Assembly: GCA_004173235.1 (NCBI GenBank)
Contig: SEAC01000017.1
Span: forward strand, 1 to 64,000
Direction of reading: 5' to 3'
DNA length: 64,000 nt
DNA from: Chitinophagaceae bacterium
GTDB taxonomy: Bacteria > Bacteroidota > Bacteroidia > Chitinophagales > Chitinophagaceae
The translations under genes were made by a program, and so were the position numbers. Positions 1-64,000 of this stretch are shown here, one piece after another; the stretch's first letter is position 1, and every line of letters begins with the position of its first letter. The notes under the pieces were generated by a model, which worked only from the letters and a program-made list of their open reading frames with translations, was not told where the DNA came from and made no database searches.

Positions 1-1880
1 GTATACGCGGCACCAGGGTTGAACTGATCTCCGTCCACACCATCCGCATCCGTAAAAGTGGTAAAGGAGAGTTCGGGGAAAGAAACGCCGTTTCGAAAGG
101 TAGGCGTGCCGCGCGCCAGGCCACCGGGACTGGCCAACCACAATTCTCCTCTGCTGCCGGTGAGTGAAAGCAGGTAACGGGCGGGAAGTCCTTCCTTCTC
201 TGTATAAATACGGTGAAGGCCGGAGCGAAGATGAAGTGCGATCAGGCCATCCGTGCCGGCCATCCACAGCAATGCACGTGTGCTGTCATTCCAGAAGGCA
301 CGTACTTGTGTGCCGGGAAAAAGCATCGTTCCGGTTTTGAACCGCGTAGTTTCCTGAAGCACCTGAACACCTCCCGATTCGAAAGCCACCCAGGCTTTTC
401 CGGAAGGTGCGATCCAGGTGGCCGATACGCGATGCTGGCCGAGCCAGCTAAGGTGCCGAAGCGCGGGAATTCCTCCGGAATCGCGCAGCCAGTATAACCC
501 GATGTTAGTGCCCAGCAGGCATCCTTCGTTCGCCTCCGAAAAAGTCCAGAGCTGTGGTACCTGCAAGGATTCCTGCGGTTGTGGGAACAGGATCGATTGA
601 AAAAAGGTGCCGCCGCGTCGCCGATAGAAGAGCCGGCCCGAACGGCTCGTCCATAAGGTCCCCCTGCGATCGGCGGTGACGAGCGGAACGCTGTTGCCAT
701 AGGGCAGGCGCGGGCCCCGATAAGGTAGTTCTATGGGAATGGTGGCGCCCCCGCGGTCGCTGTGCAAGAGCCCATTCTCGTAGGTGCCCATCCAGATGCC
801 TCCGCTGCTGTCTTCGTAAATGGAGTTGACAAAGAAATCCTGGGGTCCATCTTGCCCGATGCGTCGAAAGGCGGGCTCGCCGGTAACGGCCTTCAGCAAC
901 CCCAGCATGTAAGCGCCAACCCAAAGCGTGCCCGTGCTATCGGCAAAAAAGCAGTATACCGGGTAGTTGGTTCGCGGTGCCTCGTTGCCGTTGATATTGC
1001 CCCGCCAGTGAAAAGCCGAACTGCTACTACGGCGGCAAAATACATTTCCCTTTTCATCTCCCGCCCACAGGTTTCCGGAGGGGTCAGTATAAATACGGCG
1101 TAGCAAAGCGCGTTTTTGCCGCGCGATGCCATGGATCTCCAGTATTCCGTGATGGCCAGTAGCAGGCTCCAGCCAGGATGCCTCCGTGCCTTCGCCAAGA
1201 AACAGAGTATCACGTGCAAAAGCAACCGTGTAACATTTGTGTTGACCGGCGATGCGCATCCACTTGCGTGTGTTCAGATTGAAGGAAAGCAGGCCCTTGC
1301 TGCTCGCGAACCAGAGGCTTCTTCGCCCATCGTAGGTGCCATTGTACATCAACGGGATGGGAAGTCCCTGGCTGTCGGCAACCGTTACGGGGTAATGGCT
1401 TTTCGTGCCCGTGCGGAGGTCAATACGGTACAATCCTTCGGTGGGGGAGCAAAGCCAGAGTTCGTTGCTGGTGCGCAACACGGGGCTGGCAAAGCCCGCG
1501 CGGGAGCCTTCGCCGGTGGGAAGCGATTCGGGCTGCACACGCGTTGTTTGAAGCGAGAGGCGATGAACGCTTTTTTCCGTCGAAAACCAAAGGCTGCCTT
1601 GCCCGTCTTCGAGGAGGTCGCTGCGAATGATGCGCCCCTGCAGTGGGGTAGTCGGGCTATTGTAGCCGGGAAAAGCCTGCATGGATTGCCCGTCGAAACG
1701 CGCGAGGCCGTTGCCGGTAGCCACCCATACAAATCCTTTGTGGTCGCGCGTAATGGCGTATGCGGTGTTTTGCGGCAGGCCGCCCACGCGCTGAAAGTGC
1801 AGCGGGGCTTCTTGCTGGGCCAGGGCTGAAGAGCCCGCAAGTAGAAGCAGCAGTGCGGTGGCGGGCAGGGTTGCGCGCAT
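1..1880 (-). CDS. Two-component regulator propeller sensor protein, N-terminal part (runs off left edge)
   Basis: An uninterrupted minus-strand frame starts with ATG at 1880 and stays open to the window edge (about 626 codons). It opens with a signal peptide (LLLLLAGSSALAQ) and then carries propeller-blade repeats of the D..G.LW.G type, for example DHKGFVWVATGNGLARFDG near residue 50, DPSGNLWAGDEKG and DSSGGIWMGTYENGLL. The last visible residues, DGVDGDQFNPGAAY, are the motif that normally precedes the Y_Y_Y domain. The family is a periplasmic ligand sensor joined to a histidine kinase or a DNA-binding domain; which one applies here lies outside the window. The sensor class is clear; the signal is unknown. 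Confidence 0.85.
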   Translation of the reverse strand, partial: MRATLPATALLLLLAGSSALAQQEAPLHFQRVGGLPQNTAYAITRDHKGFVWVATGNGLARFDGQSMQAFPGYNSPTTPLQGRIIRSDLLEDGQGSLWFSTEKSVHRLSLQTTRVQPESLPTGEGSRAGFASPVLRTSNELWLCSPTEGLYRIDLRTGTKSHYPVTVADSQGLPIPLMYNGTYDGRRSLWFASSKGLLSFNLNTRKWMRIAGQHKCYTVAFARDTLFLGEGTEASWLEPATGHHGILEIHGIARQKRALLRRIYTDPSGNLWAGDEKGNVFCRRSSSSAFHWRGNINGNEAPRTNYPVYCFFADSTGTLWVGAYMLGLLKAVTGEPAFRRIGQDGPQDFFVNSIYEDSSGGIWMGTYENGLLHSDRGGATIPIELPYRGPRLPYGNSVPLVTADRRGTLWTSRSGRLFYRRRGGTFFQSILFPQPQESLQVPQLWTFSEANEGCLLGTNIGLYWLRDSGGIPALRHLSWLGQHRVSATWIAPSGKAWVAFESGGVQVLQETTRFKTGTMLFPGTQVRAFWNDSTRALLWMAGTDGLIALHLRSGLHRIYTEKEGLPARYLLSLTGSRGELWLASPGGLARGTPTFRNGVSFPELSFTTFTDADGVDGDQFNPGAAY

Positions 1881-1897
1881 ACTGAGTTTGGTTGACC

Positions 1898-1905
1898 CCA
1901 AGATA
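1898..1905 (-). promoter_or_regulatory. -7 box of propeller sensor gene
   Basis: TATCTTGG on the minus strand lies 17 nt before the ATG at 1880. It is a one-mismatch match to the Bacteroidota -7 consensus TAnnTTTG. Confidence 0.45.
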
Positions 1906-2006
1906 AGACATCGGCAACCGGTATGCGAAGCTTGTGTTCAAACAAACCGCATCCTGAACGGATACGGTATGATCGCGCCAGAAGGCAGGATGGTGGCCGT
2001 AAAAGC

Positions 2007-2099
2007 GTCCCGGCGGGACGCCATCCTGGTAACCGTGGGTCGGAAACCCACGGCGCCAGCGCGGGAACCGCGAACGAAACGCCCTGCAGGGGCGTCAAT
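2007..2099. repeat. Cluster of three small hairpins upstream of paaE (REP-like)
   Basis: Three palindromes follow each other: GCGTCCC-ggc-GGGACGC, CCGTGGGT-cgga-ACCCACGG and ACGCCC-tgcag-GGGCGT. Such hairpin trios are seen as dispersed repeats in Bacteroidota genomes (from memory). The cluster sits between the start of the divergent sensor gene and the paaE promoter, so it cannot be a terminator of either gene. Confidence 0.6.
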
Positions 2100-2113
2100 T
2101 TAGTACCGTGGGT

Positions 2114-2121
2114 TATCTTTG
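2114..2121 (+). promoter_or_regulatory. -7 box of paaE
   Basis: TATCTTTG is a perfect TAnnTTTG match that ends 10 nt before the ATG at 2132. It supports that start over the in-frame ATG at 2108, which lies upstream of the box. Confidence 0.7.
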
Positions 2122-2131
2122 CGCCCTTGCT

Positions 2132-3211
2132 ATGATCCACTTCCACCCCCTGACCGTAAAGAAAGTTGTTCGGGAAACCGACGACTGTGTGTCGGTCACC
2201 TTCGACGTGCCTGCCGAACTGCAGGAAACCTTCCGCTTTCGGGCAGGGCAGAATCTGACCTTTAAAAAGACCGTCAATGGCGAGGAGCTGCGCCGCAACT
2301 ACTCGCTGTGCAGCTCGCCCCTGGAGGGCAGCCTGCGCGTGGCCGTAAAAAAGGTGGAGGGCGGTGCCTTTTCCACCTGGGCCAACGAGGAGCTCAAGCC
2401 CGGCGACGTGCTCGAAACACTTCCGCCCACCGGCAAGTTCTGCATCGGGCTGAACGCGGCGCACCGGAAGCACTACGTGTTCTTCGCCGCCGGTTCGGGC
2501 ATCACGCCGGTGCTGTCGCTGCTCAAAACCATCCTCGCTTCAGAGCCGCAAAGCCGCTGCACGCTGGTGTATGGCAACCGCAGCAAGAACTCCATCATCT
2601 TCAAAGAAGAACTGGAAGCGCTCAAAGACAAGCATATCGAACGCTTTCGCCTATACCATGTGCTGAGCCGCGAAAAGACCGATGTGGTGCTCAACTACGG
2701 CCGCATCGACCGCGACAAATGCGCGCTGCTCTTCGATAAGGTGATCGACCTCGCTGGCTGCGATGATTTCTTCGTATGCGGCCCCGAGGAGATGATCTTC
2801 TCCGTGCGCGACTACCTGCAGCAGCAGGGCGTGGAGCAGAAGAAGATCCACTTCGAGTTGTTTACCGTGCCCGGACAAAAGAAGTCGAACGTGGAAACGG
2901 AAAAGCAAACCGTGAGCGACAGCGGTCCGCGTGCCGAGGTGCAGGTGAAACTCGATGGCATCGCTTTCGATTTCAACCTTTCGTTCGACGGCCACTCCAT
3001 TCTCGATGCCGCGCTGAAGCAGGGCGCCGACCTTCCGTATGCCTGCAAGGGCGGCGTGTGCTGCACCTGCAAGGCGAAGCTGCTCGAAGGCGAGGTGGAA
3101 ATGGACGAAAACTGGGGGCTTGAACCAGATGAGGTGGCCGCCGGTTATATACTCACCTGCCAGAGCCACCCGAGGTCGGGGAGGGTGGTGGTGGATTTTG
3201 ATGCGAAGTAA
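2132..3211 (+). CDS. paaE: 1,2-phenylacetyl-CoA epoxidase, reductase subunit PaaE
   Basis: PaaE passes electrons from NAD(P)H through FAD and a 2Fe-2S cluster to the PaaA di-iron site, which epoxidises the ring of phenylacetyl-CoA in the cytoplasm. The 359-residue protein has the FAD motif RNYS (55-58), the nucleotide motif GSGITP (121-126) and a C-terminal plant-type ferredoxin domain with cysteines 305, 310, 313 and 343. Length and domain order fit the family. The ATG at 2132 is preferred because the -7 box lies just upstream. It is the first gene of the paa cluster; most bacteria place paaE last in paaABCDE. Confidence 0.93.
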   Translation: MIHFHPLTVKKVVRETDDCVSVTFDVPAELQETFRFRAGQNLTFKKTVNGEELRRNYSLCSSPLEGSLRVAVKKVEGGAFSTWANEELKPGDVLETLPPTGKFCIGLNAAHRKHYVFFAAGSGITPVLSLLKTILASEPQSRCTLVYGNRSKNSIIFKEELEALKDKHIERFRLYHVLSREKTDVVLNYGRIDRDKCALLFDKVIDLAGCDDFFVCGPEEMIFSVRDYLQQQGVEQKKIHFELFTVPGQKKSNVETEKQTVSDSGPRAEVQVKLDGIAFDFNLSFDGHSILDAALKQGADLPYACKGGVCCTCKAKLLEGEVEMDENWGLEPDEVAAGYILTCQSHPRSGRVVVDFDAK

Positions 3212-3212
3212 G

Positions 3213-3295
3213 GTTTGTCGTTTGTTGTTTGTGGTTTGTAGTTCCGCGATGCGCGGCAAACCTTCCGCAGGCGTAAGCAACGACAAACTACAAAC
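3213..3295. repeat. Heptad palindrome element H1 (paaE-paaA junction)
   Basis: Left arm: four consecutive units GTTTGTN at 3213-3240, beginning two bases after the paaE stop. Right arm: GACAAAC and TACAAAC at 3282-3295, complementary to the left arm. The centre contains the small palindrome CCGCGATGCGCGG. The transcript could fold into one long hairpin. Confidence 0.8.
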
Positions 3296-3328
3296 TCTTA
3301 AAACCGCGTTTGCCCGCCCCGGAACGCG

Positions 3329-3336
3329 TAAATTTG
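3329..3336 (+). promoter_or_regulatory. -7 box of paaA
   Basis: TAAATTTG matches TAnnTTTG and ends 18 nt before the paaA ATG. It suggests an internal promoter after repeat H1. Confidence 0.5.
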
Positions 3337-3354
3337 TGATCTAACATTTTCAAC

Positions 3355-4302
3355 ATGAGTGTAGCTGAATTGGAGAAGATCTTCCAGGACAAGATCGATG
3401 CGGATGGCCGCATTGAGCCCAAGGACTGGATGCCGGAGAAATACCGCCAGAACCTGATCCGCCAGATCTCGCAGCACGCGCACAGCGAGATCGTGGGGAT
3501 GCTGCCCGAGGGCAACTGGATCTCACGTGCCCCGTCGCTCAAGCGCAAGCTCATTCTGCTTGCCAAGGTGCAGGACGAGGCCGGCCACGGTTTGTATTTA
3601 TACAGTGCCGCCGAAACGCTCGGCATCTCGCGCGACGAGATGACGGAGCAGCTGCTCAACGGCAAGGCGAAATACTCTTCCATCTTCAATTATCCAACGC
3701 TTACGTGGGCCGATATGGGCGCCATCGGGTGGCTGGTGGATGGCGCTGCCATCATGAACCAGGTGCCGCTGTGCCGCACATCGTATGGCCCCTATAGCCG
3801 CGCCATGATCCGCGTGTGCAAGGAGGAAAGCTTTCACCAGCGCCAGGGCTTCGAGGCGTTGCTCGTGCTGAGCAAAGGCTCCGACGACCAGCGCGCCATG
3901 GTGCAGGACGCCATAGACCGCTGGTGGTGGCCTTCGCTGATGATGTTCGGTCCCACCGACGATGCATCGCCCAACTCGCAGCTTTCGATGAAGTGGAAGA
4001 TCAAGCGCTTCTCGAACGACGAGCTGCGTCAGCGCTTCGTGGATATGATCGCCGAGCAGGTGAAGCTGCTGGGAATGACGCTGCCCGACCCTGATCTGAA
4101 GTGGAACGAAGAGCGGAAGCACTACGACTTCGGGGCCATCAACTGGGAGGAGTTCTGGAACGTGGTGAGCGGCAACGGTCCGTGCAACACGCAGCGCCTT
4201 GCTGCCCGCCAGAAGGCATGGGACGAGGGCGCGTGGGTGCGCGAAGCCGCGGTGGCGCATGCGGAGAAACGGAAAAGCCGTCGTGCGGTGGAAGCCGCGT
4301 AG
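3355..4302 (+). CDS. paaA: 1,2-phenylacetyl-CoA epoxidase, catalytic subunit PaaA
   Basis: PaaA is the di-iron monooxygenase subunit that inserts oxygen into the aromatic ring of phenylacetyl-CoA to give the ring 1,2-epoxide. The 315-residue protein shows the carboxylate-bridged di-iron signatures DEAGHG (E75, H78) and EESFHQ (E158, H161), and the family N-terminus ending in [19 protein letters not shown]. Length is typical. It follows paaE after repeat H1 and precedes paaB after repeat H2, in the same direction. The enzyme works as a PaaABCE complex, and all those subunits are present here. Confidence 0.95.
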
Positions 4303-4305
4303 GAA

Positions 4306-4380
4306 GTCAAAAAGGCAAAGTCAAAAAACTCTTGCCGACGACCTTTGCTACGAACTTGATTTTGACTTTTGACGTTTGAA
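4306..4380. repeat. Heptad palindrome element H2 (paaA-paaB junction)
   Basis: Left units GTCAAAA, AGGCAAA, GTCAAAA (4306-4326) start three bases after the paaA stop. Right units TTTTGAC, TTTTGAC, GTTTGAA (4360-4380) are their complement and run into an oligo-T tract just before the first possible paaB start. Confidence 0.8.
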
Positions 4381-4388
4381 TTTTTTTT

Positions 4389-4808
4389 ATGCAATTGTTC
4401 CGAAAGTATTTCTACGGTGACTATGATGCGATCCAGAAAGGCGGCGCCCCATCAGGCACCGACTCGTTGAAAGGCGAGGCCCGTGCGGCTGGTCTTCCTT
4501 CCCTTGGGGAAGGGGCGGGGATGGGCCGTGCTGAATGGCCCCTCTGGGAGATCTTCATCCGCTCCAAGCAGGGCCTCGACCACAAGCACGTCGGCTCGCT
4601 GCATGCCGCCGATGCGGCCATGGCGGTAGAGAATGCCCGCGATGTGTATACGCGCCGCCAGGAAGGCGTGAGCATCTGGGTGGTGGAGAGCAAGTTCATC
4701 CACGCCTCCAACCCCGACGAAGCCGAATCGTTCTACGAGCCGTCGAATGACAAGGTGTATCGGCATCCGACGTTCTATGATCTGCCGGATGAACTCACGC
4801 ACATGTAA
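4389..4808 (+). CDS. paaB: 1,2-phenylacetyl-CoA epoxidase subunit PaaB, with N-terminal extension
   Basis: PaaB is the small structural subunit that bridges the PaaAC core. The conserved family begins at AEWPLWEIFIRSKQGLDHKH and ends YRHPTFYDLPDELTHM, about 95 residues. The frame here is open for 44 further codons upstream, to an ATG at 4389. Part of this extension (about 4470-4530, reading LPSLGEGAGMG) is the translation of a hairpin-bearing sequence (CTTCCC ttgg GGAAGG) that looks like a dispersed repeat. Translation may therefore begin at ATG 4521, giving a normal-length protein. The subunit identity is firm; the start is not. Confidence 0.88.
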   Translation: MQLFRKYFYGDYDAIQKGGAPSGTDSLKGEARAAGLPSLGEGAGMGRAEWPLWEIFIRSKQGLDHKHVGSLHAADAAMAVENARDVYTRRQEGVSIWVVESKFIHASNPDEAESFYEPSNDKVYRHPTFYDLPDELTHM

Positions 4809-4810
4809 TG

Positions 4811-4940
4811 GAGAGAAAGAACGCAGATCTTTTATGATCATTAAGATTTTCGCGGATTGCTTTTCTGCGCGCGTAAGCGAATCATAATAATCTTAACAAA
4901 TCTGCGAGACCCCGAAGGGGGCACCTGCGTTCTTTCTCTT
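4811..4940. repeat. Long palindrome element A1 (paaB-paaC junction)
   Basis: Begins GAGAGAAAGAACGCAGAT and ends CTGCGTTCTTTCTCTT, with inner arms around AATCATAATAATCTTAAC and a small hairpin CCCCGAAGGGGG. Related to A2-A5 in this window. It fills the whole gap between paaB and paaC. Confidence 0.8.
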
Positions 4941-4964
4941 TTCGCCAGGCTCCAAATTCCACCA

Positions 4965-5768
4965 ATGAATCAACTCTTCGAATACACCCTCCATCTCGCC
5001 GACAACGCCCTCATCCTCGGCCAACGCAACGCCGAATGGTGCGGCCACGGCCCGGTGCTGGAGCAGGACATAGCCATCACCAACATATCGCTCGACCTCG
5101 TAGGCGCTGCACGCAACCTGTATGCGCTCGCGGCCGAAACCTATAACGGCTTGAGTGACGCGGATAAAGGCGCTGTTGCAGCATTGCTGCCCAGGCCCTG
5201 GAAGTCCTTCAACCGCGCGCTGCAGGAAGACGACCTCGCCTTTCTCCGCGAAGAGCGGCAATACCGCAACGTGCTGCTTGCAGAACTGCCCAAAGGCGAT
5301 TGGGCGTTCACCGTGTTGCGCCAGTTCTTTCTTTCCGTGTTTCAATACCAGCAATACAAAGCCTTACAGCAAAGCACCGACGCATCGCTCGCCGCCATTG
5401 CTGAAAAGTCGCTCAAGGAGGTGGCCTACCACCAGCGCTGGAGCGGCGAGTGGGTGATCCGCCTCGGCGACGGAACGGATGAAAGCCGCCGCCGCATCGA
5501 AGCGGCATTGGAGTTGCTTGCACCCTATACCGGCGAGCTGTTCCGAATGGCAGATTTTGAGTCTGCTGCGTTTACCGTAGACCCTGCAATCCTTCGCGAA
5601 GCCTGGGAAGAAAAGATCAATGCCGTTTTTGCTGAAGCCGGCTTGTCAATGCCCCAAAGCACCTGGCACCAAAGCGGTGGCAAGAAAGGAATACACAGCG
5701 AGCACCTCGGCTACCTGCTCACCGAAATGCAATATTTGCAGCGGACGTATTTGAATGAGACCTGGTAA
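4965..5768 (+). CDS. paaC: 1,2-phenylacetyl-CoA epoxidase subunit PaaC
   Basis: PaaC is the ferritin-like partner of PaaA. It has the di-iron fold but no active metal site, and it stabilises the PaaAC heterodimer. The 267-residue protein starts MNQLFEYTLHLADNALILGQR and contains GHGPVLEQDIAITNISLDLVG and the end motif GGKKGIHSEHLGYLLTEMQ, all typical. A longer in-frame start at 4857 would read through repeat A1, so ATG 4965 is preferred. It is flanked by repeats A1 and H3. Confidence 0.94.
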   Translation: MNQLFEYTLHLADNALILGQRNAEWCGHGPVLEQDIAITNISLDLVGAARNLYALAAETYNGLSDADKGAVAALLPRPWKSFNRALQEDDLAFLREERQYRNVLLAELPKGDWAFTVLRQFFLSVFQYQQYKALQQSTDASLAAIAEKSLKEVAYHQRWSGEWVIRLGDGTDESRRRIEAALELLAPYTGELFRMADFESAAFTVDPAILREAWEEKINAVFAEAGLSMPQSTWHQSGGKKGIHSEHLGYLLTEMQYLQRTYLNETW

Positions 5769-5780
5769 AACAAGTTTTTA

Positions 5781-5895
5781 GTTTACAGTGTAAAGTTTCC
5801 AGTTGAGGGAAGATCGTCGAATAGAATGATCGCGCCTCTTCCATCAGCGGCGCTTCGCGTAACTAAAAACTGCAAACTTCAAACTGTAAACTATT
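5781..5895. repeat. Heptad palindrome element H3 (paaC-paaD junction)
   Basis: Left arm GTTTACA, GTGTAAA, GTTTCCA, GTTGAGG (5781-5808). Right arm AACTAAA, AACTGCA, AACTTCA, AACTGTA, AACTATT (5861-5895). A 24-bp stretch of the arms pairs with about three mismatches. The 7-bp phase is kept on both sides. Confidence 0.85.
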
Positions 5896-5902
5896 TGCCC
5901 TC

Positions 5903-6388
5903 ATGCCCGAACTCCCCCAAATCTGGTCCATCCTCAACGACGTGAAAGACCCGGAGATCCCGGTGCTTTCGGTGCTCGATATGGGCATCGTTCGGGATGT
6001 GGCCGTTTCGGGCGACGAGGTGGTGATCACCATCACACCAACGTATAGCGGTTGCCCGGCGATGGACGTCATTGCCATGGACATCCGCCTCAGGCTCATT
6101 GAGCAGGGGATACGAAAGGTTCAGATCCGGCAGCAGCTCACGCCCGCCTGGACCACCGACTGGATGAGCGCGGAAGTAAAGGAAAAGCTGCGCGCATTCG
6201 GCATTGCGCCACCCAATCCAAAGCAACAATTTTGCAGCACGGATATGTTCCAGGAAGAAAGCGTGCAGTGCCCGCGCTGCAACTCGTGGCACACCGAGCT
6301 CATCTCGCAGTTTGCATCCACTGCCTGCAAGAGCATGTATCGCTGCCTCGATTGCAAGGAGGCGTTCGATCACTTTAAGTGCCATTGA
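5903..6388 (+). CDS. paaD: Phenylacetate pathway Fe-S assembly-type protein PaaD
   Basis: PaaD is needed for active phenylacetyl-CoA epoxidase, probably in maturation of its metal or Fe-S centres. The 161-residue protein has an N-terminal MIP18/DUF59 domain (DVKDPEIPVLSVLDMGIVRDV, TPTYSGCPAMDVI) and a C-terminal cysteine-rich zinc-ribbon-like tail (CPRCNSWH ... CLDCKEAF). Domain order and length are normal. It lies between repeats H3 and A2 in the paa cluster. Confidence 0.93.
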   Translation: MPELPQIWSILNDVKDPEIPVLSVLDMGIVRDVAVSGDEVVITITPTYSGCPAMDVIAMDIRLRLIEQGIRKVQIRQQLTPAWTTDWMSAEVKEKLRAFGIAPPNPKQQFCSTDMFQEESVQCPRCNSWHTELISQFASTACKSMYRCLDCKEAFDHFKCH

Positions 6389-6404
6389 GGCGGCCTGCGG
6401 CCGG

Positions 6405-6532
6405 GAGAGAAAGAACGCTGATTGGTTATGATTTTTATGATTGGCGCAGATTTGTATTCACCGGCGTCAGCAAATCATAATGAATCTTATAAATCTGCGT
6501 GACGCCGAAGGCGGTATCCGCGTTCTTTCTCT
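6405..6532. repeat. Long palindrome element A2 (paaD-paaG junction)
   Basis: Begins GAGAGAAAGAACGC and ends GCGTTCTTTCTCT, with inner AATCATAATGAATCTTAT and the small hairpin GACGCCGAAGGCGG. Its last base is the first base of the paaG -7 box, so the element directly abuts a promoter. Confidence 0.82.
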
Positions 6533-6539
6533 AGCTTTG
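6532..6539 (+). promoter_or_regulatory. -7 box of paaG (near-leaderless)
   Basis: TAGCTTTG is a perfect TAnnTTTG match and ends only 4 nt before the ATG at 6544. Transcription would begin at or next to the start codon. Confidence 0.65.
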
Positions 6540-6543
6540 ACGC

Positions 6544-7317
6544 ATGTCCACGATCCTCTTCGAAGTCCGCGACCACATCGCCTTCATCACGCTCAACCGT
6601 CCCGATAAATACAACGCCTTCAACCGCGAGATGGCGCTGGAGCTCCAGCAGCGGCTCGACGAATGCCGGGCCGAAGCCATCCGCTGCGTATACCTCACGG
6701 GCGCAGGCAAGGCCTTCAGTGCCGGCCAGGACCTCGACGAAGTGGTAGACCCCAACGGGCCAGCCATCGACACGATTCTTGGCGAGCATTACAATCCCAT
6801 CGTGATGCGCCTGCGCAAACTGGAAAAGCCCGTGGTGGCCGCGGTGAACGGCGTGGCCGCCGGAGCGGGCGCCAACATCGCACTTTGCTGCGACGTGGTG
6901 CTGGCGGCGCAGGGCGCTTCCTTCATACAGGCCTTTTCGAAGATCGGCCTCATACCCGACAGCGGGGGCACCTACGTGCTGCCCCGCCTCATCGGTTTCC
7001 AGAAAGCATCGGCGCTCTTCCTGCTCGGCGAGAAAGTGCCCGCCGCCGACGCAGAGCGGATGGGGATGGTATACAAGGTGTTCCCCGACGAGCAGTTTGC
7101 CGAAGAAACGCAGAAGATCGCAGCGACGCTGGCCGCAATGCCTACGCGCGGCCTTGCCCTCACCAAGCTTGCGCTCAACAACTCGATGAATAACCAGTTT
7201 GAAGAGCAGCTTCAGGACGAAGAGATCCTGCAGCAGCGCGCCGGCAGCACGCACGACTACAAAGAAGGCGTGCAGGCATTTTTGGAAAAACGTAAACCGA
7301 CCTTCATTGGAAAATAA
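6544..7317 (+). CDS. paaG: 1,2-epoxyphenylacetyl-CoA isomerase PaaG (enoyl-CoA hydratase family)
   Basis: PaaG converts ring-1,2-epoxyphenylacetyl-CoA into the seven-membered oxepin-CoA in the cytoplasm. The 257-residue crotonase-fold protein has the CoA/oxyanion segments GKAFSAGQDLDEV and VNGVAAGAGANIAL, and GLIPDSGGT, where D139 is the expected catalytic aspartate. The catabolic context separates it from ordinary enoyl-CoA hydratases such as PaaF. The 3' end runs directly into paaI. A -7 box 4 nt upstream supports the start. Confidence 0.88.
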   Translation: MSTILFEVRDHIAFITLNRPDKYNAFNREMALELQQRLDECRAEAIRCVYLTGAGKAFSAGQDLDEVVDPNGPAIDTILGEHYNPIVMRLRKLEKPVVAAVNGVAAGAGANIALCCDVVLAAQGASFIQAFSKIGLIPDSGGTYVLPRLIGFQKASALFLLGEKVPAADAERMGMVYKVFPDEQFAEETQKIAATLAAMPTRGLALTKLALNNSMNNQFEEQLQDEEILQQRAGSTHDYKEGVQAFLEKRKPTFIGK

Positions 7318-7324
7318 ACAACAG

Positions 7325-7759
7325 GTGCACGATGACTTCGCCCGCGAGGTGGTAGATCATATGATGAAGAACGACCGCTTCAGCCAGTGGCTGGGTGTAG
7401 AAATACAGGAGGTGCGCGAGGGCTACAGCCGCATTGCGATGACGCTGCGCGACGAGATGCTGAATGGCTTCGGGATCATCCACGGCGGCATCGCTTTCTC
7501 GCTTGCCGACAGTGCCTTCGCGTTTGCGTGCAACAATCGCAACAACCTGTCGGTTGCGCTCGACACGAGCATCACCTTTACGCGATCGCTGAAACCGGGT
7601 GAGCGCATCACAGCGGAGGCGAAAGAGCTGCACAATGGCCGCAGCACGGGCCTTTATCACATCAACATCAGCAACGACGCGGGCGAGACGGTAGCACACT
7701 TCAAAGGCACCTGCTTCCGCACCAATAAGCCGCTCGTAACTCCGCCCAATTCGCTCTAG
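7325..7759 (+). CDS. paaI: Hotdog-fold thioesterase PaaI
   Basis: PaaI hydrolyses dead-end or stalled CoA thioesters in the phenylacetate pathway. The sequence carries LNGFGIIHGGIAFSLADSAFAFACN, the PaaI hotdog active-site region, and KGTCFRT near the end. The start is uncertain. GTG 7325 gives the usual 11-12 residues before MMKNDRFSQWLG; ATG 7361 would remove the first helix; TTG 7307 would overlap paaG. Its stop overlaps the next start by one base, so the genes are probably translationally coupled. Confidence 0.88.
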   Translation: MHDDFAREVVDHMMKNDRFSQWLGVEIQEVREGYSRIAMTLRDEMLNGFGIIHGGIAFSLADSAFAFACNNRNNLSVALDTSITFTRSLKPGERITAEAKELHNGRSTGLYHINISNDAGETVAHFKGTCFRTNKPLVTPPNSL

Positions 7760-8313
7760 TGCAGGAAGAGTTGCTCCGGATCTTTCACCAGCACCCGGGT
7801 GCCGCCGTGCTCATCAGCCTTGCCGTGAGCGTGCTCGTGGCGCTGCTCGGGCTGGTGCCCAGCGTGTTCGTAACTGCCGCCAACCTCCTGTTCTTCGGAT
7901 TCTGGGGCGGCTTCGCCCTTTCGCTTGCGGGCGAGGCGCTGGGTGCCTTTATTTCGTTTGTGCTTTACCGCAAGGGCTTTCGCAAGCGCGTAACTCCGGG
8001 CCTTGGAAGGCATCCGCGCCTGCGCCAGCTTGTAGATGCCGAAGGGCGCACTGCCTTTGGCCTCATCTTCTCCATGCGTTTGCTCCCTTTTGTTCCGTCG
8101 GGGCTGGTCACCTTTGCCGCTGCGGTGGGAAGGGTGCGGCCGGCTACGTTCTTCTGGGCGAGCAGCCTGGGCAAGGTTCCGGCGCTACTGCTCGAGGCAT
8201 GGTCGGTATATGAAGTGACGCGTTTCGGCACCACGGGCAAGATCATTCTCACGGTGGCGGCTATCCTGTTTTTGATTTTCCTGCTGGGCCGCTTGCGCAA
8301 GCCTGCTAAATAG
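7759..8313 (+). CDS. VTT-domain (TVP38/DedA-like) membrane protein
   Basis: The 184-residue protein has about five hydrophobic segments and the VTT/SNARE-associated pattern: GLVPSVFVTAANLLFFGFWGG, GEALGAFISFVLYR, and the re-entrant stretch RLLPFVPSGLVTFAAAVGRV. The family acts in membrane lipid homeostasis or small-molecule transport. Its GTG start overlaps the paaI stop (TAGTG), so it is expressed with the paa genes; a role in pathway transport or membrane protection is only inference. Confidence 0.8.
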   Translation: MQEELLRIFHQHPGAAVLISLAVSVLVALLGLVPSVFVTAANLLFFGFWGGFALSLAGEALGAFISFVLYRKGFRKRVTPGLGRHPRLRQLVDAEGRTAFGLIFSMRLLPFVPSGLVTFAAAVGRVRPATFFWASSLGKVPALLLEAWSVYEVTRFGTTGKIILTVAAILFLIFLLGRLRKPAK

Positions 8314-8343
8314 CGTACCTTACTACTACCAAAAACTGACCTC

Positions 8344-9000
8344 ATGCTTGCCTACTCCATCAGCGTCTGGGCCCGCGGTCACAAGGCTGCCGCGCGCGTC
8401 CTCCTTATTGTCACTTTTGTTTTGCTCAATGCAACGGCCTGGGTGGCCGGCAACTGGCTCGCAGCGGAAGGCCACACCGACATCGGTATTCCTTTTTACC
8501 TGTCAACCATCGCAGGAACGCTCCTGCTCCTTTCGTACCCTGCCCGCCGCGCGCGCTTCCTTCAGCGCAAGATGTATGACGGCGCGCTTGCGGCCTGCAC
8601 CTTTACAATGGTGATGCTGCTCAGCGCAGCTCCGGAAGGCAGCTTGCCCATCGGTGGAAGCAGTGCACAGGCAGCATCGGTGCGTGCGTCGGCACAGGCG
8701 CCGCCCAAATACAAAAAGCTGATGCGCAAGTGGGCGCGGAAGCTGCGCGCACACTACCGCGACGGCAGCGATGGTCAGAGAGCCGGTCTCATTGTTCTTA
8801 CGGTGCTGGTAGGCATCCTGTTGATCGTGGGTGTGCTGGCGCTTGCGTGCAGCATAGCCTGCTCGGGTGCCGAAGTGGTGGCCATCATCGTGGGCGCGCT
8901 GGGTGTTGTGGGCGTGGTGTGGGGCGCCGTGGCCGTCATTCGCCGCATTGTGAAAGGGCCGCGTAAAAAAGCCGAGCCCGCCAACGTTCCCGCGGGCTAA
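8344..9000 (+). CDS. Hypothetical membrane protein in the paa cluster
   Basis: A 218-residue protein not recognised from its sequence. Three hydrophobic segments occupy residues 15-90. A polar central stretch rich in Lys and Arg (KYKKLMRKWARKLRAHYRDG) follows, then two closely spaced hydrophobic segments (GLIVLTVLVGILLIVGVLALAC and a Gly/Val-rich helix) and a basic tail. It lies in line between the VTT protein and paaY, with small gaps, so it is probably co-transcribed. Codon use matches its neighbours. Confidence 0.7.
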   Translation: MLAYSISVWARGHKAAARVLLIVTFVLLNATAWVAGNWLAAEGHTDIGIPFYLSTIAGTLLLLSYPARRARFLQRKMYDGALAACTFTMVMLLSAAPEGSLPIGGSSAQAASVRASAQAPPKYKKLMRKWARKLRAHYRDGSDGQRAGLIVLTVLVGILLIVGVLALACSIACSGAEVVAIIVGALGVVGVVWGAVAVIRRIVKGPRKKAEPANVPAG

Positions 9001-9009
9001 CTTGCTTCC

Positions 9010-9594
9010 ATGATCTACGAGTTCAACGGCATACGGCCGGTCGTTCATCCCAGTGCATTCATTCATCCACAGGCGGTGGTCACCGGCGAGGTCGTCATCG
9101 GGCGCGATGTTTACATTGGCCCGGGCGCTGCACTTCGCGGCGACTGGGGACGGATCGAGATCGAAGACGGCTGCAATGTGCAGGAAAACTGCACCGTGCA
9201 TATGTTTCCCGGCGTCACGGTGTTGCTGAAAGAAGGCGCGCATATTGGCCACGGCGCAGTGATCCACGGTGCCACGGTGGGGCGCAACTGCCTGGTGGGA
9301 ATGAACGCGGTGCTCATGGACGAGGTGGAGCTGGGCGACGAGTGCATCGTGGGCGCACTTTCGTTTATCCGGCAGGGTGAGCGTATCCCGCCCCGGTCGC
9401 TCGTGGCCGGCAATCCCGCACGGATCATCCGCGAGGTGAGCGACGAGCAGATCGCGTGGAAGACAGAAGGGACGCGGCTTTACCAGCAATTGCCCCGCTG
9501 GTGCCACAACACGCTGAAGCCCTGCGAACCCTACGAATCACCCGTGGAGCAAACGCCGCTTTTACGCAGCGATTACCGACCGTTCAAAAAATAA
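9010..9594 (+). CDS. paaY: PaaY, left-handed beta-helix (gamma carbonic anhydrase-like) thioesterase
   Basis: PaaY is a trimeric hexapeptide-repeat protein that removes inhibitory CoA thioesters formed in phenylacetate breakdown. The 194-residue protein shows hexapeptide repeats (VVIGRDVYIGPGAALRGDWG, GCNVQENCTVH) and metal-ligand histidines in HIGHGAVIHGATVG. The C-terminal extension (WCHNTLKPCEPYESP) is typical of PaaY. It begins 9 nt after the preceding gene and closes the cluster. Confidence 0.9.
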   Translation: MIYEFNGIRPVVHPSAFIHPQAVVTGEVVIGRDVYIGPGAALRGDWGRIEIEDGCNVQENCTVHMFPGVTVLLKEGAHIGHGAVIHGATVGRNCLVGMNAVLMDEVELGDECIVGALSFIRQGERIPPRSLVAGNPARIIREVSDEQIAWKTEGTRLYQQLPRWCHNTLKPCEPYESPVEQTPLLRSDYRPFKK

Positions 9595-9635
9595 TGAGAA
9601 ATAGGTAGGCCGGGAGGGGAAAAATCTTTATAATT

Positions 9636-9643
9636 TAGACTTG
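9636..9643 (+). promoter_or_regulatory. Possible -7 box for the T9SS cargo gene
   Basis: TAGACTTG resembles TAnnTTTG with one mismatch and lies about 41 nt before the ATG, in an AT-rich gap after paaY. Confidence 0.35.
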
Positions 9644-9684
9644 TCGAAACACCGATACAAACTCATTACCTAAAACCGCTGACA

Positions 9685-10920
9685 ATGAACAAAAATTTAC
9701 GCTTGGGCGTTTTCGCTGCCCTCCTCGCCGGCAGCTTCCTTTCGGCCAACGCGCAATCCGAGCGCTTTGCCTACGCCATTACCGATGCCACGAAGGAAGG
9801 CTTCAACTGGAGCGTGCTCCGCAAGATCGACCTGACAACAGGTGAGTACAGCCCCGTGCTGTTTAACGGTGTGGACGCCACTGCGCCCGTGTATGATGCC
9901 GCTACTAAAAAGCAGCTGGCACTTACGCCCGACACCCGCTATGGCAATGCGCTGAACATTCCCTTCAGCACCGGCGTTGCTGCGGCTGCCTACGATCCCA
10001 CGCACGACCGCATCTACTTCACACCGATGTTCATCGACCAGCTGCGCTACATCGATCTGAAGACGAACAAGGTATACTACGTTGCCGACAAGGCTTTCAC
10101 CGGCCAGGGCAACATGCACAACCAGGAAGGCAAGTGCATCACCCGCATGGTGATCACTCCCGACGGTACCGGCTATGCCATCTCCAACGACGGCAACACC
10201 TTCATACAGTTCAGCACCGGCAAGAACACGCAGGTGACCGTGCTCGGCTCGCTCGTGGATGATCCCGCAAACGGATCGATCTCGGTACACAACCGCTGCT
10301 CCTCGTTTGGTGGCGACATGATCGCCGACAACGAAGGCAACCTGTATGTGATCTCCGCCCGCAACCACGTTTTCAAAGTAAACCCCGAGAACCGCGTGGC
10401 TACGCTCGTGGCCAGCATCCAGGGCCTGCCCGCCGCCTTTACTACCAATGGCGCCGTGGTGAATGCCGATGGCAACCTCGTAGTGTGCAGCGCCGTTGAC
10501 GGCAGCGGCTCTTACGTGGTGAACCCTAAAGACTGGAGCGCACAGATCCTGAAGAGCGGTTCTTTTCACAGCTCCGACCTCGCCAACAGCAACTACCTCG
10601 CTACCCGCAAAAATCCCTACACGATCGACCTGATCAACAGCGGCAAGGCGAACCTGAGCGACAAGATCCACGTGTATCCCAACCCCGTTACCAACAACGT
10701 GTTCACGATGCAGTTCACGAAAGTGCCTTCCGGCGACTATACGCTGCAGCTGACCGACGCGAACGGCAAGACGGTACAAACCCGCCGCATCTCCATTACG
10801 ATGGACAACCAGGTGCAGCAGGTGAACCTGAACCGCCTCAGCGGCAAGGGCTTCTACATGGTGCGCCTCGTAGACAACTCCGGCACCGGCGTTTACGAAC
10901 AGAAGATACTTGTACAGTAA
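9685..10920 (+). CDS. Secreted protein with T9SS type A sorting domain
   Basis: A 411-residue exported protein. Signal peptide at 1-23 (ending LSANAQ). The middle has beta-propeller-like repeats with motifs such as AAYDPTHDRIYFTPM, MVITPDGTGYAISNDG and MIADNEGNLYVISARN. The C-terminal ~85 residues, starting KIHVYPNPVTNN and ending GVYEQKILVQ, form the type A sorting domain recognised by the type IX secretion system. It is therefore expected on the cell surface or outside the cell. No enzymatic motif was recognised. A strong terminator follows. Confidence 0.85.
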   Translation: MNKNLRLGVFAALLAGSFLSANAQSERFAYAITDATKEGFNWSVLRKIDLTTGEYSPVLFNGVDATAPVYDAATKKQLALTPDTRYGNALNIPFSTGVAAAAYDPTHDRIYFTPMFIDQLRYIDLKTNKVYYVADKAFTGQGNMHNQEGKCITRMVITPDGTGYAISNDGNTFIQFSTGKNTQVTVLGSLVDDPANGSISVHNRCSSFGGDMIADNEGNLYVISARNHVFKVNPENRVATLVASIQGLPAAFTTNGAVVNADGNLVVCSAVDGSGSYVVNPKDWSAQILKSGSFHSSDLANSNYLATRKNPYTIDLINSGKANLSDKIHVYPNPVTNNVFTMQFTKVPSGDYTLQLTDANGKTVQTRRISITMDNQVQQVNLNRLSGKGFYMVRLVDNSGTGVYEQKILVQ

Positions 10921-10940
10921 GACTTTCGATAATCAAGTTG

Positions 10941-10969
10941 AAGGCCGCTCGCGAGAGCGGCCTTTTTTT
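10941..10969 (+). terminator. Intrinsic terminator
   Basis: Perfect 8-bp stem GGCCGCTC/GAGCGGCC with a GCGA loop, followed by seven T residues. It sits 20 nt after the T9SS cargo gene. Confidence 0.9.
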
Positions 10970-11045
10970 GTGCGCTCCCTATGACAGGTGCCACCCGGCG
11001 TTGTCTCTCCTGAATGCCATCCGTAACGGGGTGGCGCGATTTCGG

Positions 11046-11053
11046 TACTTTTG
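11046..11053 (+). promoter_or_regulatory. -7 box of obg
   Basis: TACTTTTG matches TAnnTTTG and lies 20 nt before the TTG start at 11074. Confidence 0.55.
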
Positions 11054-11073
11054 CCTGTTCAAACACCCAAAGA

Positions 11074-12066
11074 TTGGAGAAGAGCAACTTTGTAGACCAG
11101 ATCAGGATATTCGCACGCAGCGGCCACGGCGGCGCCGGCTATAAGCACTTTCGGCGCGATAAGCTGACATCGATGGGCGGGCCGGACGGCGGTGATGGCG
11201 GCCGCGGCGGCCACATCATCCTTCGCGGCAACAGCAACCTCTGGACGCTGCTGCACCTGCGCTACTACAAGAACGTGCTTGCCGATGACGGTGAGCGCGG
11301 CGGCGATAACAACCGCACCGGCCGCGATGGCGAAGACATCATCATCGAAGTGCCGCTGGGCACCATCGCCCGCGACGAAGAAACCGGCGAAACAGAAGTG
11401 GAGATACTCGAAGACGGGCAACAGGTGGTGTGGCTCCCGGGCGGCAAGGGCGGGCTGGGCAACTTCCAGTTCAAGAGCCCTACCAACCAGGCACCGGAGC
11501 ACGCGCAACCCGGCCTCCCCGGCATCGAAGGATGGAAGGTGCTCGAGCTGAAAGTGCTGGCGGATGTAGGTCTCGTAGGTTTTCCGAACGCAGGCAAAAG
11601 CACGCTTCTTTCGGTGATCACCGCGGCAAAGCCCAAGATCGCCGACTATGCCTTCACCACGCTCACGCCCAACCTGGGAATGGTGGAATACCGGGACGGC
11701 AAAAGCTTTTGCATTGCCGACCTGCCGGGAATCATCGAAGGAGCTGCCGAAGGAAAAGGCCTCGGGCATCGCTTTCTTCGCCACATCGAGCGCAACTCCA
11801 TCCTGCTCTTCCTCATTCCTGCCGATAGCAAAGACCACGGCCAGGAGTTCCAGGTGTTGAAGAACGAGCTGGAAGAATACAATCCCGAACTGCTCCACAA
11901 GCGCTTCATCATTGCCGTGAGCAAAAGCGATATGCTCGATGAGGAGCTGAAGGCCGCCATCGCCGCCGAGTTGCCGAAAGATGTGCCGCACCTGTTCTTT
12001 TCATCCGTAGCGCAGCAAAACCTGCAGCAGTTGAAAGATTTGTTATGGAAGGAATTGAATGGATAA
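11074..12066 (+). CDS. obg: GTPase Obg (ribosome assembly)
   Basis: Obg is an essential GTPase that binds the 50S subunit and couples ribosome maturation to the nucleotide pool. The 330-residue protein has the glycine-rich Obg fold ([29 protein letters not shown]) followed by the G domain with G1 GFPNAGKS (169-176), [16 protein letters not shown] and SKSDML. The proposed start is TTG 11074 ([10 protein letters not shown]), because homologues begin just before NFVD and the -7 box lies 20 nt upstream. A longer in-frame ATG at 11014 lies upstream of that box. There is no C-terminal OCT domain, as is usual in Bacteroidota. Confidence 0.93.
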
Positions 12067-12096
12067 AAAAAACAGCGCTTTTGCGCTGTTTTTTTG
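12065..12096. terminator. Bidirectional terminator between obg and lipoprotein gene
   Basis: Stem AACAGCGC/GCGCTGTT with a TTTT loop (12071-12090), flanked by an A-run on the left and a T-run on the right. It can serve both convergent genes. Confidence 0.88.
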
Positions 12097-12108
12097 TGGC
12101 TCAAAGAT

Positions 12109-12663
12109 TTACAAACCAGAACTGGAATGAGCGATGGCATAGGTGAGACCACCTACCAAGAGCAAGCTCCCTACTACCAGACCAGCTTTTGATTTCTTCT
12201 TTGCTAGTACCGGCGCTTCGGTAGAAATGGGCGCCTTGGCAGATGTGTGGAACAGATAGTTCGAAGGCAGGAAGTACATTGTATCCTTCCGCTCAAACTG
12301 GCGGATGTTGCGGTAAGAGGCAGGGTATCCAGTAACCGTGATCGTGATTTTGCTCGAACCAACGCTTGAAGTAGAACTGGAGGAGAAGTACGGCTGAACG
12401 ATCAAGTCACAACTGTTTTCTTTGATGAAATCAGCCATAGCATTTTCCTTCGCCTGGCTCAAGGTAACATCCTCGTACACTTTTGTAAGAGTCACTTTGA
12501 CTTTGGCTACGTCTAGGTCGGCCACCAGCGGCTTTTGAATGATGCCTTGTTTCGTGATGAACAGGTAATCATAGTCGGCGGTGCGCGATTTCTGAACTGA
12601 CTTGCAGGAGGTTAAAGACAAGAAGAAGGGAATGGCGAGCAGCGGTAGCAGCTTTGTTTTCAT
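12109..12663 (-). CDS. Hypothetical lipoprotein
   Basis: A 184-residue protein with a lipoprotein signal peptide (lipobox LTSC at about residues 17-20), so it should be anchored to a membrane in the periplasm or outer membrane. The middle region (DLDVAKVKVTLTKVYEDVTLSQAKENAMADFIKENSCDLIVQPYF) is predicted mixed alpha/beta. A single hydrophobic helix (AGLVVGSLLLVGGLTYAIA) lies near the C-terminus. The base composition is more AT-rich than in the neighbouring genes, which may point to transfer. No function was recognised. Confidence 0.75.
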   Translation of the reverse strand: MKTKLLPLLAIPFFLSLTSCKSVQKSRTADYDYLFITKQGIIQKPLVADLDVAKVKVTLTKVYEDVTLSQAKENAMADFIKENSCDLIVQPYFSSSSTSSVGSSKITITVTGYPASYRNIRQFERKDTMYFLPSNYLFHTSAKAPISTEAPVLAKKKSKAGLVVGSLLLVGGLTYAIAHSSSGL

Positions 12664-12722
12664 TTTGTGTATTTTGGTTTAGAAAGCGCCAAAATACCTA
12701 CAACCGCTGAGCTGGCAAAAAA

Positions 12723-12926
12723 TTATGAGGGTCGTCTAAGGTTAGGATTGCCCGCGGTGCCGCGCTTTTCGGCCATCTTTTCGAAAATGTCCTGCAGGTT
12801 GGCGCGTAGGGTATCGAGCTCGCTGCTGTCGCGACGCTGCTGCACTGCCCGGCGGAACTCCTCATTTTTCTTGAGGTACAGGTCGTAGAGCGTGAAGAAT
12901 TCCAATCGTTGAAGGCGGCTGTTCAT
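12723..12926 (-). CDS. Small hypothetical protein (67 aa)
   Basis: Starts MNSRLQRLEFFTLYDLYLKK and ends GTAGNPNLRRPS. It is highly charged and predicted helical, with EEFRRAVQQRRDSSELDTLRANLQDIFEKMAEK as a likely amphipathic or coiled helix. A longer in-frame start at 13016 would add a segment resembling a repeat (PLPKGKGI), so ATG 12926 is preferred. No homologue is recognised. Confidence 0.5.
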   Translation of the reverse strand: MNSRLQRLEFFTLYDLYLKKNEEFRRAVQQRRDSSELDTLRANLQDIFEKMAEKRGTAGNPNLRRPS

Positions 12927-13291
12927 GGGGGGACGTATTCCCTTCCCTTTGGGCAAAGGCTGTACCCTTATTGCCTGGTCTGCGGCCTTTAACAACTGCC
13001 ACCAGTGAGTGGGCACAAGCGGCCGGTGAGCGGCTGATTTGCGTCGATGCTTCCGGAAGAGCCTTTAACAACCAGTTTTTAATGGCTCGCAGCTCCACTG
13101 AAAAGTGCGGAAATCGTGCCTCAAACTTGCATGTTCCATCTATGCAACTGGCAGATTATCAAGACATCTCACAAGCTTTCAAAGTTGAGACACCTTCATA
13201 TCCTCGGGTTTCCTCTAAGAACATTCTAATAGTATTTATGTAGTTCAGCTTGCCGGTTTGCACTCGGTGTGCTATTTTTACATCCCCCCAT
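12927..13291. other. 365-bp gap without a supported gene
   Basis: Lower in GC than the flanks. Short open frames exist on both strands (90 codons plus, 78 codons minus), but neither shows family motifs or a good -7 box. The right edge holds the promoter of the small membrane protein at 13292. Confidence 0.5.
13273..13280 (+). promoter_or_regulatory. Possible -7 box of small membrane protein gene
   Basis: TATTTTTA, one mismatch to TAnnTTTG, ends 11 nt before the ATG at 13292. Confidence 0.35.
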
Positions 13292-13438
13292 ATGAGCACA
13301 AAACAACTGCAAAGCTTTCTCGACAATCACACGGCCTTCCGCGACCGCGGACCCTCGTTTCGCGTTTTCGCTTCCGTCCTTTTCCTGTTCCACCTGCTCG
13401 CCATCGTATTCATCTGGGTGAGCCAGCTTCTGAACTAA
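13292..13438 (+). CDS. Small single-span membrane protein (48 aa)
   Basis: Reads MSTKQLQSFLDNHTAFRDRG at the N-terminus, followed by one transmembrane helix (FRVFASVLFLFHLLAIVFIWV). The -7-like box 11 nt upstream supports the ATG at 13292 over the upstream in-frame ATG at 13250. The polar N-terminus followed by a C-terminal anchor is a plausible real product. Function unknown. It lies upstream of the S46 peptidase gene, which has its own promoter. Confidence 0.55.
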   Translation: MSTKQLQSFLDNHTAFRDRGPSFRVFASVLFLFHLLAIVFIWVSQLLN

Positions 13439-13495
13439 AGAAGTCTTCTTCGCAATCCCTGCAGTCTTTCGAAGCAACTTTTAAGTAGGTTTGCC

Positions 13496-13503
13496 AACCT
13501 TAA
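13496..13503 (+). promoter_or_regulatory. -7 box of S46 peptidase gene
   Basis: TAGGTTTG is a perfect TAnnTTTG match that ends 10 nt before the ATG at 13514. Confidence 0.65.
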
Positions 13504-13513
13504 ACGTTTCTAT

Positions 13514-15688
13514 ATGAAGAGAACCTTATTGGCCTTCTTCTTCCTCGCCGCGGCTTGTTTCAAAGCCTCTGCCGATGAAGGAATGTGGCTGCCTATGCTG
13601 CTTGGACAGCAGGTGTACAACGACATGGTGAAGAAAGGTCTGAAACTTTCAAAAGACCAGCTCTACAACATAAACAAAGCATCGCTCAAAGACGCCATCG
13701 TGATTTTCGGCAATGGCTGCACGGGTGAGATCGTTTCCAGCCAGGGACTGATCTTCACCAACCACCACTGCGGCTACGGCGTTATCGCCGGCGCTTCCAC
13801 TATGGAGAAGAACTACCTCCGTGATGGCTTCTATGCAAAGAACATGGGCGAAGAGATACCCGGCGCATCGCAGGGGCTCACCGTGCAGTTCCTGCTGCGC
13901 GTGGAAGACCTCACTGCCCGCGTGCTCGATTCGCTCAAAGGCCTCAGCGGCCAGGAACGCCTCACGCGCCAGGCTGCCGTGATTGCCGCCATCAACAAGC
14001 AGATGAGCGACACGGCGACGTTTACCGAAACGCGCATCTCGCCCCTCTTCAAAAACAACCAGTTCCTCGCGTTCGTATACCAGCGTTATGCTGATGTGCG
14101 CCTCGTGGGCACGCCTCCCGAAGCACTGGGCAAGTATGGCGGCGACACAGACAACTGGGAGTGGCCCCGTCACACCGCCGACTATTCCATCTTCCGCGTG
14201 TATACGAGCAAAGACAACAAGCCCGCGCGCTACAGCACCGCCAACGTGCCGATGAAGCCGAAGTGGTACCTCCCCGTGTCGCTCAAGGGCATCAAGGAGA
14301 ACGACTTCACGATGATCTGGGGCTACCCCGGAAGCACCAACCGCTACGAGTCGGCACAAGGCATCAAGATCGCTACGGAGATCAACAACCCCACGTTGGT
14401 GAAGCTGCGCGACATGCGCCTGAAGTACATGTTCGAGGAGATGAAGAAGGATCCCGCAACGAAGCTGCAGCTCGCTTCCGACTACGCCGGCATCGCCAAC
14501 TACTGGAAGTTTTATGACGGCGAAACAAAGCAGCTGCTGAAGTACGACGTTTACGGACAAAAGCAAAAAGCGGAAGCCGACTTTATGAAGTGGGCTGCCA
14601 ACAAGCCGGAATACAAGGACATTTTCACCAACCTCGATGCGAGCTATGCTGCATGGCGTCCGTACGCGCTGCACCGCGTTTACATCAACGAAGGCATCCT
14701 CGGATCGCCGCTGCTGGCCTTTGCCGCATCGCTTCAGAACCTCGAAAACACGATGGTGAAGCCCGGCACATCCACTGCCGACATCCAGAAGCTGGTGGCT
14801 GCCGCAGACCGTGCGCGCACTGCGTTCCTCGAAGCGCACAACAGCCCCTCCGACCGCAACATCGTGGCCTCGGTGCTGCAGATGTATTACAAGGAAGTTC
14901 CGAAAGACCAGCAGCCGCAAGGCCTGTTTGAAGCCGTGCGCAACCAGTATGGCAACCTCGACAAGCCCAACACCTGGGAGAAATACACGGCGGAAGTTTT
15001 CGACAACACGATGCTGCTCGACAACCAGAAGTGGGCTGCATTTAAGAACAACCCCGACGCGCAAACGCTGCAGACCGACCTGGCGTATAGCCTGGCCAAC
15101 GCTTTCCTGCGCAACTGGCAAGGCCGTTACCTGCCGCAATACCAGCAGTTTACCACGCGCAACAACGAGTGGAGCCGTCTCTACCTGAAAGGCATCATGG
15201 AGCAGAACCCCGCCAAGGCGAAGATGATGTACCCCGATGCAACGTTTACCATGCGTGTGAGCTACGGCAAGGTGGCGCCTTACGCACCCCGCGATGCCGT
15301 GAAATACGACTACGTGACCACCATGCGCGGCGTGCTCGAAAAATACAAGGCAGGCGATTACGAGTTCGACCTCCCGCAGAATGTGCTCGACAAGGCACGT
15401 GCGCAGGACTTCGGCCAGTATAAAGATGCACGCACCAACTCGCTGGTGACCTGCTTCATCACTACCGACGACATCACCGGCGGCAACTCGGGCTCGCCCG
15501 TGATCAATGCGAAAGGCGAGCTGATCGGCCTCGCGTTCGACGGCAACTACGAAGCCCTCAGCCACAAGCTGGCCTTCGACAAAAACCTGAACCGCACCAT
15601 TTGTGTAGACATCCGCTACGTGCTGTGGTGTGTAGACAAAGTAGGCGGTGCCACGAACATCATCAACGAGCTGTCGCTGCGTAAGTAA
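13514..15688 (+). CDS. S46 family dipeptidyl-peptidase, DPP7-like
   Basis: A periplasmic serine peptidase that removes dipeptides from the N-terminus of imported oligopeptides. The 724-residue protein has a signal peptide (1-20), the catalytic-His motif FTNHHCGYG (about residue 84) and the nucleophile motif TGGNSGSPV with Ser659. The stretch GLAFDGNYEAL has Gly where DPP11 enzymes carry the acidic-specific Arg, so preference for hydrophobic P1 residues (DPP7 type) is expected. Length is typical. It has its own -7 box and a strong terminator. Confidence 0.92.
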   Translation: MKRTLLAFFFLAAACFKASADEGMWLPMLLGQQVYNDMVKKGLKLSKDQLYNINKASLKDAIVIFGNGCTGEIVSSQGLIFTNHHCGYGVIAGASTMEKNYLRDGFYAKNMGEEIPGASQGLTVQFLLRVEDLTARVLDSLKGLSGQERLTRQAAVIAAINKQMSDTATFTETRISPLFKNNQFLAFVYQRYADVRLVGTPPEALGKYGGDTDNWEWPRHTADYSIFRVYTSKDNKPARYSTANVPMKPKWYLPVSLKGIKENDFTMIWGYPGSTNRYESAQGIKIATEINNPTLVKLRDMRLKYMFEEMKKDPATKLQLASDYAGIANYWKFYDGETKQLLKYDVYGQKQKAEADFMKWAANKPEYKDIFTNLDASYAAWRPYALHRVYINEGILGSPLLAFAASLQNLENTMVKPGTSTADIQKLVAAADRARTAFLEAHNSPSDRNIVASVLQMYYKEVPKDQQPQGLFEAVRNQYGNLDKPNTWEKYTAEVFDNTMLLDNQKWAAFKNNPDAQTLQTDLAYSLANAFLRNWQGRYLPQYQQFTTRNNEWSRLYLKGIMEQNPAKAKMMYPDATFTMRVSYGKVAPYAPRDAVKYDYVTTMRGVLEKYKAGDYEFDLPQNVLDKARAQDFGQYKDARTNSLVTCFITTDDITGGNSGSPVINAKGELIGLAFDGNYEALSHKLAFDKNLNRTICVDIRYVLWCVDKVGGATNIINELSLRK

Positions 15689-15715
15689 CGCAATTCGGGA
15701 TGACCGATATTTTAC

Positions 15716-15754
15716 CGAGGGGGCTGCCGCAGGCAGCCCCCTCGTTTTATTTTT
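15716..15754 (+). terminator. Intrinsic terminator of S46 peptidase gene
   Basis: Perfect 13-bp stem CGAGGGGGCTGCC with its complement, GCA loop, then a T-rich tail. Confidence 0.9.
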
Positions 15755-15762
15755 CCCAGCCC

Positions 15763-15815
15763 CCCCGTCATCTCGTTCGGAACGAACGGGATCTATGGCC
15801 GAAGGCCTGGGATGC
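15763..15815. repeat. S-type dispersed repeat fragment
   Basis: Contains GTCATCTCGTTCGGAACGAACGG with hairpin CGTTCG-gaa-CGAACG and a second hairpin GGCC-gaa-GGCC. It resembles the GTCAT..CGGGATCT segments around 57720-57850. Confidence 0.55.
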
Positions 15816-15919
15816 GCTAGCTACAATCCTTCAAAAAAGGACAGGGACATGGCTCCACATTGGGCACGCCGTAAGCGTCAGACGGCACCCGTGTATCTTC
15901 GCTTCTAAAGCCGATCAAC

Positions 15920-16225
15920 ATGCGCCCCCTCCGCCCCGAAGAAAAGGCCCTCATCGAAAAGCTGCTCTCGAAAGTATCAAACGGCAAATCCTACACGATA
16001 CCCGAAGAGGCGGGCTCGCTGGGTGAATATGGTCTGCAGCTTTCTTCAGAAGGCGAACATGCGGAAGACCTTGTGGAAGCGACCTTTATAGACGATGACC
16101 GTCGCGAAGTATTTCTCACGCTTACTTCGAACGACAGCGGCGCGTTGTTCGAGCTGGATATCTGGAAGTCTGATTTCAGCCCGCTGCAGCGTTATCCTGC
16201 TCCCGGCGACCTTCGTTTCGATTAG
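15920..16225 (+). CDS. Small conserved-type hypothetical protein (101 aa)
   Basis: A soluble 101-residue protein starting MRPLRPEEKALIEKLLSKV, with a strand-rich second half (EATFIDDDRREVFLTLTSNDSGALFELDIWKSDFSPL). No enzymatic motif is seen; it may belong to a small DUF family, but I cannot name one with confidence. A -7-like TATCTTCG lies at 15894-15901. Its stop codon overlaps the stop of the convergent yqgE gene by 4 bp. Confidence 0.7.
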   Translation: MRPLRPEEKALIEKLLSKVSNGKSYTIPEEAGSLGEYGLQLSSEGEHAEDLVEATFIDDDRREVFLTLTSNDSGALFELDIWKSDFSPLQRYPAPGDLRFD

Positions 16226-16671
16226 AAGATCGTGTTCCCGTTTGCTTCGGAAAGTTGCCATGCACCTGATGCTACTTCGGCTTCCAGGTCGCCGGCATCC
16301 CAGCCGCAATAGCCCACAAATAGTTTTACATCCGCTGTTGTAAGCGCACCGTTGTTGATGCCGCGCACCGCATCGCTGAAGCGGCCGCCCCACTGCAGTC
16401 CATCGCCCGCCGAAGCTCCATCGGCAATAAGATCGGGGCGCCGGTGCAAAAAGAATAGTTCCTCGTGGGCAACGGGCCCTCCGTTGTAAAGCGGCCACGA
16501 GGGGCTGTGCCTGAATTCGTGCAGCTCGTTCAACGCGCGTCCATAAGGCTTGTTCACAATCACGCCCACCGCGCCGCTTTCATCATAGGCCACAAGGTAT
16601 AGCAGCGCATCGTCGAAGATGCTGCCGTCGTGCTGCAGTGAGGTAAGCATGACGCCGGCTCGTAAGTTCAT
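16222..16671 (-). CDS. yqgE: YqgE/AlgH family protein
   Basis: A 149-residue member of the YqgE/AlgH (DUF179) family, of unknown biochemical role. Family features are GVMLTSLQHDGSIFDDALLYLVAYDESGAVGVIVNKPYGR at the N-terminus and LYNGGPVAHEELFFLH in the centre, then LFVGYCGWDAGDLEAEV. An in-frame ATG at 16722 would add 17 residues, but homologues begin at MNL.AG, and a -7 box ends 3 nt before ATG 16671, so the shorter start is preferred. The gene converges on its neighbour with a 4-bp overlap. Confidence 0.88.
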   Translation of the reverse strand: MNLRAGVMLTSLQHDGSIFDDALLYLVAYDESGAVGVIVNKPYGRALNELHEFRHSPSWPLYNGGPVAHEELFFLHRRPDLIADGASAGDGLQWGGRFSDAVRGINNGALTTADVKLFVGYCGWDAGDLEAEVASGAWQLSEANGNTIF

Positions 16672-16674
16672 ACC

Positions 16675-16682
16675 GCAAGGTA
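16675..16682 (-). promoter_or_regulatory. -7 box of yqgE (near-leaderless)
   Basis: TACCTTGC on the minus strand ends 3 nt before the ATG at 16671. One mismatch to TAnnTTTG. Confidence 0.5.
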
Positions 16683-16725
16683 ACGTGGCCCGATGCATTA
16701 ACTTGGAGTTCATTTCCTGCATACG

Positions 16726-17838
16726 ATGGCATACCAGATCGAAGCGTTCATAGGCCGGGCAGCGAGCCTGCAGTTGCTTGCAGATCGTTTTGCTTCCGCA
16801 AGGCTGGTTTCGTTGGAACAGGGTTTTGCGCTATGCCCTTTATCCGATGCCTTGTTCGGCGAAATGAATAGCCCCGAACCTTCCTCATCGGTCGGCGCCT
16901 TCATTGGCCTGACTAAGAATGTAGAGCAATGTTTGTTAGCCTCGGTGGGCGGCGCTGCAATTGGCTACATCGAAGCCGACTATTTCGGCGGCAGCGGAGG
17001 CCAGATGGGAGTGTGCTGGAAGGAAGGATGCCGCGGGCGCATCGAAGGCCCCGGACACGCTTGCATCAACAGCGTATTGTTGTCGCTGGGCGCTACGCGC
17101 ACGAATGGCGCCGACGTATTTGAAAGCGTAGGGCTCGACCGCCACCGCTCCACAAAAGACTGGCTGGAAGAACTGCGCACTGTTGCACCCACTTTCCCGA
17201 ACGCACAACCGCAGCGGCGGAACACTGCCTTTATTCCACTGCTTCCGGTGGCCGGCATCGTGCTCTATGTGGTGCTTTACGTTTGGGCAACGCTGCGTTA
17301 CCCCGGTGGCCACGCTGCCGATCGCACTGCAAAAGGATTCAGCTGGCGGTATAACTACTGGTGCAACCTCCTGAATGAGCAGGCGCTAAACGGCGAGCCG
17401 AACACGGCGAGGCCCTTTGCGTTCGGAGCCATGTTTGTATTGGCACTCTCGATGGCGGCCTTTTGGTTCATCTTCCCGCGCCATGCCGGTTTGAGCACGC
17501 CCTTTAAATGGGCCACGCAGTGGGGCGGGTTGCTGGCGATGTTGCTTGGCTTGTTCATTTTCACGGGCTACCACGACCTGTTGCTCAACCTGGCGGGGCT
17601 TTGCGGACTGATTGCGCTTATTGGTACGATGGCGGGGCTAAGGAAGCTCCGTTGGAGACGATTGTATTTCTACGGTTGGGTGACGATCATCCTGATCGTA
17701 GTCAACAACGTTTATTATTACTACCCGCCGTTAACACCGGGCCTCGCCGTTGTGCAGAAGCTCACGTTTGCGTGGTTTCTTTGCTGGATTGCCGGTATCA
17801 GCATCTCCCTGCGCAATCCACGGAACTCCGTATCTTGA
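16726..17838 (+). CDS. Fusion of an uncharacterised soluble domain and a six-helix membrane domain
   Basis: A 370-residue protein in two parts. Residues 1-150 resemble a stand-alone soluble family of unknown role that carries IGYIEADYFGGSGGQMGVCWKEG and ends in GLDRHRSTKDWLEEL. Residues 165-370 contain about six transmembrane helices with FSWRYNYWCNLLNEQALNGEPNTARP between the first two, a pattern like DUF998-type membrane proteins (tentative). The frame is continuous through the joint (PNAQPQRRN), so the fusion is real in this sequence. It is divergent from yqgE. No function can be assigned. Confidence 0.75.
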   Translation: MAYQIEAFIGRAASLQLLADRFASARLVSLEQGFALCPLSDALFGEMNSPEPSSSVGAFIGLTKNVEQCLLASVGGAAIGYIEADYFGGSGGQMGVCWKEGCRGRIEGPGHACINSVLLSLGATRTNGADVFESVGLDRHRSTKDWLEELRTVAPTFPNAQPQRRNTAFIPLLPVAGIVLYVVLYVWATLRYPGGHAADRTAKGFSWRYNYWCNLLNEQALNGEPNTARPFAFGAMFVLALSMAAFWFIFPRHAGLSTPFKWATQWGGLLAMLLGLFIFTGYHDLLLNLAGLCGLIALIGTMAGLRKLRWRRLYFYGWVTIILIVVNNVYYYYPPLTPGLAVVQKLTFAWFLCWIAGISISLRNPRNSVS

Positions 17839-17886
17839 CCTCCCCCCGCCAGGCCCATTGCTGCAGCAGCAGCGAAAAAATTTGTA

Positions 17887-19041
17887 ATGAGCTCAATCGA
17901 ACCGGCATCAGTCCAAAGCCCGGCGGCTTTTTCTTTGTCCCAAACAGGCGCCACTTCAGCAGCAGCTGCAAAGGCACACTTCCCCATCCTCGATGGACTG
18001 CGCGGCGTTGCGGCGTTCATGGTGATCATCTTCCATCTTTTGGAGGCGGTGTACCCCGACTATGCACTTCACCCGGTGCACCATGGTTACCTCGCTGTCG
18101 ATTTCTTCTTTCTTTTGTCGGGCTTCGTGGTGGGCTATGCCTACGATGACCGCTGGGGCGCGATGTCGGTGAAGGATTTTTTTCGCATCCGCCTGATCCG
18201 GTTGCAGCCACTGGTTGTGTTAGGCGTGTTACTGGGGCTCGTGGTCTTTCTTATCGACCCTTACAACACCGCTCCTAAAAGCGGGGGGCTTATTGCACTT
18301 ACCACTCTTCTTTCGCTGCTGCTGCTTCCGGGCCCCGACATTCGTGGCTGGGGCGAAACGCACCCGCTCAATGGCCCTTGCTGGTCGCTGCTGCAGGAGT
18401 ACATCGCCAACATTGCTTACGCACTCCTGTTGCGGAAGCTGGCGAACAAAACATTGTGGTTCGTGGTGATCGTTTGCGCAGTGGCACTTTGCGTTACCGC
18501 ATCGCGTCTTCCCAATATCGGCACCGGCTGGAGCTATGGCACCTTTTGGATTGCGACGGTGCGGATGGCATTTCCGTTTGTGGCAGGACTCCTCCTCTTT
18601 CGCTCCCGGCGCACGATTCGCATCAGGTGGGCTTTCCCGCTGTGTGCGCTGGCGCTCGTAGTTGTATTTCTACTGCCCGCCGCGCCGCGTGGCAACGGCC
18701 TGCTCGACGCGGCGCTGGTGCTGTTCATCTTTCCTGCAATAGTGGCAGCGGGCGCAGGCGGTGCAGTGGGGGCGAGGATGGGTCGTATTTGTTCGTTGCT
18801 CGGCCGCATGTCGTACCCGGTGTACATTCTGCACTATCCCTTCATCTACACCTACACGGCGTGGGTATACACCAGCAAGCCGGCACCCTCCACGGTGGCA
18901 CTGGTGGCATCGGGTTTGTTCGTGCTGTTTGTGCTGCTGGCCTGGGTTGCGCTGCGTTATTTTGATGAGCCGTTGCGCGCCTGGCTGGGCGCGCGTTTCC
19001 GGCGGCAAGCGCTCGCCAGCAATAAACTAATAAACCAGTAA
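17887..19041 (+). CDS. Membrane-bound acyltransferase (acyltransferase 3 / OafA family)
   Basis: An integral membrane enzyme expected to transfer O-acyl groups to a surface polysaccharide or another envelope molecule. The 384-residue protein has about ten hydrophobic segments and the family motifs FPILDGLRGVAAFMVIIFHL (with the conserved Arg and the catalytic-type His), LAVDFFFLLSGFVVGYAYDD and SYPVYILHYPFIY. A polar Ser/Ala-rich N-terminus (about 30 residues) precedes the first helix. It stands alone; no polysaccharide gene is adjacent, so the substrate is unknown. Confidence 0.88.
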   Translation: MSSIEPASVQSPAAFSLSQTGATSAAAAKAHFPILDGLRGVAAFMVIIFHLLEAVYPDYALHPVHHGYLAVDFFFLLSGFVVGYAYDDRWGAMSVKDFFRIRLIRLQPLVVLGVLLGLVVFLIDPYNTAPKSGGLIALTTLLSLLLLPGPDIRGWGETHPLNGPCWSLLQEYIANIAYALLLRKLANKTLWFVVIVCAVALCVTASRLPNIGTGWSYGTFWIATVRMAFPFVAGLLLFRSRRTIRIRWAFPLCALALVVVFLLPAAPRGNGLLDAALVLFIFPAIVAAGAGGAVGARMGRICSLLGRMSYPVYILHYPFIYTYTAWVYTSKPAPSTVALVASGLFVLFVLLAWVALRYFDEPLRAWLGARFRRQALASNKLINQ

Positions 19042-19056
19042 ACCATTCACTTACCA

Positions 19057-19596
19057 CTACTGAATGGTCATGTCGAAGCGGCCTTCGCGCACATCGAGCA
19101 CGGATGCACTCCCGATCTGGTCGGTGCCGCGAAACGAAAACGTTCCGGAGATCACGTGGGCCACTTTGTCGAGCTTGGTGATTACCACTGTTCCGGGTGT
19201 TTGGGCGGTGGTCATCCACTGGTGCGTGGGTGTGAAGGTGCGTTCAACGAAAGAGGCATACGAGGCGGTATGGTTAGGGCGAAGCTCTGTGTTCTGGTTC
19301 AGCTGGTAAGTGCCTGGCGCCGTCACATTGTGGAGATAGATCTCGAACTCCGTTTCGGTGGGGCTCTTGCTGAAATTGCGGGCATGTAGCACGTAACTGT
19401 CGGCACCTGCAAAGGATGCTTCCAGGATGGGCGCGGTGGCCATTATGCCTGCCTTTTGGGGTGCCCAGAGGTCTCCGTTTACGCGTGCGCCGAACGTATT
19501 GGCGCCGCTTTCGGTGGCCTCGGGCAGGTCGGTGACCTTTTTGCTGCAGCCCGACAATGCGAGCAGGGCAGCACCAAGGACGATTAGGTTTTTCAT
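19057..19596 (-). CDS. Hypothetical lipoprotein
   Basis: A 179-residue lipoprotein with signal peptide MKNLIVLGAALLALSGC and a mature part with the pattern NTFGARVNGDLWAPQKAG seen in Bacteroidota lipoproteins of the DUF6252/DUF5025 type (tentative), predicted as a beta sandwich. ATG 19596 is preferred to an upstream ATG at 19641 because the signal peptide starts there. It converges on the acyltransferase gene, with 15 bp between the ends. No enzymatic motif. Confidence 0.75.
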   Translation of the reverse strand: MKNLIVLGAALLALSGCSKKVTDLPEATESGANTFGARVNGDLWAPQKAGIMATAPILEASFAGADSYVLHARNFSKSPTETEFEIYLHNVTAPGTYQLNQNTELRPNHTASYASFVERTFTPTHQWMTTAQTPGTVVITKLDKVAHVISGTFSFRGTDQIGSASVLDVREGRFDMTIQ

Positions 19597-19679
19597 CGGC
19601 GGATTTTTAATTTGCCGCGTAACGGCTAAAATCGTGCTCAACTGCTATTTCCCCACGGCCTTTCACAAAATCTTAATCC

Positions 19680-20786
19680 ATGCCTGCAATCCGTTCCATT
19701 GCGCTGCACCGTATGCTCGTGCCGCTCATCGAGCCATTTGTGATTTCGCTCGGCCCGATCGAAGCGGTGCAAAACCTTGCAGTATGCATTCACACCGATG
19801 ATGGGCTTGAAGGATGGGGGGAATGCAGCCCGTATATGACCATTAACGGGGAGAGCCTCGACACGTGTTTCGTTGTGGGACAATATTTCGCGCAGGTGCT
19901 CAGGGGGCGTGATGCTTCCGACATAGCAGGCGCGGTCGCCGCAATGGACGCGGTCATCTATGGCAACACCAGCATCAAGAGCGCTTTCGACATGGCGCTC
20001 CACGATATCGAAGCACAGCGTTTAAAGGTGCCGCTGTACGTTCTGCTCGGCGGCGCCAACAACAAGCGCCTGGAAACCGATATGACCGTATCGATCGGAA
20101 CGCCGGAAAAGATGGCAGCCGATGCCCTTCGGTTCGTGCAGCAGGGCTTCCCGGCCATCAAGGTGAAGTTGGGACAAACGCTCGAGCTGGATGTTGCGCG
20201 CATTCGCGCCATCCGGGGAGCGATCGGCAACGAACATCCCCTCCGCACAGATGCCAACCAGGGATGGGGAAACGCCGACTATGCATTGCAGGTGCTGCAG
20301 GCGCTGGCGCCCTTCGGAATAGAGCATTGTGAAGAGCCCATCCCGCGCTGGCAGTTCCTCGATCTCGCACGTCTCTCTGCTGCGAGCCCGATACCCATCA
20401 TGGCCGACGAAAGCTGCGGCGACGAGCACGATGCGGCGCGCCTCATCCGGCTCAATGCCTGTGGCGAATTCAACATTAAGTTGGGCAAAACGGGCGGAGT
20501 GCACAAAGCACTCAAAGTGGTGCGGCTGGCCGAAGCGGGAGGCATCACGTTGCAGGTGGGCGGCTTCATGGAGAGCCGGCTTGGCATGACGGCTGCGGCC
20601 CATCTTGCCCTCGCCAGCGATGCCATTCACTATTGCGATTTCGATACGCCCCTGATGTTCACCGAAGACCCGATCGAGGGTGGCATTCGCTATGCGGCAA
20701 ACGGTGTCATTGAAGTAAGCGATGCGCCCGGCCTCGCTGCGCGGCCAAAGGCAGCGTGGCTGACGGGAAGCTGGACGGCGACGTGA
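19680..20786 (+). CDS. Enolase-superfamily enzyme, dipeptide epimerase / muconate cycloisomerase-like
   Basis: The 368-residue protein has the muconate-lactonising subgroup architecture: an N-terminal capping domain and a barrel with KVK (K161, K163), metal ligands D191, E219 and D243, and K267/K270 in KLGKTGG. Two lysines on opposite faces fit racemisation or epimerisation, most often of dipeptides such as L-Ala-D/L-Glu in Bacteroidota. The substrate cannot be fixed from sequence. No peptide-transport gene is adjacent. Confidence 0.82.
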   Translation: MPAIRSIALHRMLVPLIEPFVISLGPIEAVQNLAVCIHTDDGLEGWGECSPYMTINGESLDTCFVVGQYFAQVLRGRDASDIAGAVAAMDAVIYGNTSIKSAFDMALHDIEAQRLKVPLYVLLGGANNKRLETDMTVSIGTPEKMAADALRFVQQGFPAIKVKLGQTLELDVARIRAIRGAIGNEHPLRTDANQGWGNADYALQVLQALAPFGIEHCEEPIPRWQFLDLARLSAASPIPIMADESCGDEHDAARLIRLNACGEFNIKLGKTGGVHKALKVVRLAEAGGITLQVGGFMESRLGMTAAAHLALASDAIHYCDFDTPLMFTEDPIEGGIRYAANGVIEVSDAPGLAARPKAAWLTGSWTAT

Positions 20787-20811
20787 TGCGGTACGTCGGG
20801 GCGGGGTTGCG

Positions 20812-20880
20812 GTGCCCACGGCCTTCGGCCAGGTGGGAGATTGCTTCGGCAGCTCCACTTCGTTCGCTGCCTCGCAATGA
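20812..20880. repeat. S-type dispersed repeat (GTCATTGCGA family)
   Basis: Read on the minus strand, it gives GTCATTGCGAGGCAGCGAAC, then GCCGAAGCAATCTCCCA. The opening GTCATTGCGAGG..GCGAA..GAAGCAATCTC is a repeat known in many bacterial genomes (from memory). The hairpin GGCC-gaa-GGCC closes it. Confidence 0.7.
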
Positions 20881-21000
20881 CGCCGGGTGGTGTGGGTGCC
20901 TGCGCAATGACGTCGGGTGGTGTGGGTGCCTGCGCAATGACGTCGGGTGGTGTGGGTGCCTGCGCAATGGCGCCGGGTGGTGTGGGTGCCTGCGCAATGA
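20881..21000. repeat. Tandem repeat, 30 bp x 4
   Basis: Four direct copies of CGYCGGGTGGTGTGGGTGCC followed by TGCGCAATGR, head to tail with no spacers and only three varying positions. It continues directly from the S-type repeat and ends at the 3' end of the glycosylase gene. Confidence 0.95.
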
Positions 21001-21006
21001 CGCCGC

Positions 21007-21606
21007 TCACTCCCCATCCTTCCAGTCCCAAAGATGCCGGCAGGCATATGTGCGGTAAGGCGCCCATTTGGAAGCGATCTGATGCATCTTTTGCTTAAAC
21101 TCCTTCTTGTTGCTGTCGTCGAGTTTATAAAGCTTCTTCATGGCCATCTGGATGCCGTAGTCGTCGACGGCGAAAACGTCTTCGCGGCCGAGGGTGAACA
21201 TCAACAGCATTTCTACGGTCCAGCGGCCAACGCCCTTGATCTGCGTAAGCAATTCGATCACGGCTTCGTCATCCATCTTGCGCAGTTTCTTTTCGTCGAT
21301 CTTGTTGTCGATGAAGAACTGTGCGACGTTGAGCACGTATTGCGCCTTCGCGTTGCTGAGCCCGATGCCGCGCAGTTGTTCAACCGACAGCTCGGTTATC
21401 TGCGCAGGCTTTGGCTCTTTGCCTTCAAACAACCCGAGAAAGCGGAGGTAGAGTACTTTGGCCACTTTGGTGGAAAGCTGCTGGCTCATGATGGAAGCAC
21501 AAAGGCGCAGGCATACATTCTTGCGGGGCTGCAGCTCGAGTGCGTCCAGGCTGCGGAGCACCTGCGCCATCCTGCGGTCCTTCGAAAGATGCTCGGTATA
21601 GTCCAT
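21007..21606 (-). CDS. DNA-3-methyladenine glycosylase II (AlkA-like)
   Basis: A base-excision repair glycosylase of the HhH-GPD superfamily that removes alkylated purines. The 199-residue protein has the helix-hairpin-helix IKGVGRWTVEMLLMF and the catalytic aspartate in VDDYGIQMAM, preceded by CLRLCASIMSQQLSTKVA and GIGLSNAKAQYVLNVA. No Fe-S cysteine cluster, so it is not a Nth/MutY enzyme. ATG 21606 is preferred over ATG 21699, as a -7 box ends 3 nt before it and it matches the usual length. It is divergent from mnmD with 25 bp between starts. Confidence 0.88.
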   Translation of the reverse strand: MDYTEHLSKDRRMAQVLRSLDALELQPRKNVCLRLCASIMSQQLSTKVAKVLYLRFLGLFEGKEPKPAQITELSVEQLRGIGLSNAKAQYVLNVAQFFIDNKIDEKKLRKMDDEAVIELLTQIKGVGRWTVEMLLMFTLGREDVFAVDDYGIQMAMKKLYKLDDSNKKEFKQKMHQIASKWAPYRTYACRHLWDWKDGE

Positions 21607-21609
21607 ATC

Positions 21610-21617
21610 CGAAAGTA
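21610..21617 (-). promoter_or_regulatory. -7 box of AlkA-like gene (near-leaderless)
   Basis: TACTTTCG on the minus strand ends 3 nt before the ATG at 21606. One mismatch to TAnnTTTG. It lies in a 25-bp divergent spacer. Confidence 0.5.
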
Positions 21618-21631
21618 GCGAACTTCGCTGC

Positions 21632-22300
21632 ATGGAGCGCAAGATCATCGTTACCAAAGACGGCTCGCACACGTTTGAATATCCCGATGTGCGCGGCACC
21701 TACCATTCGCGCCATGGCGCGCTGGGCGAGTCGCGGCATGTGTTTCTCGAAGCGGGTTTCCAGGATGCGCTCCGCCGCTTTCCGGGGCAACCGCTTTCTG
21801 TTTTCGAAATGGGTTTTGGCAGCGGCCTGAACGCACTGCTCACCGCGCTTGAAGCGGAGCGCATCGCCCTCACCGTGCAGTACGTTGCCATAGAGGCGCA
21901 GCCCATACCGGCAAAAGAAGCAGAAGCCCTGAACTATGGCGCGTTGCTCGGTGCGCGGCAAGTGTTTCAGCAACTGCATGCAGCGCCCTGGAGCATGGAG
22001 ACGAAGATATCCGAACACTTCACCATCCGCAAGGAAGAAGGTGCTTTGCAGGACCTACAACTAACGGGGCTTTATCATCTTGTTTATTACGATGCTTTTG
22101 CGCCATCGTCGCAGCCCGAGCTGTGGAAGGCCGAGCGCTTCCGGCAACTTTACGAAGTGCTTCATCCGGGCGGAACGCTGGTTACCTATTGCTCCAAGAG
22201 TGTGGTGCGGCGGGCCATGATGGATGCGGGCTTCCATGTGACCAAGCCGCAAGGCCCCTGGGGGAAGCGGGAGATGGTGCGCGCGGTGCGGGAGGCGTGA
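21632..22300 (+). CDS. mnmD: tRNA (5-methylaminomethyl-2-thiouridine)-methyltransferase, MnmD type
   Basis: Methylates the wobble uridine side chain (nm5s2U34 to mnm5s2U34) in tRNA. The 222-residue protein matches the methyltransferase half of MnmC: RHGALGESRHVFLEAGF, the SAM motif VFEMGFGSGLNALLT, and YHLVYYDAFAPSSQPELW. The FAD oxidase half of E. coli MnmC is absent, which is common outside Proteobacteria. Its 3' end faces cysS across repeat H4. Confidence 0.88.
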   Translation: MERKIIVTKDGSHTFEYPDVRGTYHSRHGALGESRHVFLEAGFQDALRRFPGQPLSVFEMGFGSGLNALLTALEAERIALTVQYVAIEAQPIPAKEAEALNYGALLGARQVFQQLHAAPWSMETKISEHFTIRKEEGALQDLQLTGLYHLVYYDAFAPSSQPELWKAERFRQLYEVLHPGGTLVTYCSKSVVRRAMMDAGFHVTKPQGPWGKREMVRAVREA

Positions 22301-22314
22301 AACGTCAAGCGAAT

Positions 22315-22470
22315 CGTGAGCCGTGAGCCGTGAGCGAAGAAATACAGTAATGAAAACGTCCCGCATGATGTGCGGAACGTTGATTTTATTAGACTCGATT
22401 TTAGAGGTGCATAGCCTTTACTTCGAAGCTTTCGAATAAGGGCTCACGGCTCACGGTTCACGGCTCACGC
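22315..22470. repeat. Heptad palindrome element H4 (between convergent mnmD and cysS)
   Basis: Left arm: three units CGTGAGC (22315-22335). Right arm: GGCTCAC, GGCTCAC, GGTTCAC, GGCTCAC (22441-22468). About 21 bp pair with one mismatch. The 105-bp centre holds small hairpins. It may act as a two-way terminator. Confidence 0.88.
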
Positions 22471-22477
22471 TTTAATC

Positions 22478-23971
22478 TCAGGCCAGCGACCAGCTCATTT
22501 CCCCGTCCTTTTCATCCTTCACCGAAATGCCGATGGCGGCAAGCTGGTTGCGGATCTGGTCGGAGGTCTTCCAGTCTTTGCTGGCGCGGGCTTCCTTGCG
22601 CAGGCCGATGAGAATATCGATCACGCCTTTGAGTTTTTCCGAAGTTCCTTCCTCTTCGTTGCGCAGGCCGAGGATGTCTTCCACGAACAGCTTCAGCTTC
22701 GTCTGCATCCACTGGAGCGTTTCGTGCGATAGCGCTTCGATGGCAATGGTCTTATCCTTCAGCGAATTCAGCACCGGCACGATCTCGAAGAGATTGGCGA
22801 GCACGCGTGCCGTGTTGATGTCGTCGTTCATGAAGTCGTCGAGCTCCACGAGCAGTGTGCGCACTTTCTTGTCGAGCTCGGCATCCGTTCCTTCGCCCGT
22901 GGCCGGCATCGGTTGCTGCTGAAACCAGGTGTAGGGTTCCATCAGGCGCTTCAAACCTTTCTCCGCGGCTTGCAGGGCATCGTTGGAGAAGTCGAGCGTT
23001 GAGCGGTAGTGCGTTTGCAGAATGAAGAACCGCACCGTCATGGGCGCATAGGCCTTTTGCAGCTCCGGGTGGTTGCCGCTGAACAACTCCGTAAGCTTGA
23101 TCACGTTGTTGTAGCTCTTGCCCATCTTGCGCCCGTTGATGGTGATCATGTTGTTGTGCATCCAGTAGCGCACGGGCGGCACGCCGTTGCAGATATGGCT
23201 TTGCGCGATCTCGCTTTCATGGTGCGGAAACTGGAGGTCCATGCCACCGCCGTGAATGTCGAACTGGGTGCCGAGGTATTTGGTGGCCATCGCGGAGCAC
23301 TCGATATGCCAGCCGGGGAAGCCTTCGCCCCAGGGGCTTTGCCAGCGCATGATGTGCTCGGGCGGAGCGGCCTTCCACAGTGCGAAGTCTTCTTTGTTGC
23401 GCTTCTCTTCCTGTCCTTCGAGGTCGCGCGTGGTGTTGAGCAGCTCGTCGAGCACGCGGCCGGAGAGCTTGCCGTAATCGTGACCGGCCGCATACTGCTT
23501 CACATCAAAATAAACCGAGCCGTTCTTCTCATACGCATATCCTTTCGCGATGAGGTCCTTGATCATTTCGATCTGCTCTACGATGTGGCCCGTTGCAGTC
23601 GGCTCGATGGACGGAGGGATGTTGTTAAAGCGGTCCATCGCCCAATGAAAGAGGTTGGTGTATTTCTGCACCAGTTCCATGGGCTCCAGCTTTTCGAGCA
23701 CGGCCTTCTTCGAGATCTTGTCTTCCGCCTCGCGGCCTTCTTCTTCAAAGTGGCCGGCATCGGTGATGTTGCGCACGTAGCGCACCTTGTAGCCCAGTTG
23801 GGTGAGGTAGCGATACAGCACGTCGAAAGTGATGTAGGGCCGGGCATGCCCGAGGTGGCTTTCACCGCTAACCGTTGGTCCGCACACGTACATGCCTACG
23901 TGGCCGGGCGTGAGGGATGTGAATTCTTCTTTTTCGCGTGTATACGAATTATAAACCTTGAGGGTGCTCAT
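22478..23971 (-). CDS. cysS: Cysteinyl-tRNA synthetase
   Basis: Charges tRNA-Cys. The 497-residue class I synthetase has the zinc/HIGH region [19 protein letters not shown] (C30; HLGH 39-42), [11 protein letters not shown], the zinc ligands in [12 protein letters not shown], and the KMSKS-type loop [10 protein letters not shown]. The frame is open upstream to 24151, but that part is repeat T1 sequence plus a hydrophobic stretch. The family start [10 protein letters not shown] at 23971 is correct. A perfect -7 box at 24073-24080 gives a leader of about 95 nt. Confidence 0.95.
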
Positions 23972-24072
23972 GTTGAATGGAGATATGATCGTAAGAAAAT
24001 AAAGTACCGGGTCGCTTGGAATCAGCAACAGCAACAACAGGAAAGTAAGCGGTACTTCGGGATCATGAGCGC

Positions 24073-24080
24073 CAAAGATA
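24073..24080 (-). promoter_or_regulatory. -7 box of cysS
   Basis: TATCTTTG on the minus strand, a perfect TAnnTTTG match, 101 nt before the cysS ATG. The long leader is unusual in this window and could hold regulation, but no T-box is recognised. Confidence 0.6.
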
Positions 24081-24082
24081 GG

Positions 24083-24137
24083 GGTTCTGAAGGTTCCTGA
24101 GGGTTCCTGAAGGTTCCGGATGGTTCCTGAGGGTTCT
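24083..24137. repeat. Decamer array T1
   Basis: Units of 10 bp: GGTTCCTGAG, GGTTCCTGAA, GGTTCCGGAT, GGTTCCTGAG (24092-24131) with partial units on both sides. Same unit family as T2 and T3. It sits directly upstream of the cysS promoter. Confidence 0.88.
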
Positions 24138-24184
24138 CGCCATGACGTCATTCACTACACTTCGTTGCGTTCGCAATGACGCGT
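24138..24184. repeat. S-type dispersed repeat fragment
   Basis: Minus-strand reading CGTCATTGCGAACGCAACGA matches the opening of the S repeat at 20812-20880. It joins T1 to the 3' end of the EEP gene. Confidence 0.5.
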
Positions 24185-24191
24185 CGGGCGG

Positions 24192-25316
24192 TCATCGCTT
24201 CCACTGCAGGTCCGTCACCAGCATGTAATGATCGCTGAGGTCGCGGGCGATGCGCTGGAAGTGCTGCACCTTGAAGTCTTCGGTTGTAAAGATGTAATCG
24301 ATGCGCAGCGTGGGTGCCAGGGCGTTGAAGGTGCGGCCCACGCCAAAACCTTTTTCAAGAAAAGCATCCTGCAAGCGACCGCGCACGGTGTGGTAGGCAT
24401 ATGAGTTGGGAACGTCGTTGAGGTCGCCGGTGAACACAATGGGGTAGAGGCATCGGTCGAGCTCGCCGCGCACGAGGCGTGCCTGCGTGCCGCGGATGGT
24501 GGTGGCCCTTCGCAGCTTGCTCCAGATGCTGCGCGAGTTGCTGATGAGGCTGTCTTCGTTGTTCTTGATCTTTTCGATCCGCTCGTAGTCCTGGGGGCGC
24601 AGCTTATACGATTGCAGGTGACTTGTATAAATACGGATGATGTTCTTGCCGAGCACCACGTTGCCCCACACCAGCTTTTCGGGCGTGCCGGGTTGGGGGA
24701 AGCTGATGTAGCCGGTATCGATCAGCGGGTAGCGCGAGAAGATGGCCTGCCCGTACCAGCTTTTGAATCCTTCGCCGCGCGGGAAGTAGTGGTAGCGGTA
24801 ACCAAGCTCGCGCTTGATATAGCTGATGTTGTCGTAAAACTCGTCGCCCTGCCCCTGGATGAATTCCTGGAAGCAAAGCACGTCGGCATTGGTGCGCCGC
24901 AGCTGTTCCAGCATCTTCAACCGCGTCTGGCTGCCCTCGTTATTATTCTTGCGTTGTTCGATGAAGCGCGCCACGTTCCATTGCACGATGCGCAGGTTGT
25001 AGGTGCCTTCGGCCGCGGCCTTCCCGCTGCTTTTACCGCCCGAGCTGAAAGCAAAGAACACCGCGATGCTTTGGTAGCCCACCAGCAATGCGGCGAGCGA
25101 CACCAGTGCATAGCGCGGCTTGATGATGAGGGAAAAGAAAAAGAAAAGAAGAAGTGTTGACAGCGTTGCAGCAAACCCGAGACCCAGCACGGCAAAGAAC
25201 CACCACCGCGCCGGGTTCAGGTAGGAGGCGAGGCAGGAAAGCAGGAAAAGCACTACCACGGCGATGTTGAGCCCTAAGTAGAACCGCCGTACCAATCGAC
25301 GCGCCTTGCCTGCCAT
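24192..25316 (-). CDS. Membrane-anchored endonuclease/exonuclease/phosphatase family protein
   Basis: A 374-residue protein with about three N-terminal transmembrane helices (residues 10-85) and a C-terminal EEP catalytic domain. Seen motifs: VQWNVARF, CFQEFIQG (metal-ligand Glu), FTGDLNDVPNSYAYH (catalytic Asp and Asn) and the final DHYMLVTDL. The family includes nucleases, lipid phosphatases and sphingomyelinases, and this N-TM form is common in Bacteroidota; the substrate is unknown. The domain probably faces the periplasm. Confidence 0.82.
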   Translation of the reverse strand: MAGKARRLVRRFYLGLNIAVVVLFLLSCLASYLNPARWWFFAVLGLGFAATLSTLLLFFFFSLIIKPRYALVSLAALLVGYQSIAVFFAFSSGGKSSGKAAAEGTYNLRIVQWNVARFIEQRKNNNEGSQTRLKMLEQLRRTNADVLCFQEFIQGQGDEFYDNISYIKRELGYRYHYFPRGEGFKSWYGQAIFSRYPLIDTGYISFPQPGTPEKLVWGNVVLGKNIIRIYTSHLQSYKLRPQDYERIEKIKNNEDSLISNSRSIWSKLRRATTIRGTQARLVRGELDRCLYPIVFTGDLNDVPNSYAYHTVRGRLQDAFLEKGFGVGRTFNALAPTLRIDYIFTTEDFKVQHFQRIARDLSDHYMLVTDLQWKR

Positions 25317-25421
25317 AAGTGCAAATTAAGTAATCTCCGATGTCGGATGCAGGATTGGAAAAGTCGCTCACGGCACGGCTACCGTTGCTTCAAAGCCTAC
25401 TTCGAATTTCGGGATCTGCGA

Positions 25422-26348
25422 TCACTTTCCGTCACCGCTTGCCCGCTTCAGTATATCCCGCTCTTCCTCGCTGAGGCTCTTGAAGCCTTTCTGGTTGATT
25501 TTGTCGAGGATCTCGTCTACGCGTTGCTGCGTGAAGTTGGTCGACTTCTTGAACGGCGGCACAGTGGCGTTATAAAACAGTTCGTCTTTGAACGATGCAC
25601 GTTTGCCCGGGCGCTCGGGGTTGAAAAGATTCACCCACCAGTCCCATGCGCGGTTCATCCACGCCGACCAGTCGCTGCCGCGCGCCTGTGCCGACTGGAA
25701 GAGGAAGCCCATGATGGCACCGGCGATGTACGCAATATGCATCCCGGTGTTGCTGAGTGGTATGGAGGCAAGGTTGATCAGTCCGTAGACCAGCGTAAGC
25801 ACCCACAGCGGGATGCCGCCGCGCAGCATCGGGAAGAGGCGGAAGTTGGGCGCCTTTACTGCAGCGGCCACCGCGATGGCCATCACGCCTGCACCCGCGC
25901 CCCAAAGCTGCACACCCTCATTGTGCGCGCGCAGCGCGGGCACGAGGTTGTATGCCGCGAGGAACAGCACTGCGCCCGCAAGCGATCCATAGAGAAAAAG
26001 CGGGATGATCTTGCGATACCCCGTGAGATCCTGGTAGATAAAACCAAAGCCGAGGAGCCACACAAGGTTGCCGATCACGGGCCAGATGCCGTCGTGCACA
26101 AACGCGTGCGTGAAGAGCGTCCAAGGGCGCGACACGAGTGTGCCGAGATCGGCCGGGAGCGCCACCCATGGGAACATCTCGGCGTGGTAACGCGCGGAGC
26201 CTTCTTTGTAGTAGGTAAACGTATACACTACCTGGATGAACGCGAACGTTACGAAAACGATCAGTAGCAGTGCAATAAGATTCATCAGCGCATTGCCATC
26301 GGCACCCACGGTAAGCTTCCTGCGATTTTGCTGAGGATAGTAAGACAT
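25422..26348 (-). CDS. Rhomboid-family membrane protein lacking the catalytic serine (pseudo-rhomboid)
   Basis: A 308-residue protein with six predicted transmembrane helices and a soluble C-terminal tail ending in a helix rich in Glu and Lys. The rhomboid fold features are present: HAFVHDGIWPVIGNLVWLLG and, in the last helix, H204 in GMHIAYIAG. At the serine motif, however, it reads WGAGAGVMAI: residue 152 is Gly where an active enzyme has Ser (GASAG or GASG). The codon is GGT, so more than one base differs from TCN codons. It is probably a non-proteolytic partner of the active rhomboid just upstream. The -7 box ends 4 nt before the ATG. Confidence 0.85.
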   Translation of the reverse strand: MSYYPQQNRRKLTVGADGNALMNLIALLLIVFVTFAFIQVVYTFTYYKEGSARYHAEMFPWVALPADLGTLVSRPWTLFTHAFVHDGIWPVIGNLVWLLGFGFIYQDLTGYRKIIPLFLYGSLAGAVLFLAAYNLVPALRAHNEGVQLWGAGAGVMAIAVAAAVKAPNFRLFPMLRGGIPLWVLTLVYGLINLASIPLSNTGMHIAYIAGAIMGFLFQSAQARGSDWSAWMNRAWDWWVNLFNPERPGKRASFKDELFYNATVPPFKKSTNFTQQRVDEILDKINQKGFKSLSEEERDILKRASGDGK

Positions 26349-26352
26349 AGTG

Positions 26353-26360
26353 CAAAGGTA
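26353..26360 (-). promoter_or_regulatory. -7 box of pseudo-rhomboid gene (near-leaderless)
   Basis: TACCTTTG on the minus strand, a perfect TAnnTTTG match, ends 4 nt before the ATG at 26348. It is an internal promoter after the active rhomboid gene. Confidence 0.65.
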
Positions 26361-26373
26361 GACCGGGATCGTC

Positions 26374-26437
26374 AGCCGTGAGCCGTGAGCGCTCCGACAA
26401 TAGGAAGACTGTGCTCACAGAATACGGCTGATAGCTC
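26374..26437. repeat. Degenerate heptad element H5 (between the two rhomboid genes)
   Basis: Left GTCAGCC, GTGAGCC, GTGAGCG. Right part has GCTCACAG and CGGCTGATAGCTCAGG. Arms are shorter and less perfect than in H4, but the same GTGAGCC unit is used. Confidence 0.6.
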
Positions 26438-26440
26438 AGG

Positions 26441-27085
26441 TCAATAGAAGCGGCGGCGGCCACCGCGTTTCTGCCAGAACAAAACGAGTATGAAACCAGT
26501 AAGGGCGCCGCCCAGGTGCGCGAAGTGCGCAATGCCGTCGCTGGTTGGGTTGAAGCCGCCAAACAGGTCGATGGCGATATACACTACTGCGAGCCACTTC
26601 AGCTTGATGGGAAACGGTATGAACAGCAGGTACATCTCCGTGTTGGGAAACAGGAAAGCGCAGGCCGCGAAGATGCCCATCACGGCACCCGATGCGCCCA
26701 CGGCGATGCTGTAGCTGCCCGTGAGCTGCTGCACCAGCAGGTGCACCAGCGCCGCACCCAGGCCGCAGGCGAGGTAGAAGTTGAGAAAGCGCTTCGGGCC
26801 CCACACCATTTCGAGCATCTTGCCGAAGGTCCACAGCGCAAACATGTTGAACAGGATATGTCCAAAGGAGCCGTGCGTGAACATGTGCGTTGCCAGCTGG
26901 TACACTTCGAAGCCGGCGCCGAAGGGCCATAGCGCAAGCTTTTCGGTGAGGCTGAATGGTATCGGCGCACTCGCACCGTAATTGTCGCCCAGCATCTGGA
27001 TGATGAAGACCACTACGTTGGTGACGATGAGGCCGCGCACCACGGGCGGCATCTGGTTGGGACGGTAATATTGAAATCGGCTCAT
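26441..27085 (-). CDS. Rhomboid family intramembrane serine protease
   Basis: Cleaves transmembrane substrates within the bilayer. The 214-residue six-helix protein has all active-site features: HMFTHGSFGHILFNMFALW (oxyanion His/Asn), VGASGAVMGIFA with nucleophile Ser132, and AHFAHLGGALTG with catalytic His190. It starts 2 bp after the rlmD stop, so they form one operon, and the pseudo-rhomboid gene follows. Substrates are unknown. Confidence 0.93.
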   Translation of the reverse strand: MSRFQYYRPNQMPPVVRGLIVTNVVVFIIQMLGDNYGASAPIPFSLTEKLALWPFGAGFEVYQLATHMFTHGSFGHILFNMFALWTFGKMLEMVWGPKRFLNFYLACGLGAALVHLLVQQLTGSYSIAVGASGAVMGIFAACAFLFPNTEMYLLFIPFPIKLKWLAVVYIAIDLFGGFNPTSDGIAHFAHLGGALTGFILVLFWQKRGGRRRFY

Positions 27086-27087
27086 GG

Positions 27088-28500
27088 TTATCGGAGTTTC
27101 AGTTGCACCACATTCTCGATATGGTGCGTATGAGGGAACATGTCGACGGGTCGCACGCGCGTTACGGCATACTTCGCATCGAGGAGCGCGAGGTCGCGGG
27201 CCTGCGTGGCGGGATTGCAGCTGACGTATACCACCGTTGGGGCTTCCATCTCAAGGATCTTGTTTACGAGCTTCTCGTGCATGCCGGCGCGCGGCGGGTC
27301 GGTGATCAGCACATCGGGACGGCCATGCGTTGCGAAGAATTCATCGTTGCACACGTCGATCACATCGCCTGCGGTAAAGAAAGCATGTTCAATGTTGTTG
27401 AGCGCTGCGTTTTCTTTTGCATCACCAATGGCGGCTTCAATAAGCTCCACGCCCACGATCTTTTTTGCGCCGCGGCTGCAGAAGATGCCGATAGAGCCCG
27501 TGCCGCAATAAAGATCATACAATACCTGCGACCCATCCAGCTCGGCAAACTCGCGCGTGACCTGGTAAAGTCGCTCGCCCTGCTTCGTGTTGGTCTGGAA
27601 AAAACTTTTCGGCCCGATCTTGAACCGGAAGGCTTCGAGCTGCTCGATGGCGTAGCCGGTGCCGGTATACACCTGTGGCTCTAGGTCGAACATCGAGTCG
27701 TTCCACTTGAGGTTGATGGTATAGAGCAGCGTAGTGATCTCGGGGAAGCTTTGCTTCACGAATTCGAGCAGGGCGATGCGCTGCTTTTCGCGCTCTTCGC
27801 CAAAAACGATGTTCACCATTAGTTCGCCCGTGGTGCACAGGCGCACCTGCATCGTACGCAGCATGCCCACGTGGGCGCGGATGTCGTAAAAAGAAATTCC
27901 GTTTGCACGTGCAAAGTCGCGCACGGCGTTGCGGATGCGGTTGCTGATATCGTCCTGCAGCCAGCATTTTTCGATGGCTACCACTTTGTCGAAGAACCCG
28001 CGCGCGTGGAAGCCCGCCGATCCCGGCAGCGGATCGTCGTAGGATTCGCCGGAGGGGCTTGGTTTCCCCGGCGTGAACTCTTTCGTTGAAAAAGTATACT
28101 CCAGCTTATTGCGGTAAAAACGGTCTTCGGGCGCGCCAACGATCGGCTCGAAAGGGGGCAGGGCCACCTTGCCGATGCGCGTGAGGTTGTCGAACACCTG
28201 CTGCTGCTTGAATTGCAGTTGCTTCGCATAGGGCAGCATCTGCCACTGGCAACCGCCGCACACACCGAAGTGCTGGCAAAACGGCTGCACGCGCTCGGCT
28301 GCATATTGGTGAAAGCGCACAGCGTGACCTTCGGCCCAATCCTTCTTGTTTTTGCCAAGGCGCACATCCACAACGTCGCCAGGCACAACGCCCTCGATGA
28401 AGATCACTTTTCCATCCTGGCGGGCGAGGCTTTTTCCTTCGGCGGCATAGGCCTCTACGATAACACTTTCGAGGATCCGTGGCTGTTGATTTCTTCTCAC
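27088..28500 (-). CDS. rlmD: 23S rRNA (uracil-1939-C5)-methyltransferase RlmD family
   Basis: SAM-dependent m5U methyltransferase of 23S rRNA. The 470-residue protein has an N-terminal TRAM domain, the Fe-S cysteines of CQHFGVCGGCQWQ, the methyltransferase motif YDLYCGTGSIGIF, DPPRAGMHEK and the catalytic Cys in VYVSCNPATQARDL. It starts with GTG at 28500, supported by a perfect -7 box ending 4 nt upstream. RlmCD-type enzymes can have other target uridines, so the exact site is inferred. Confidence 0.88.
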   Translation of the reverse strand: MRRNQQPRILESVIVEAYAAEGKSLARQDGKVIFIEGVVPGDVVDVRLGKNKKDWAEGHAVRFHQYAAERVQPFCQHFGVCGGCQWQMLPYAKQLQFKQQQVFDNLTRIGKVALPPFEPIVGAPEDRFYRNKLEYTFSTKEFTPGKPSPSGESYDDPLPGSAGFHARGFFDKVVAIEKCWLQDDISNRIRNAVRDFARANGISFYDIRAHVGMLRTMQVRLCTTGELMVNIVFGEEREKQRIALLEFVKQSFPEITTLLYTINLKWNDSMFDLEPQVYTGTGYAIEQLEAFRFKIGPKSFFQTNTKQGERLYQVTREFAELDGSQVLYDLYCGTGSIGIFCSRGAKKIVGVELIEAAIGDAKENAALNNIEHAFFTAGDVIDVCNDEFFATHGRPDVLITDPPRAGMHEKLVNKILEMEAPTVVYVSCNPATQARDLALLDAKYAVTRVRPVDMFPHTHHIENVVQLKLR

Positions 28501-28504
28501 GCCT

Positions 28505-28512
28505 CAAAAGTA
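28505..28512 (-). promoter_or_regulatory. -7 box of rlmD (near-leaderless)
   Basis: TACTTTTG on the minus strand, a perfect TAnnTTTG match, 4 nt before the GTG start. Confidence 0.6.
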
Positions 28513-28725
28513 CGGGCAGCGGGCCTGCCGGGGCCGTCGAGTTTGCTGTTTGCCCTTGCTTTGGCAATCCGCTAACACATCCTTTTTGGTCAATTGGCGG
28601 GATTCCGTATTTTCATCGGTACCAATACCAACTGCATGCAAAAGCTCACTGCCTGCCTGCTCTTATTATTCCCTTGAGCATAGAACCGGATGATTGCGCC
28701 GCGCTGCCCCCCAACAACTAAACTC

Positions 28726-29709
28726 ATGAAAAAGATCTTGATACCTATCGTTTTGCTTGCCTGCACGTTGCGCGCCAGCGCCTGCATCAACGGTGAGACG
28801 CGCGAACTCAAAGACGGCACCGTGCTTTTTGCCGACCCCGGCGACGAGAACCGTGTTCCGAGAGGTCATGCTTTCAACGACATCAACTACGGCCGCGTGA
28901 TGGCAAGCCTCGAAGCCGGCTGGCGACGCACCGGTCATGCAGAATACCGCTCGGATATGGGCGTGCTGCTCATCCTGCAAAAAAAATACAGCGAAGCGCG
29001 CAACCTCTACCTCGAGCTGGAGCGGAGCAAGCCGGGGCGATACTCAACAGCGTCCAACCTCGGTACGGTGTACGAGCTGATGGGGAGGAACGACTCGGCG
29101 CTGCATTGGATACGCCGCGCGGTGGCCATCAACCCTGCTTCGCACAAAGGTTCCGAGTGGATCCACGTCAACATCCTCGAAGCGAAGGTGGCCGGCAAGA
29201 CCGATCCTGCAACCGCGGAATTGCTCGACATTGACTTCGGTACGGATGCGCGCCCCGCCGCACCTCGGCAACACGCGTCTTACGCGAAGCTTGACGAGGC
29301 GCTGTCGTACCAGTTGAGCGAGCGGATGTCGTTCATCGCACCGCCCGATCCGGTGATCGGCCGCCTGCTGTTTGAGCTGGGTAACGTACGCTGGCTGCAG
29401 GGTGATCTGTATTCCGTTCCGGATGTGTACGCGGCCGCGCAGCGCTACGGCTTTCGCGACACCTTGCTGACGCGCCGCCTCGCGCGCATCCATGGCGAGT
29501 TGCGGGCGAAGTTGGCAGGCGATACCACTGCGCAGGCTATCGGGCGCGAAGAGGCGGCCGATACGGCGCGCTTTGCATACACTACAAACCCCGAGGCGGG
29601 CGAAGCGCCGAAGGTGAAGCGTCGCGAAGGACTTTTCTGGGCTGTAGGAGCCGGTTTCCTGCTGCTGCTTGGCTTTGTAGGATTTCTGTTTGGCCGTCGT
29701 ACGCGCTGA
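28726..29709 (+). CDS. TPR protein with signal peptide and C-terminal membrane anchor
   Basis: A 327-residue protein. Signal peptide MKKILIPIVLLACTLRASA with a Cys right after. Tetratricopeptide-like repeats lie at about 60-130 (AEYRSDMGVLLILQKKYSEARNLY, STASNLGTVYELMGRNDSALHWIRRAVAINPAS), a second helical region at 200-270, and one transmembrane helix near the end (GLFWAVGAGFLLLLGFVGFLFG) followed by RRTR. It probably faces the periplasm. ATG 28726 is chosen over an upstream in-frame ATG at 28690, as the signal peptide begins there. Function unknown. Confidence 0.75.
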   Translation: MKKILIPIVLLACTLRASACINGETRELKDGTVLFADPGDENRVPRGHAFNDINYGRVMASLEAGWRRTGHAEYRSDMGVLLILQKKYSEARNLYLELERSKPGRYSTASNLGTVYELMGRNDSALHWIRRAVAINPASHKGSEWIHVNILEAKVAGKTDPATAELLDIDFGTDARPAAPRQHASYAKLDEALSYQLSERMSFIAPPDPVIGRLLFELGNVRWLQGDLYSVPDVYAAAQRYGFRDTLLTRRLARIHGELRAKLAGDTTAQAIGREEAADTARFAYTTNPEAGEAPKVKRREGLFWAVGAGFLLLLGFVGFLFGRRTR

Positions 29710-29781
29710 GCACCGACCCTCCTTCGTAAATCGCCTCCACAAAAGACGCATTCGCACCCGCGCGCACAGGGACGGCCGCGC

Positions 29782-29789
29782 TAGCTTTG
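29782..29789 (+). promoter_or_regulatory. -7 box of RibD-like gene
   Basis: TAGCTTTG, a perfect TAnnTTTG match, 16 nt before the ATG at 29806. Confidence 0.6.
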
Positions 29790-29805
29790 CTTCAAAACAA
29801 ACCGT

Positions 29806-30363
29806 ATGCGCAAACTCAAGTTGCAGGTGCAGGTGAGCCTCGATGGCTATGTGGCCGGTCCTAATGGCGAAATGGACTGGATGAACTTCCAGTGGGATGA
29901 TGCCTTGAAGCAATACACGCAGGAACTCACCGATACGATGGATACCATCCTGCTGGGACGGAAAATGGCTGAAGGCTTCATCCCCTACTGGGCGGGCGTT
30001 GCAGCCGACGATCAGCATACCGAGCAAGCAGTGGGACGTATTTTTACGGATGCGGAGCGCGTGGTGTTCAGCCGCTCACTCCAGCAGTCGCCCTGGCCCG
30101 GAGTGGCGCTGGCCAATGATCTCGAAGCCGAAGTGCGGCGCCTGAAAGCAGCCGATGGCAAGGACATCATCGTATATGGTGGTGCAGAACTCGTGTCCGG
30201 CCTCCTCCGCGCCCGGCTCATCGACGAGATCCACCTGTTTGTCAATCCAACCGCCATAGGTGAGGGGCTCTCCATCTTTCGCGACCGCTGCAACTTCGCG
30301 CTCATCAAGGCAACACCGTTCGGCTGCGGCATCGTAGTGTTGCACTACGCAACGAGCGCGTGA
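29806..30363 (+). CDS. Dihydrofolate reductase-fold protein (RibD C-terminal family)
   Basis: A 185-residue NAD(P)H-dependent reductase-fold protein. It begins MRKLKLQVQVSLDGYVAGPN, has EMDWMNFQWDD and MDTILLGRKMAEGF, and ends with the family motif DIIVYGGAELVSGLLRARLIDEIHLFVNPTAIGEGLSIF. Such stand-alone proteins are common in Bacteroidota and are not part of riboflavin synthesis; the substrate is unknown. Its stop overlaps the start of the next gene by 4 bp (GTGA). Confidence 0.87.
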   Translation: MRKLKLQVQVSLDGYVAGPNGEMDWMNFQWDDALKQYTQELTDTMDTILLGRKMAEGFIPYWAGVAADDQHTEQAVGRIFTDAERVVFSRSLQQSPWPGVALANDLEAEVRRLKAADGKDIIVYGGAELVSGLLRARLIDEIHLFVNPTAIGEGLSIFRDRCNFALIKATPFGCGIVVLHYATSA

Positions 30364-31079
30364 AACTGGTAGCCTGGAATTGCAACATGGCCTTTCGAAA
30401 AAAGGCGGCGGCGCTGGCAGCAGAGGCCGCCGACATCCTCGTGTTGCCGGAGTGCGAATGCCCGGACCGGTTGCAGTTTCGGGACGGTGAACGCCTCCCT
30501 TCGGATTCTGCCTGGTTTGGGTCGAACCCGCACAAAGGCCTGGGGGTGCTGGCCTATGGCGCTTACCGCCTGCGCGTGCTGCACCAAGATCATGGACTCT
30601 TTCGCACCATCGTTCCCATAGAGGTCACGGGCGGCCCGATGTCCTTCACGCTGTTTGCCGTGTGGGCCAACAATCCATCCGACAAGGATGGTGCTTACGT
30701 AACGCAGGTGTGGAAGGCGGTGCAGCATTACGAACAGCTTTTTCGCAAAGGTCCGGTGCTGCTCGCGGGCGATTTCAATAGCAACAGCATCTGGGACCGG
30801 CCCCGCCGCGTGGGCAATCATTCGGCCCTGGTGCAGCGCCTCGCGGGCTACGGCATTCACAGCCTGTATCATCGGCACTACGCGCAGGAACACGGAAAGG
30901 AACTGCATCCAACGCATTACCTCTACCGGCATGCCGATAAGCCCTATCACCTGGATTATTGCTTTGCTTCGAACACGTTGTTGCAGCGCCTCGATTCGAT
31001 CCGCGTGGGTGTGCACCACGAGTGGTCGGCATGGAGCGACCATATGCCGCTGATCGCAGAGTTCAGGGATGCTGACTAG
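30360..31079 (+). CDS. Endonuclease/exonuclease/phosphatase family protein
   Basis: A 239-residue soluble EEP-domain protein: KLVAWNCNMAFRKKA (first motif, Asn), ILVLPECECP (metal-ligand Glu), VLLAGDFNSNSIWD (catalytic Asp/Asn) and the final WSDHMPLIAEF (SDH). No signal peptide, so cytoplasmic. It begins with GTG overlapping the upstream stop, so it is coupled to the RibD-like gene. The last four bases (CTAG) are shared with the stop of the convergent gene. Substrate unknown. Confidence 0.85.
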   Translation: MKLVAWNCNMAFRKKAAALAAEAADILVLPECECPDRLQFRDGERLPSDSAWFGSNPHKGLGVLAYGAYRLRVLHQDHGLFRTIVPIEVTGGPMSFTLFAVWANNPSDKDGAYVTQVWKAVQHYEQLFRKGPVLLAGDFNSNSIWDRPRRVGNHSALVQRLAGYGIHSLYHRHYAQEHGKELHPTHYLYRHADKPYHLDYCFASNTLLQRLDSIRVGVHHEWSAWSDHMPLIAEFRDAD

Positions 31080-31384
31080 CCTTCGAGCAGCTTCATGAGT
31101 TCTTCCATCGTGTCTTTCAGTGCTCCGGAACCTTCGTCGAACAATACGTCCTTCGCTTTCTTCGATGCTTTCGGGTCGTTCGATTTCTTCACCGTTGCGC
31201 GCACCGGCGCTACCGCTTCAAAAAAAGGCGCGATCACGGACTCATACTGCGGGTTCGCTTCGAGGGTTTGCAGGAGGTCTTCATAGTCGTCGATAATGCT
31301 ATAGATCTCTTTCACGTTGTCGGCCGTGTGGCGGCGTGGAATGCGGCCAAAAAGCTCCTGCACTGTTTCTCGGGCTTCACTCAT
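31076..31384 (-). CDS. Small hypothetical protein (102 aa)
   Basis: A helical, acidic protein that starts MSEARETVQELFGRIPRRHT and ends KDTMEELMKLLEG. Lys-rich middle (VKKSNDPKASKKAKDVLFDEG). The frame is open far upstream, but only antisense to the next gene, and a TACCTTAG box lies 17 nt before ATG 31384. The convergent overlap (CTAG) with the EEP gene marks its end. Function unknown. Confidence 0.7.
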   Translation of the reverse strand: MSEARETVQELFGRIPRRHTADNVKEIYSIIDDYEDLLQTLEANPQYESVIAPFFEAVAPVRATVKKSNDPKASKKAKDVLFDEGSGALKDTMEELMKLLEG

Positions 31385-31549
31385 ACATGGAATCGTTGCC
31401 TCTAAGGTAGCGGCAGGCCATTGCATTTTCGGGAAACCAACGATCCGCACGCAAAGTATTTTCGCTGTGGCGCAAATCGTTTTAACCCTTCCATCCAACC
31501 CTTTTGGGCTATTTTTACGACTTACGTACGGAAAAACTATAGAACGACC

Positions 31550-33058
31550 ATGAAGCGTATTGCCTCCCTGTTCTTTTTCGCCCTGGCGCTCAACGCAAAT
31601 GCGCAAAAGCCCGCCGCCCCGAAAACGCCCGTAAAAACGCCTGCGCGCACCGCTGCTGCCGCAGTGGCCAAAGCCGGCAGCTACGAGATCAAAGTGACAC
31701 TGAAGCCTTTCAAGAACCAGTGGATCTACCTCGGGCATTATTACGGAAAGACGCTCCCCATCATCGACTCGGTAAAGCTCAACGACCGTAGCGAAGGCAC
31801 CTTCCGCGGCAACAAAACGCTGGGGGGCGGCATCTACCTCGTGGGCTACCCCGACCGCGCCCGCAACTTCGAGATCCTCATCGACAAGTCGCAGCGCTTC
31901 AGCATCATTGCCGATACGGCAACGCTTCCTGCGCAGATCGTTTTTATCAACTCGCCCGAGAATACCGCGTTTCACGAATACCAGAACGCGATGAGCGCAG
32001 CGGGCCGCGAGGCCGATTCGCTGGTGCGTGTACGCAGCGCCCAGCCCGAGGATTCCGCCCGCCTCACGAAGCGCCTCGAGGCCATCAACCAGGACGTGCT
32101 GGCCTACCGCGCCCGCCTTATGACCCAGGATCCGAACAGCCTGATGGCCGCATTGCTGAAGGCGATGAAGGATCCCGAAATGCCGGTAAAAACGCCGCGC
32201 ACCCGCGAAGACTCCTTGTATAATTACAGGTATTATAAAAATCACTATTTCGATGGAGTGGCCTTCTACGACGAGCGCCTTTCCCGCACGCCGTTCTTCG
32301 AAGGCAAAGTAGACCGCTACTTCGACCAACTGATCTATCCTGCGGCCGACTCGGTGATTCGCGAGATGGACAACATCATGGCCTTTGCGCAGATCAACAA
32401 AGAGATGGAACGCTTCTTCCTGCTGAAGTGGGTGAACCGCTACCTCAACTTCAAATACATGTGGGAAGACCAGGTGTATGCGCACCTCTACGAAAAATAT
32501 TTCCAGACGAAGAAGTACGATTGGATATCGGAGAAGGGCGAAGAGATCATCCGCAACCGTTATTACAGCGTGGTGATGAACATCACGGGAAAGCCGGCAT
32601 CCGACATCGAGCTGCCCGATTCGAACGGAAAGAAAACAACGCTCTACGAAGTGAAGGCGCCGCTAACGCTCCTCGTGATCTGGGATCCTACCTGCAGCCA
32701 CTGCAAGGAAACGCTTCCCAAGATCGACACGCTCTTTCAGGAAAAATGGAAGGCGCAGGGCGTGAAGATCTACGCGCTCGCCAAGGAGACCGACGGCTCG
32801 CGCAAAGACTGGACGGACTTCATCGTGAAGAAGAGCCTCAAAGGCTGGACGCACGTGTATTATTCGAAGGCCGCCGAAAAGGAACGCGTAGACAACAACA
32901 TTCCCAGCTACTCGCAGCTCTTCGACGTGCAGTCGTTCCCCACGCTGTTCCTGCTCGATGACGAGAAGCGCATTGTTGCGAAAAAGTTTGGCGAAGCGCA
33001 GGCGGATGAGATCATCCAGATGCGTTTGAAAGAAAAGAAATCAACCGGTTCCAAATAG
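31550..33058 (+). CDS. Periplasmic thioredoxin-like protein with DUF4369/DUF5106-type N-terminal region
   Basis: A 502-residue exported protein. Signal peptide 1-19 (ending NANAQ), an Ala/Pro/Lys-rich linker, a beta-rich DUF4369-like domain (YEIKVTLKPFKNQWIYLGHYYGKTLPIID), a helical region (about 150-330) and a C-terminal TlpA/ResA thioredoxin domain with CSHC in LLVIWDPTCSHCKETLPKID and cis-Pro in FDVQSFPTLFLLD. Expected to be a thiol-disulfide oxidoreductase of the periplasm. It is followed after 5 bp by a parvulin gene, which suggests a shared job in envelope protein folding. The start is ATG 31550, as the upstream open frame is not coding. Confidence 0.87.
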   Translation: MKRIASLFFFALALNANAQKPAAPKTPVKTPARTAAAAVAKAGSYEIKVTLKPFKNQWIYLGHYYGKTLPIIDSVKLNDRSEGTFRGNKTLGGGIYLVGYPDRARNFEILIDKSQRFSIIADTATLPAQIVFINSPENTAFHEYQNAMSAAGREADSLVRVRSAQPEDSARLTKRLEAINQDVLAYRARLMTQDPNSLMAALLKAMKDPEMPVKTPRTREDSLYNYRYYKNHYFDGVAFYDERLSRTPFFEGKVDRYFDQLIYPAADSVIREMDNIMAFAQINKEMERFFLLKWVNRYLNFKYMWEDQVYAHLYEKYFQTKKYDWISEKGEEIIRNRYYSVVMNITGKPASDIELPDSNGKKTTLYEVKAPLTLLVIWDPTCSHCKETLPKIDTLFQEKWKAQGVKIYALAKETDGSRKDWTDFIVKKSLKGWTHVYYSKAAEKERVDNNIPSYSQLFDVQSFPTLFLLDDEKRIVAKKFGEAQADEIIQMRLKEKKSTGSK

Positions 33059-33063
33059 TATTT

Positions 33064-34992
33064 ATGATCCGACGCTTACTGCTTGGCGCCCTGCTCCTTT
33101 CTGCTACAGGGGCCGGCGCGCAAACCCTGTTTACCTACGGCTCCGACAGCGTGTCGGCGCCCGAGTTTCTGTCTGCCTACCATAAAAATAACGGGGCAGG
33201 AAAGGGCAACAGCCCGCTGAACGAATACCTTGATCTGTACATCAGCTCGCGCCTGAAGGTGAAGGAAGCGCGCCGTCTCGGCTACGATACGCTGCCGCAG
33301 ATGGTGACCGACCTGCAGCAGCTTCGCGAGCAATTGCTGCCCACCTACCTCAACGATCTTGCGGGAGTGGATGGCCTGGTGAACGAAGCTTATGCCCGCT
33401 CCAAAAGGAACATCCACGTTGCGCACATCTTCGTTGCCGCAAGAGGCGCAGCCGACACCACGGCCGCGTGGGCCAAAATGCAGCGGGCGCTTGCCGAGCT
33501 CAAAGGAGGGAAATCTTTCGGCGACGTTGCGCGCACCTATTCCGAGGATCCAACTGTGAAGACCAACGGTGGCGACCTGGGTTGGGTTGCGGTTTTTGAA
33601 TTGCCGTACGAACTCGAGAACCTTGCCTGGACCGCGCGTCCGAACGGGCCTGCGCTGGTATATCGCTCGCGAGCAGGCTATCATATTTTCAAAAGCATGG
33701 GTGAGCGTGCCGACCCTGGCACCGTGAAGGCTTCGCAAATACTCCTTGCCTTTCCGCCGGATGCCAGCGATGCCGAGCGCGCCGCAGTAAAGAAGCGTGC
33801 CGATTCTATCTACCTGCGTCTGCAGAAAGGCGACGACTTCAGCAAGCTTGCGGCTAAATTCAGCAATGATGTCGTGTCGGCCGCCAACAACGGCGAGCTG
33901 CCCGATATCAGCGTGGGACAGTTTGATCCCGTGTTCGAACAAAAGGTGTTCGCCATTGCAAAAGACGGGGCCGTTGCAGCGCCATTCCAAACAGCGCACG
34001 GCTGGCACATTGTGAAGCGCGTCAAGTATTTGCCACGCACCGGCATGGATAGCACCACGCAGGTGCAGTTGCTCCGCGAGCAGGTGCAGCGCAGCGATCG
34101 CATGAGCATCGTGCAAACGCGGCTCGCGCAAAACATTCGCAAGCAGGCGGGCTTTACAGGCCTCGCCGTTTCCGAGGCCGACCTTCGCGCCTTCACCGAT
34201 TCGCTGCTGGAATATGCGAAGCCTGGACGCACACTTGGCGTGAACAGCAGCACCGGCCTCGTAACCATCGGCACGCAAACCTTCACCGGCGAAGACTGGA
34301 TCCGCTGGGCAGGCGCCAACCGCTTCAAGAGCGATGGCAGCGGTGCGAAGCCTTTCGCACAGTTGTGGCAGGAGTTTGTGGATGCTTCGACCATCGATTT
34401 TTACAAAGCGCATCTGGAAACGTACAACCCGGCGTTCCGTGCGCAGATGGAAGAATTCCGCGATGGCAACCTCTTTTTTGAGATCATGCAGCGCGAGGTG
34501 TGGACGCCGGCGCAAACCGATACCGCTGCGCTGGAAGCTTATTACGAAGCGCACCGCAGCAAGTATGTGTGGAAGCCCAGCGCCGAGGCGGTGTTGTTTT
34601 ATGCGCCCGATGCAGCCAGTGCGCGTTCTGCACAGGCGTTGGTTGCTAAAAAGCCCGCTTCGTGGCACAGCATCGTCACCAACCACGACGAGCGCATAGC
34701 GATCGACTCCAACCGCTTCGAGATCGACCAGATACCGAACCCGACGAAGCTTCCGCTGAAGTCGCTTACGGTAACCGGCGTTCAGGTGAATGCAACCGAC
34801 GGCTCGGCCACCTTTGCCGTAGTTCTACGGATGCGCCCCGAAACCGGAGCACGCACCTTCGCCGAAGCCCGCGGACAGGTGATTGCCGACTACCAGAAAG
34901 AGCTGGAAGAGAGGTGGGTGAACAGCCTCCGCGCTAAATACCCGGTTACGATCAATCAGCCGGTTTTGCTGGAGTTGATGAAAGGGAAGTAG
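33064..34992 (+). CDS. Peptidyl-prolyl isomerase, SurA/PpiC parvulin type
   Basis: A 642-residue periplasmic folding factor. Signal peptide 1-19 (ATGAGAQ), an N-terminal helical chaperone part, two parvulin domains (about 110-215 with HVAHIFVAARG ... GGDLGWVAVFELP ... GYHIFK, and 220-325 with KASQILLAFPPDASDAER ... GWHIVKRVKYL), and a long C-terminal region of unknown fold. It probably assists outer-membrane protein folding. It follows the thioredoxin-like gene by 5 bp. Repeat T2 begins 2 nt after its TAG stop. Confidence 0.9.
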   Translation: MIRRLLLGALLLSATGAGAQTLFTYGSDSVSAPEFLSAYHKNNGAGKGNSPLNEYLDLYISSRLKVKEARRLGYDTLPQMVTDLQQLREQLLPTYLNDLAGVDGLVNEAYARSKRNIHVAHIFVAARGAADTTAAWAKMQRALAELKGGKSFGDVARTYSEDPTVKTNGGDLGWVAVFELPYELENLAWTARPNGPALVYRSRAGYHIFKSMGERADPGTVKASQILLAFPPDASDAERAAVKKRADSIYLRLQKGDDFSKLAAKFSNDVVSAANNGELPDISVGQFDPVFEQKVFAIAKDGAVAAPFQTAHGWHIVKRVKYLPRTGMDSTTQVQLLREQVQRSDRMSIVQTRLAQNIRKQAGFTGLAVSEADLRAFTDSLLEYAKPGRTLGVNSSTGLVTIGTQTFTGEDWIRWAGANRFKSDGSGAKPFAQLWQEFVDASTIDFYKAHLETYNPAFRAQMEEFRDGNLFFEIMQREVWTPAQTDTAALEAYYEAHRSKYVWKPSAEAVLFYAPDAASARSAQALVAKKPASWHSIVTNHDERIAIDSNRFEIDQIPNPTKLPLKSLTVTGVQVNATDGSATFAVVLRMRPETGARTFAEARGQVIADYQKELEERWVNSLRAKYPVTINQPVLLELMKGK

Positions 34993-34994
34993 AA

Positions 34995-35040
34995 GGTTTC
35001 TGAGAGTTCCTGAGGGTTTCTGAGGGTTCCGGAAGGTTCG
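34995..35040. repeat. Decamer array T2
   Basis: Units GGTTTCTGAG, AGTTCCTGAG, GGTTTCTGAG, GGTTCCGGAA and a partial unit, exactly 10 bp apart, starting 2 nt after the PPIase stop codon. Confidence 0.88.
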
Positions 35041-35149
35041 TTCAAGATTCAAATAGATCGAAGGGTCGCCGACGGGTGACCTTTTTTGTTGAGCGACGCA
35101 GCTATTCAAGATTCTTGGCATCGGCGTGGATTCTGTCGTGCCTCACCAA

Positions 35150-35235
35150 AATCAAAATCAATCATAATCATCTGCGTATGCCGCTTGCGGCTCCCGAAGC
35201 TTCGGTCGCGAGACTTCGGAGCGTTCTTTCTCTCA
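35150..35235. repeat. Palindrome element A3 (right half)
   Basis: Contains AATCATAATCATCTGCG, a small hairpin GCCGCTTGCGGC and ends GCGTTCTTTCTCTC. The left half is degenerate. Its last bases are the metF stop codon. Confidence 0.7.
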
Positions 35236-36189
35236 AGCGATCTCCCTGCACACATCTGCAATCACCTTGGGCTTGCCGAGCGTGTAGTAGTGCAACACGG
35301 GCACACCCGCGGCCTTCAGGTCTTTCGACTGCTGGAGCAGCCACTCGCCGCCAATGCGTTCCACATCGGCATCGGTTTTTGCAGCCAGCACTGCATTGGA
35401 GAGGTCTTCAGGAATGTCTACGTGGAAGGTGCGCGGGATGATGCTTAGTTGCTTGCGCGAGGTGAGCGGCTTTAGTCCCGGTATGATGGGCACGTGGATG
35501 CCCGCATCGCGGCAGGCTTTTACAAAGTCGAAATACTTCTGGTTGTCGAAGAACATCTGGGTGGTGATGTAGCAGGCGCCGGCATCCACCTTTGCTTTCA
35601 CCCAGGCCAGGTCGGCGCGCAGGTTGGGCGATTCGAAATGCTTTTCCGGGTAGCCGGCAACGCCGATGCAGAAGTCGGTCTTAACTGCGTTCTTCAGGTC
35701 TTCTTCGAGATAAAGCCCGTTGTTCATCTGCTGCACCTGGTGCAGCAGGTCGATGGCATAGGCGTGGCCGCCGGGCTCGGGCTCAAACATTGCCTCGTTC
35801 TTCGGCGCATCGCCGCGGAGCACCAGCACATTGTCGATGCCGAGAAAGTGAAGGTCGATGAGTGCGTCTTCGGTTTCCTGCTTGGAGAAGCCTCCGCAGA
35901 TCAGGTGCGCAACGGCATCTACCTTGTATCGGTTTTGCAGGGCCGCGCAAATGCCCACCGTACCCGGCCGCTTGCGCACTTCCACCTTGTCGAAAGTGCC
36001 GTCGGCTTTACGCTTGAACATCGTCTCGCTGCGGTGATACGTCACGTTGATGAACGAAGGGTGGTACTCCATCAGCGGATCGAGGTGCTCCCACAGCGCG
36101 TTGATGCCTTTCCCTTTCAGGGGCGGAAGGATCTCGAACGAAACGAGGGTGCGGCCTTCGGACTTTTGCAGGTGCTCGGTCACTTTCAT
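35233..36189 (-). CDS. metF: Methylenetetrahydrofolate reductase
   Basis: FAD enzyme that reduces 5,10-methylene-THF to 5-methyl-THF for methionine synthesis. The 318-residue TIM-barrel protein shows [12 protein letters not shown] (Glu at the folate site), [27 protein letters not shown] and [13 protein letters not shown]. Length is typical of the bacterial enzyme. A -7 box ends 7 nt before its ATG. The stop codon TGA lies inside the terminal sequence of element A3. Confidence 0.94.
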
Positions 36190-36196
36190 AAGGCAG

Positions 36197-36204
36197 CAAA
36201 ACTA
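36197..36204 (-). promoter_or_regulatory. -7 box of metF
   Basis: TAGTTTTG on the minus strand, a perfect TAnnTTTG match, ends 7 nt before the ATG at 36189. Confidence 0.6.
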
Positions 36205-36295
36205 AGCCCCGAACGGCAAAGCCTCTGCAGGAACTGCGGCAACGATTGCATCGTTAACGGAAGGCCAAACACCGGCCCGGTAGCGTTCCTTCCCC

Positions 36296-36303
36296 TATTT
36301 TTG
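36296..36303 (+). promoter_or_regulatory. -7 box of lptB
   Basis: TATTTTTG, a perfect TAnnTTTG match, 15 nt before the proposed TTG start at 36319. Confidence 0.6.
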
Positions 36304-36318
36304 ATCAAACTTTTCCGC

Positions 36319-37122
36319 TTGTCCATCCGCATTCACACGCACGACCTCGTTAAGCGCTACCGCACACGCACCGTGGTAAACAACGTTTCCATTGAAGTGA
36401 AGCAGGGTGAGATCGTGGGCCTGTTGGGTCCGAACGGCGCGGGAAAGACCACCACGTTCTATATGACTGTCGGCCTTATCAAACCCGACCAAGGCGAAGT
36501 GTTCCTCGACGACCTCAATATCACGAAGCTCCCGATGTATAAGCGTGCGCAGCTCGGCATCGGCTACCTGCCACAGGAAGCTTCCATCTTTCGCAAGCTC
36601 ACTGTGGAAGAAAACATCACCTCCGTGCTGGAGATGACGGGCCGCCCGAAGAAAGAACAAAAGGAAAAGCTGGAGGTTCTGCTCGAAGAGTTTCGCCTGC
36701 AGCATGTGCGCAAGAGCAATGGCGACGTGCTGAGTGGCGGTGAGCGCCGTCGCACCGAGATCGCACGCGCCCTCGCTGTTGATCCGAAGTTCATTCTGCT
36801 CGACGAGCCCTTCGCCGGCATCGACCCCATTGCCGTGGAAGACATCCAGATGGTGGTGGCGCGCCTCAAATACAAGAACATCGGCATCCTCATCACTGAC
36901 CACAACGTGACCGAAACGCTTTCCATCTGTGATCGTGCTTACCTGCTCATTGAAGGGAAGATCTTCCGTCATGGCAGCGCCGAGGAACTTGCCGACGACG
37001 ACCAGGTGAAGCGGCTTTATCTCGGCCGCAACTTCGAACTGCGCCGGAAAGATTACCTGCTTGAAGAAGCCGGTGTGCCGCAGGCGCCGAAGGAAGATCC
37101 GAACCGCCTGGCAAACCTGTAA
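36319..37122 (+). CDS. lptB: Lipopolysaccharide export ABC transporter ATPase LptB
   Basis: Cytoplasmic ATPase of the LptB2FG complex that extracts LPS from the inner membrane. The 267-residue protein has Walker [10 protein letters not shown] (37-45), Q-loop YLPQEASIF, signature LSGGERRR (138-145), Walker [13 protein letters not shown] and the switch His in ITDHNV. The start is TTG 36319 ([14 protein letters not shown]), based on homologue length and the -7 box. The open frame continues far upstream, antisense to metF, and is not coding there. It stands apart from lptA/C/F/G. Confidence 0.92.
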
Positions 37123-37228
37123 CGTGAGAAACGTGAGCCGTGAGCCGTGAGCCCGCGATGCGCGGTTAGCTGAGCCCGCGATGCGCGGTCAGCATTCACG
37201 ATTGACGATTCACGATTCACGGCTCACG
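37123..37228. repeat. Heptad palindrome element H6 (between convergent lptB and acetyltransferase gene)
   Basis: Left: CGTGAGA, then CGTGAGC x3 (37132-37152). Centre: two copies of CCCGCGATGCGCGGT. Right: ATTCACG, ATTGACG, ATTCACG, ATTCACG, GCTCACG (37194-37228). The left arm starts right after the lptB stop. The right arm overlaps the last codons and stop of the acetyltransferase gene. Confidence 0.88.
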
Positions 37229-38187
37229 TCCTTCCGCATCAACCAATCCCGCTGAATGTCGCGTCCCAGGTGGAAATCGCATTCGCCGAATTTTTCAAAG
37301 CCCCATCGTTGGTAAAAGGCAATGGCGCGCGCATTGTGTTCCCACACGCCGAGCCACACCCATTGCTTGTTTCGCTCCCTCGCTATGCGGATGCTTTCCG
37401 CCATCAGCGCCGCACCCACGCCTTTTCCTACAAATGCTTGTTCGGCATACAGCCGCGCGATCTCCAGTGCCGTTCCGCTGACCGCCTGTTGCGGAAGCTT
37501 GCCTTCGCGCAGCTTCACGTATCCGGCAACAACGTCATCCACGTAGGCAAGAATGAAGTGAAGCTCGGGCCGCCCTACTTCGAGCATCAGTTTGCCGCGC
37601 GTAAATTGCTGCGAGAGGAAGATATCCATGTCTTCAACCGTATTGTCCGGCGCGAAGGAATCGTAAAATGTTTTTCGGCTTAGATCGGCAATCAATTCGG
37701 CATCCTGGATGGTGGCCGTGCGTAACGTGCAGGCTGCCGGCTGCTTGGCTTTCCACTCCTGCTTCGAAAGCTCAAACTTGCGTTCGATGGCATTGTGCAT
37801 ACCGGCGTCGCGCCAGCCTTGGCGGCGGTAGAATTCTTCGGCACGCGTATCGAAGGCAGTCGTTAGCCAGACGGTCTTATCGCTGTGCGCAAAATATCCG
37901 TTCATCATCATGCGGTGCAATTCCTTGCCGATGCCGTTGCCCTCATATTCGGGCAGCACAAACAGCGCCCAGATGCTTCCTTCGATGCGATCAGCGATTG
38001 CGAAGCCCACTACGCGGTTGTTGTGCAGCGCCACCCAGCCACTACCTTGTTCTTGGAGGTACGGAAGATAGTCTTCGTTGCTAATGCGGTCGGGATGGCT
38101 GAGGGCATTTTCCTTCACGGCGCGGCGCACCACCTGCATCGCGTCGATGTCGGCGTGGGTGGCAACACGATATACGTACATACTCAT
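37210..38187 (-). CDS. Tandem GNAT acetyltransferase (two domains)
   Basis: A 325-residue protein with two GNAT folds. The first (1-150) has IWALFVLPEYEGNGIGKELHRMM. The second (160-315) has IARLYAEQAFVGKGVGAALMAESIRIARE and WLGVWEHNARAIAFYQRWGFEKFGECDFHLG. Both have the acetyl-CoA-binding R/Q-x-x-G-x-G/A-like motif. The start at 38187 makes an ATGA overlap with the stop of the upstream hydrolase gene; ATG 38196 is possible. The last residues (DVSRES) and the stop are encoded by heptad units of repeat H6, so the C-terminus was shaped by the repeat. Substrate unknown. Confidence 0.85.
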   Translation of the reverse strand: MSMYVYRVATHADIDAMQVVRRAVKENALSHPDRISNEDYLPYLQEQGSGWVALHNNRVVGFAIADRIEGSIWALFVLPEYEGNGIGKELHRMMMNGYFAHSDKTVWLTTAFDTRAEEFYRRQGWRDAGMHNAIERKFELSKQEWKAKQPAACTLRTATIQDAELIADLSRKTFYDSFAPDNTVEDMDIFLSQQFTRGKLMLEVGRPELHFILAYVDDVVAGYVKLREGKLPQQAVSGTALEIARLYAEQAFVGKGVGAALMAESIRIARERNKQWVWLGVWEHNARAIAFYQRWGFEKFGECDFHLGRDIQRDWLMRKDVSRES

Positions 38188-38876
38188 AGGTTGCATTGTC
38201 TGTAAAAGTGATGGAGCTGCGCCGACAGTATTTCTACGGGCGCCTTCTCGATCGGATGCGGCGTATTGGGGAGCACGCCCAGCTGTGCGCCGGGTATTTG
38301 TTGCCAGGCTTCACGGGTTTCCTCCAAAGAGACCATGGAATCCCTGTCGCCAAGCAGTAGTAATACTGGATCCGCGATCGCTTTGAACTGCGGCTGCTTC
38401 AGCAGCGGGTCGTTGCCGAGGTCGGTCATCAGCGTTGCGGTGCCGCGCATCACGTCTTTCCAGTTGAGCGGAGCATGCCGCCGGGCCAGCGTGGCTGCGA
38501 ATGCAGGCACCTTGGCTTCGAGTTTGTCGGGGTCGAGCATCCGTGCTTCGGCAGCCGCAGCATCGGCACTCCAATGGAGCTTCGTGGCAAGCGTAGCCAC
38601 TCCGCCCAAAAGGCCGGGTTGACGCGAAGCGAGCGTGAGAGCGGCGTATCCGCCCATGCTATAACCGAAAATGAGCGGACGTTCCAGGTTATTGTCGGTG
38701 ATGAATTCCGATAGAAAGCCCACCAGCGCGCTCATGTTATAACCGCTTGCCGCAACGCCGGCACGGCCGGGAAATGCGGGAAGGTGGAGCTGGTAGTGCG
38801 CCGTCAGCGCGGTTGCCAACGGTTCGAGCGTTTCGGGCGCACCAAGGGCACCGTGCAATAGAATAAGGTTGCGCAT
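38184..38876 (-). CDS. Alpha/beta hydrolase
   Basis: A 230-residue alpha/beta-hydrolase: oxyanion region LILLHGALGAPETLEPL, nucleophile elbow GYSMGGYAALTLA (Ser at GYSMGG), acid in LLLGDRDSMVSLEE and His in LPNTPHPIEKAPVE. No signal peptide. A -7 box lies upstream. The upstream open frame to 39143 is not coding. It is coupled to the double GNAT gene by ATGA overlap. Substrate unknown; probably an esterase or C-C hydrolase. Confidence 0.85.
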   Translation of the reverse strand: MRNLILLHGALGAPETLEPLATALTAHYQLHLPAFPGRAGVAASGYNMSALVGFLSEFITDNNLERPLIFGYSMGGYAALTLASRQPGLLGGVATLATKLHWSADAAAAEARMLDPDKLEAKVPAFAATLARRHAPLNWKDVMRGTATLMTDLGNDPLLKQPQFKAIADPVLLLLGDRDSMVSLEETREAWQQIPGAQLGVLPNTPHPIEKAPVEILSAQLHHFYRQCNL

Positions 38877-38894
38877 GAGCAGTGATGTTACCCC

Positions 38895-38902
38895 CAAAGT
38901 TA
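38895..38902 (-). promoter_or_regulatory. -7 box of hydrolase-GNAT operon
   Basis: TAACTTTG on the minus strand, a perfect TAnnTTTG match, 18 nt before ATG 38876. Confidence 0.55.
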
Positions 38903-38938
38903 TTGTAACGAAAGCGGCCTGATTCAAACCTGTCGATT

Positions 38939-39160
38939 GTGAAAACCACGATCCTTTGCGGGCTGCTTGCCCTTGCACTTGTGTGCCGCTGCACTCCTCC
39001 CGGTAACGATGCGGCGGAAGCAGTAGAATTACGGACATCAATGGCACACGAAAGTGGGGCAAAAGCGCGCACGTTTCAAGGGCATTCGGGTGAATGCCCA
39101 TCCTTGCAAAGCTTGCAGCAGCTTGATATTGGCTCGGTGGCACGGTTGTTTTACCATTGA
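38939..39160 (+). CDS. Possible small lipoprotein (73 aa)
   Basis: Starts with GTG: MKTTILCGLLALALVCRCTPPGNDAAE, a plausible lipoprotein signal peptide followed by a short polar tail. No clear -7 box is seen just upstream, and the tail shows no known motif. It could be a chance open frame. Confidence 0.35.
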   Translation: MKTTILCGLLALALVCRCTPPGNDAAEAVELRTSMAHESGAKARTFQGHSGECPSLQSLQQLDIGSVARLFYH

Positions 39161-39175
39161 GTCAAATCTCCGGTA

Positions 39176-39409
39176 ATGGTCAAGCTTTTCTGCTCCGAAG
39201 TGCAGGTTGAGGAAAACACCTTTGAGACGCTCGTTTCCGTGTTCAGCCGCTATGAAGGCACATCGTTCGTCATCAACATCAAGGAACTTCGCCTCGAATC
39301 GGCACACTCGGATGAGGAAACCCAGCGCCTGCTGGCCGAAGAGCTCCAGGAAGCTATATCGCGCTTTTACTTAAAGATCAACCCGTCGAGCCAGCTCGTA
39401 GCTGTGTAG
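39176..39409 (+). CDS. Small hypothetical protein (77 aa)
   Basis: Starts MVKLFCSEVQVEENTFETLV. Amphipathic predicted beta-beta-alpha pattern, with an acidic helix AHSDEETQRLLAEELQEAISRFYLK. Soluble. An 89-codon open frame lies antisense. The balanced composition favours the plus-strand product, but no family is recognised. Confidence 0.45.
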   Translation: MVKLFCSEVQVEENTFETLVSVFSRYEGTSFVINIKELRLESAHSDEETQRLLAEELQEAISRFYLKINPSSQLVAV

Positions 39410-39524
39410 GATTTCACTTTCGCAGTTATTCTTTATCTCCGCTATGGTGTGTCTTGTTGAAGGGCCGCTAAATTCAACGTGTATGTGAGACACATTGTAG
39501 TACATTAGCTGCAAAGTCTTGCTT

Positions 39525-40859
39525 ATGCTCCCCCGCTTAACTGCCCTTTTCCTTTCCGCGCTTTTCATTCTGAATGCGCAAGCGCAATCCACTGCCAATA
39601 TCGCCGGCCATCCGGGCTGGATCAACAACGGCAACATCTACGAAGTAAACGTACGGCAATACACGCCCGAAGGCACGTTCAACGCGTTTGCCGCACACCT
39701 GCCACGCCTTCGCCGCATGGGCGTGCAAACATTGTGGTTCATGCCCATCCATCCCATTTCAAAGAAGGACCGCAAAGGAGCACTTGGCTCCTACTATGCA
39801 GCTGCAAGCTTTCGCGATGTAAATCCAGAATACGGCACGCTTGCCGATTGGAAGCGACTCGTGCAAAAAGCGCACAGCCTGGGCATGAAGGTCATCATCG
39901 ACTGGGTGCCCAACCACACGGGCGGCGATCACTACTGGTTGCGCACGCATCCCGAGTTTTACGTGAAGGACAAGAACGGGCAACCGGTTTCGCCTTTCGA
40001 CTGGACCGATGTGCGCAAGTTGGATTACAGCAACCCGCAGCTCGCCGACAGCATGATCGCTACGCTCAAATATTGGATTACGGAGTCGGGCATCGATGGC
40101 TACCGCTGCGATGTGGCCGCTGAAGTGCCACAGGCCTTTTGGACGCGCTGCATCGCGCAGCTGAAGAAGGTGAAGAACGTGTTTATGCTCGCCGAAGCCG
40201 ACGAGCCCTGGCTGCATGATGCAGGCTTCGATGCCACCTACGGCTGGAACGATTTCGCCAACTGGAAAGGCATTGCGAAGGGAGAGAAGAATGCTACGTA
40301 CGTAGATACGGCGCTGAACCGCGTAGCCAGCGGTTTCAAGAAAGGCGCACGCCGCCTCATGTTCACATCCAACCACGACGAGAATACCTGGAACAAAGCA
40401 GACTACGGAACGATGCCCGGCGCTGTGCATGGACCTTTTGCCGTGCTCACCGCAACGGTGCCGCGCGGCATCCCGCTGATCTATAGCGGCCAGGAGGAAC
40501 CCTTTCTTGACAGCCTCAGTTTCTTCTACAAAGACACCATCAATTTTCACCAATACGCCCGCGCTCCTTTTTACCAGCGCCTGCTCGAGCTGCGCCGCAC
40601 GGTGCCTGCGCTCGGGTCGGACGCATCATTTGTGCGGCTGCGCACCAACGACGACACTGCGTTGTATGCCTTCGAGCGACGCAAGGGTAAAAGCAAGGTA
40701 CTCGTCATCCTCAACCTGAGCGACAAGCAGCAGCAACTACGCTGGCAGACCCAGCCCTCGCAAAAGTCCTGGTTCAACGTTTTTGGCTACCAGCCTGAAA
40801 CCGTGGACAAAGGCTTTGGTATTGAGGCGTGGGGATACGCGGTGTATACAGAGAAGTAA
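39525..40859 (+). CDS. GH13 alpha-amylase family protein, exported
   Basis: A 444-residue glycoside hydrolase with signal peptide (1-20, ending NAQAQ). GH13 regions: VIIDWVPNHTGGDH (region I), GIDGYRCDVAAEVP with the nucleophile Asp (region II), FMLAEADEPWLHDAGFD with the acid/base Glu (region III) and FTSNHDENTW (region IV). It is expected in the periplasm or at the surface and acts on alpha-glucans. No SusC/SusD pair is next to it, so it is not part of a visible polysaccharide-utilisation locus. ATG 39525 is preferred over TTG 39519. Confidence 0.9.
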   Translation: MLPRLTALFLSALFILNAQAQSTANIAGHPGWINNGNIYEVNVRQYTPEGTFNAFAAHLPRLRRMGVQTLWFMPIHPISKKDRKGALGSYYAAASFRDVNPEYGTLADWKRLVQKAHSLGMKVIIDWVPNHTGGDHYWLRTHPEFYVKDKNGQPVSPFDWTDVRKLDYSNPQLADSMIATLKYWITESGIDGYRCDVAAEVPQAFWTRCIAQLKKVKNVFMLAEADEPWLHDAGFDATYGWNDFANWKGIAKGEKNATYVDTALNRVASGFKKGARRLMFTSNHDENTWNKADYGTMPGAVHGPFAVLTATVPRGIPLIYSGQEEPFLDSLSFFYKDTINFHQYARAPFYQRLLELRRTVPALGSDASFVRLRTNDDTALYAFERRKGKSKVLVILNLSDKQQQLRWQTQPSQKSWFNVFGYQPETVDKGFGIEAWGYAVYTEK

Positions 40860-40861
40860 TA

Positions 40862-40896
40862 TTCAATTTTCAATGCACAACTTTCAACGTTTTACC
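40862..40896. repeat. Short heptad array (H-type)
   Basis: Units TTCAATT, TTCAATG, CACAACT, TTCAACG, TTTTACC directly after the amylase stop. No complementary arm was found. Confidence 0.5.
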
Positions 40897-40941
40897 TACG
40901 TTCAGTAGAATCATTACGGTTGAACCTGAACATGTCATTCG

Positions 40942-40975
40942 AAGCGCGCCGCCCTGCAGCGCGCTTTGTTTTGGT
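40942..40975 (+). terminator. Probable terminator after amylase gene
   Basis: Stem AAGCGCGC/GCGCGCTT with a 9-nt loop (40942-40966), followed by TTGTTTTGG. It lies just ahead of the aldehyde dehydrogenase promoter. Confidence 0.65.
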
Positions 40976-40977
40976 CG

Positions 40978-40985
40978 TACCTTGT
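40978..40985 (+). promoter_or_regulatory. -7 box of aldehyde dehydrogenase gene (near-leaderless)
   Basis: TACCTTGT ends 4 nt before the ATG at 40990. It fits TAnnTTTG less well than others. Confidence 0.4.
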
Positions 40986-40989
40986 CGGC

Positions 40990-42363
40990 ATGGAGCAGCT
41001 TCCTTTTCTTCAAGCGATGCGACGGTGTTTCGAAGCAGGTGCGTTGCGTAGTTATGAAAGCCGTGTGCACGCACTGAGCCGTTTGCGTGATGCGCTGTTG
41101 CAGCACGAGGGGGCCATCAACGAAGCGCTGGCAGCGGATCTGGGTAAGAGCATTGAAGAATCGTGGGTGACGGAAACGGGCTTCGTATTAAGTGAGCTTC
41201 GCCACACGCTGAAACACCTGAAAGGTTGGATGCGCCCCGAGCGCGTGGGCACCAACCTGCTCAACCTACCATCGCGGAGCCGCATTTACCGCGAGCCGCT
41301 CGGGGTTGTGCTGATAATCGGCCCATGGAACTATCCCTTGCAATTGCTGCTTGCACCTTTAGTGGGCGCCCTTGCTGCAGGCAACTGTGCGGTGCTGAAA
41401 CCGAGCGAATTGGCGCCCCGTACTTCTACGATAGTGGGCAGTCTCATTAAAGATGCGTTCAGCGCTGAGGAAGTGCTGGTGGTGGAAGGCGACGGCGCTG
41501 CGGTTCTTCCGCCCATGATCCGGTCGTTTCGCTTCGATCATATTTTTTATACGGGCAGCACAACGGTGGGGCAAAAGATCTATGGGCTGGCAGCGGAGCA
41601 GTTGGTTCCCGTAACACTCGAGCTCGGGGGCAAGAGCCCCTGCGTGATTGAAGCAGACGCCGACCTTGAGGTAGCCGCCCGTAGAATTGCGGTAACGAAA
41701 TTTTCCAACGCAGGCCAGATGTGCGTTGCGCCGGATTACCTGCTCGTGCATGAGTCGGTTAGGGATGCATTCCTGGACAAGCTGAAAGCAACCATCCGAA
41801 GGTTCTTCGGCGATGATCCCGTACATAGCGAAAGTTACGGGCGCATTGTAAACGAACGTGCATTCGAACGGCTGACGGCTTACCTCCGGTCGGGCACGGT
41901 GCTTTTTGGCGGTCGCGCAGATGCAGCCACGCGCTACATCGAGCCGACCATCATCACGGATGTTGCGCCCGATGCGCCCCTATTGAACGAAGAGATCTTC
42001 GGGCCTTTGTTGCCGGTGCTTACCTATCGCACATTTGACGAAGCAAAGACGCAGATACTGCGGCATGCGGACCCGCTTGCTTTTTATGTTTTTACAAAGA
42101 GTGATGCTACGGCGCAGCGGTGGATACGTGAACTTCCTTTTGGTGGCGGCTGCATCAACAATGCTTCTTGGCACCTTACCAATCCTTCGTTGCCGTTCGG
42201 CGGCCGCGGCAACAGCGGCATGGGCGGTTACCACGGCAGGTTTTCGTTTGAAACCTTTTCGCACCGCAAGGCAGTGATGCAAACGCCCACCTGGTTTGAT
42301 CCTGCCCTGAAGTATCCACCCTTCAAGGGAAAGCTTGGGCTTTTCAAAAAGGTCATAAGGTAA
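40990..42363 (+). CDS. Aldehyde dehydrogenase (class 3-like)
   Basis: NAD(P)-dependent oxidation of aldehydes. The 457-residue protein has the class 3/fatty-aldehyde pattern: GPWNYPLQLLLAPLVGALAAGNCAVLKPSE, FYTGSTTVGQKIYG, VTLELGGKSPCVI (general-base Glu), NAGQMCVAPDY (nucleophile Cys) and LPFGGRGNSGMGGYHGR. The short form without an N-terminal extension fits the coniferyl/fatty aldehyde group. The -7 box of the next gene, gpx, overlaps its TAA stop. Confidence 0.92.
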   Translation: MEQLPFLQAMRRCFEAGALRSYESRVHALSRLRDALLQHEGAINEALAADLGKSIEESWVTETGFVLSELRHTLKHLKGWMRPERVGTNLLNLPSRSRIYREPLGVVLIIGPWNYPLQLLLAPLVGALAAGNCAVLKPSELAPRTSTIVGSLIKDAFSAEEVLVVEGDGAAVLPPMIRSFRFDHIFYTGSTTVGQKIYGLAAEQLVPVTLELGGKSPCVIEADADLEVAARRIAVTKFSNAGQMCVAPDYLLVHESVRDAFLDKLKATIRRFFGDDPVHSESYGRIVNERAFERLTAYLRSGTVLFGGRADAATRYIEPTIITDVAPDAPLLNEEIFGPLLPVLTYRTFDEAKTQILRHADPLAFYVFTKSDATAQRWIRELPFGGGCINNASWHLTNPSLPFGGRGNSGMGGYHGRFSFETFSHRKAVMQTPTWFDPALKYPPFKGKLGLFKKVIR

Positions 42364-42368
42364 CTTTG
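42361..42368 (+). promoter_or_regulatory. -7 box of gpx overlapping the preceding stop codon
   Basis: TAACTTTG is a perfect TAnnTTTG match. Its first three bases are the aldehyde dehydrogenase stop codon, and it ends 5 nt before the gpx ATG at 42374. Confidence 0.6.
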
Positions 42369-42373
42369 CGGCA

Positions 42374-42964
42374 ATGACCCTTCGCCAACGCCTGCTTAAG
42401 ACCATTTATCCGCTCTACATTGCCCTCGGCCGGCTTACCGGCCACCATCGCCTGCTGTTGCGCAATCCCGGCGCCCGGCCCGCGCAGTCGCTTTACGACC
42501 TGAGCGTGCCGTTGCCGGATGGGCGCGAATTGGAGCTGGAGACGCTGCGCGGGAAGAAACTGTTGCTGGTGAATACGGCCTCCGACTGTATTTATACGGA
42601 TCAATACCAGGAGCTTCAACAACTGATGGCGCACTTTGGCGACGAGCTTGTAGTAGTGGCCTTTCCTTCGAACGATTTCAAAGAACAGGAGCGTGGCAGC
42701 GACAGCGCCATCCAGGCCTTCTGCCAGCGCAACTACGGCGTGACGTTTCCCGTGGCCCACAAGGGTTCGGTGCGCACGGGACCACAGCAGCAGGAGGTCT
42801 TTCGCTGGCTCACCGACAAAAAGCTGAATGGCTGGAATAGCAAAGCACCCACGTGGAACTTTTCGAAGTACCTTGTGAATGAAGAAGGTACGCTAACGCA
42901 TTACTTCGACCCGGGGATCACACCGGCGCATCCGGAGTTGATCAAGGCGCTTCATCACGGGTAG
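42374..42964 (+). CDS. Glutathione peroxidase family protein (thioredoxin-type peroxidase)
   Basis: Reduces hydroperoxides. The 196-residue protein has the peroxidatic Cys72 in VNTASDCIYTDQYQELQ, the Gln in FPSNDFKEQE (Gln105) and Trp-Asn in WNFSKYLVNEEG. The common NVASxCG reads NTASDCIYT here, so two motif positions are changed. An N-terminal hydrophobic stretch (about residues 9-19) may anchor or direct it. It lies 10 bp after an aldehyde dehydrogenase, a sensible pair for lipid-peroxidation products (inference). Confidence 0.88.
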   Translation: MTLRQRLLKTIYPLYIALGRLTGHHRLLLRNPGARPAQSLYDLSVPLPDGRELELETLRGKKLLLVNTASDCIYTDQYQELQQLMAHFGDELVVVAFPSNDFKEQERGSDSAIQAFCQRNYGVTFPVAHKGSVRTGPQQQEVFRWLTDKKLNGWNSKAPTWNFSKYLVNEEGTLTHYFDPGITPAHPELIKALHHG

Positions 42965-43025
42965 GGATCATCGTGAGGCTTGGCACCCGATGCATTTCCG
43001 ATTCAGGTATTCACACCTAAGTGGG

Positions 43026-44414
43026 TTATTGTTTCTCGTAGGCACCGAGGTCAGGTGCAAGCCCCGCGGGACGTGGCTTTCCATCAAGGTCGATGGGGGT
43101 GCCCGCATTGCCCCCCTTGTCGACGGCGGGGGATCCGGTTGCGAGGCGGAAGGAATAAATGCGGTTCGTGTGATCCACCGAGTCGAAGGTCGGATCGAGG
43201 CCGTTCTGGATGTTGCTCGCGCCGATACCCGACGGTGTGGCGCGCATCCGCCAAAGGGCTCCGTCGAACGTTACGTTGAACGGCGCACCGGTTGAATTCA
43301 GCACCACCACTTCATCCTGCACTAGGCCATTCGCTTCACCCCAATAAATGCCATTGCGAAAAGTGGCGTTGAGCGCCGCGCTGCCGCCCGATGCAGTGCG
43401 GTTGCTGATGAACAATACAGGATTGGTGTGCTGCTGGTAGCGGTTGCTATAACCCACCGCGGTTGTGTGGACGAAGTTGTAGTTGCCCCCTCCGCTGAGC
43501 GAGATGCCGCTGCCGCAATTGCTCACGAGGAGGTTGCGGCTGTCGATGCCGGCGTTGTTGGCGTAGATGCCCGCATCATAGGCGTTGTCGATGATGCACT
43601 CGCGCAGCGTGAGCTGTGTAGCCGGTGCCGGTCCTTCGATAGCGATGGCCTGGTAGGCGTTGAGCACCGAAGTAAAGGTGAGCGTATTGTTGCGGCTGAC
43701 ATCGGAAAAATAGATGCCGGGCCACGATGCGGGAAAGTTGCGATAGGGAATATCGAGCCGGTCGCCGGTGAAGCGAACGCGCGTGCTGTCGTAACGATCG
43801 CCCGTAGAGTGCAGGCTGCCGTGCACAATCATGGGTGCGTTGCCATGGAAGTAGATGTGTGTGCCTTGCGTGATGTTGAGCGATGCAAGTGTGTCCACCG
43901 TTATGCCGTCGAGAATGACGTAGGGCAGCGTGTTGTCCCAGGTTTCGGAGCCGCGCACAATGTGGTTGCGGAGAAAGCGTGCGTTTTGTCCAAAGGCATC
44001 CAGCTGCACCCAGCGGCGGTTGCCGTTCCATTCAATGGCGATGCTGTCCTGCACCACGAAGGGCTGGGTGTTGCTGTTGGGATTGATCGTCACCGTAACG
44101 AACACATACAGGCTATCTCCGCCCGCCACTTCAAGGTCGCGCACTTCGGGGCCCGCGATGCCATCGGCGTTGATGCGGAAGGGTGAGGCATTGCCGCCGG
44201 CAAGGCGCACCGAAGAAATACGGATGCCCTCTTCGTTGTCGTTGAAAATTTTGACCACACCCGAGGTGGAGCCTGTGTTTACGAATACCGTATCGAAGTG
44301 CAGCGTATCCGCTCCTGGTCGCAGTTGCGCATCGGCGCTGCCCGTGAAGCGGTCTTTGCGGCAGGCGGCAAAAGCGATGGTGATCAGGATAAGCAGGAGG
44401 GCTGCGGGTTTCAT
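43026..44414 (-). CDS. Surface lipoprotein with right-handed beta-helix (choice-of-anchor Q type)
   Basis: A 462-residue lipoprotein (lipobox IAFAAC, residues 12-17). The N-terminal part has an Ig-like domain (LHFDTVFVNTGSTSGVVKIFN). The middle is a parallel beta-helix with repeated IYANNAGIDSRNLLVSNCGSGISLSGG. The C-terminus has GSPAVDKGGNAGTPIDLDGKPRPAG and DLGAYE, the typical end of choice-of-anchor Q proteins. Probably surface exposed, perhaps polysaccharide-binding. A box ends 4 nt before the ATG. The frame is open far upstream into comF, but that is not part of the gene. Confidence 0.82.
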   Translation of the reverse strand: MKPAALLLILITIAFAACRKDRFTGSADAQLRPGADTLHFDTVFVNTGSTSGVVKIFNDNEEGIRISSVRLAGGNASPFRINADGIAGPEVRDLEVAGGDSLYVFVTVTINPNSNTQPFVVQDSIAIEWNGNRRWVQLDAFGQNARFLRNHIVRGSETWDNTLPYVILDGITVDTLASLNITQGTHIYFHGNAPMIVHGSLHSTGDRYDSTRVRFTGDRLDIPYRNFPASWPGIYFSDVSRNNTLTFTSVLNAYQAIAIEGPAPATQLTLRECIIDNAYDAGIYANNAGIDSRNLLVSNCGSGISLSGGGNYNFVHTTAVGYSNRYQQHTNPVLFISNRTASGGSAALNATFRNGIYWGEANGLVQDEVVVLNSTGAPFNVTFDGALWRMRATPSGIGASNIQNGLDPTFDSVDHTNRIYSFRLATGSPAVDKGGNAGTPIDLDGKPRPAGLAPDLGAYEKQ

Positions 44415-44418
44415 AAGG

Positions 44419-44426
44419 GCAAGATA
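44419..44426 (-). promoter_or_regulatory. -7 box of beta-helix lipoprotein gene (near-leaderless)
   Basis: TATCTTGC on the minus strand ends 4 nt before the ATG at 44414. One mismatch to TAnnTTTG. Confidence 0.5.
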
Positions 44427-44430
44427 GCGT

Positions 44431-44505
44431 AAGACGCGCGATGCGCAGATTTTTGAGGCGCTGCGCGCTGAGAAGGGCATGGCGCTGAGACGCGCATGGC
44501 GCGTC
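44431..44505. repeat. Palindrome-rich linker
   Basis: Contains GACGCGCGATGCGC, CGCTGCGCGC and the perfect hairpin AGACGCGC-atg-GCGCGTCT. The CGCGATGCGC core is shared with the centres of H1, H6 and H7. Confidence 0.65.
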
Positions 44506-44512
44506 TGTACGG

Positions 44513-45214
44513 CTAGGAGGCGGCAATGCAAAGCGTGGCGATGCTGAGCGTGACGCCCGGAACGGCAAGCAGTGCGCGGCCGCAGGCTTCGAGCGTTGCG
44601 CCGGTGGTCACCACATCGTCTATAAGCAGCAGGTGGCGGCCCTCGAGGCGGGCAGGGTCGGCAACGGCGAAGCGTCCTTCCATATTCTGCCAGCGCGCCA
44701 CGCGGCCCTTCCGGGTTTGCGTTTCGGTGGCGCTGTTGCGCTCCGATACATCGGCCCACACCGGGCGCTCCCATGCGGCGGCCATTCCCTTGCACAGCAG
44801 CTCGGCCTGGTTGTAGCCGCGTTTCTTCATCCGGCTGCGGTGGAGCGGCAGGGGCACCAGCGCATCCACCGTATCGAAGCGTGGCACGAGCGCCAGCTGG
44901 CGTCCCATCAACGTTCCCATGAAAGAAGCCAGCTCCTCCGCGCCGCCGTACTTGATGCCGTGCATCAGCCGCTGGATAATGGATTCTTTGCTGAAGTAGT
45001 ATTGCGCCGTGGCGGCGAAGAGCGGAATTCTGCCCCAGAAGAGGCGGTCGACAGGGTTGTAGGCGTGGCGCTCGAAGCCCGTGAGGGGAAGATGGGAGAG
45101 GCAGCGCAGGCAGAGGGGCACGTCGGTGGTCAGCGCGTCGGAGCCGCAGCCCGCGCAGAGGTGCGGGTAGGCGAGGTGCAGGAGGGAGTCGCGGAGGTCG
45201 TGGAGGAGGCGCAT
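44513..45214 (-). CDS. ComF family phosphoribosyltransferase-like protein
   Basis: A 233-residue ComF/GntX homologue. N-terminal zinc-ribbon cysteines (LCAGCGSDALTTDVPLCLRCL), then a PRTase fold with ALVPLPLHRSRMKKRGYNQAELL and the PRPP-binding loop HLLLIDDVVTTGATLEACG. The family is linked to natural transformation and DNA processing after uptake. ATG 45214 is used; the upstream in-frame extension to 45337 runs through heptad array H7. Confidence 0.88.
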   Translation of the reverse strand: MRLLHDLRDSLLHLAYPHLCAGCGSDALTTDVPLCLRCLSHLPLTGFERHAYNPVDRLFWGRIPLFAATAQYYFSKESIIQRLMHGIKYGGAEELASFMGTLMGRQLALVPRFDTVDALVPLPLHRSRMKKRGYNQAELLCKGMAAAWERPVWADVSERNSATETQTRKGRVARWQNMEGRFAVADPARLEGRHLLLIDDVVTTGATLEACGRALLAVPGVTLSIATLCIAAS

Positions 45215-45227
45215 GGGGCGGTTGGAC

Positions 45228-45291
45228 TCGTGAATCGTCAATCGTGAATCGTGAATGCTGACGCGCGATGTCGTCAATCGTAAAGGCTGAT
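45228..45291. repeat. Heptad array H7 (left arm around the four-helix-bundle gene)
   Basis: Units TCGTGAA, TCGTCAA, TCGTGAA, TCGTGAA, TGCTGAC (45228-45262), then degenerate TCGTCAA, TCGTAAA. It is the inverted complement of H8: the order TCGTGAA-TCGTCAA-TCGTGAA-TGC is shared, with one extra unit here. Confidence 0.85.
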
Positions 45292-45297
45292 GCTTGA

Positions 45298-45654
45298 TCA
45301 GCCATTCGCCATCAGCTTTGTTAGCATCTGGAAGCACCGCACGAGCAGGTTGCCCAATTCGGTCATCTGTTCTTTATTGCAGTAGCCAAGGTCGCCGGCA
45401 ATGTCAAGAAGTGCATCGATTTCAATAACAGAACCCCGGGCGATTTCATAAAAGCGTTTTCGTTCTGGTGACGTTCGCCGGGAAGCGCCCTCTGCCGTAT
45501 TCAGGTGAACCGACAAAGCTGCGCGCCTTAACTGCTGGCTCATTGCGAAACGCTCCTCTGGTGGAAGCAATTTCGAGAGTTTATAGCAAGCATGCACAAA
45601 GGATCGTGAAACCTGGTAGATGTCTAATTTCTGATGCTCGAGCTGAAGAAACAT
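45298..45654 (-). CDS. Four-helix-bundle protein (23S rRNA intervening-sequence protein family)
   Basis: A 118-residue all-helical protein of the S23/IVP family, which includes the proteins encoded within 23S rRNA intervening sequences and the related Avd proteins of diversity-generating retroelements. Seen features: LDIYQVSRSFVHACYKLSKLLPPEERFAMSQQLRRAALSVHLNTAEGASR and a last helix ELGNLLVRCFQMLTKLM. No rRNA is nearby. The gene has its own -7-like box (TAGCTTCG, 45663-45670) 8 nt before the ATG and sits between inverted heptad arrays H7 and H8. The role is probably RNA binding; function unproven. Confidence 0.85.
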   Translation of the reverse strand: MFLQLEHQKLDIYQVSRSFVHACYKLSKLLPPEERFAMSQQLRRAALSVHLNTAEGASRRTSPERKRFYEIARGSVIEIDALLDIAGDLGYCNKEQMTELGNLLVRCFQMLTKLMANG

Positions 45655-45662
45655 TTTTCACT

Positions 45663-45670
45663 CGAAGCTA
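45663..45670 (-). promoter_or_regulatory. -7-like box of four-helix-bundle gene
   Basis: TAGCTTCG on the minus strand, one mismatch to TAnnTTTG, ends 8 nt before ATG 45654. Confidence 0.45.
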
Positions 45671-45735
45671 CCGGCGCCTGGAAACCCGACCTTGTTGTTT
45701 TGAACAGTGTTTCCCGGTATTTTTCTCGTTCTGCG

Positions 45736-45771
45736 CTGGTGGTTTTCCCACCAGCCTTCCCGCAGGGAAGG
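45736..45771. repeat. Two adjacent hairpins upstream of the four-helix-bundle gene
   Basis: CTGGTGG/CCACCAG (5-nt loop) and CCTTCCC-gca-GGGAAGG, side by side. They lie between array H8 and the promoter of the four-helix-bundle gene. Confidence 0.7.
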
Positions 45772-45805
45772 ATCCGTGGGAGCAGCTGCCATCAGTGGTG
45801 CCCGC

Positions 45806-45840
45806 ATTCACGATTGACGATTCACGATTGCCGCTTCACG
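45806..45840. repeat. Heptad array H8 (right arm around the four-helix-bundle gene)
   Basis: Units ATTCACG, ATTGACG, ATTCACG, ATTGCCG, CTTCACG. The radA stop codon (TGA, minus strand) lies in the last unit. It is the inverted complement of H7. Confidence 0.87.
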
Positions 45841-47218
45841 AAAACAAATACCTGTACACCTCCTCCACCTGTCCCATCTGCACCACCTCAATGGCAAACT
45901 TCTTTGCATTCAGTCCCTTCTGGTTGTATTTCGACACCACGATCTTCGCAAAGCCCAGTTTCTCGGCTTCAGCCACGCGCTGCTCGATGCGGTTGACTGC
46001 ACGGATCTCGCCCGACAAACCCACCTCGCCGGCAAAGCAGATATCCTGGCCAACAGGTACGTCTTCGTAAGAAGATAAAAGAGCAACGAGCACGGCCAGG
46101 TCGATGGACGGATCATCCACTTTCAAGCCGCCGGCCATGTTGAGAAAAACATCCTTCACACCAAAGTGAAAGCCGCCGCGCTTTTCGAGCACCGCCAGCA
46201 GCAGCTGCAGCCGGCGCAGGTCGAAGCCGCTGACGGTTCGCTGCGGCGTGCCGTACACCGATTGTGCCACAAGCGCCTGCACTTCGATGAGCAGCGGGCG
46301 CATTCCTTCCATCGTGGCCGCAATGGCGGTGCCGCTCAGCGCTTCTTCTTTCTGCGTGATGAGGATCTCGCTCGGGTTGCGCACGGGCAGCATGCCCCCT
46401 TCGTTCATCTGATAGATGCCCAGCTCCGACGTGGAGCCGAAGCGGTTCTTGAGCGTGCGGAGTATGCGGTACACGTAATGGCGGTCGCCTTCAAACTGAA
46501 GCACGGTGTCTACCATGTGTTCGAGGATCTTCGGACCGGCGATCGATCCTTCCTTTGTTATATGGCCAATGAGAAATACCGGCGTGTTCGTCTCTTTCGC
46601 AAACTGCTGGAACTCGGCTGCGCATTCGCGTATTTGCGACACCGACCCGGGCGACGATTCGATGAAAGGAGATTCGAGCGTTTGTATGGAATCGACGATG
46701 ATCAGTTCGGGCTTCAGCTTCTTGATCTCGTTGAAGATGGATTGCGTGCTCGTTTCCGTCAGCAGGTAAAATTGTTCGTTGGCCATGCCCAGCCGGTCGG
46801 CGCGCATCTTCAACTGCTGCTCGCTTTCTTCACCGGAGATATACAACACCGTCATTCCCTGCAGCTGTAAACCCATTTGCAAAAACAACGTTGACTTGCC
46901 GATGCCGGGCTCGCCGGCAACAAGCACGATGGAGCCCGGAACGATGCCTCCGCCGAGCACACGATTCAACTCGGGATCGATCGTAGCAATGCGCTCGGTG
47001 GTGCTTGTTTGAACAGTGTGCAACGCCTGCACCTTGCGCGATGTAGACGGAACTTCGTGATACGATTGCCAGTCGGTGCCCTTTCCTTTTTTGTCGTCTT
47101 TCTGAATGAGTTCTTCCACGAAAGTATTCCACTGCTGACACGAGGGACACTTGCCCGACCACTTGGTGCTTTCATAGCCGCAGTTCTGGCAGAAGTATGC
47201 GGTTTTAACTTTCGACAT
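45836..47218 (-). CDS. radA: DNA repair protein RadA
   Basis: RecA-like ATPase that promotes branch migration in recombination repair. The 460-residue protein has the C4 zinc finger (C10, C13, C24, C27), Walker A GEPGIGKST (102-110), Walker B ELIIVDSIQTL, the RadA-specific KNRFGST and the Lon-like C-terminal domain (MAGGLKVDDPSIDLAVLVALLSS). ATG 47218 matches the family start MSKVKTAYFCQNCGYES. The last codon and stop (TCG TGA) are within heptad array H8. Confidence 0.95.
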   Translation of the reverse strand: MSKVKTAYFCQNCGYESTKWSGKCPSCQQWNTFVEELIQKDDKKGKGTDWQSYHEVPSTSRKVQALHTVQTSTTERIATIDPELNRVLGGGIVPGSIVLVAGEPGIGKSTLFLQMGLQLQGMTVLYISGEESEQQLKMRADRLGMANEQFYLLTETSTQSIFNEIKKLKPELIIVDSIQTLESPFIESSPGSVSQIRECAAEFQQFAKETNTPVFLIGHITKEGSIAGPKILEHMVDTVLQFEGDRHYVYRILRTLKNRFGSTSELGIYQMNEGGMLPVRNPSEILITQKEEALSGTAIAATMEGMRPLLIEVQALVAQSVYGTPQRTVSGFDLRRLQLLLAVLEKRGGFHFGVKDVFLNMAGGLKVDDPSIDLAVLVALLSSYEDVPVGQDICFAGEVGLSGEIRAVNRIEQRVAEAEKLGFAKIVVSKYNQKGLNAKKFAIEVVQMGQVEEVYRYLFS

Positions 47219-47611
47219 AAAAGAGGGGATTGAAAACGCTGGGGAGATAAAATGAAGAAAGGGGTCAATCTTGCGACCAACCCCTTTACTTACTAACCCA
47301 TTAAATTCTGACACTAAATTACAAACTGGGGGCACATAACAAAATTATTTTTTGCCCCTGTGTATAAGTTTTAGCAATCCCTTGCGCAAGGAAAAGACAA
47401 TGCCGAAGAGCATTTTATGTATTGATAATCAGCAAATTGCAAAGTCACTTGGGCGGAGCAGTTTGGCTAAAGGGCTGAAAAACTGTCAGTTACAAACCGC
47501 CAAATCGGCCCCTTTTTCGCCAAAAAACTTAGCAAAACCGGCCAATTCGCGCCCTTCTGTACGGCTGAGCCTTTTTGGAGCCGATTTTGCCCCCTCTTTT
47601 CAAAAAAAGGG
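47219..47611. other. 393-bp AT-richer intergenic region between divergent radA and metallopeptidase genes
   Basis: It holds the divergent promoters, a GGGGT..ACCCC inverted repeat near 47258-47285 and A/T tracts. A plus-strand open frame (47352-47669) has no family signal and overlaps the metallopeptidase start. No structured RNA was recognised. Confidence 0.5.
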
Positions 47612-48316
47612 ATGTTTTATACTGGTCATAATTCGATATTTCTCCTTTCGCTCCTGTTCATGGGGTTGAGCATGCTGGTGTCGGGCATTCTCAGGGCCCG
47701 CTTTGCGGCTTACAGCAAAATTCCGCTCCGCGCAAGGCTTACAGGCCAGGAAGTTGCCGAAAAGATGCTCCGTGAGAACGGCATTTTCAACGTAAAAGTG
47801 GTGTCGGTGGAGGGATTTTTGTCCGACCACTACAACCCGGTTGCCCGGACCATCAACCTGAGCCCGGAAGTGTTTACCTCCGCGTCGGTGGCTTCGGCGG
47901 CCATAGCGGCCCACGAAACGGGGCATGCCATCCAGCACGCGAATGCCTACCCCTGGCTGGGCCTGCGCAGCAAGCTGGTTCCGGCGGTCCAGTTCAGCTC
48001 CAGCATTGCCCAGTGGGTGCTCATGATCGGGCTGGTGCTGGCAGCGTCGGGAAACAGCACACTGCTCCTCGCGGGTATCGCCCTCTTCGCCCTCACGGTG
48101 CTGTTCTCGCTCGTTACGCTTCCTGTGGAGTTCGATGCTTCGCGGCGCGCGCTTGCCTGGCTCCAAACCACCAATGTGACCACAACCGACGAATTTCCGA
48201 AAGCAAAGAGCGCCCTCACCTGGGCCGCAATGACCTACGTGGTGGCTGCCCTCGCCTCCGTGGTGATGCTGCTGCAATACGTTTCCATCTTTATGGGAAG
48301 CCGCGACCGCCGGTAG
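47612..48316 (+). CDS. Zinc metallopeptidase, YugP family
   Basis: A 234-residue membrane protease. N-terminal helix (IFLLSLLFMGLSMLVSGIL), zinc motif H101-ETGH-H105 in AAIAAHETGHAIQHANAY, DHYNPVARTINLSPEV, VEFDASRRALAWL (third zinc ligand Glu) and two C-terminal helices. The family is broadly conserved with an unclear substrate. It converges on rng across repeat H9 with a strong two-way terminator. Confidence 0.88.
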   Translation: MFYTGHNSIFLLSLLFMGLSMLVSGILRARFAAYSKIPLRARLTGQEVAEKMLRENGIFNVKVVSVEGFLSDHYNPVARTINLSPEVFTSASVASAAIAAHETGHAIQHANAYPWLGLRSKLVPAVQFSSSIAQWVLMIGLVLAASGNSTLLLAGIALFALTVLFSLVTLPVEFDASRRALAWLQTTNVTTTDEFPKAKSALTWAAMTYVVAALASVVMLLQYVSIFMGSRDRR

Positions 48317-48322
48317 ATCGCT

Positions 48323-48439
48323 GATGTAGGATGTGGGATGTCTGATATGAAAACGGCCGAAGCAAAGCTTCGGCCGTTTTGTTTCGCTAAATCAGACATC
48401 AGACATCAGACATCAAAGATCAGACATCCTACATCTTTA
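48323..48439. repeat. Heptad palindrome element H9 (between convergent metallopeptidase and rng)
   Basis: Left GATGTAG, GATGTGG, GATGTCT, GATATGA (48323-48350). Right ATCAGAC x3, ATCAAAG, ATCAGAC, ATCCTAC, ATCTTTA (48391-48439). The centre is a perfect 14-bp hairpin. The rng stop codon TAG is part of a unit of the right arm. Confidence 0.9.
48350..48380. terminator. Bidirectional terminator inside H9
   Basis: Perfect stem AAAACGGCCGAAGC/GCTTCGGCCGTTTT with a 3-nt loop; A-tract on one side and T-tract on the other. It serves both convergent genes. Confidence 0.92.
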
Positions 48440-49982
48440 TCTCCTCACCATCCTTATTGAAAAAATGGTATTCCGTGAGGTGGTACGTAGAGTCTTCGCG
48501 GACGGTGATCTTCTGGCCAAATTTGCGTTTCCATTTGGCCGCCTTCGAGTTCCAGAAGAAACCCTTGGTGAGGTAGGCATAGAGAATAGGACCGACAACC
48601 ACCGTGAGGTCTTTGTGGCTGTGGGTAATGAGGTAGTTGAGGTTCTTCTCTATGTCGTCGTCAATGAGCATCGTGCTTTGGATCTTGCCCGTGCCGTTGC
48701 AGGTGGGACAAACTTCCTGCGTGTTGATGTTCATCTCCGGCTTCATCCGCTGGCGCGTGATCTGCATCAGCCCGAACTTCGAAATGGGCAGCACGGCATG
48801 CTTGGCGCGGTCGGTGGCCATATGCTCGTCCATCGCCTCGATCACCTTCTTCTTGTTGTCGGGCAGCTTCATGTCGATGAAGTCTACCACGATGATGCCG
48901 CCGATGTCGCGGAGGCGCAGCTGGCGGGCGATTTCTTTTGCGGCTTCGAGGTTTGTTTCGAGGGCGTTCTGCTCCTGGTTGTTGCTAACGCTCTTGTAGC
49001 CCGAGTTGACGTCGATCACGTGGAGTGCTTCCGTGTGCTCGATGATGAGGTAGGCGCCGCTATCGAGGTTCACCGTTTTGCCGAAGCCCGACTTCACCTG
49101 CTTGGTGATGCCGAAGGTGTCGAAGATGGGCGAGCCGTTGGAATGAAAGCTTACGATGTCGGCCTTCTCGGGCGCGATCTTCTGGATGTAGGCTTTGGTT
49201 TCCTGGTATAAGCCTTTTTCGTTGATCACCACCTTGTTGAAGTCTGCGTTGAGCAGGTCGCGGAGGATGGAGGTCGTTTTTGTTTGCTCGCTGAGGATCT
49301 TGGCAGGCGGGTTGGCGCCGCGCAGGTTCTTCTGGATCGACTTCCAGGTGGCCACCAGCTCGGAAATGTCTTCGTGCAGTTCGGCGGTGTTCTTGCCTTC
49401 TGCGGCGGTGCGCACGATCACGCCGAAGTTCTTCGGCTTGATGGATTCCACGATCCGCTGGAGGCGCTTGCGCTCTTCGGAGGAGTGGATCTTTCGTGAA
49501 ACGGCTACGATGTCGTTGAAAGGCGTGATGACCACGAAGCGGCCGGGGAGCGAAATTTCGCAGGAGAGGCGCGGACCTTTCTGTGCGATGGGTTCCTTCA
49601 GGATCTGCACCAGCACATTGGGCTTGCCGTTGAGCACTTCGGCGATCTTGCCGGTTTTGACGATCTCGGGCTCGTTGGGGAAAGAGGCGAAGTCCATCCC
49701 TTCGGCCGATTTGTCGGCCATGGCGGCTGCCGTGAATTTGAGGAGGGAGCGGGCGTAGGGGCTAAGGTCGGTGTAGTGGAGGAAGGCGTCTTTCTCGTGG
49801 CCTACATCCACGAAGGCCGCGTTGAGGCCCGGGATGAGTTTTTTCACCTTGCCGAGGTAAAGGTCGCCAACCGCAAAGCGGGCATCGATCTTCTCGGTGT
49901 GTAGTTCCACCAGCTTCTTGTCTTCCAACAAGGCAATGTCCACTCCGTGCGGAGCAGCATTGATGATTAGTTCTTTGTTCAC
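48429..49982 (-). CDS. rng: Ribonuclease E/G family endoribonuclease
   Basis: Endoribonuclease acting on rRNA precursors and mRNA. The 517-residue protein has the S1 domain (LYLGKVKKLIPGLNAAFVDVGHEKDAFLHYTDL), the RNase H-like and DNase I-like parts with the metal-binding aspartates in HVIDVNSGYKS and GGIIVVDFIDM, and the Zn-link CPTCNGTGK. The length fits RNase G; no long C-terminal degradosome scaffold is present. It is followed by the heptad element H9 at its stop codon. Confidence 0.93.
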   Translation of the reverse strand: MNKELIINAAPHGVDIALLEDKKLVELHTEKIDARFAVGDLYLGKVKKLIPGLNAAFVDVGHEKDAFLHYTDLSPYARSLLKFTAAAMADKSAEGMDFASFPNEPEIVKTGKIAEVLNGKPNVLVQILKEPIAQKGPRLSCEISLPGRFVVITPFNDIVAVSRKIHSSEERKRLQRIVESIKPKNFGVIVRTAAEGKNTAELHEDISELVATWKSIQKNLRGANPPAKILSEQTKTTSILRDLLNADFNKVVINEKGLYQETKAYIQKIAPEKADIVSFHSNGSPIFDTFGITKQVKSGFGKTVNLDSGAYLIIEHTEALHVIDVNSGYKSVSNNQEQNALETNLEAAKEIARQLRLRDIGGIIVVDFIDMKLPDNKKKVIEAMDEHMATDRAKHAVLPISKFGLMQITRQRMKPEMNINTQEVCPTCNGTGKIQSTMLIDDDIEKNLNYLITHSHKDLTVVVGPILYAYLTKGFFWNSKAAKWKRKFGQKITVREDSTYHLTEYHFFNKDGEEIKM

Positions 49983-50169
49983 ATTACTACAGCTTTAGGT
50001 AAGAAGGGGAATAGACGCTGATTACGCCGTCCAGGGGTTTGCTGCAGAACCTTTAAGTGGAGAGAAGGCAATAAAGGGACGTGGGGCGGCCGATCCGGGC
50101 TTGTGCGGAGGCTTCCTTGCGAAGCGGGCGCGCTGCTCTGGATGAGCGATCAGCAATCGATAAATAACA

Positions 50170-50203
50170 TGCCGGGAAAGACAGTCGAGCTGCTTTCCCG
50201 GCA
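50170..50203 (-). terminator. Hairpin after the mS38-like gene
   Basis: Stem TGCCGGGAAAG/CTTTCCCGGCA (11 bp) with a 12-nt loop, 24 bp downstream of the small gene. No T-run follows on the minus strand, so it may be a processing or stability hairpin. Confidence 0.6.
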
Positions 50204-50226
50204 CGTTTATGTAGGTCAACGGAAGC

Positions 50227-50319
50227 TTACTTACGCTTCTTATGACGATTCTTACGCAGACGCTTCTTACGCTTGTGGGTAGCGATCTTATGACGCTTTC
50301 TTTTTTTACCGCAGGGCAT
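50227..50319 (-). CDS. AURKAIP1/COX24 (mS38-like) 30-residue ribosomal protein
   Basis: A very short gene: MPCGKKRKRHKIATHKRKKR then LRKNRHKKRK and TAA. Almost all residues are Lys, Arg or His. It matches the bacterial AURKAIP1/COX24 domain family (DUF1713), homologous to the mitoribosomal small-subunit protein mS38 and widespread in Bacteroidota. It should bind rRNA on the 30S subunit. It sits between the TPR gene and rng, downstream of HU. The size makes automated gene callers miss it. Confidence 0.88.
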   Translation of the reverse strand: MPCGKKRKRHKIATHKRKKRLRKNRHKKRK

Positions 50320-50345
50320 TGTTTAAATTATTTTTGGTTAACTAG

Positions 50346-51218
50346 TTACTTCTTTTCCAATTCCTTCATCCTTTGCTCCACGCTCGCGCGGATGTCTGCA
50401 CGATCGATCAGCGGCAGCGCGCGTTGGTACCAGGCAAGTGCTTCGGGCTTGTGGCCTTCACGCTCGTTCAGGTCGGCAAGCAGCAGCAGCACGTTGAGGT
50501 TGCCGGGCTGGAGGCGCGCCACGCGCTCGAAGCGCTCGATGGCCTTGCCCGTTTGCCGCGACAGCAGCGAAGCTTCTCCGAGCGTTTGTTGTGCAAACAC
50601 GTTCGTGGAGTCGCGGTCGGCTACGGCCCTTATCTTGGCCACGCCCTCCATCGGCGAGCCGAGGCCACCAAAAAGAATGCTGGCACCCAGGCCTACCTGG
50701 CTGGAATCGTTGGACGGATTGATCTGCAAAGAGCGTTCAAACAGGTCTTTTGCTTGCGAGGCTTTCCAGTGCTGAAGCTCCGGATTTTCCTCTTCGCGCA
50801 GGCTGCTTAGGAACAAATGGGCTGCGAAGGTGAGGGATTTTTCTGAATTTTCCAACCTTGCCGCTTCGGCGGTGTACCAGGCGAAGGGCTCGAAGAGCCG
50901 CGCCGTGTCGCGCCAGAAGCCCGCGAGCTGGTGATAGAGGTGGAGTTTTTGACCCTGCACGTCGCCGCGCGTGATGCTGTGCTCGAGCAGGTCGAGGCGG
51001 CTGCGCTGCGCCGGGGCAAGCTGCTGCCGCGCGCGGGAAAGGAGGGTATCGGTGCTGAGTTCTTCGCCGTGACCATGCCCGTCGTCGGGGCCATGCACGG
51101 TGCTGGCGGTTTCGCCCTTGGGCGCTTTAGAGCCGAAGATCTGCGATTGCGTAAGGATGTAAAGACCAAGCGTCAGCAGGGCAACGAGTCCCAGGACGGT
51201 CCATTGTTTTTTCTTCAT
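50346..51218 (-). CDS. TPR protein with N-terminal membrane anchor
   Basis: A 290-residue protein. One N-terminal transmembrane helix (WTVLGLVALLTLGLYILTQ), a His/Gly/Asp-rich linker (HGPDDGHGHGEE) and tetratricopeptide repeats over 60-290, such as AKDLFERSLQINPSNDSSQVGLGASILFGG and TGKAIERFERVARLQPGNLNVLLLLADLNEREGHKPEALAWYQRALPL. It is placed between HU and the mS38-like gene, a context seen in Bacteroidota. Likely a periplasm-facing scaffold. Function unknown. Confidence 0.82.
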   Translation of the reverse strand: MKKKQWTVLGLVALLTLGLYILTQSQIFGSKAPKGETASTVHGPDDGHGHGEELSTDTLLSRARQQLAPAQRSRLDLLEHSITRGDVQGQKLHLYHQLAGFWRDTARLFEPFAWYTAEAARLENSEKSLTFAAHLFLSSLREEENPELQHWKASQAKDLFERSLQINPSNDSSQVGLGASILFGGLGSPMEGVAKIRAVADRDSTNVFAQQTLGEASLLSRQTGKAIERFERVARLQPGNLNVLLLLADLNEREGHKPEALAWYQRALPLIDRADIRASVEQRMKELEKK

Positions 51219-51250
51219 TTACGAGTCTCCAGGCTGAAACGCCGGGGCCG

Positions 51251-51258
51251 CAAAGTTA
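51251..51258 (-). promoter_or_regulatory. -7 box of TPR gene overlapping the HU stop codon
   Basis: TAACTTTG on the minus strand, a perfect TAnnTTTG match. Its first three bases are the stop codon of the HU gene. ATG follows 32 nt later. Confidence 0.55.
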
Positions 51259-51546
51259 TTCCACTACCGTTGTTTTCTTCACCTCGGCCACAAATTCTTT
51301 GGCAGGCTTGAATGCGGGGATGAAATGCTCGGGGATATGCACCGCCACATTCTTCTTGATGTTGCGCCCGATCTTGGCTGCCCGCTTTTTGGTAATGAAG
51401 GAACCAAAGCCGCGGATGTAAATGTTTTCGCCCTTCGAGAGCGAGTGCTTGATTTCGCGAAACATCTCCTCAAGGGTCATCAGCACGTCCACCTTGGGGA
51501 TGCCCGTCTTTTCCGAAATCTGGTTGACTAAGTCTGCCTTTCTCAT
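51256..51546 (-). CDS. HU/IHF family DNA-binding protein
   Basis: A 96-residue histone-like protein: MRKADLVNQISEKTGIPKVDV, helix-turn region, and the beta-arm motif NIYIRGFGSFITKKRAAKIGRNIKK with intercalating Pro in VHIPEHFIPAFKPAKEF. It bends and packs DNA. It is divergent from mutY. In many Bacteroidota an HU gene lies next to mutY-ssb-gldE-gldD, as here. Confidence 0.93.
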   Translation of the reverse strand: MRKADLVNQISEKTGIPKVDVLMTLEEMFREIKHSLSKGENIYIRGFGSFITKKRAAKIGRNIKKNVAVHIPEHFIPAFKPAKEFVAEVKKTTVVE

Positions 51547-51608
51547 AGCGGAGTCGTTTATTCGGTCAATGTAAGATGAAAACCTGTGATTGTCAAGTAA
51601 ATATAAAC

Positions 51609-51616
51609 TATTTTGG
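51609..51616 (+). promoter_or_regulatory. -7-like box of mutY
   Basis: TATTTTGG, one mismatch to TAnnTTTG, 16 nt before the ATG at 51633. Confidence 0.45.
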
Positions 51617-51632
51617 CAAAAACAAGAGCGGG

Positions 51633-52718
51633 ATGGCCGGGCGGAAGAAGAAGTCGGAACAAGGGAGAAGCCTTACTCGGTTTGCCGAAGCGCTCCTGCG
51701 GTGGAACGCTACCGAAAACGACCGCCCGATGCCCTGGAAAGGGGAGCGGGATCCCTACCGCATCTGGCTGAGCGAGGTGATCCTGCAGCAAACGAGAGTG
51801 GAGCAGGGCCGCGCCTACTACGAACGCTTCATCCGCCAATACCCCAGCGTGGAACGTCTTGCCGCCGCCCCCGAGGGCGATGTGCTCAAATTGTGGGAAG
51901 GTCTGGGCTACTACAGCCGCGCCCGCAACCTGATGGCCGCCGCCCGTAGAATTACGGATGACTTCGGCGGTCGCTTTCCCCAAACGCTTGCGGAGATACA
52001 ATCGCTCAAGGGCGTTGGGTCCTATACCGCCGCAGCCATTGCTTCCTTCGCGTACAACCTGCCGCATGCTGTCGTTGATGGCAACGTGTATCGCGTGCTG
52101 GCGCGCATCTGCAACTACACCGATCCGATTGACAGCACGGAAGGGAAACGATGGGCGGCGGAGAAGGCGCAGGAACTGCTGCCGGAAGACCGCGCCGGCG
52201 AATACAACCAGGCGCTGATGGATTTCGGGGCCACGGTGTGCAAGCCGCTGCCGGAATGCGCTCGCTGCTTCTATCAAAGCCATTGCGGCGCTTTTCAAAC
52301 AGGAAGGCAGGCAGAGCTCCCGCTCAAGTTGAAGAAAACGGCGGTGCGCAACCGCTACTTTCACTACGTGGTGCTGCAGCACGGCGACAGCATTGCGCTG
52401 CATGAGCGTGGCGCCGGCGATGTGTGGCAGGGTCTCTGGCAGCCGCTGCTCATCGAAGCGGAAGCGCCGCTTTCAAAAGAAGATTTGCTTGCGGCATTGC
52501 AGGCAGAATATGCGCTGTCGCTAACCGACTTTGATGTGTTGAGTTCGGCAGCGCATGCACAGCAGCGCTTGTCGCACCAACTGATCCGCTTTGCCTTTCT
52601 TCATTTGCAACTACAACGTCCCCTCTCACTGCCCGGCTTCCATTGGGTGTCCATTCCCGGGCTGGAGCGGCATCCTTATCCAAAGATGGTCGGCGACTTC
52701 CTTCGTAAAAACCTTTAG
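51633..52718 (+). CDS. mutY: A/G-specific adenine glycosylase MutY
   Basis: Removes adenine mispaired with 8-oxoguanine. The 361-residue protein has the catalytic Glu48 in SEVILQQTRVEQG, the HhH LKGVGSYTAAAIASFAY (125-141), Asp149 in VVDGNVYR, the 4Fe-4S ligands C203, C209, C212, C218, and a C-terminal NUDIX-like domain that recognises 8-oxoG. ATG 51633 is used; the in-frame ATG at 51576 precedes the -7-like box. It leads the conserved mutY-ssb-gldE-gldD order. Confidence 0.94.
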   Translation: MAGRKKKSEQGRSLTRFAEALLRWNATENDRPMPWKGERDPYRIWLSEVILQQTRVEQGRAYYERFIRQYPSVERLAAAPEGDVLKLWEGLGYYSRARNLMAAARRITDDFGGRFPQTLAEIQSLKGVGSYTAAAIASFAYNLPHAVVDGNVYRVLARICNYTDPIDSTEGKRWAAEKAQELLPEDRAGEYNQALMDFGATVCKPLPECARCFYQSHCGAFQTGRQAELPLKLKKTAVRNRYFHYVVLQHGDSIALHERGAGDVWQGLWQPLLIEAEAPLSKEDLLAALQAEYALSLTDFDVLSSAAHAQQRLSHQLIRFAFLHLQLQRPLSLPGFHWVSIPGLERHPYPKMVGDFLRKNL

Positions 52719-52805
52719 GCGGGTACTGGCAACAAATTTGATTGTTTTGGACAGGCAGGTGCAGTAACGAGAGCGAATTCAATTAACCCCTGAAAATAGT
52801 CGGAT

Positions 52806-53243
52806 ATGCGAGGCGTAAACCGTGTGATGTTGATCGGCAACCTGGGCAAGGATCCCGACATCCAGTTCCTGGAAGGAAATATTGCTGTGGCCAAGTTCCC
52901 ACTGGCTACCACCGAAACATTTAAAGACCGCACGGGCAAGCTTGTTTCGCAAACCGAGTGGCACACGGTGGTGCTATGGCGTGGCCTTGCCGAGCTGGCG
53001 CAGAAATACCTGCACAAAGGTTCGCTCGTTTACATCGAAGGACGCCTGCGCACGCGTAGCTGGGAAGACAAGGACAACAACCGGAAGTTTGCCACCGAGG
53101 TGGTGGGCGACAACCTCATCATGCTCGACAAGCGCCACGAGGGCAATGGCGGCGGCGGCAGCAGCAGCGGTTATCACGGCGATAGCGGCACTGATCCCAT
53201 TGGCGGCCCCGATCCGGGGATGGACGAAGATCTATCGTTTTAG
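52806..53243 (+). CDS. ssb: Single-stranded DNA-binding protein
   Basis: Binds ssDNA as a tetramer in replication and repair. The 145-residue protein has the OB fold (VNRVMLIGNLGKDPDIQFLEGNIAVAKFPLATTE, WHTVVLWRGLAELAQKYLHKGSLVYIEGRL), a Gly/Ser-rich linker and the acidic interaction tip DEDLSF. Length is normal. Confidence 0.95.
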   Translation: MRGVNRVMLIGNLGKDPDIQFLEGNIAVAKFPLATTETFKDRTGKLVSQTEWHTVVLWRGLAELAQKYLHKGSLVYIEGRLRTRSWEDKDNNRKFATEVVGDNLIMLDKRHEGNGGGGSSSGYHGDSGTDPIGGPDPGMDEDLSF

Positions 53244-53321
53244 CGGCGAGGGGAATGCCTGACCAAACTGCGTACATGGTTACTTGAGGTCAGAGGGGAC
53301 CACCCTAAACCTTTTTCCCTA

Positions 53322-53337
53322 TATTTTTGTAGCTTTC
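53322..53337 (+). promoter_or_regulatory. Two overlapping candidate -7 boxes of gldE
   Basis: TATTTTTG (53322-53329, perfect) and TAGCTTTC (53330-53337) lie back to back. The second ends 4 nt before the GTG start at 53342. Confidence 0.5.
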
Positions 53338-53341
53338 AAAC

Positions 53342-54709
53342 GTGGCGCGCCCCGGCGTGGCCCCATTGCTCACCAAAACCTGTATTTTGGACCACCTCCC
53401 GGCACCGACGCTGCTCGATGTATCTGCCTTCACACTGCTGGCCATCCCGCAAAGCACGGTCTTCCTGGTCATCCTGCTTATTATCCTGCTGCTGCTTAGC
53501 TTCATCATCTCAGGGTCCGAAGTGGCGCTCTTTACGCTGCACAGCAAAGAGATCAACAACCTGCGCACGAAGCAGCACGACGCCGCCAAGCGCATCGTAG
53601 GCCTGCTGGAAGAACGCAAGGCCGTATACACCTCGCTGCTGATCGCCGGCACCTTTTTCAACATCAGCATCATCATTCTCGCCAATCATTTGCTTACCGA
53701 GCCGCTGCGCAACCTGCATCCCGACTGGCTGGAGTGGGCCATCAAGATCATCTCCATAGGCTTCGTGCTGGTGCTGGTGGGCAAGATCCTGCCGAAGGTG
53801 TGGGCCACGCAAAACAACCTGCGCTTCGCCTATGGCTCGGCCGCCGTGGTGGAAGGGCTGCACCTGCTCCTCCGCCGCATATCGCTGCAGATGGTGGGTA
53901 TCGCCGACAACATCAACCAGCGCAGCGGCGTCAACGAGCGGCAGAGCGCTTCCATGCGCGAGCTCGACGAGGCCATCGACGTGAACGCCAACGAAACCAC
54001 CATCGAAGAGAAGAACATCCTCAAGGGCATCGTGAAATTCGGCAACATCACCGTGCGCCAGATCATGAAGTTCCGCATGGAAGTGAATGGCCTCGAGCAC
54101 ACCCTTTCTTTCGGCGACGTTACGCGCCGCGTGGAGGAACTGCACTATTCGCGCCTGCCGGTATACAACAACAACCTCGATAACATCGTAGGCGTCATCA
54201 ACACGAAAGACCTGCTGCAGCATCTCAACAACCGCGATTTCGACTGGCATACGGAGATACGGCCGCCATTTTTTGTGCCGGAGAGCAAGTTGATCAAAGA
54301 CCTTCTGAAAGAATTCCAGGCCAAGCGCATTCACTTCGCCATCGTGGTGGATGAATTTGGCGGAACCTCGGGCATCGTTACCATGGAAGACATCCTCGAA
54401 GAGATCATCGGCGATATCCGCGATGAATTTGACGAGGAAGAAACCAGCGTCAAGGCCATTGATGAAAACACCTGGATCGTGGATGCGAAGCTGATGCTCC
54501 ACGACATGTGCCGTGCGCTGCGGCTTCCCCTCGATACGTTCGACCCCGTGAAAGGTGAAAGCGATTCTGTTGGCGGCCTCGTGCTCGAGATCGCCGGCGC
54601 CTTTCCCGAAATCAACAGCACCGTGCGCGTCGGCGACTTCCTCTTCACCGTGCTGGAGATCAGCCGGAACAGGATCACTTCGGTTAAGGTTGCGATCGAC
54701 CGTCAGTAA
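53342..54709 (+). CDS. gldE: Gliding motility-associated protein GldE (HlyC/CorC family)
   Basis: A 455-residue membrane protein. The N-terminal DUF21/CNNM domain has about four helices (VFLVILLIILLLLSFIISGSEVALFTL and following), then a CBS pair (YSRLPVYNNNLDNIVGVINTKDLL; AIVVDEFGGTSGIVTMEDILEEIIGDI) and a C-terminal CorC/HlyC domain. GldE was found as a gliding helper of GldD in Flavobacterium; other members of the family transport or regulate metal ions. GTG 53342 is used, just after the -7 boxes. Confidence 0.9.
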   Translation: MARPGVAPLLTKTCILDHLPAPTLLDVSAFTLLAIPQSTVFLVILLIILLLLSFIISGSEVALFTLHSKEINNLRTKQHDAAKRIVGLLEERKAVYTSLLIAGTFFNISIIILANHLLTEPLRNLHPDWLEWAIKIISIGFVLVLVGKILPKVWATQNNLRFAYGSAAVVEGLHLLLRRISLQMVGIADNINQRSGVNERQSASMRELDEAIDVNANETTIEEKNILKGIVKFGNITVRQIMKFRMEVNGLEHTLSFGDVTRRVEELHYSRLPVYNNNLDNIVGVINTKDLLQHLNNRDFDWHTEIRPPFFVPESKLIKDLLKEFQAKRIHFAIVVDEFGGTSGIVTMEDILEEIIGDIRDEFDEEETSVKAIDENTWIVDAKLMLHDMCRALRLPLDTFDPVKGESDSVGGLVLEIAGAFPEINSTVRVGDFLFTVLEISRNRITSVKVAIDRQ

Positions 54710-54718
54710 GGCGAGAGC

Positions 54719-54854
54719 CGTGAGCCGTGAGCCGTGAGTACGCGCTGCAACGCAAAGAGGAACGAATGCCGAAGGCATCCGTTATTTTATTATTCAGGCG
54801 CCAGCGCTCACCATCCACGATTCACCGCTCACGGCTGACGGCTCACGGCTCACG
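54719..54854. repeat. Heptad palindrome element H10 (gldE-gldD junction)
   Basis: Left CGTGAGC, CGTGAGC, CGTGAGT (54719-54739). Right GCTCACC, ATCCACG, ATTCACC, GCTCACG, GCTGACG, GCTCACG, GCTCACG (54806-54854). Centre with hairpin ATGCC-gaa-GGCAT. The right arm ends 6 nt before the gldD -7 box. Confidence 0.9.
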
Positions 54855-54860
54855 TTTCCC

Positions 54861-54868
54861 TAACTTGC
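54861..54868 (+). promoter_or_regulatory. -7 box of gldD (near-leaderless)
   Basis: TAACTTGC ends 3 nt before the ATG at 54872. One mismatch to TAnnTTTG. Confidence 0.5.
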
Positions 54869-54871
54869 ACT

Positions 54872-55456
54872 ATGACCCGCCTCCTGTTCTTCTTCCTTGC
54901 CCTTATCGCTCTCGCCGCCTGCAACAGCGACTACACCGTGAAGCCGCGCGGCTATTTTCGCATCGAGCTTCCGAAGAAGCAATACCAGCGCTTCGACCGC
55001 CCCGGGTATCCCTACACCTTCGAATACCCGGTGTACGGCCAGGTGCTGCAGGACTCGATGTTCTTTGAAGAGCGCGCTGAAAATCCCTACTGGATCAATA
55101 TCGACTTCCCGCAGCTGAAAGGCCGCATCCACATTTCCTACAAGCAGATCGGTCCCAACAAATTCGACTCGCTGGTGGCCGATGCCTACGAACTGAGCTA
55201 CAAGCAACACACCTACAAGGCTTCCGCGATCGACCATAAGCCTTTCACCACACCGAAAGGACTCGAAGGTGTTTTCGTTACCCTCCGTGGCAACACCGCT
55301 ACCGGCACGCAGTTCTTCGTAACCGACAGCACACGCCACTTTCTGCGCGGCGCCCTCTATTTCGCAGCTACGCCCAACGAAGATTCGCTGCGCCCGGTGG
55401 CAGAATTCCTGCGCCAGGACGTGGAGCATTTGATCAACACGTTGGAGTGGAGGTAG
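54872..55456 (+). CDS. gldD: Gliding motility lipoprotein GldD
   Basis: A 194-residue lipoprotein (lipobox LAAC, residues 13-16) needed for gliding motility and T9SS function in Flavobacterium. Family motifs: CNSDYTVKPRGYFRIELPKKQYQ, YPYTFEYPVYG and WINIDFPQLKGRIHISYK. Length is normal. It follows gldE after element H10. Array T3 begins 4 nt after its TAG stop. The host may glide or at least secrete by T9SS, in line with the sorting domain at 9685-10920. Confidence 0.93.
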   Translation: MTRLLFFFLALIALAACNSDYTVKPRGYFRIELPKKQYQRFDRPGYPYTFEYPVYGQVLQDSMFFEERAENPYWINIDFPQLKGRIHISYKQIGPNKFDSLVADAYELSYKQHTYKASAIDHKPFTTPKGLEGVFVTLRGNTATGTQFFVTDSTRHFLRGALYFAATPNEDSLRPVAEFLRQDVEHLINTLEWR

Positions 55457-55460
55457 GGAA

Positions 55461-55530
55461 GGTTGCGGATGGTTCCGGATGGTTTTGGAGGGTCCCTGAT
55501 GGTTCCGGATGGTTCTGGAGGGTTTCGGGT
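55461..55530. repeat. Decamer array T3
   Basis: Seven units exactly 10 bp long: GGTTGCGGAT, GGTTCCGGAT, GGTTTTGGAG, GGTCCCTGAT, GGTTCCGGAT, GGTTCTGGAG, GGTTTCGGGT. It begins 4 nt after the gldD stop. Confidence 0.92.
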
Positions 55531-55668
55531 AGTTGATTTTAGAATGCGGATTGGTTCATTCGTGTTGGCTTTCACCTTGTGGTTCTTTCCGTGTTTTCCG
55601 TGAATTCCGTGCGCCCCAACCGGCGGCAGGCCAACCTTTTTTCCTAAATTACTTTCTCAAACCTGCAA

Positions 55669-57465
55669 ATGAGACAGCTTTTGTGTGTCGTGGCCCTGGT
55701 GCTGACGGCAGGATTCGCCCGTGCGCAAGGCGACTATATCATTGATTCGCTCCAACGCAAACTGGCGGCTGCCAACACCGCTACCGACAAGGTTTATTTC
55801 ATGGGGATGCTTGCGCGGCTGTGCATGAACACCAACCGTGCGCAGGCCGATGAGTGGGGCAGCAAGATGATGCGCGAAGCCGAGCTCTCCCGCGACCGCA
55901 GGCTGATCATCCGCGCCCACTTCAGCAACGGCGAGCGCTTCTCCTACTTTCAGCAGGCACGCGACCAAACAGAAAAAGCGATCGGTTATTTCGATGAAGC
56001 GCTTCGGCTGGCACGTCAAAACAAGTTCGATAAAGAACAGGCCCAGGCGCTCGTGTATCTTACTTCGGCACACCTCAACCTGTATAACTACGATCGGGCG
56101 CATGGCTATGTAACGCAGGCATACAGCCTCGCCAACAGCATCGGCGATGATAGCCTGAAAGTGGTGGCCAACGTGGCTTTCGGAAATTATTACCTCGCGC
56201 GCAAAGAGCGCCTGCTTGCGCTGCGCAGCTACCTCGATGGCCTCCGCATTGCTGAAATGGGCAAGGCGGAACGCGCCGCCGTGCTGAAGCGCACCTGCTA
56301 TAGCAACTTGAGCCGCTTTTATGCCGGCATTGAAGAATACGACAAGGCCATCGACTATGCGCAACTCGCCATCGACCAGTTGGCGTTGATGAAAGTAGGC
56401 GGCGAAGTATATCGCCGTGTGCAGGACTATTACAACCTCGGGATGCTGTATGCCTACAAAAAGGATTTCAACATGTCGGTATACCATTTCGACCGATGCA
56501 TTGCACTCGCCGATTCGTTGAAGAACGGTTCGCTCAAAACGCTTGGCTACAATGGACTGCTCAATCAATACCTGCAATCCGGGCAGCCGCAAAAGGCCCT
56601 CGAGCTTTTCAATGAACGCAAGGAGCTGAAGCAATTCATCGTGAATGCCGGTATGCCCGAAGTGATTGACCAGGCGTACGGCATCATCTACAGCGAGCTC
56701 CGGCAATTCGATTCCGCCAACTTCTACTTCGCCCGCGCCGCCGACCGCTTCGACCGTGTGGGTACACCGGCAACCCGCATCGGCTTCTTTTACCAGTATG
56801 GATATCACCTGAAGAAGTCGGGAGACCGCGCGGGCGCCATCGAGCGTTTTCAGAAAGCACATGCGCTGGCAGATACTGCCAAAAACATTGAATGGCTGCA
56901 GAATACTGCGAAGGAACTCGACACCCTGTATGCACAATCGGGCAACTACGCTCTCAGCAACCAATATAAATCCGACTACCATCGCTACAAGGATTCGGTG
57001 CAAAAGCTGGGAGAGGAAAAAGACCTGTTGCAGGTAGAGCTCGCCGACGAGCAACAACGCCAGGCGCGCATCGAGCGGCAGCACGCGGAAGAGCAGGAGC
57101 GCCAGCACACGCTGCAATACATGGCCATCACCGTGGCTATCGCCGGCGCCTTCGTGCTGTTGGTGCTGCTTGGGTTCTTCCAGGTTTCTGCCACGGTCAT
57201 CCGCGTGCTGGGCTTCTTCTCGTTCATCTTCTTCTTCGAGTTTCTCATTCTCATTGCCGACAACAAGATCCACCACTGGACGCACGGCGAGCCGCTGAAA
57301 GTGCTGGGGATAAAAGTGCTGCTCATCGCGGCCCTGCTGCCCCTCCACCACTGGCTGGAGCACAAGGTGGTGCACTACCTGGCTTCGCGCAAGCTGCACG
57401 AAGACGTGGGTAAAGTAGGCCTGACGCGCTTCCTGCGTAAAAAGAAACCACAGGCCGAAGCCTGA
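55669..57465 (+). CDS. TPR protein with coiled coil and C-terminal membrane domain
   Basis: A 598-residue protein. Signal peptide 1-19 (ending GFARAQ), about nine tetratricopeptide repeats over 25-440 (RFYAGIEEYDKAIDYAQLAIDQL, DYYNLGMLYAYKKDFNMSVYHFDRCIALADS), a coiled coil at 445-485 (EEKDLLQVELADEQQRQARIERQHAEEQERQ) and three transmembrane helices at 485-570, then a basic tail. The plan resembles TPR-type sensor proteins of Bacteroidota, but no kinase or output domain follows. Function unknown. Confidence 0.78.
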   Translation: MRQLLCVVALVLTAGFARAQGDYIIDSLQRKLAAANTATDKVYFMGMLARLCMNTNRAQADEWGSKMMREAELSRDRRLIIRAHFSNGERFSYFQQARDQTEKAIGYFDEALRLARQNKFDKEQAQALVYLTSAHLNLYNYDRAHGYVTQAYSLANSIGDDSLKVVANVAFGNYYLARKERLLALRSYLDGLRIAEMGKAERAAVLKRTCYSNLSRFYAGIEEYDKAIDYAQLAIDQLALMKVGGEVYRRVQDYYNLGMLYAYKKDFNMSVYHFDRCIALADSLKNGSLKTLGYNGLLNQYLQSGQPQKALELFNERKELKQFIVNAGMPEVIDQAYGIIYSELRQFDSANFYFARAADRFDRVGTPATRIGFFYQYGYHLKKSGDRAGAIERFQKAHALADTAKNIEWLQNTAKELDTLYAQSGNYALSNQYKSDYHRYKDSVQKLGEEKDLLQVELADEQQRQARIERQHAEEQERQHTLQYMAITVAIAGAFVLLVLLGFFQVSATVIRVLGFFSFIFFFEFLILIADNKIHHWTHGEPLKVLGIKVLLIAALLPLHHWLEHKVVHYLASRKLHEDVGKVGLTRFLRKKKPQAEA

Positions 57466-57476
57466 TCCGCTGCCCT

Positions 57477-57602
57477 CGCTTCGGCTGCGCTCAGCGTGAC
57501 AGCGGGTTCCAGTGGCTTCGCTTCGGCTGCGCTCAGCGTGACAGCGGGTTCCAGTGGCATCGCTTCGGCTGCGCTCAGCGAGACAGCGGGTTCCAGTGGC
57601 TT
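57477..57602. repeat. Tandem repeat, 42 bp x 3
   Basis: Three direct copies starting CGCTTCGGCTGCGCTCAGCG, differing at few positions; a fourth copy decays after six bases. It belongs to the S-type dispersed repeats (minus strand: GCTGAGCGCAGCCGAAGCG). Confidence 0.92.
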
Positions 57603-57855
57603 CGCTCCCGGTGCTGCGCACCGGGATGACCGGCGCTCCCTTAGAGAAAAGGAAGGCGCGGCCGGGAGTCAATCCCACGGATGCCCCAGGCCGCGCCTCT
57701 TCTGCCCCCACGGTGCCGCCGTCATCCCGGCACGCAGTGCCGGGATCTAAATGGCACGTCCTCGCGGGGGGATGCACGCAGTGCCGGGATCTAAATGGTA
57801 CGTCCTCGCGGTGGGAGGCCGCAGCAGCGGGATCTAACTGGTAGGTCCTAGCCAG
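57603..57855. repeat. Composite S-type repeat block with 44-bp tandem copies
   Basis: Contains hairpins CCCGGTGC-tgc-GCACCGGG and GGCGCGGCC..GGCCGCGCC, then copies of CACGCAGTGCCGGGATCTAA with ATGGNACGTCCTCGCGG at 57731 and 57775 and a decayed third near 57820. No gene in this stretch. Confidence 0.85.
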
Positions 57856-57894
57856 CCCTGCCCCCGTTTCCGTAACTTCGCAAAAATTCCCCTT

Positions 57895-58479
57895 TTGATA
57901 GCGATCGATAACGTGCTGGTGAGCGACGATGTGGTGGAGGCGAAATTCATTTGCGACCTCGCCAAGTGCAAGGGTGGATGCTGCGAAGACGGCGACGCCG
58001 GCGCACCACTGACGGAAGAGGAGAAGGCCATCCTCGACAAGCACTTCGGCGATTTCGAAGGCTACCTCACACCAGAGGGCAAGTCGGAACTCAAACGCCA
58101 GGGCCGCTATATCTACGACCGCGAGTTTGGATGGGTAACGCCTACCGTTGACGGCGGACTTTGCGCCTACGGCTTCCGCGACGAGCACGGCATCATCAAA
58201 TGCGGCATCGAAGCGGCTTACCTCGAGGGAAAGCTCGAATGGAAGAAACCCATCTCCTGCCACCTGTTTCCCATCCGCATCAATGAAGGCAAGTCGTACA
58301 CGATGGTGAACTACGAACCGCGCGAAACGCTGTGCAACCCTGCCTGCGCCCTCGGCAAAAAAGCAAAAATGCCCGTTTATCAATTCCTCCAGGAACCCAT
58401 CGAACGTCGCTTCGGCAAGGAATTCTACGAAACCCTCCACCAGATAGCCATCGAACACTTTGACGCCAAAACACGCTGA
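57895..58479 (+). CDS. DUF3109 family protein
   Basis: A 194-residue cysteine-rich protein typical of Bacteroidota. Motifs: FICDLAKCKGGCCEDGDAGAPLTEEE, GGLCAYGFRDEHGIIKCGIE, KPISCHLFPIRI and LCNPACALGKK; the eight cysteines could bind an Fe-S or zinc centre. The start is TTG 57895 (MIAIDNVLVSDDVVEAKF), as homologues begin at this motif and a TAACTTCG box lies 14 nt upstream. Its TGA stop overlaps the lutB ATG by one base (TGATG), so the two are translated together. Confidence 0.88.
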   Translation: MIAIDNVLVSDDVVEAKFICDLAKCKGGCCEDGDAGAPLTEEEKAILDKHFGDFEGYLTPEGKSELKRQGRYIYDREFGWVTPTVDGGLCAYGFRDEHGIIKCGIEAAYLEGKLEWKKPISCHLFPIRINEGKSYTMVNYEPRETLCNPACALGKKAKMPVYQFLQEPIERRFGKEFYETLHQIAIEHFDAKTR

Positions 58480-59855
58480 TGTCCGAACAAGCTTCCACCT
58501 TCCAGGCCAAGAGCACCATCAAGGCCGCCGATAAAGAGCACCGCCGGAAGATCAATTTCAACATCGCCCGCTACAACGCTGTGGTGCCGGCCGGCAAGCA
58601 ACAGTTCACCAACGTGCACCTGGCCCGCGAACGCGCAAAAAATGCCAAGTGGCGCGCCATCGAGCACCTCGACAAAACGCTCGAAACCTACGAGGCTGCA
58701 GCCACGCGCAACGGCTGCAAGGTGATCTACGCCGAAACCGCACAGGAAGCCCTCGACCAGATCCTCGCCATCTGTAAGGCAAAGAATTGCAAATCCATCG
58801 TGAAGAGCAAGAGCATGGTCACCGAGGAACTGCATCTCAACAAATTCCTCATTCAGAACGGCATCGACAGCATCGAAACCGACCTGGGCGAGTACATCCA
58901 ACAGCTCGATGACGAGCCGCCGTATCACATCGTAACACCTGCCATGCACAAAAGCAAGGAAGATGTTGCGAAGCTTTTTCACGAGAAACTTGGAACGCCC
59001 GCGCACCTCACACCGCAAGAGCTGACGCAGGTGGCCCGCGAAAAGCTGCGCGAAAAATACCGCGAGGCCGAAGTGGGCATCACAGGTGCCAACTTCATTC
59101 TTGCCGACAGCGGCTCCATTGCCGTTACCGAGAACGAGGGCAACGGCCGCCTTTCGTGCGCCTGGCCCAAAACGCATATCGCCATCGTAGGCATCGAAAA
59201 AGTGCTTCCTTCCATCAACGATCTCGCATTGTTCTGGCCGCTGCTCGCCACCTTCGGCACGGGCCAGCGCATGACGGTTTATAATTCCATCATCAGCGGA
59301 CCGCGCCGCAAGGACGAAGAAGACGGTCCCGACGAGATGTACGTCATCCTGCTCGACAACGGCCGCACTAATATCCTCCAAAACCCAAAGCAGCGCGAAA
59401 GCCTTTACTGCATCCGCTGCGGCGCCTGCCTCAACGCCTGCCCCGTATACAAGAACATCGGCGGCCACGCCTACGGCACCACCTACAGCGGCCCCATCGG
59501 CTCCGTGATCACGCCGCACCTCAAAGACCTCGGCGAGTTCAAACACCTTAGCTACGCTTCTTCGCTTTGCGGCAACTGCACCGAGGTGTGCGCCGTCAAG
59601 ATCAACCTGCACGAACTGCTGCTCGATAACCGGGCAGAGGCGGTTGCGGAAGGCGAATTCAGCTTCGGTGAAAAGATGGCCTGGAAATTCTGGAAGATGG
59701 CCATGCTCAAGCGCCCGCTGATGAACATGGCTTCCGGCCGCATGAAGGGCTTCGTGGTGAACACTTTCGTTAAAGACTGGAAGAAGCAACGTGCACCGCT
59801 CGAATTTCCAGCTAAAAGCTTCAGCCAGCAGTGGAAGGAGCGGCAGGGAAGATGA
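58479..59855 (+). CDS. lutB: Lactate utilisation Fe-S protein LutB
   Basis: LutB is the LUD-domain, two-4Fe-4S subunit of the LutABC L-lactate oxidation complex. The 458-residue protein has the LUD domain (VGITGANFILADSGSIAVTENEGNGRL) and the ferredoxin-like motifs CIRCGACLNACPVY and CGNCTEVCAV. lutA and lutC are not adjacent; instead it is coupled to the cysteine-rich DUF3109 gene. Whether DUF3109 acts with LutB is inference. Heptad units begin after its stop. Confidence 0.92.
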   Translation: MSEQASTFQAKSTIKAADKEHRRKINFNIARYNAVVPAGKQQFTNVHLARERAKNAKWRAIEHLDKTLETYEAAATRNGCKVIYAETAQEALDQILAICKAKNCKSIVKSKSMVTEELHLNKFLIQNGIDSIETDLGEYIQQLDDEPPYHIVTPAMHKSKEDVAKLFHEKLGTPAHLTPQELTQVAREKLREKYREAEVGITGANFILADSGSIAVTENEGNGRLSCAWPKTHIAIVGIEKVLPSINDLALFWPLLATFGTGQRMTVYNSIISGPRRKDEEDGPDEMYVILLDNGRTNILQNPKQRESLYCIRCGACLNACPVYKNIGGHAYGTTYSGPIGSVITPHLKDLGEFKHLSYASSLCGNCTEVCAVKINLHELLLDNRAEAVAEGEFSFGEKMAWKFWKMAMLKRPLMNMASGRMKGFVVNTFVKDWKKQRAPLEFPAKSFSQQWKERQGR

Positions 59856-59861
59856 GAAATC

Positions 59862-59889
59862 AGTAATGAGTAATGAGTAATGAGTAATG
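59862..59889. repeat. Heptad array H12 (4 units)
   Basis: Four exact copies AGTAATG (59862-59889), starting 6 nt after the lutB stop. Only a short complementary stretch (CTCATT) follows. Confidence 0.88.
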
Positions 59890-59922
59890 TGTCTCATTGC
59901 CTGCGCGTGGACTGGTGAATGT

Positions 59923-60032
59923 ACCTGCACGACCGTACGCACCTACCTGCACGACCGTACGCACGTACCGGAACGGCCGTACGCACGTTGCGGCACGACC
60001 ATGAGCACGTAGCTGGACGATCGTACGCACGT
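59923..60032. repeat. Tandem repeat, 22 bp x 5
   Basis: Five contiguous 22-bp units of the form ACCTGCACGACCGTACGCAC plus GT, with variation mostly at the ends. Each has the palindromic core CGTACG (changed to CATGAG in unit 4). It lies 90 bp upstream of the deacetylase-like gene. Confidence 0.93.
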
Positions 60033-60104
60033 ACTTTTCGGGTTGATTGGGTTGGAATACGTTTCCAATGCCCTCGGTAAGGCAGTGGATGCGCCGGATG
60101 GTCG

Positions 60105-60112
60105 TATTTTGC
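60105..60112 (+). promoter_or_regulatory. -7-like box of deacetylase-like gene
   Basis: TATTTTGC, one mismatch to TAnnTTTG, ends 9 nt before ATG 60122. Confidence 0.4.
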
Positions 60113-60121
60113 GCCAGCGCC

Positions 60122-61399
60122 ATGGTCCGCGTCTATTCTTCCATACAATCTCCCAGGCTCGATTACATCCTGCAATTCCTGTCGGAATATTTCGGAAAGC
60201 CGTTCGTGCGCACGGATCATTCAGCGGGCGCCGACGTTACCTACGCGGTCAATGTCGTGTCTAAAGTAAATCTCGACCCTGCCGGACTGCTGGAGGAACG
60301 CGGGTTGTACAGGAACGAAGTGCCGGCCGCCCGCGATCCTGATGGAACATGGGTGCTTTTCCCGGACGACAGCTCGTTCGGTTTTGATCTTTTCTCCGCC
60401 ATTTTTTACCTGATGGCGCGTTGCGAAGAATACCTCGCCCATCCGCCCGATGCTTTTGGCCGCTTTCCATACACATCCAGCGCCGCTTTTCATGGAGGCT
60501 TCCTGGAGCGGCCCATCGTGCACGAATGGCTGTTCCGCTTTTCGCAGCAGCTATTTGGCGAAGGTTTTATTCCTCCCTTTCGTTTTCTGCCCACCATCGA
60601 TGTAGATATGGCCTGGAGTTATCGGCACAAAGGCTTTGCACGCAATGCCGGCGGGCTTTTGCGGTCGCTTTTGCGGCGCGATGGAACCGCCGCGGAACGT
60701 ATCGAAGTTCTGCGCGGGCAGAGGCAGGATCCGTTCGATGCATTTACGTTTTTGCACGAAGTGCACGGGCGTAACGGCGTTCATCCCCATTATTTCATTC
60801 ATGCAGGCAGCAAGCGCAATGCCTTCGACAAGAACATTCCGCTCAGCAACCCTGCCATGCAAAGCCTGGTGCGCGACCTGTCCCGTAGTTCTACGGTAGG
60901 CCTGCATCCCAGCTGGGCCAGCGGCGACGATCCTTCGCTGCTCCTTGAGGAGAAATCCGCGCTCGCGTCGGTGCTTGGCGCGCCGGTAAGCAGCTCGCGC
61001 CAGCACTTTATCAGGATGAAACTTCCTGATACCTACCGCGCACTCATCGCCGCCGGCATCACCGACGATTACTCCATGGGCTATGGCTCCATCAATGGGT
61101 TTCGTGCTTCTGTAGCCGTTCCCTTTTATTGGTACGACCTGGAGCGCGATGAACAAACAACGCTACGGGTGCACCCGTTTTGTTTTATGGATGCGAATGC
61201 CCTCTTTGAGCAAAAACAGGACGCCGCTCAAACCGAAGCGGAACTGGCGCAGTACGTGGAAACGTTTCGCAAATGGGGGGGCACCTTCGTTTCGGTGTGG
61301 CACAACAGCTACCTGGGCAGCGCGCGCGCATACGCCGGCTGGCCCGAGCTTTATGCCAGCTTTCTCCGGACGGAAGACTCTAATGATTCGCGCAGATAA
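60122..61399 (+). CDS. Polysaccharide deacetylase-like family protein
   Basis: A 425-residue protein of a Bacteroidota family annotated as polysaccharide deacetylase-like. It starts MVRVYSSIQSPRLDYILQFL, has FPTI-type metal motif FRFLPTIDVDMAWSY (Asp pair), GVHPHYFIHAGSKRN, VGLHPSWASG (His metal ligand) and a final FVSVWHNSYLG. No signal peptide. ATG 60122 is preferred over 60047 as it follows the -7-like box and matches the family start. Substrate unknown; surface carbohydrate is likely. Confidence 0.82.
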   Translation: MVRVYSSIQSPRLDYILQFLSEYFGKPFVRTDHSAGADVTYAVNVVSKVNLDPAGLLEERGLYRNEVPAARDPDGTWVLFPDDSSFGFDLFSAIFYLMARCEEYLAHPPDAFGRFPYTSSAAFHGGFLERPIVHEWLFRFSQQLFGEGFIPPFRFLPTIDVDMAWSYRHKGFARNAGGLLRSLLRRDGTAAERIEVLRGQRQDPFDAFTFLHEVHGRNGVHPHYFIHAGSKRNAFDKNIPLSNPAMQSLVRDLSRSSTVGLHPSWASGDDPSLLLEEKSALASVLGAPVSSSRQHFIRMKLPDTYRALIAAGITDDYSMGYGSINGFRASVAVPFYWYDLERDEQTTLRVHPFCFMDANALFEQKQDAAQTEAELAQYVETFRKWGGTFVSVWHNSYLGSARAYAGWPELYASFLRTEDSNDSRR

Positions 61400-61478
61400 C
61401 AGGTTGCATGCGGAAGCAAATCATAATAAATCATCACAATCTGCGCATCCCGCTTCAGCGGTATCAGCCTTTCTCTCT
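61383..61478. repeat. Palindrome element A4 (partial)
   Basis: Contains CGCGCAGATAAC, AATCATAATAAATCATCACA then ATCTGCGCATCCCGC and ends CCTTTCTCTCTCC. Its right end encodes the last codons (RREKG) and stop of the EamA transporter. Confidence 0.65.
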
Positions 61479-62465
61479 CCTGCTGATCGTGCGGTTCACG
61501 AGGTACACGCCGTAGAGGCTTACTGCAGTGCCCACGCCGATGAAAAGCGAAAGCGGCTCGCCAATAAGCGCCGCTCCCAACAGCACGGCCACTACCGGGT
61601 TTACATAGGCATACAAACTTACCTGCGTGGTGGGCAGGTTTTGCAAAGCATAGATGAATGCGGCGAACGTGATTACCGAGCCGAAGAACACGAGGTACCA
61701 GATGGCCGCCCACGATTGCCAGGGGATGTCGGCAAGGGGCATGCTGTTGCCCGTGAGCTTCATTCCACCCAGCAACACCGAGCCCGAAAGCACCAGCTGC
61801 AGTCCGAAGCTAAAGTAGGGGTTGAAGTTGGCTGCATGCTTCTTGGTATACAGCGTGCCGAATGCCCAGCTCCACGTGGACGCAACCGACAGTAGAATGC
61901 CGAAGCGGAAGGCCGGGTTCACCAGCTCGCCGAGGTGTTCGTAAAAGATGATGCAGATGCCACCGAAGCCAAGCAGCATACCGAGAGCAGTGCGCGTTGA
62001 CAACTTGCTGCTGCCCGTGGCAAGCCCGATCAGCACAAGCCAGATGGGATAGATGGCGCCGATGATGGAACCGAGGCCTGCCGGGATGAACCGCACACCC
62101 CAGGTGGAGAGTGCGTTGCTTAGAAGAAAGTTGAGGAAGCCGAGCATTGCGATGGTGCGCCATTGCGCTTTCGTAGGCCAGGGTGCGCGCTTCACGATGA
62201 AATAGCCAACAAGGCAAAGCCCGGCAAGCAATTGCCGCAGCCCCGCCAGCTGCAGGGCAGGCATGAACTTCACGCCCTGGCGCGCCGCAATCCACGTGGT
62301 GCCCCAGAAAAAGCAAATGGTAATGAGGGCCAGCATCGCTTTAAAGCGGCGCCCGCGCTTATGAAAGTGGAAGGGATTGAGCCGCGAGTGGTGCCACCAG
62401 GCCAGTTCCTGCGTGGATTGTGGGTCGGCGGGGGTGAAGATTTCGTGGGAAGGGTGCTTTTCCAT
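61464..62465 (-). CDS. EamA/DMT-superfamily transporter
   Basis: Inner-membrane exporter of amino acids or other metabolites. The 333-residue protein has ten hydrophobic segments in two EamA repeats: LITICFFWGTTWIAARQGVKFMPALQLAGLRQLLAG, FIPAGLGSIIGAIYPIWLVLIGL, then VFFGSVITFAAFIYALQNLPTTQVSLYAYVNPVVAVLLGAALIGEPLS. A polar N-terminus of about 45 residues precedes the first helix; the start could be ATG 62465 or a later one at MLALITICFFW. The C-terminal residues derive from repeat A4. Substrate unknown. Confidence 0.86.
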   Translation of the reverse strand: MEKHPSHEIFTPADPQSTQELAWWHHSRLNPFHFHKRGRRFKAMLALITICFFWGTTWIAARQGVKFMPALQLAGLRQLLAGLCLVGYFIVKRAPWPTKAQWRTIAMLGFLNFLLSNALSTWGVRFIPAGLGSIIGAIYPIWLVLIGLATGSSKLSTRTALGMLLGFGGICIIFYEHLGELVNPAFRFGILLSVASTWSWAFGTLYTKKHAANFNPYFSFGLQLVLSGSVLLGGMKLTGNSMPLADIPWQSWAAIWYLVFFGSVITFAAFIYALQNLPTTQVSLYAYVNPVVAVLLGAALIGEPLSLFIGVGTAVSLYGVYLVNRTISRREKG

Positions 62466-62565
62466 TTCGTCCACGAAGGTCGTTGGTAGCCGGGAGGAGT
62501 GGGCAGCACAGTTTGGGAGGGGGCGAGGGCAACAGTATAGAGAAAAAACGCTCCCGAAGTTTCGC

Positions 62566-62735
62566 GACACCTGCGGTGATACGCAGCTTGTTAAGATGAG
62601 ATATGATTGGCTTACGCGCGCAAAAAGTTACCTGCGTACAGCACTGGATATTTGATTGCGCACACGCCCGGTTATCTGCGCAAATCATGAAAATCATAGA
62701 AAATCTGCGTTCTTTCTCTCCGCCCGCTTGCGGGC
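62566..62735. repeat. Palindrome element A5
   Basis: Right half GCGCAAATCATGAAAATCAT followed by AGAAAATCTGCGTTCTTTCTCTCC and a small hairpin CCCGCTTGCGGG. The left half has degenerate counterparts. It lies between the transporter start and the purH stop. Confidence 0.7.
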
Positions 62736-64000
62736 CTAGTGCCGGAAATGTCGCTGTCCGGTCATCACCAGTGCGAGGCCCTTCTCCTGGCAGTAGGCAA
62801 TGCTGTCCTTGTCGCGGATGGAGCCGCCGGGCTGAATGAACGCGGTAATGCCCGCATCGTGGGCCATCTGCACGCAGTCGCTGAAAGGGAAGAACGCATC
62901 GGAAGCCAGCACGGCGCCATCAAGTGTGAACTTGAACTGGCGCGACTTCTCGAGTGCCTGGCGCAGGGCATCAATACGGCTCGTTTGCCCGCAGCCCTTG
63001 CCAATCAGTTGACGGTTCTTTACCAGCGCGATGGCATTGCTCTTCAGGTGCTTGCAAATAAGGTTGGCGAAGGCGAGGTCGGCATGCTCGGCATCCGTAG
63101 AACTACGGCCGCCCGCTTCTTCCCACTTTTCGAAGTTGCCTGCATCTTTTTGTTGAACGAGCGTGCCGTTGAGGATGCTTTTATATTGTTGTTGTGGAAG
63201 TGTGCTCTCGTGCACTTGCAGAAGGATGCGGTTCTTCTTCGCTTGCAGCAGCTCCAGTGCATCTGCGTCGAAAGCGGGTGCAATGAGCACTTCAAAGAAG
63301 ATCTCGTTAATGGCCGCCGCTGTTGCGCGGTCGATGGCGCCGTTGCACACGAGCACGCCACCGAATGCGCTTTCGGGATCGCCGGCAAGCGCGTAGGTCC
63401 AGGCAGCAAAAACGTCGCTGCGCTGCGCCACCCCGCAAACGTTGGTGTGCTTAATAATGGCGAAGGTGACGCCGGTTGCGGAAGGCGTTTCAAATTCCCT
63501 GATCAGCTCGATGGCTGCGTCCACATCAACGAGGTTGTTATAGGAAAGTTCTTTACCATGCAGCTGCGTAAAAACAGAATCGAGGTCACCGAAGAACTGC
63601 GCCGACTGGTGCGGGTTCTCGCCATAGCGCAGGTGCCTGGTTGCGCCGCCGCCGATCATTTGCATCGGTGCATCACTGTTGAAATAGTTGCTGATGGCGA
63701 TGTCGTAATCGGCAACGATGCGAAATGCTTTTGCGGCGTATTCTTTCCGTTGTTGGATGGACAGCGCACCCGATTGCGCCTGCAGTTGCGATACGAGGCC
63801 GGCATAGTCATCTTTGGAAGCCAGCACGGCAACATCCCGGAAGTTCTTGGCTGCGGCGCGGATCATGGAAGGCCCGCCAATGTCCACTTTCTCGATGATG
63901 AGCGCCTCTTCGCTTGTTTGCTTCAGCGTTTCCTGGAAAGGGTAGAGATCAACAACTACGAGGTCGAGCTCCGGGATGCCATACTGCTGCATTTCGGCGC
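62736..64000 (-). CDS. purH: Bifunctional purine biosynthesis protein PurH (5' end outside window)
   Basis: AICAR transformylase and IMP cyclohydrolase, the last two steps of IMP synthesis. The visible 421 residues cover the end of the cyclohydrolase domain (VVVDLYPFQETLKQTSEEALIIEKVDIGGPSMIRAAAKN) and the whole transformylase domain, with LRYGENPHQSAQF, IKHTNVCGVA (the Lys-His pair), AFGGVLVCNGAID and the end SDAFFPFSDCVQMA ... PGGSIRDKDSI ... TGQRHFRH. About 90 N-terminal residues are missing because of the window edge. The frame is intact. Confidence 0.94.
   Translation of the reverse strand, partial: AEMQQYGIPELDLVVVDLYPFQETLKQTSEEALIIEKVDIGGPSMIRAAAKNFRDVAVLASKDDYAGLVSQLQAQSGALSIQQRKEYAAKAFRIVADYDIAISNYFNSDAPMQMIGGGATRHLRYGENPHQSAQFFGDLDSVFTQLHGKELSYNNLVDVDAAIELIREFETPSATGVTFAIIKHTNVCGVAQRSDVFAAWTYALAGDPESAFGGVLVCNGAIDRATAAAINEIFFEVLIAPAFDADALELLQAKKNRILLQVHESTLPQQQYKSILNGTLVQQKDAGNFEKWEEAGGRSSTDAEHADLAFANLICKHLKSNAIALVKNRQLIGKGCGQTSRIDALRQALEKSRQFKFTLDGAVLASDAFFPFSDCVQMAHDAGITAFIQPGGSIRDKDSIAYCQEKGLALVMTGQRHFRH

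Follow-up and report, generated by a model that had tools for sequence, protein, structure and literature searches.

Between radA and a comF-like gene of a Chitinophagaceae bacterium, a small gene of the S23 (23S rRNA IVP, four-helix-bundle) family lies between two mutually inverted arrays of heptanucleotide repeats, and the question that this locus raises is whether gene and arrays together form a mobile cassette, as a first-pass annotation of the DNA had proposed. In this study, the window (the whole analysed stretch of 64,000 nucleotides) was compared with related genomes and with S23 genes elsewhere. The features of the locus are collected in Table 1.

Table 1. Features of the S23 locus and of one S23-less hairpin; positions are those of the window.
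Feature	Position	Strand	Remark
Whole proposed element (arm, S23, arm)	45228..45841	-	arms pair over ~22 bp around the ORF in the predicted RNA fold
H8, heptad arm 5' of S23 on the coding strand	45804..45841	-	TCGTGAA GCGGCAA TCGTGAA TCGTCAA TCGTGAA TGC
H7, heptad arm 3' of S23, inverted relative to H8	45228..45262	+	22 nt perfectly complementary to H8
S23 / 23S rRNA IVP four-helix-bundle ORF, 118 aa	45298..45654	-	PF05635, TIGR02436
Degenerate additional units TCGTCAA TCGTAAA within the 3' arm region	45271..45284	+	
radA, 5' neighbour of S23 in gene order	45836..47335	-	named from domains
comF-like phosphoribosyltransferase gene, 3' neighbour of S23	44513..45214	-	ATG at 45214
S23-less inverted heptad hairpin	37132..37228	.	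arm 37194-37215 shares the TCGTSAA unit with the S23 element

The H7 array (45228-45256, plus strand) reads TCGTGAA-TCGTCAA-TCGTGAA-TCGTGAA-T, and the H8 array (45806-45841) reads ATTCACGATTGACGATTCACGATTGCCGCTTCACGA. The two had been described as inverted copies sharing the unit order TCGTGAA-TCGTCAA-TCGTGAA-TGC. The inversion was borne out by arms of 22 nt (45228-45249 and 45806-45827) that are 100% complementary, the complementarity being 92% in a 26-nt frame and 85% in a 34-nt frame; the unit order also stood, except that H7 carries one additional TCGTGAA before the TGC. The outer unit or edge of H8 overlaps the radA stop codon (45836-45838), and H7 starts 13 bp from the comF ATG. Both neighbours were named from their domains and conserved adjacency, the Pfam match of comF being weak (26.4 bits, cut-off 26.3).

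When the element was folded as RNA, the arms were predicted to pair round the entire ORF in both the MFE and the centroid structure (z -3.6, 20 shuffles), and two strong hairpins were predicted between H8 and the ORF; the annotation had mentioned two hairpins without coordinates. The -7-like box that it had assigned to the gene was not recovered, since the exact TAnnTTTG, which we take to be the Bacteroidota -7 box motif, is absent from the 246 bp 5' of the S23 ATG. No nuclease, transposase or reverse transcriptase gene was found in the element, and only a PF05635-matched ORF lies between the arms.

This ORF is a complete S23-family gene, as had been stated, with matches to PF05635 (23S_rRNA_IVP, E 5.9e-30) and TIGR02436 (E 5.4e-27); among solved structures, its product gave a sequence match to 2gsc (E 1.6e-22) and a weak one to 2rld (E 0.45). 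Across 14 pairs of S23 genes that are orthologous or otherwise related, pN was 0.16-0.39 against a pS of 0.69-1.02 (dS was saturated in 13 of the 14, hence no ratio is given), and this contrast indicates purifying selection, so that S23 looks like a functioning protein. To our knowledge, no function is known for the PF05635 'four helix bundle' genes. In the accessible part of one source, PF05635 proteins are called 'functionally uncharacterized' (PMC11270868).

Short-period arrays are frequent in the genome of the window (hereafter G000). In 464 kb of it, 27 period-7 and 10 period-8 arrays were counted, and one 3-mer-block shuffle gave none (the G000 control DNA represents about 11% of the genome plus the window). 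An inverted partner within 1.5 kb was found for 18 of 38 arrays of period 7-9, the other 20 having none. The wide spacing of the S23 pair, remarked on from the outset, indeed proved unusual, at about 549 bp compared with 29-149 bp for the other inverted pairs; a second S23 gene in the 464 kb (on contig C16) has arms too degenerate for the array list. Many direct-only arrays were observed on contigs C16 and C19 (L165-L184), for example GGTAATGG and TTGGTTTA (period 8), GTTTGTC and ATGTGAG. The window also contains period-10 arrays of GGGTTCCTGA-like sequence, a separate repeat type (24082-24136, 34992-35039 and 55457-55528), and longer tandem repeats with units of 30, 42, 44 and 22 bp (20868-21005, 57476-57606, 57729-57849 and 59921-60034).

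Complementary flanks of S23 genes and their reach

For each gene, the preceding 300 bp were aligned locally with the reverse complement of the following 300 bp; the best alignment gave the score, and the threshold was set at 28 or more. In a non-random set of 120 distinct S23 ORFs, drawn from close relatives and best family matches, 98 scored at least 28 and 66 at least 36. Weak, fragmentary matches were retained in this set, L164 lying under the Pfam cut-off, and two loci (L007, with one frame-broken gene, and L089) contributed two ORFs each. L007 (G000:C33:55056-55366) is a second S23 gene of the window's clade, with arms GGTGAAT/GGTCAAT, and its syntenic orthologue in the congener G012 (L147) has an open frame.

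Because the set was non-random, the full sets of three congeneric drafts and a second sample from other genera of the family were added. In the drafts (92, 95 and 85% complete; PF05635 matches at E <= 1e-5), 25 of 27 matches scored at least 28, namely 8 of 9 in G000 (L001 scored 25), 10 of 10 in G012 and 7 of 8 in G010 (L162 scored 20). The second sample took in 13 of the 14 matches of G057, 4 of 4 of G051 and 3 of 6 of G040, and 15 of these 20 genes reached the threshold. By comparison, and in control sets unmatched for intergenic length, the threshold was reached by 4 of 348 ORFs of G000 (6 of 350 ORFs of the 464 kb, two of them being S23 genes) and, in G057, by 4 of 224 ORFs and 0 of 49 small ORFs. 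Other ORFs within the S23 loci gave 13 of 261, at least four of these 13 being S23 genes of duplicate loci, and 9 of 257 when four such genes are taken out. Moreover, in an earlier set of 80 loci with 400-bp flanks, 64 of 80 true flank pairs qualified, against 35 of 600 mispaired flanks of different loci. The first-pass annotation had suggested that S23 genes be counted for flanking inverted arrays against other genes, and the count came out in favour of enrichment. The S23 genes below threshold numbered 22 of 120 in the main set, 5 of 20 in the other genera and 6 of 18 on plasmids.

PF05635 genes were present in 45 of 60 sampled genomes of the family (E <= 1e-8), with up to 16 per genome. High-scoring loci include Chitinophagaceae, Mucilaginibacter, Ignavibacteria and one Kiritimatiellota genome, and two KSB1 loci scored 18 and 24 (400-bp flanks). 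For plasmid S23 genes, mostly cyanobacterial, the threshold was reached by 12 of 18, and for the neighbouring genes that served as control by 3 of 15; this count used 18 of 28 records, L185 and L218 being one insertion site. The qualifying plasmid loci belong to cyanobacteria, to Gemmatirosa (Gemmatimonadota) and to Azospirillum (Alphaproteobacteria), and the cyanobacterial arm units include AGGGAAC in Nostoc and AAAAGGG in Geminocystis. In three of the six plasmid misses (L188, L223 and L227) one-sided arrays were seen by eye, and these are still counted as misses. In phages, no S23 related to that of the window was matched.

S23 genes were also observed inside CRISPR operons, in the orders cas10-S23-cmr3 and, twice, cas6-S23-cas4 (L187, L221 and L225). 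An association of S23/IVP with CRISPR loci appears in a figure legend, in the accessible part of a published source (PMC10910872), and it may in part reflect the insertion of such elements into those operons.

Occupied and empty junctions among relatives

A comparison of the radA-comF junction in related genomes had been proposed as well. From 38 genomes, 30 radA loci were examined, 20 of which had comF in the stretch examined, and S23 was found between the two genes only in G000 and G012; in the other 18 relatives (L012-L029) the genes are 5-285 bp apart with no S23. An S23 gene kept at this junction without arrays, which the annotation had named as speaking against its proposal, was not seen, as the only other S23 gene there, that of G012, has arrays, with a different unit in both arms. 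In G010, comF does not adjoin radA, and a supposed arm remnant after radA (L011, score 18, shuffle maximum 19) was dropped. Short S23-less hairpins were found at three of the radA-comF junctions (L016-L018), with scores of 27, 38 and 29 against shuffle maxima of 16, 19 and 19.

Closer comparisons were offered by plasmids. In a plasmid of Picosynechococcus PCC 7003, S23 and its arms lie between cas10 and cmr3, and in the 92% identical region of pAQ6 of PCC 7002 these two genes are 12 bp apart, with no S23 and no hairpin above shuffles. At the TraM-gene junction of Nostoc plasmids (7 of 14 records read), array, S23 and array are present in C052 and N. edaphicum, and the junction is empty in two C057 plasmids (93-95% identical) and in UHCC 0926. 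In ATCC 53789 (L217) the same junction holds a hairpin that lacks S23 but has related arms (score 42; shuffles reach at most 20) and an identical left edge, and in C057 plasmid H a different hairpin (36, shuffle maximum 28) with GTCA on either side. For the S23-less Nostoc plasmid hairpin with AATTCAA heptad arms (L219), GTCA was seen by eye on both flanks, compared with once in the empty site (L220); it is possible that this represents a 4-bp target duplication of the S23-less hairpin.

In Nostoc, about 40 bp of the empty site have given way to the S23 insertion. No clean target duplication was found at the S23 insertions compared here, where the Bacteroidota relatives share about 70-85% DNA identity, and the exact insertion ends are obscured by the divergence of these relatives or, in Nostoc, by the 40-bp difference. 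Two further Bacteroidota sites were compared. At the site of L145, G000 has 171 bp instead of 658 bp, no S23 and no clear array (20, shuffle maximum 20). At the site of L155, the S23 gene is missing in G000 and G012, and G000 (G000:C10:248283-248548) has a direct period-8 array (GGAGTTAA/GGGGTTAA) without S23, which indicates that arrays can exist there without the gene. Inverted arrays of other units at this site scored 19 in G000 (shuffle maximum 23) and 22 in G012 (maximum 21), and only the direct array of G000 stands. The cassette reading draws support from presence and absence in plasmid backbones that are 92-95% identical, with mobility as the putative cause.

The S23-less hairpins at these same junctions in relatives (radA-comF and the Nostoc TraM site), together with the finding that S23-less hairpins outnumber S23 elements in the 464 kb of G000, would also suit a different explanation, namely that the arrays are an independent class of heptad hairpin, arising at gene junctions through slippage and fold-back copying and perhaps serving as terminators or RNA-processing sites, and that S23 is a passenger which has repeatedly entered them or been kept inside. 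We consider this unlikely in view of the relation between arms and protein.

Array units, arm divergence and dispersed copies

The array unit comprises 7, sometimes 8-9 bp and is locus-specific. For the 91 of the 120 S23 ORFs with a score of at least 28 and a protein of at least 95 aa, the similarity of two units was correlated with the identity of their S23 proteins (Mantel r 0.43, compared with at most 0.12 in 2000 permutations). Arm k-mers were shared (J > 0.1) in 72% of 83 pairs at 60-80% protein identity, compared with 1-3% below 35%, and yet the arms of different copies within one genome (G000, G010 or G012) are unrelated, with a mean 5-mer Jaccard index of 0.015 over 81 such pairs. Arms that follow the protein but differ among copies of one genome argue against a passenger, and by these sequence comparisons the array unit is an attribute of the element rather than of the host. 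The correlation between unit and protein may, even so, stem from co-inheritance alone, without recognition. Furthermore, the arms are polarised relative to the gene, as G outnumbers C in the 5' arm on the coding strand of 91 of 99 elements (the opposite holds for 7) and of 12 of 15 in the second sample; this bias and the recurrence of the association in distant phyla also speak against S23 as a passenger.

The two arms of an element change together. The window unit TCGTGAA/TCGTCAA corresponds to TCGGCAA/TCGGGAA/TCGCTAA at the syntenic locus of G012 (L146). Among 12 syntenic comparisons there were 10 in which the arms of each element matched one another better than either arm matched its counterpart in the other species, a test in which the arms had been chosen to maximise the within-element score, which favours a concerted outcome; the scores were 44 and 49 against 19 and 24 for the window and L146, and 40 and 44 against 10 and 13 for L006 and L160, and the exceptions were L003/L149 and L003/L156. 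Whole-flank comparisons of orthologues are inflated by shared coding sequence, and the concerted test was made on arms only. The concerted divergence would be explained most simply by fold-back copying between the arms together with slippage within the arrays. That the unit differs per element, that both arms change jointly and that other phyla are reached lies outside what the first-pass annotation had foreseen.

Units of the elements are also dispersed in their hosts. The 8-nt unit of L155 gave 41 tandem-pair matches in its own genome, G010 (27 arrays, 2 of them its own arms), against 0 in nine congeners, and the 9-nt unit of L145 gave 13 matches in G012 (10 arrays, 2 of them its own) against 0 in nine congeners, the reversed-pattern controls being 0 in both cases. 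Occurrence of these units only in the genome carrying that S23, among ten, is a further point against the passenger explanation. The unit of the window is less host-exclusive, with 80 matches in G000, 53 in G010, 27 in G008, 10 in G012 and 0-2 in six others (reversed control 2 in total), and a strict one-to-one rule is not fitted, because 0 of 8 S23 genes of G010 have arms of this unit. Arms of the nine elements of G000 matched a mean of 5.0 sites in the 464 kb of G000, compared with 0.88 for 78 foreign arms (Mann-Whitney p 1.8e-5), single foreign arms reaching 10-11 sites; arms of 15 elements of G010 and G012 matched G000 at 0-12 sites, two of them at 10-12.

This dispersal of units through the genome, the purifying selection on S23 and the position of the arms next to neighbouring start and stop codons are likewise what would be expected if S23 were a resident regulator and the arrays its operator or mRNA sites, with autoregulation, a dispersed regulon and no mobility. 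Such an arrangement appears quite improbable, as the segment is present or absent at conserved junctions, including the inside of the cmr operon of the 92% identical plasmids, and as copies in one genome use unrelated units. Finally, mere coincidence, by which S23 genes would only occupy long intergenic stretches of a lineage rich in heptad arrays, could appeal to the 37 period-7 and period-8 arrays that the 464 kb of G000 contain, to the controls unmatched for intergenic length and to the 3 of 15 neighbouring genes of plasmid loci that also reach threshold, and it is extremely improbable against 25 of 27 S23 genes of the three drafts versus 4 of 348 ORFs of G000 and a locus-specific complementarity (64 of 80 true versus 35 of 600 mispaired flanks).

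A candidate minimal mobile element and its relation to known systems

The H7-H8 segment is probably a copy of a small mobile element of wide distribution, which consists of a 7-9 bp repeat array, an S23-family gene and a mirror array, S23 being its protein and the two arrays its ends. This reading is built on sequence features, namely the architecture, the enrichment, the biased polarity, the locus-specific units, the correlation of unit and protein, the concerted arms, presence and absence, dispersal and purifying selection. S23 would then be the dedicated protein of the element, and the arrays would be not only its ends but most likely the recognition target of S23, bound as the stem of a hairpin formed by RNA or single-stranded DNA. 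Such an element would settle between neighbouring genes, and S23-less hairpins and solo arrays sharing its unit would be non-autonomous derivatives scattered in the host. The arms may template each other by fold-back copying, by which complementarity would be kept as the unit drifts, and units may spread along an array through slippage. Any partner enzyme, possibly a reverse transcriptase or a replication enzyme, would act in trans, and the RNA of the element may be trimmed by RNase III.

The 23S rRNA intervening sequences (IVSs), e.g., those of Coxiella and Leptospira, likewise have an S23-family ORF enclosed by terminal inverted repeats; these pair into an RNA stem, which is a predicted one in the present element. 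The 28-bp stem of the Coxiella IVS is cut in vitro by RNase III, according to the accessible part of the source (PMC4990558). Unlike these IVSs, the window element lies between radA and comF and not within an rRNA gene, it is bounded by tandem arrays whose 7-9 bp unit is specific to the locus, and several copies and S23-less hairpins occur per genome. If the stems of rRNA IVSs also proved to be heptad arrays, the window element would be a variant of the IVS.

In the REP/RAYT systems (REPtrons), inverted repeats flank a gene, and related repeats are scattered over the genome, solo or in pairs. The present element likewise has its gene between inverted copies of a repeat that recurs elsewhere in the host genome. 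In contrast to REP/RAYT, it has no Y1/HUH transposase, its ends are tandem arrays, and the unit differs among elements of one genome. Being neither placed in 23S rRNA nor equipped with a Y1 transposase, it is neither an IVS nor a REPtron, though it would work like both. In the accessible part of a further source, PF05635 is described as resembling Avd, a protein of diversity-generating retroelements, with homology suggested from 4DWL versus 2GSC, and Avd as essential to their retrohoming (PMC10053308). The element differs from such a retroelement in containing no reverse transcriptase and no template or variable repeat, and its neighbours, considering the locus only, are radA and comF.

Known dispersed tandem repeats of heptamers include the STRRs of cyanobacteria. 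Arrays of the heptamer TAACTGA have been reported (PMC4679880), and the P6b repeats TDNGATT/NNTGAGT of the Nostoc trnL intron build a stem and have origins called unknown (PMC4476775), both as given in the accessible parts of the sources. These families (STRR type, TAACTGA, P6b) are dispersed tandem 7-nt arrays as in G000. A difference is that no S23 gene is tied to the TAACTGA and P6b repeats in the accessible parts of those sources (PMC4679880, PMC4476775), the S23 link being proposed here. In the open-access literature, to which the search was largely confined as most subscription papers lay outside it, no paper was found that ties S23 genes to heptad arrays.

In conclusion, the recurring layout of S23 between arrays suggests a type of mobile element not recognised so far and, for some unexplained short repeats, a possible origin. 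In a broader version, which we put forward tentatively and rate somewhat below an even chance, S23 proteins would define widespread minimal mobile elements with self-homogenising array ends, in which each lineage reads its own 7-9 nt code and the arms rewrite each other by fold-back templating; the many heptameric arrays that lack an explanation in Bacteroidota, cyanobacteria and other groups would be their footprints, and the rRNA IVSs a special case that landed in 23S genes. PF05635 genes thereby gain a concrete, testable context, and a possible origin is offered for dispersed heptamer arrays. As a system for the study of recognition codes, two inverted arrays that evolve in concert with a linked protein would be striking.
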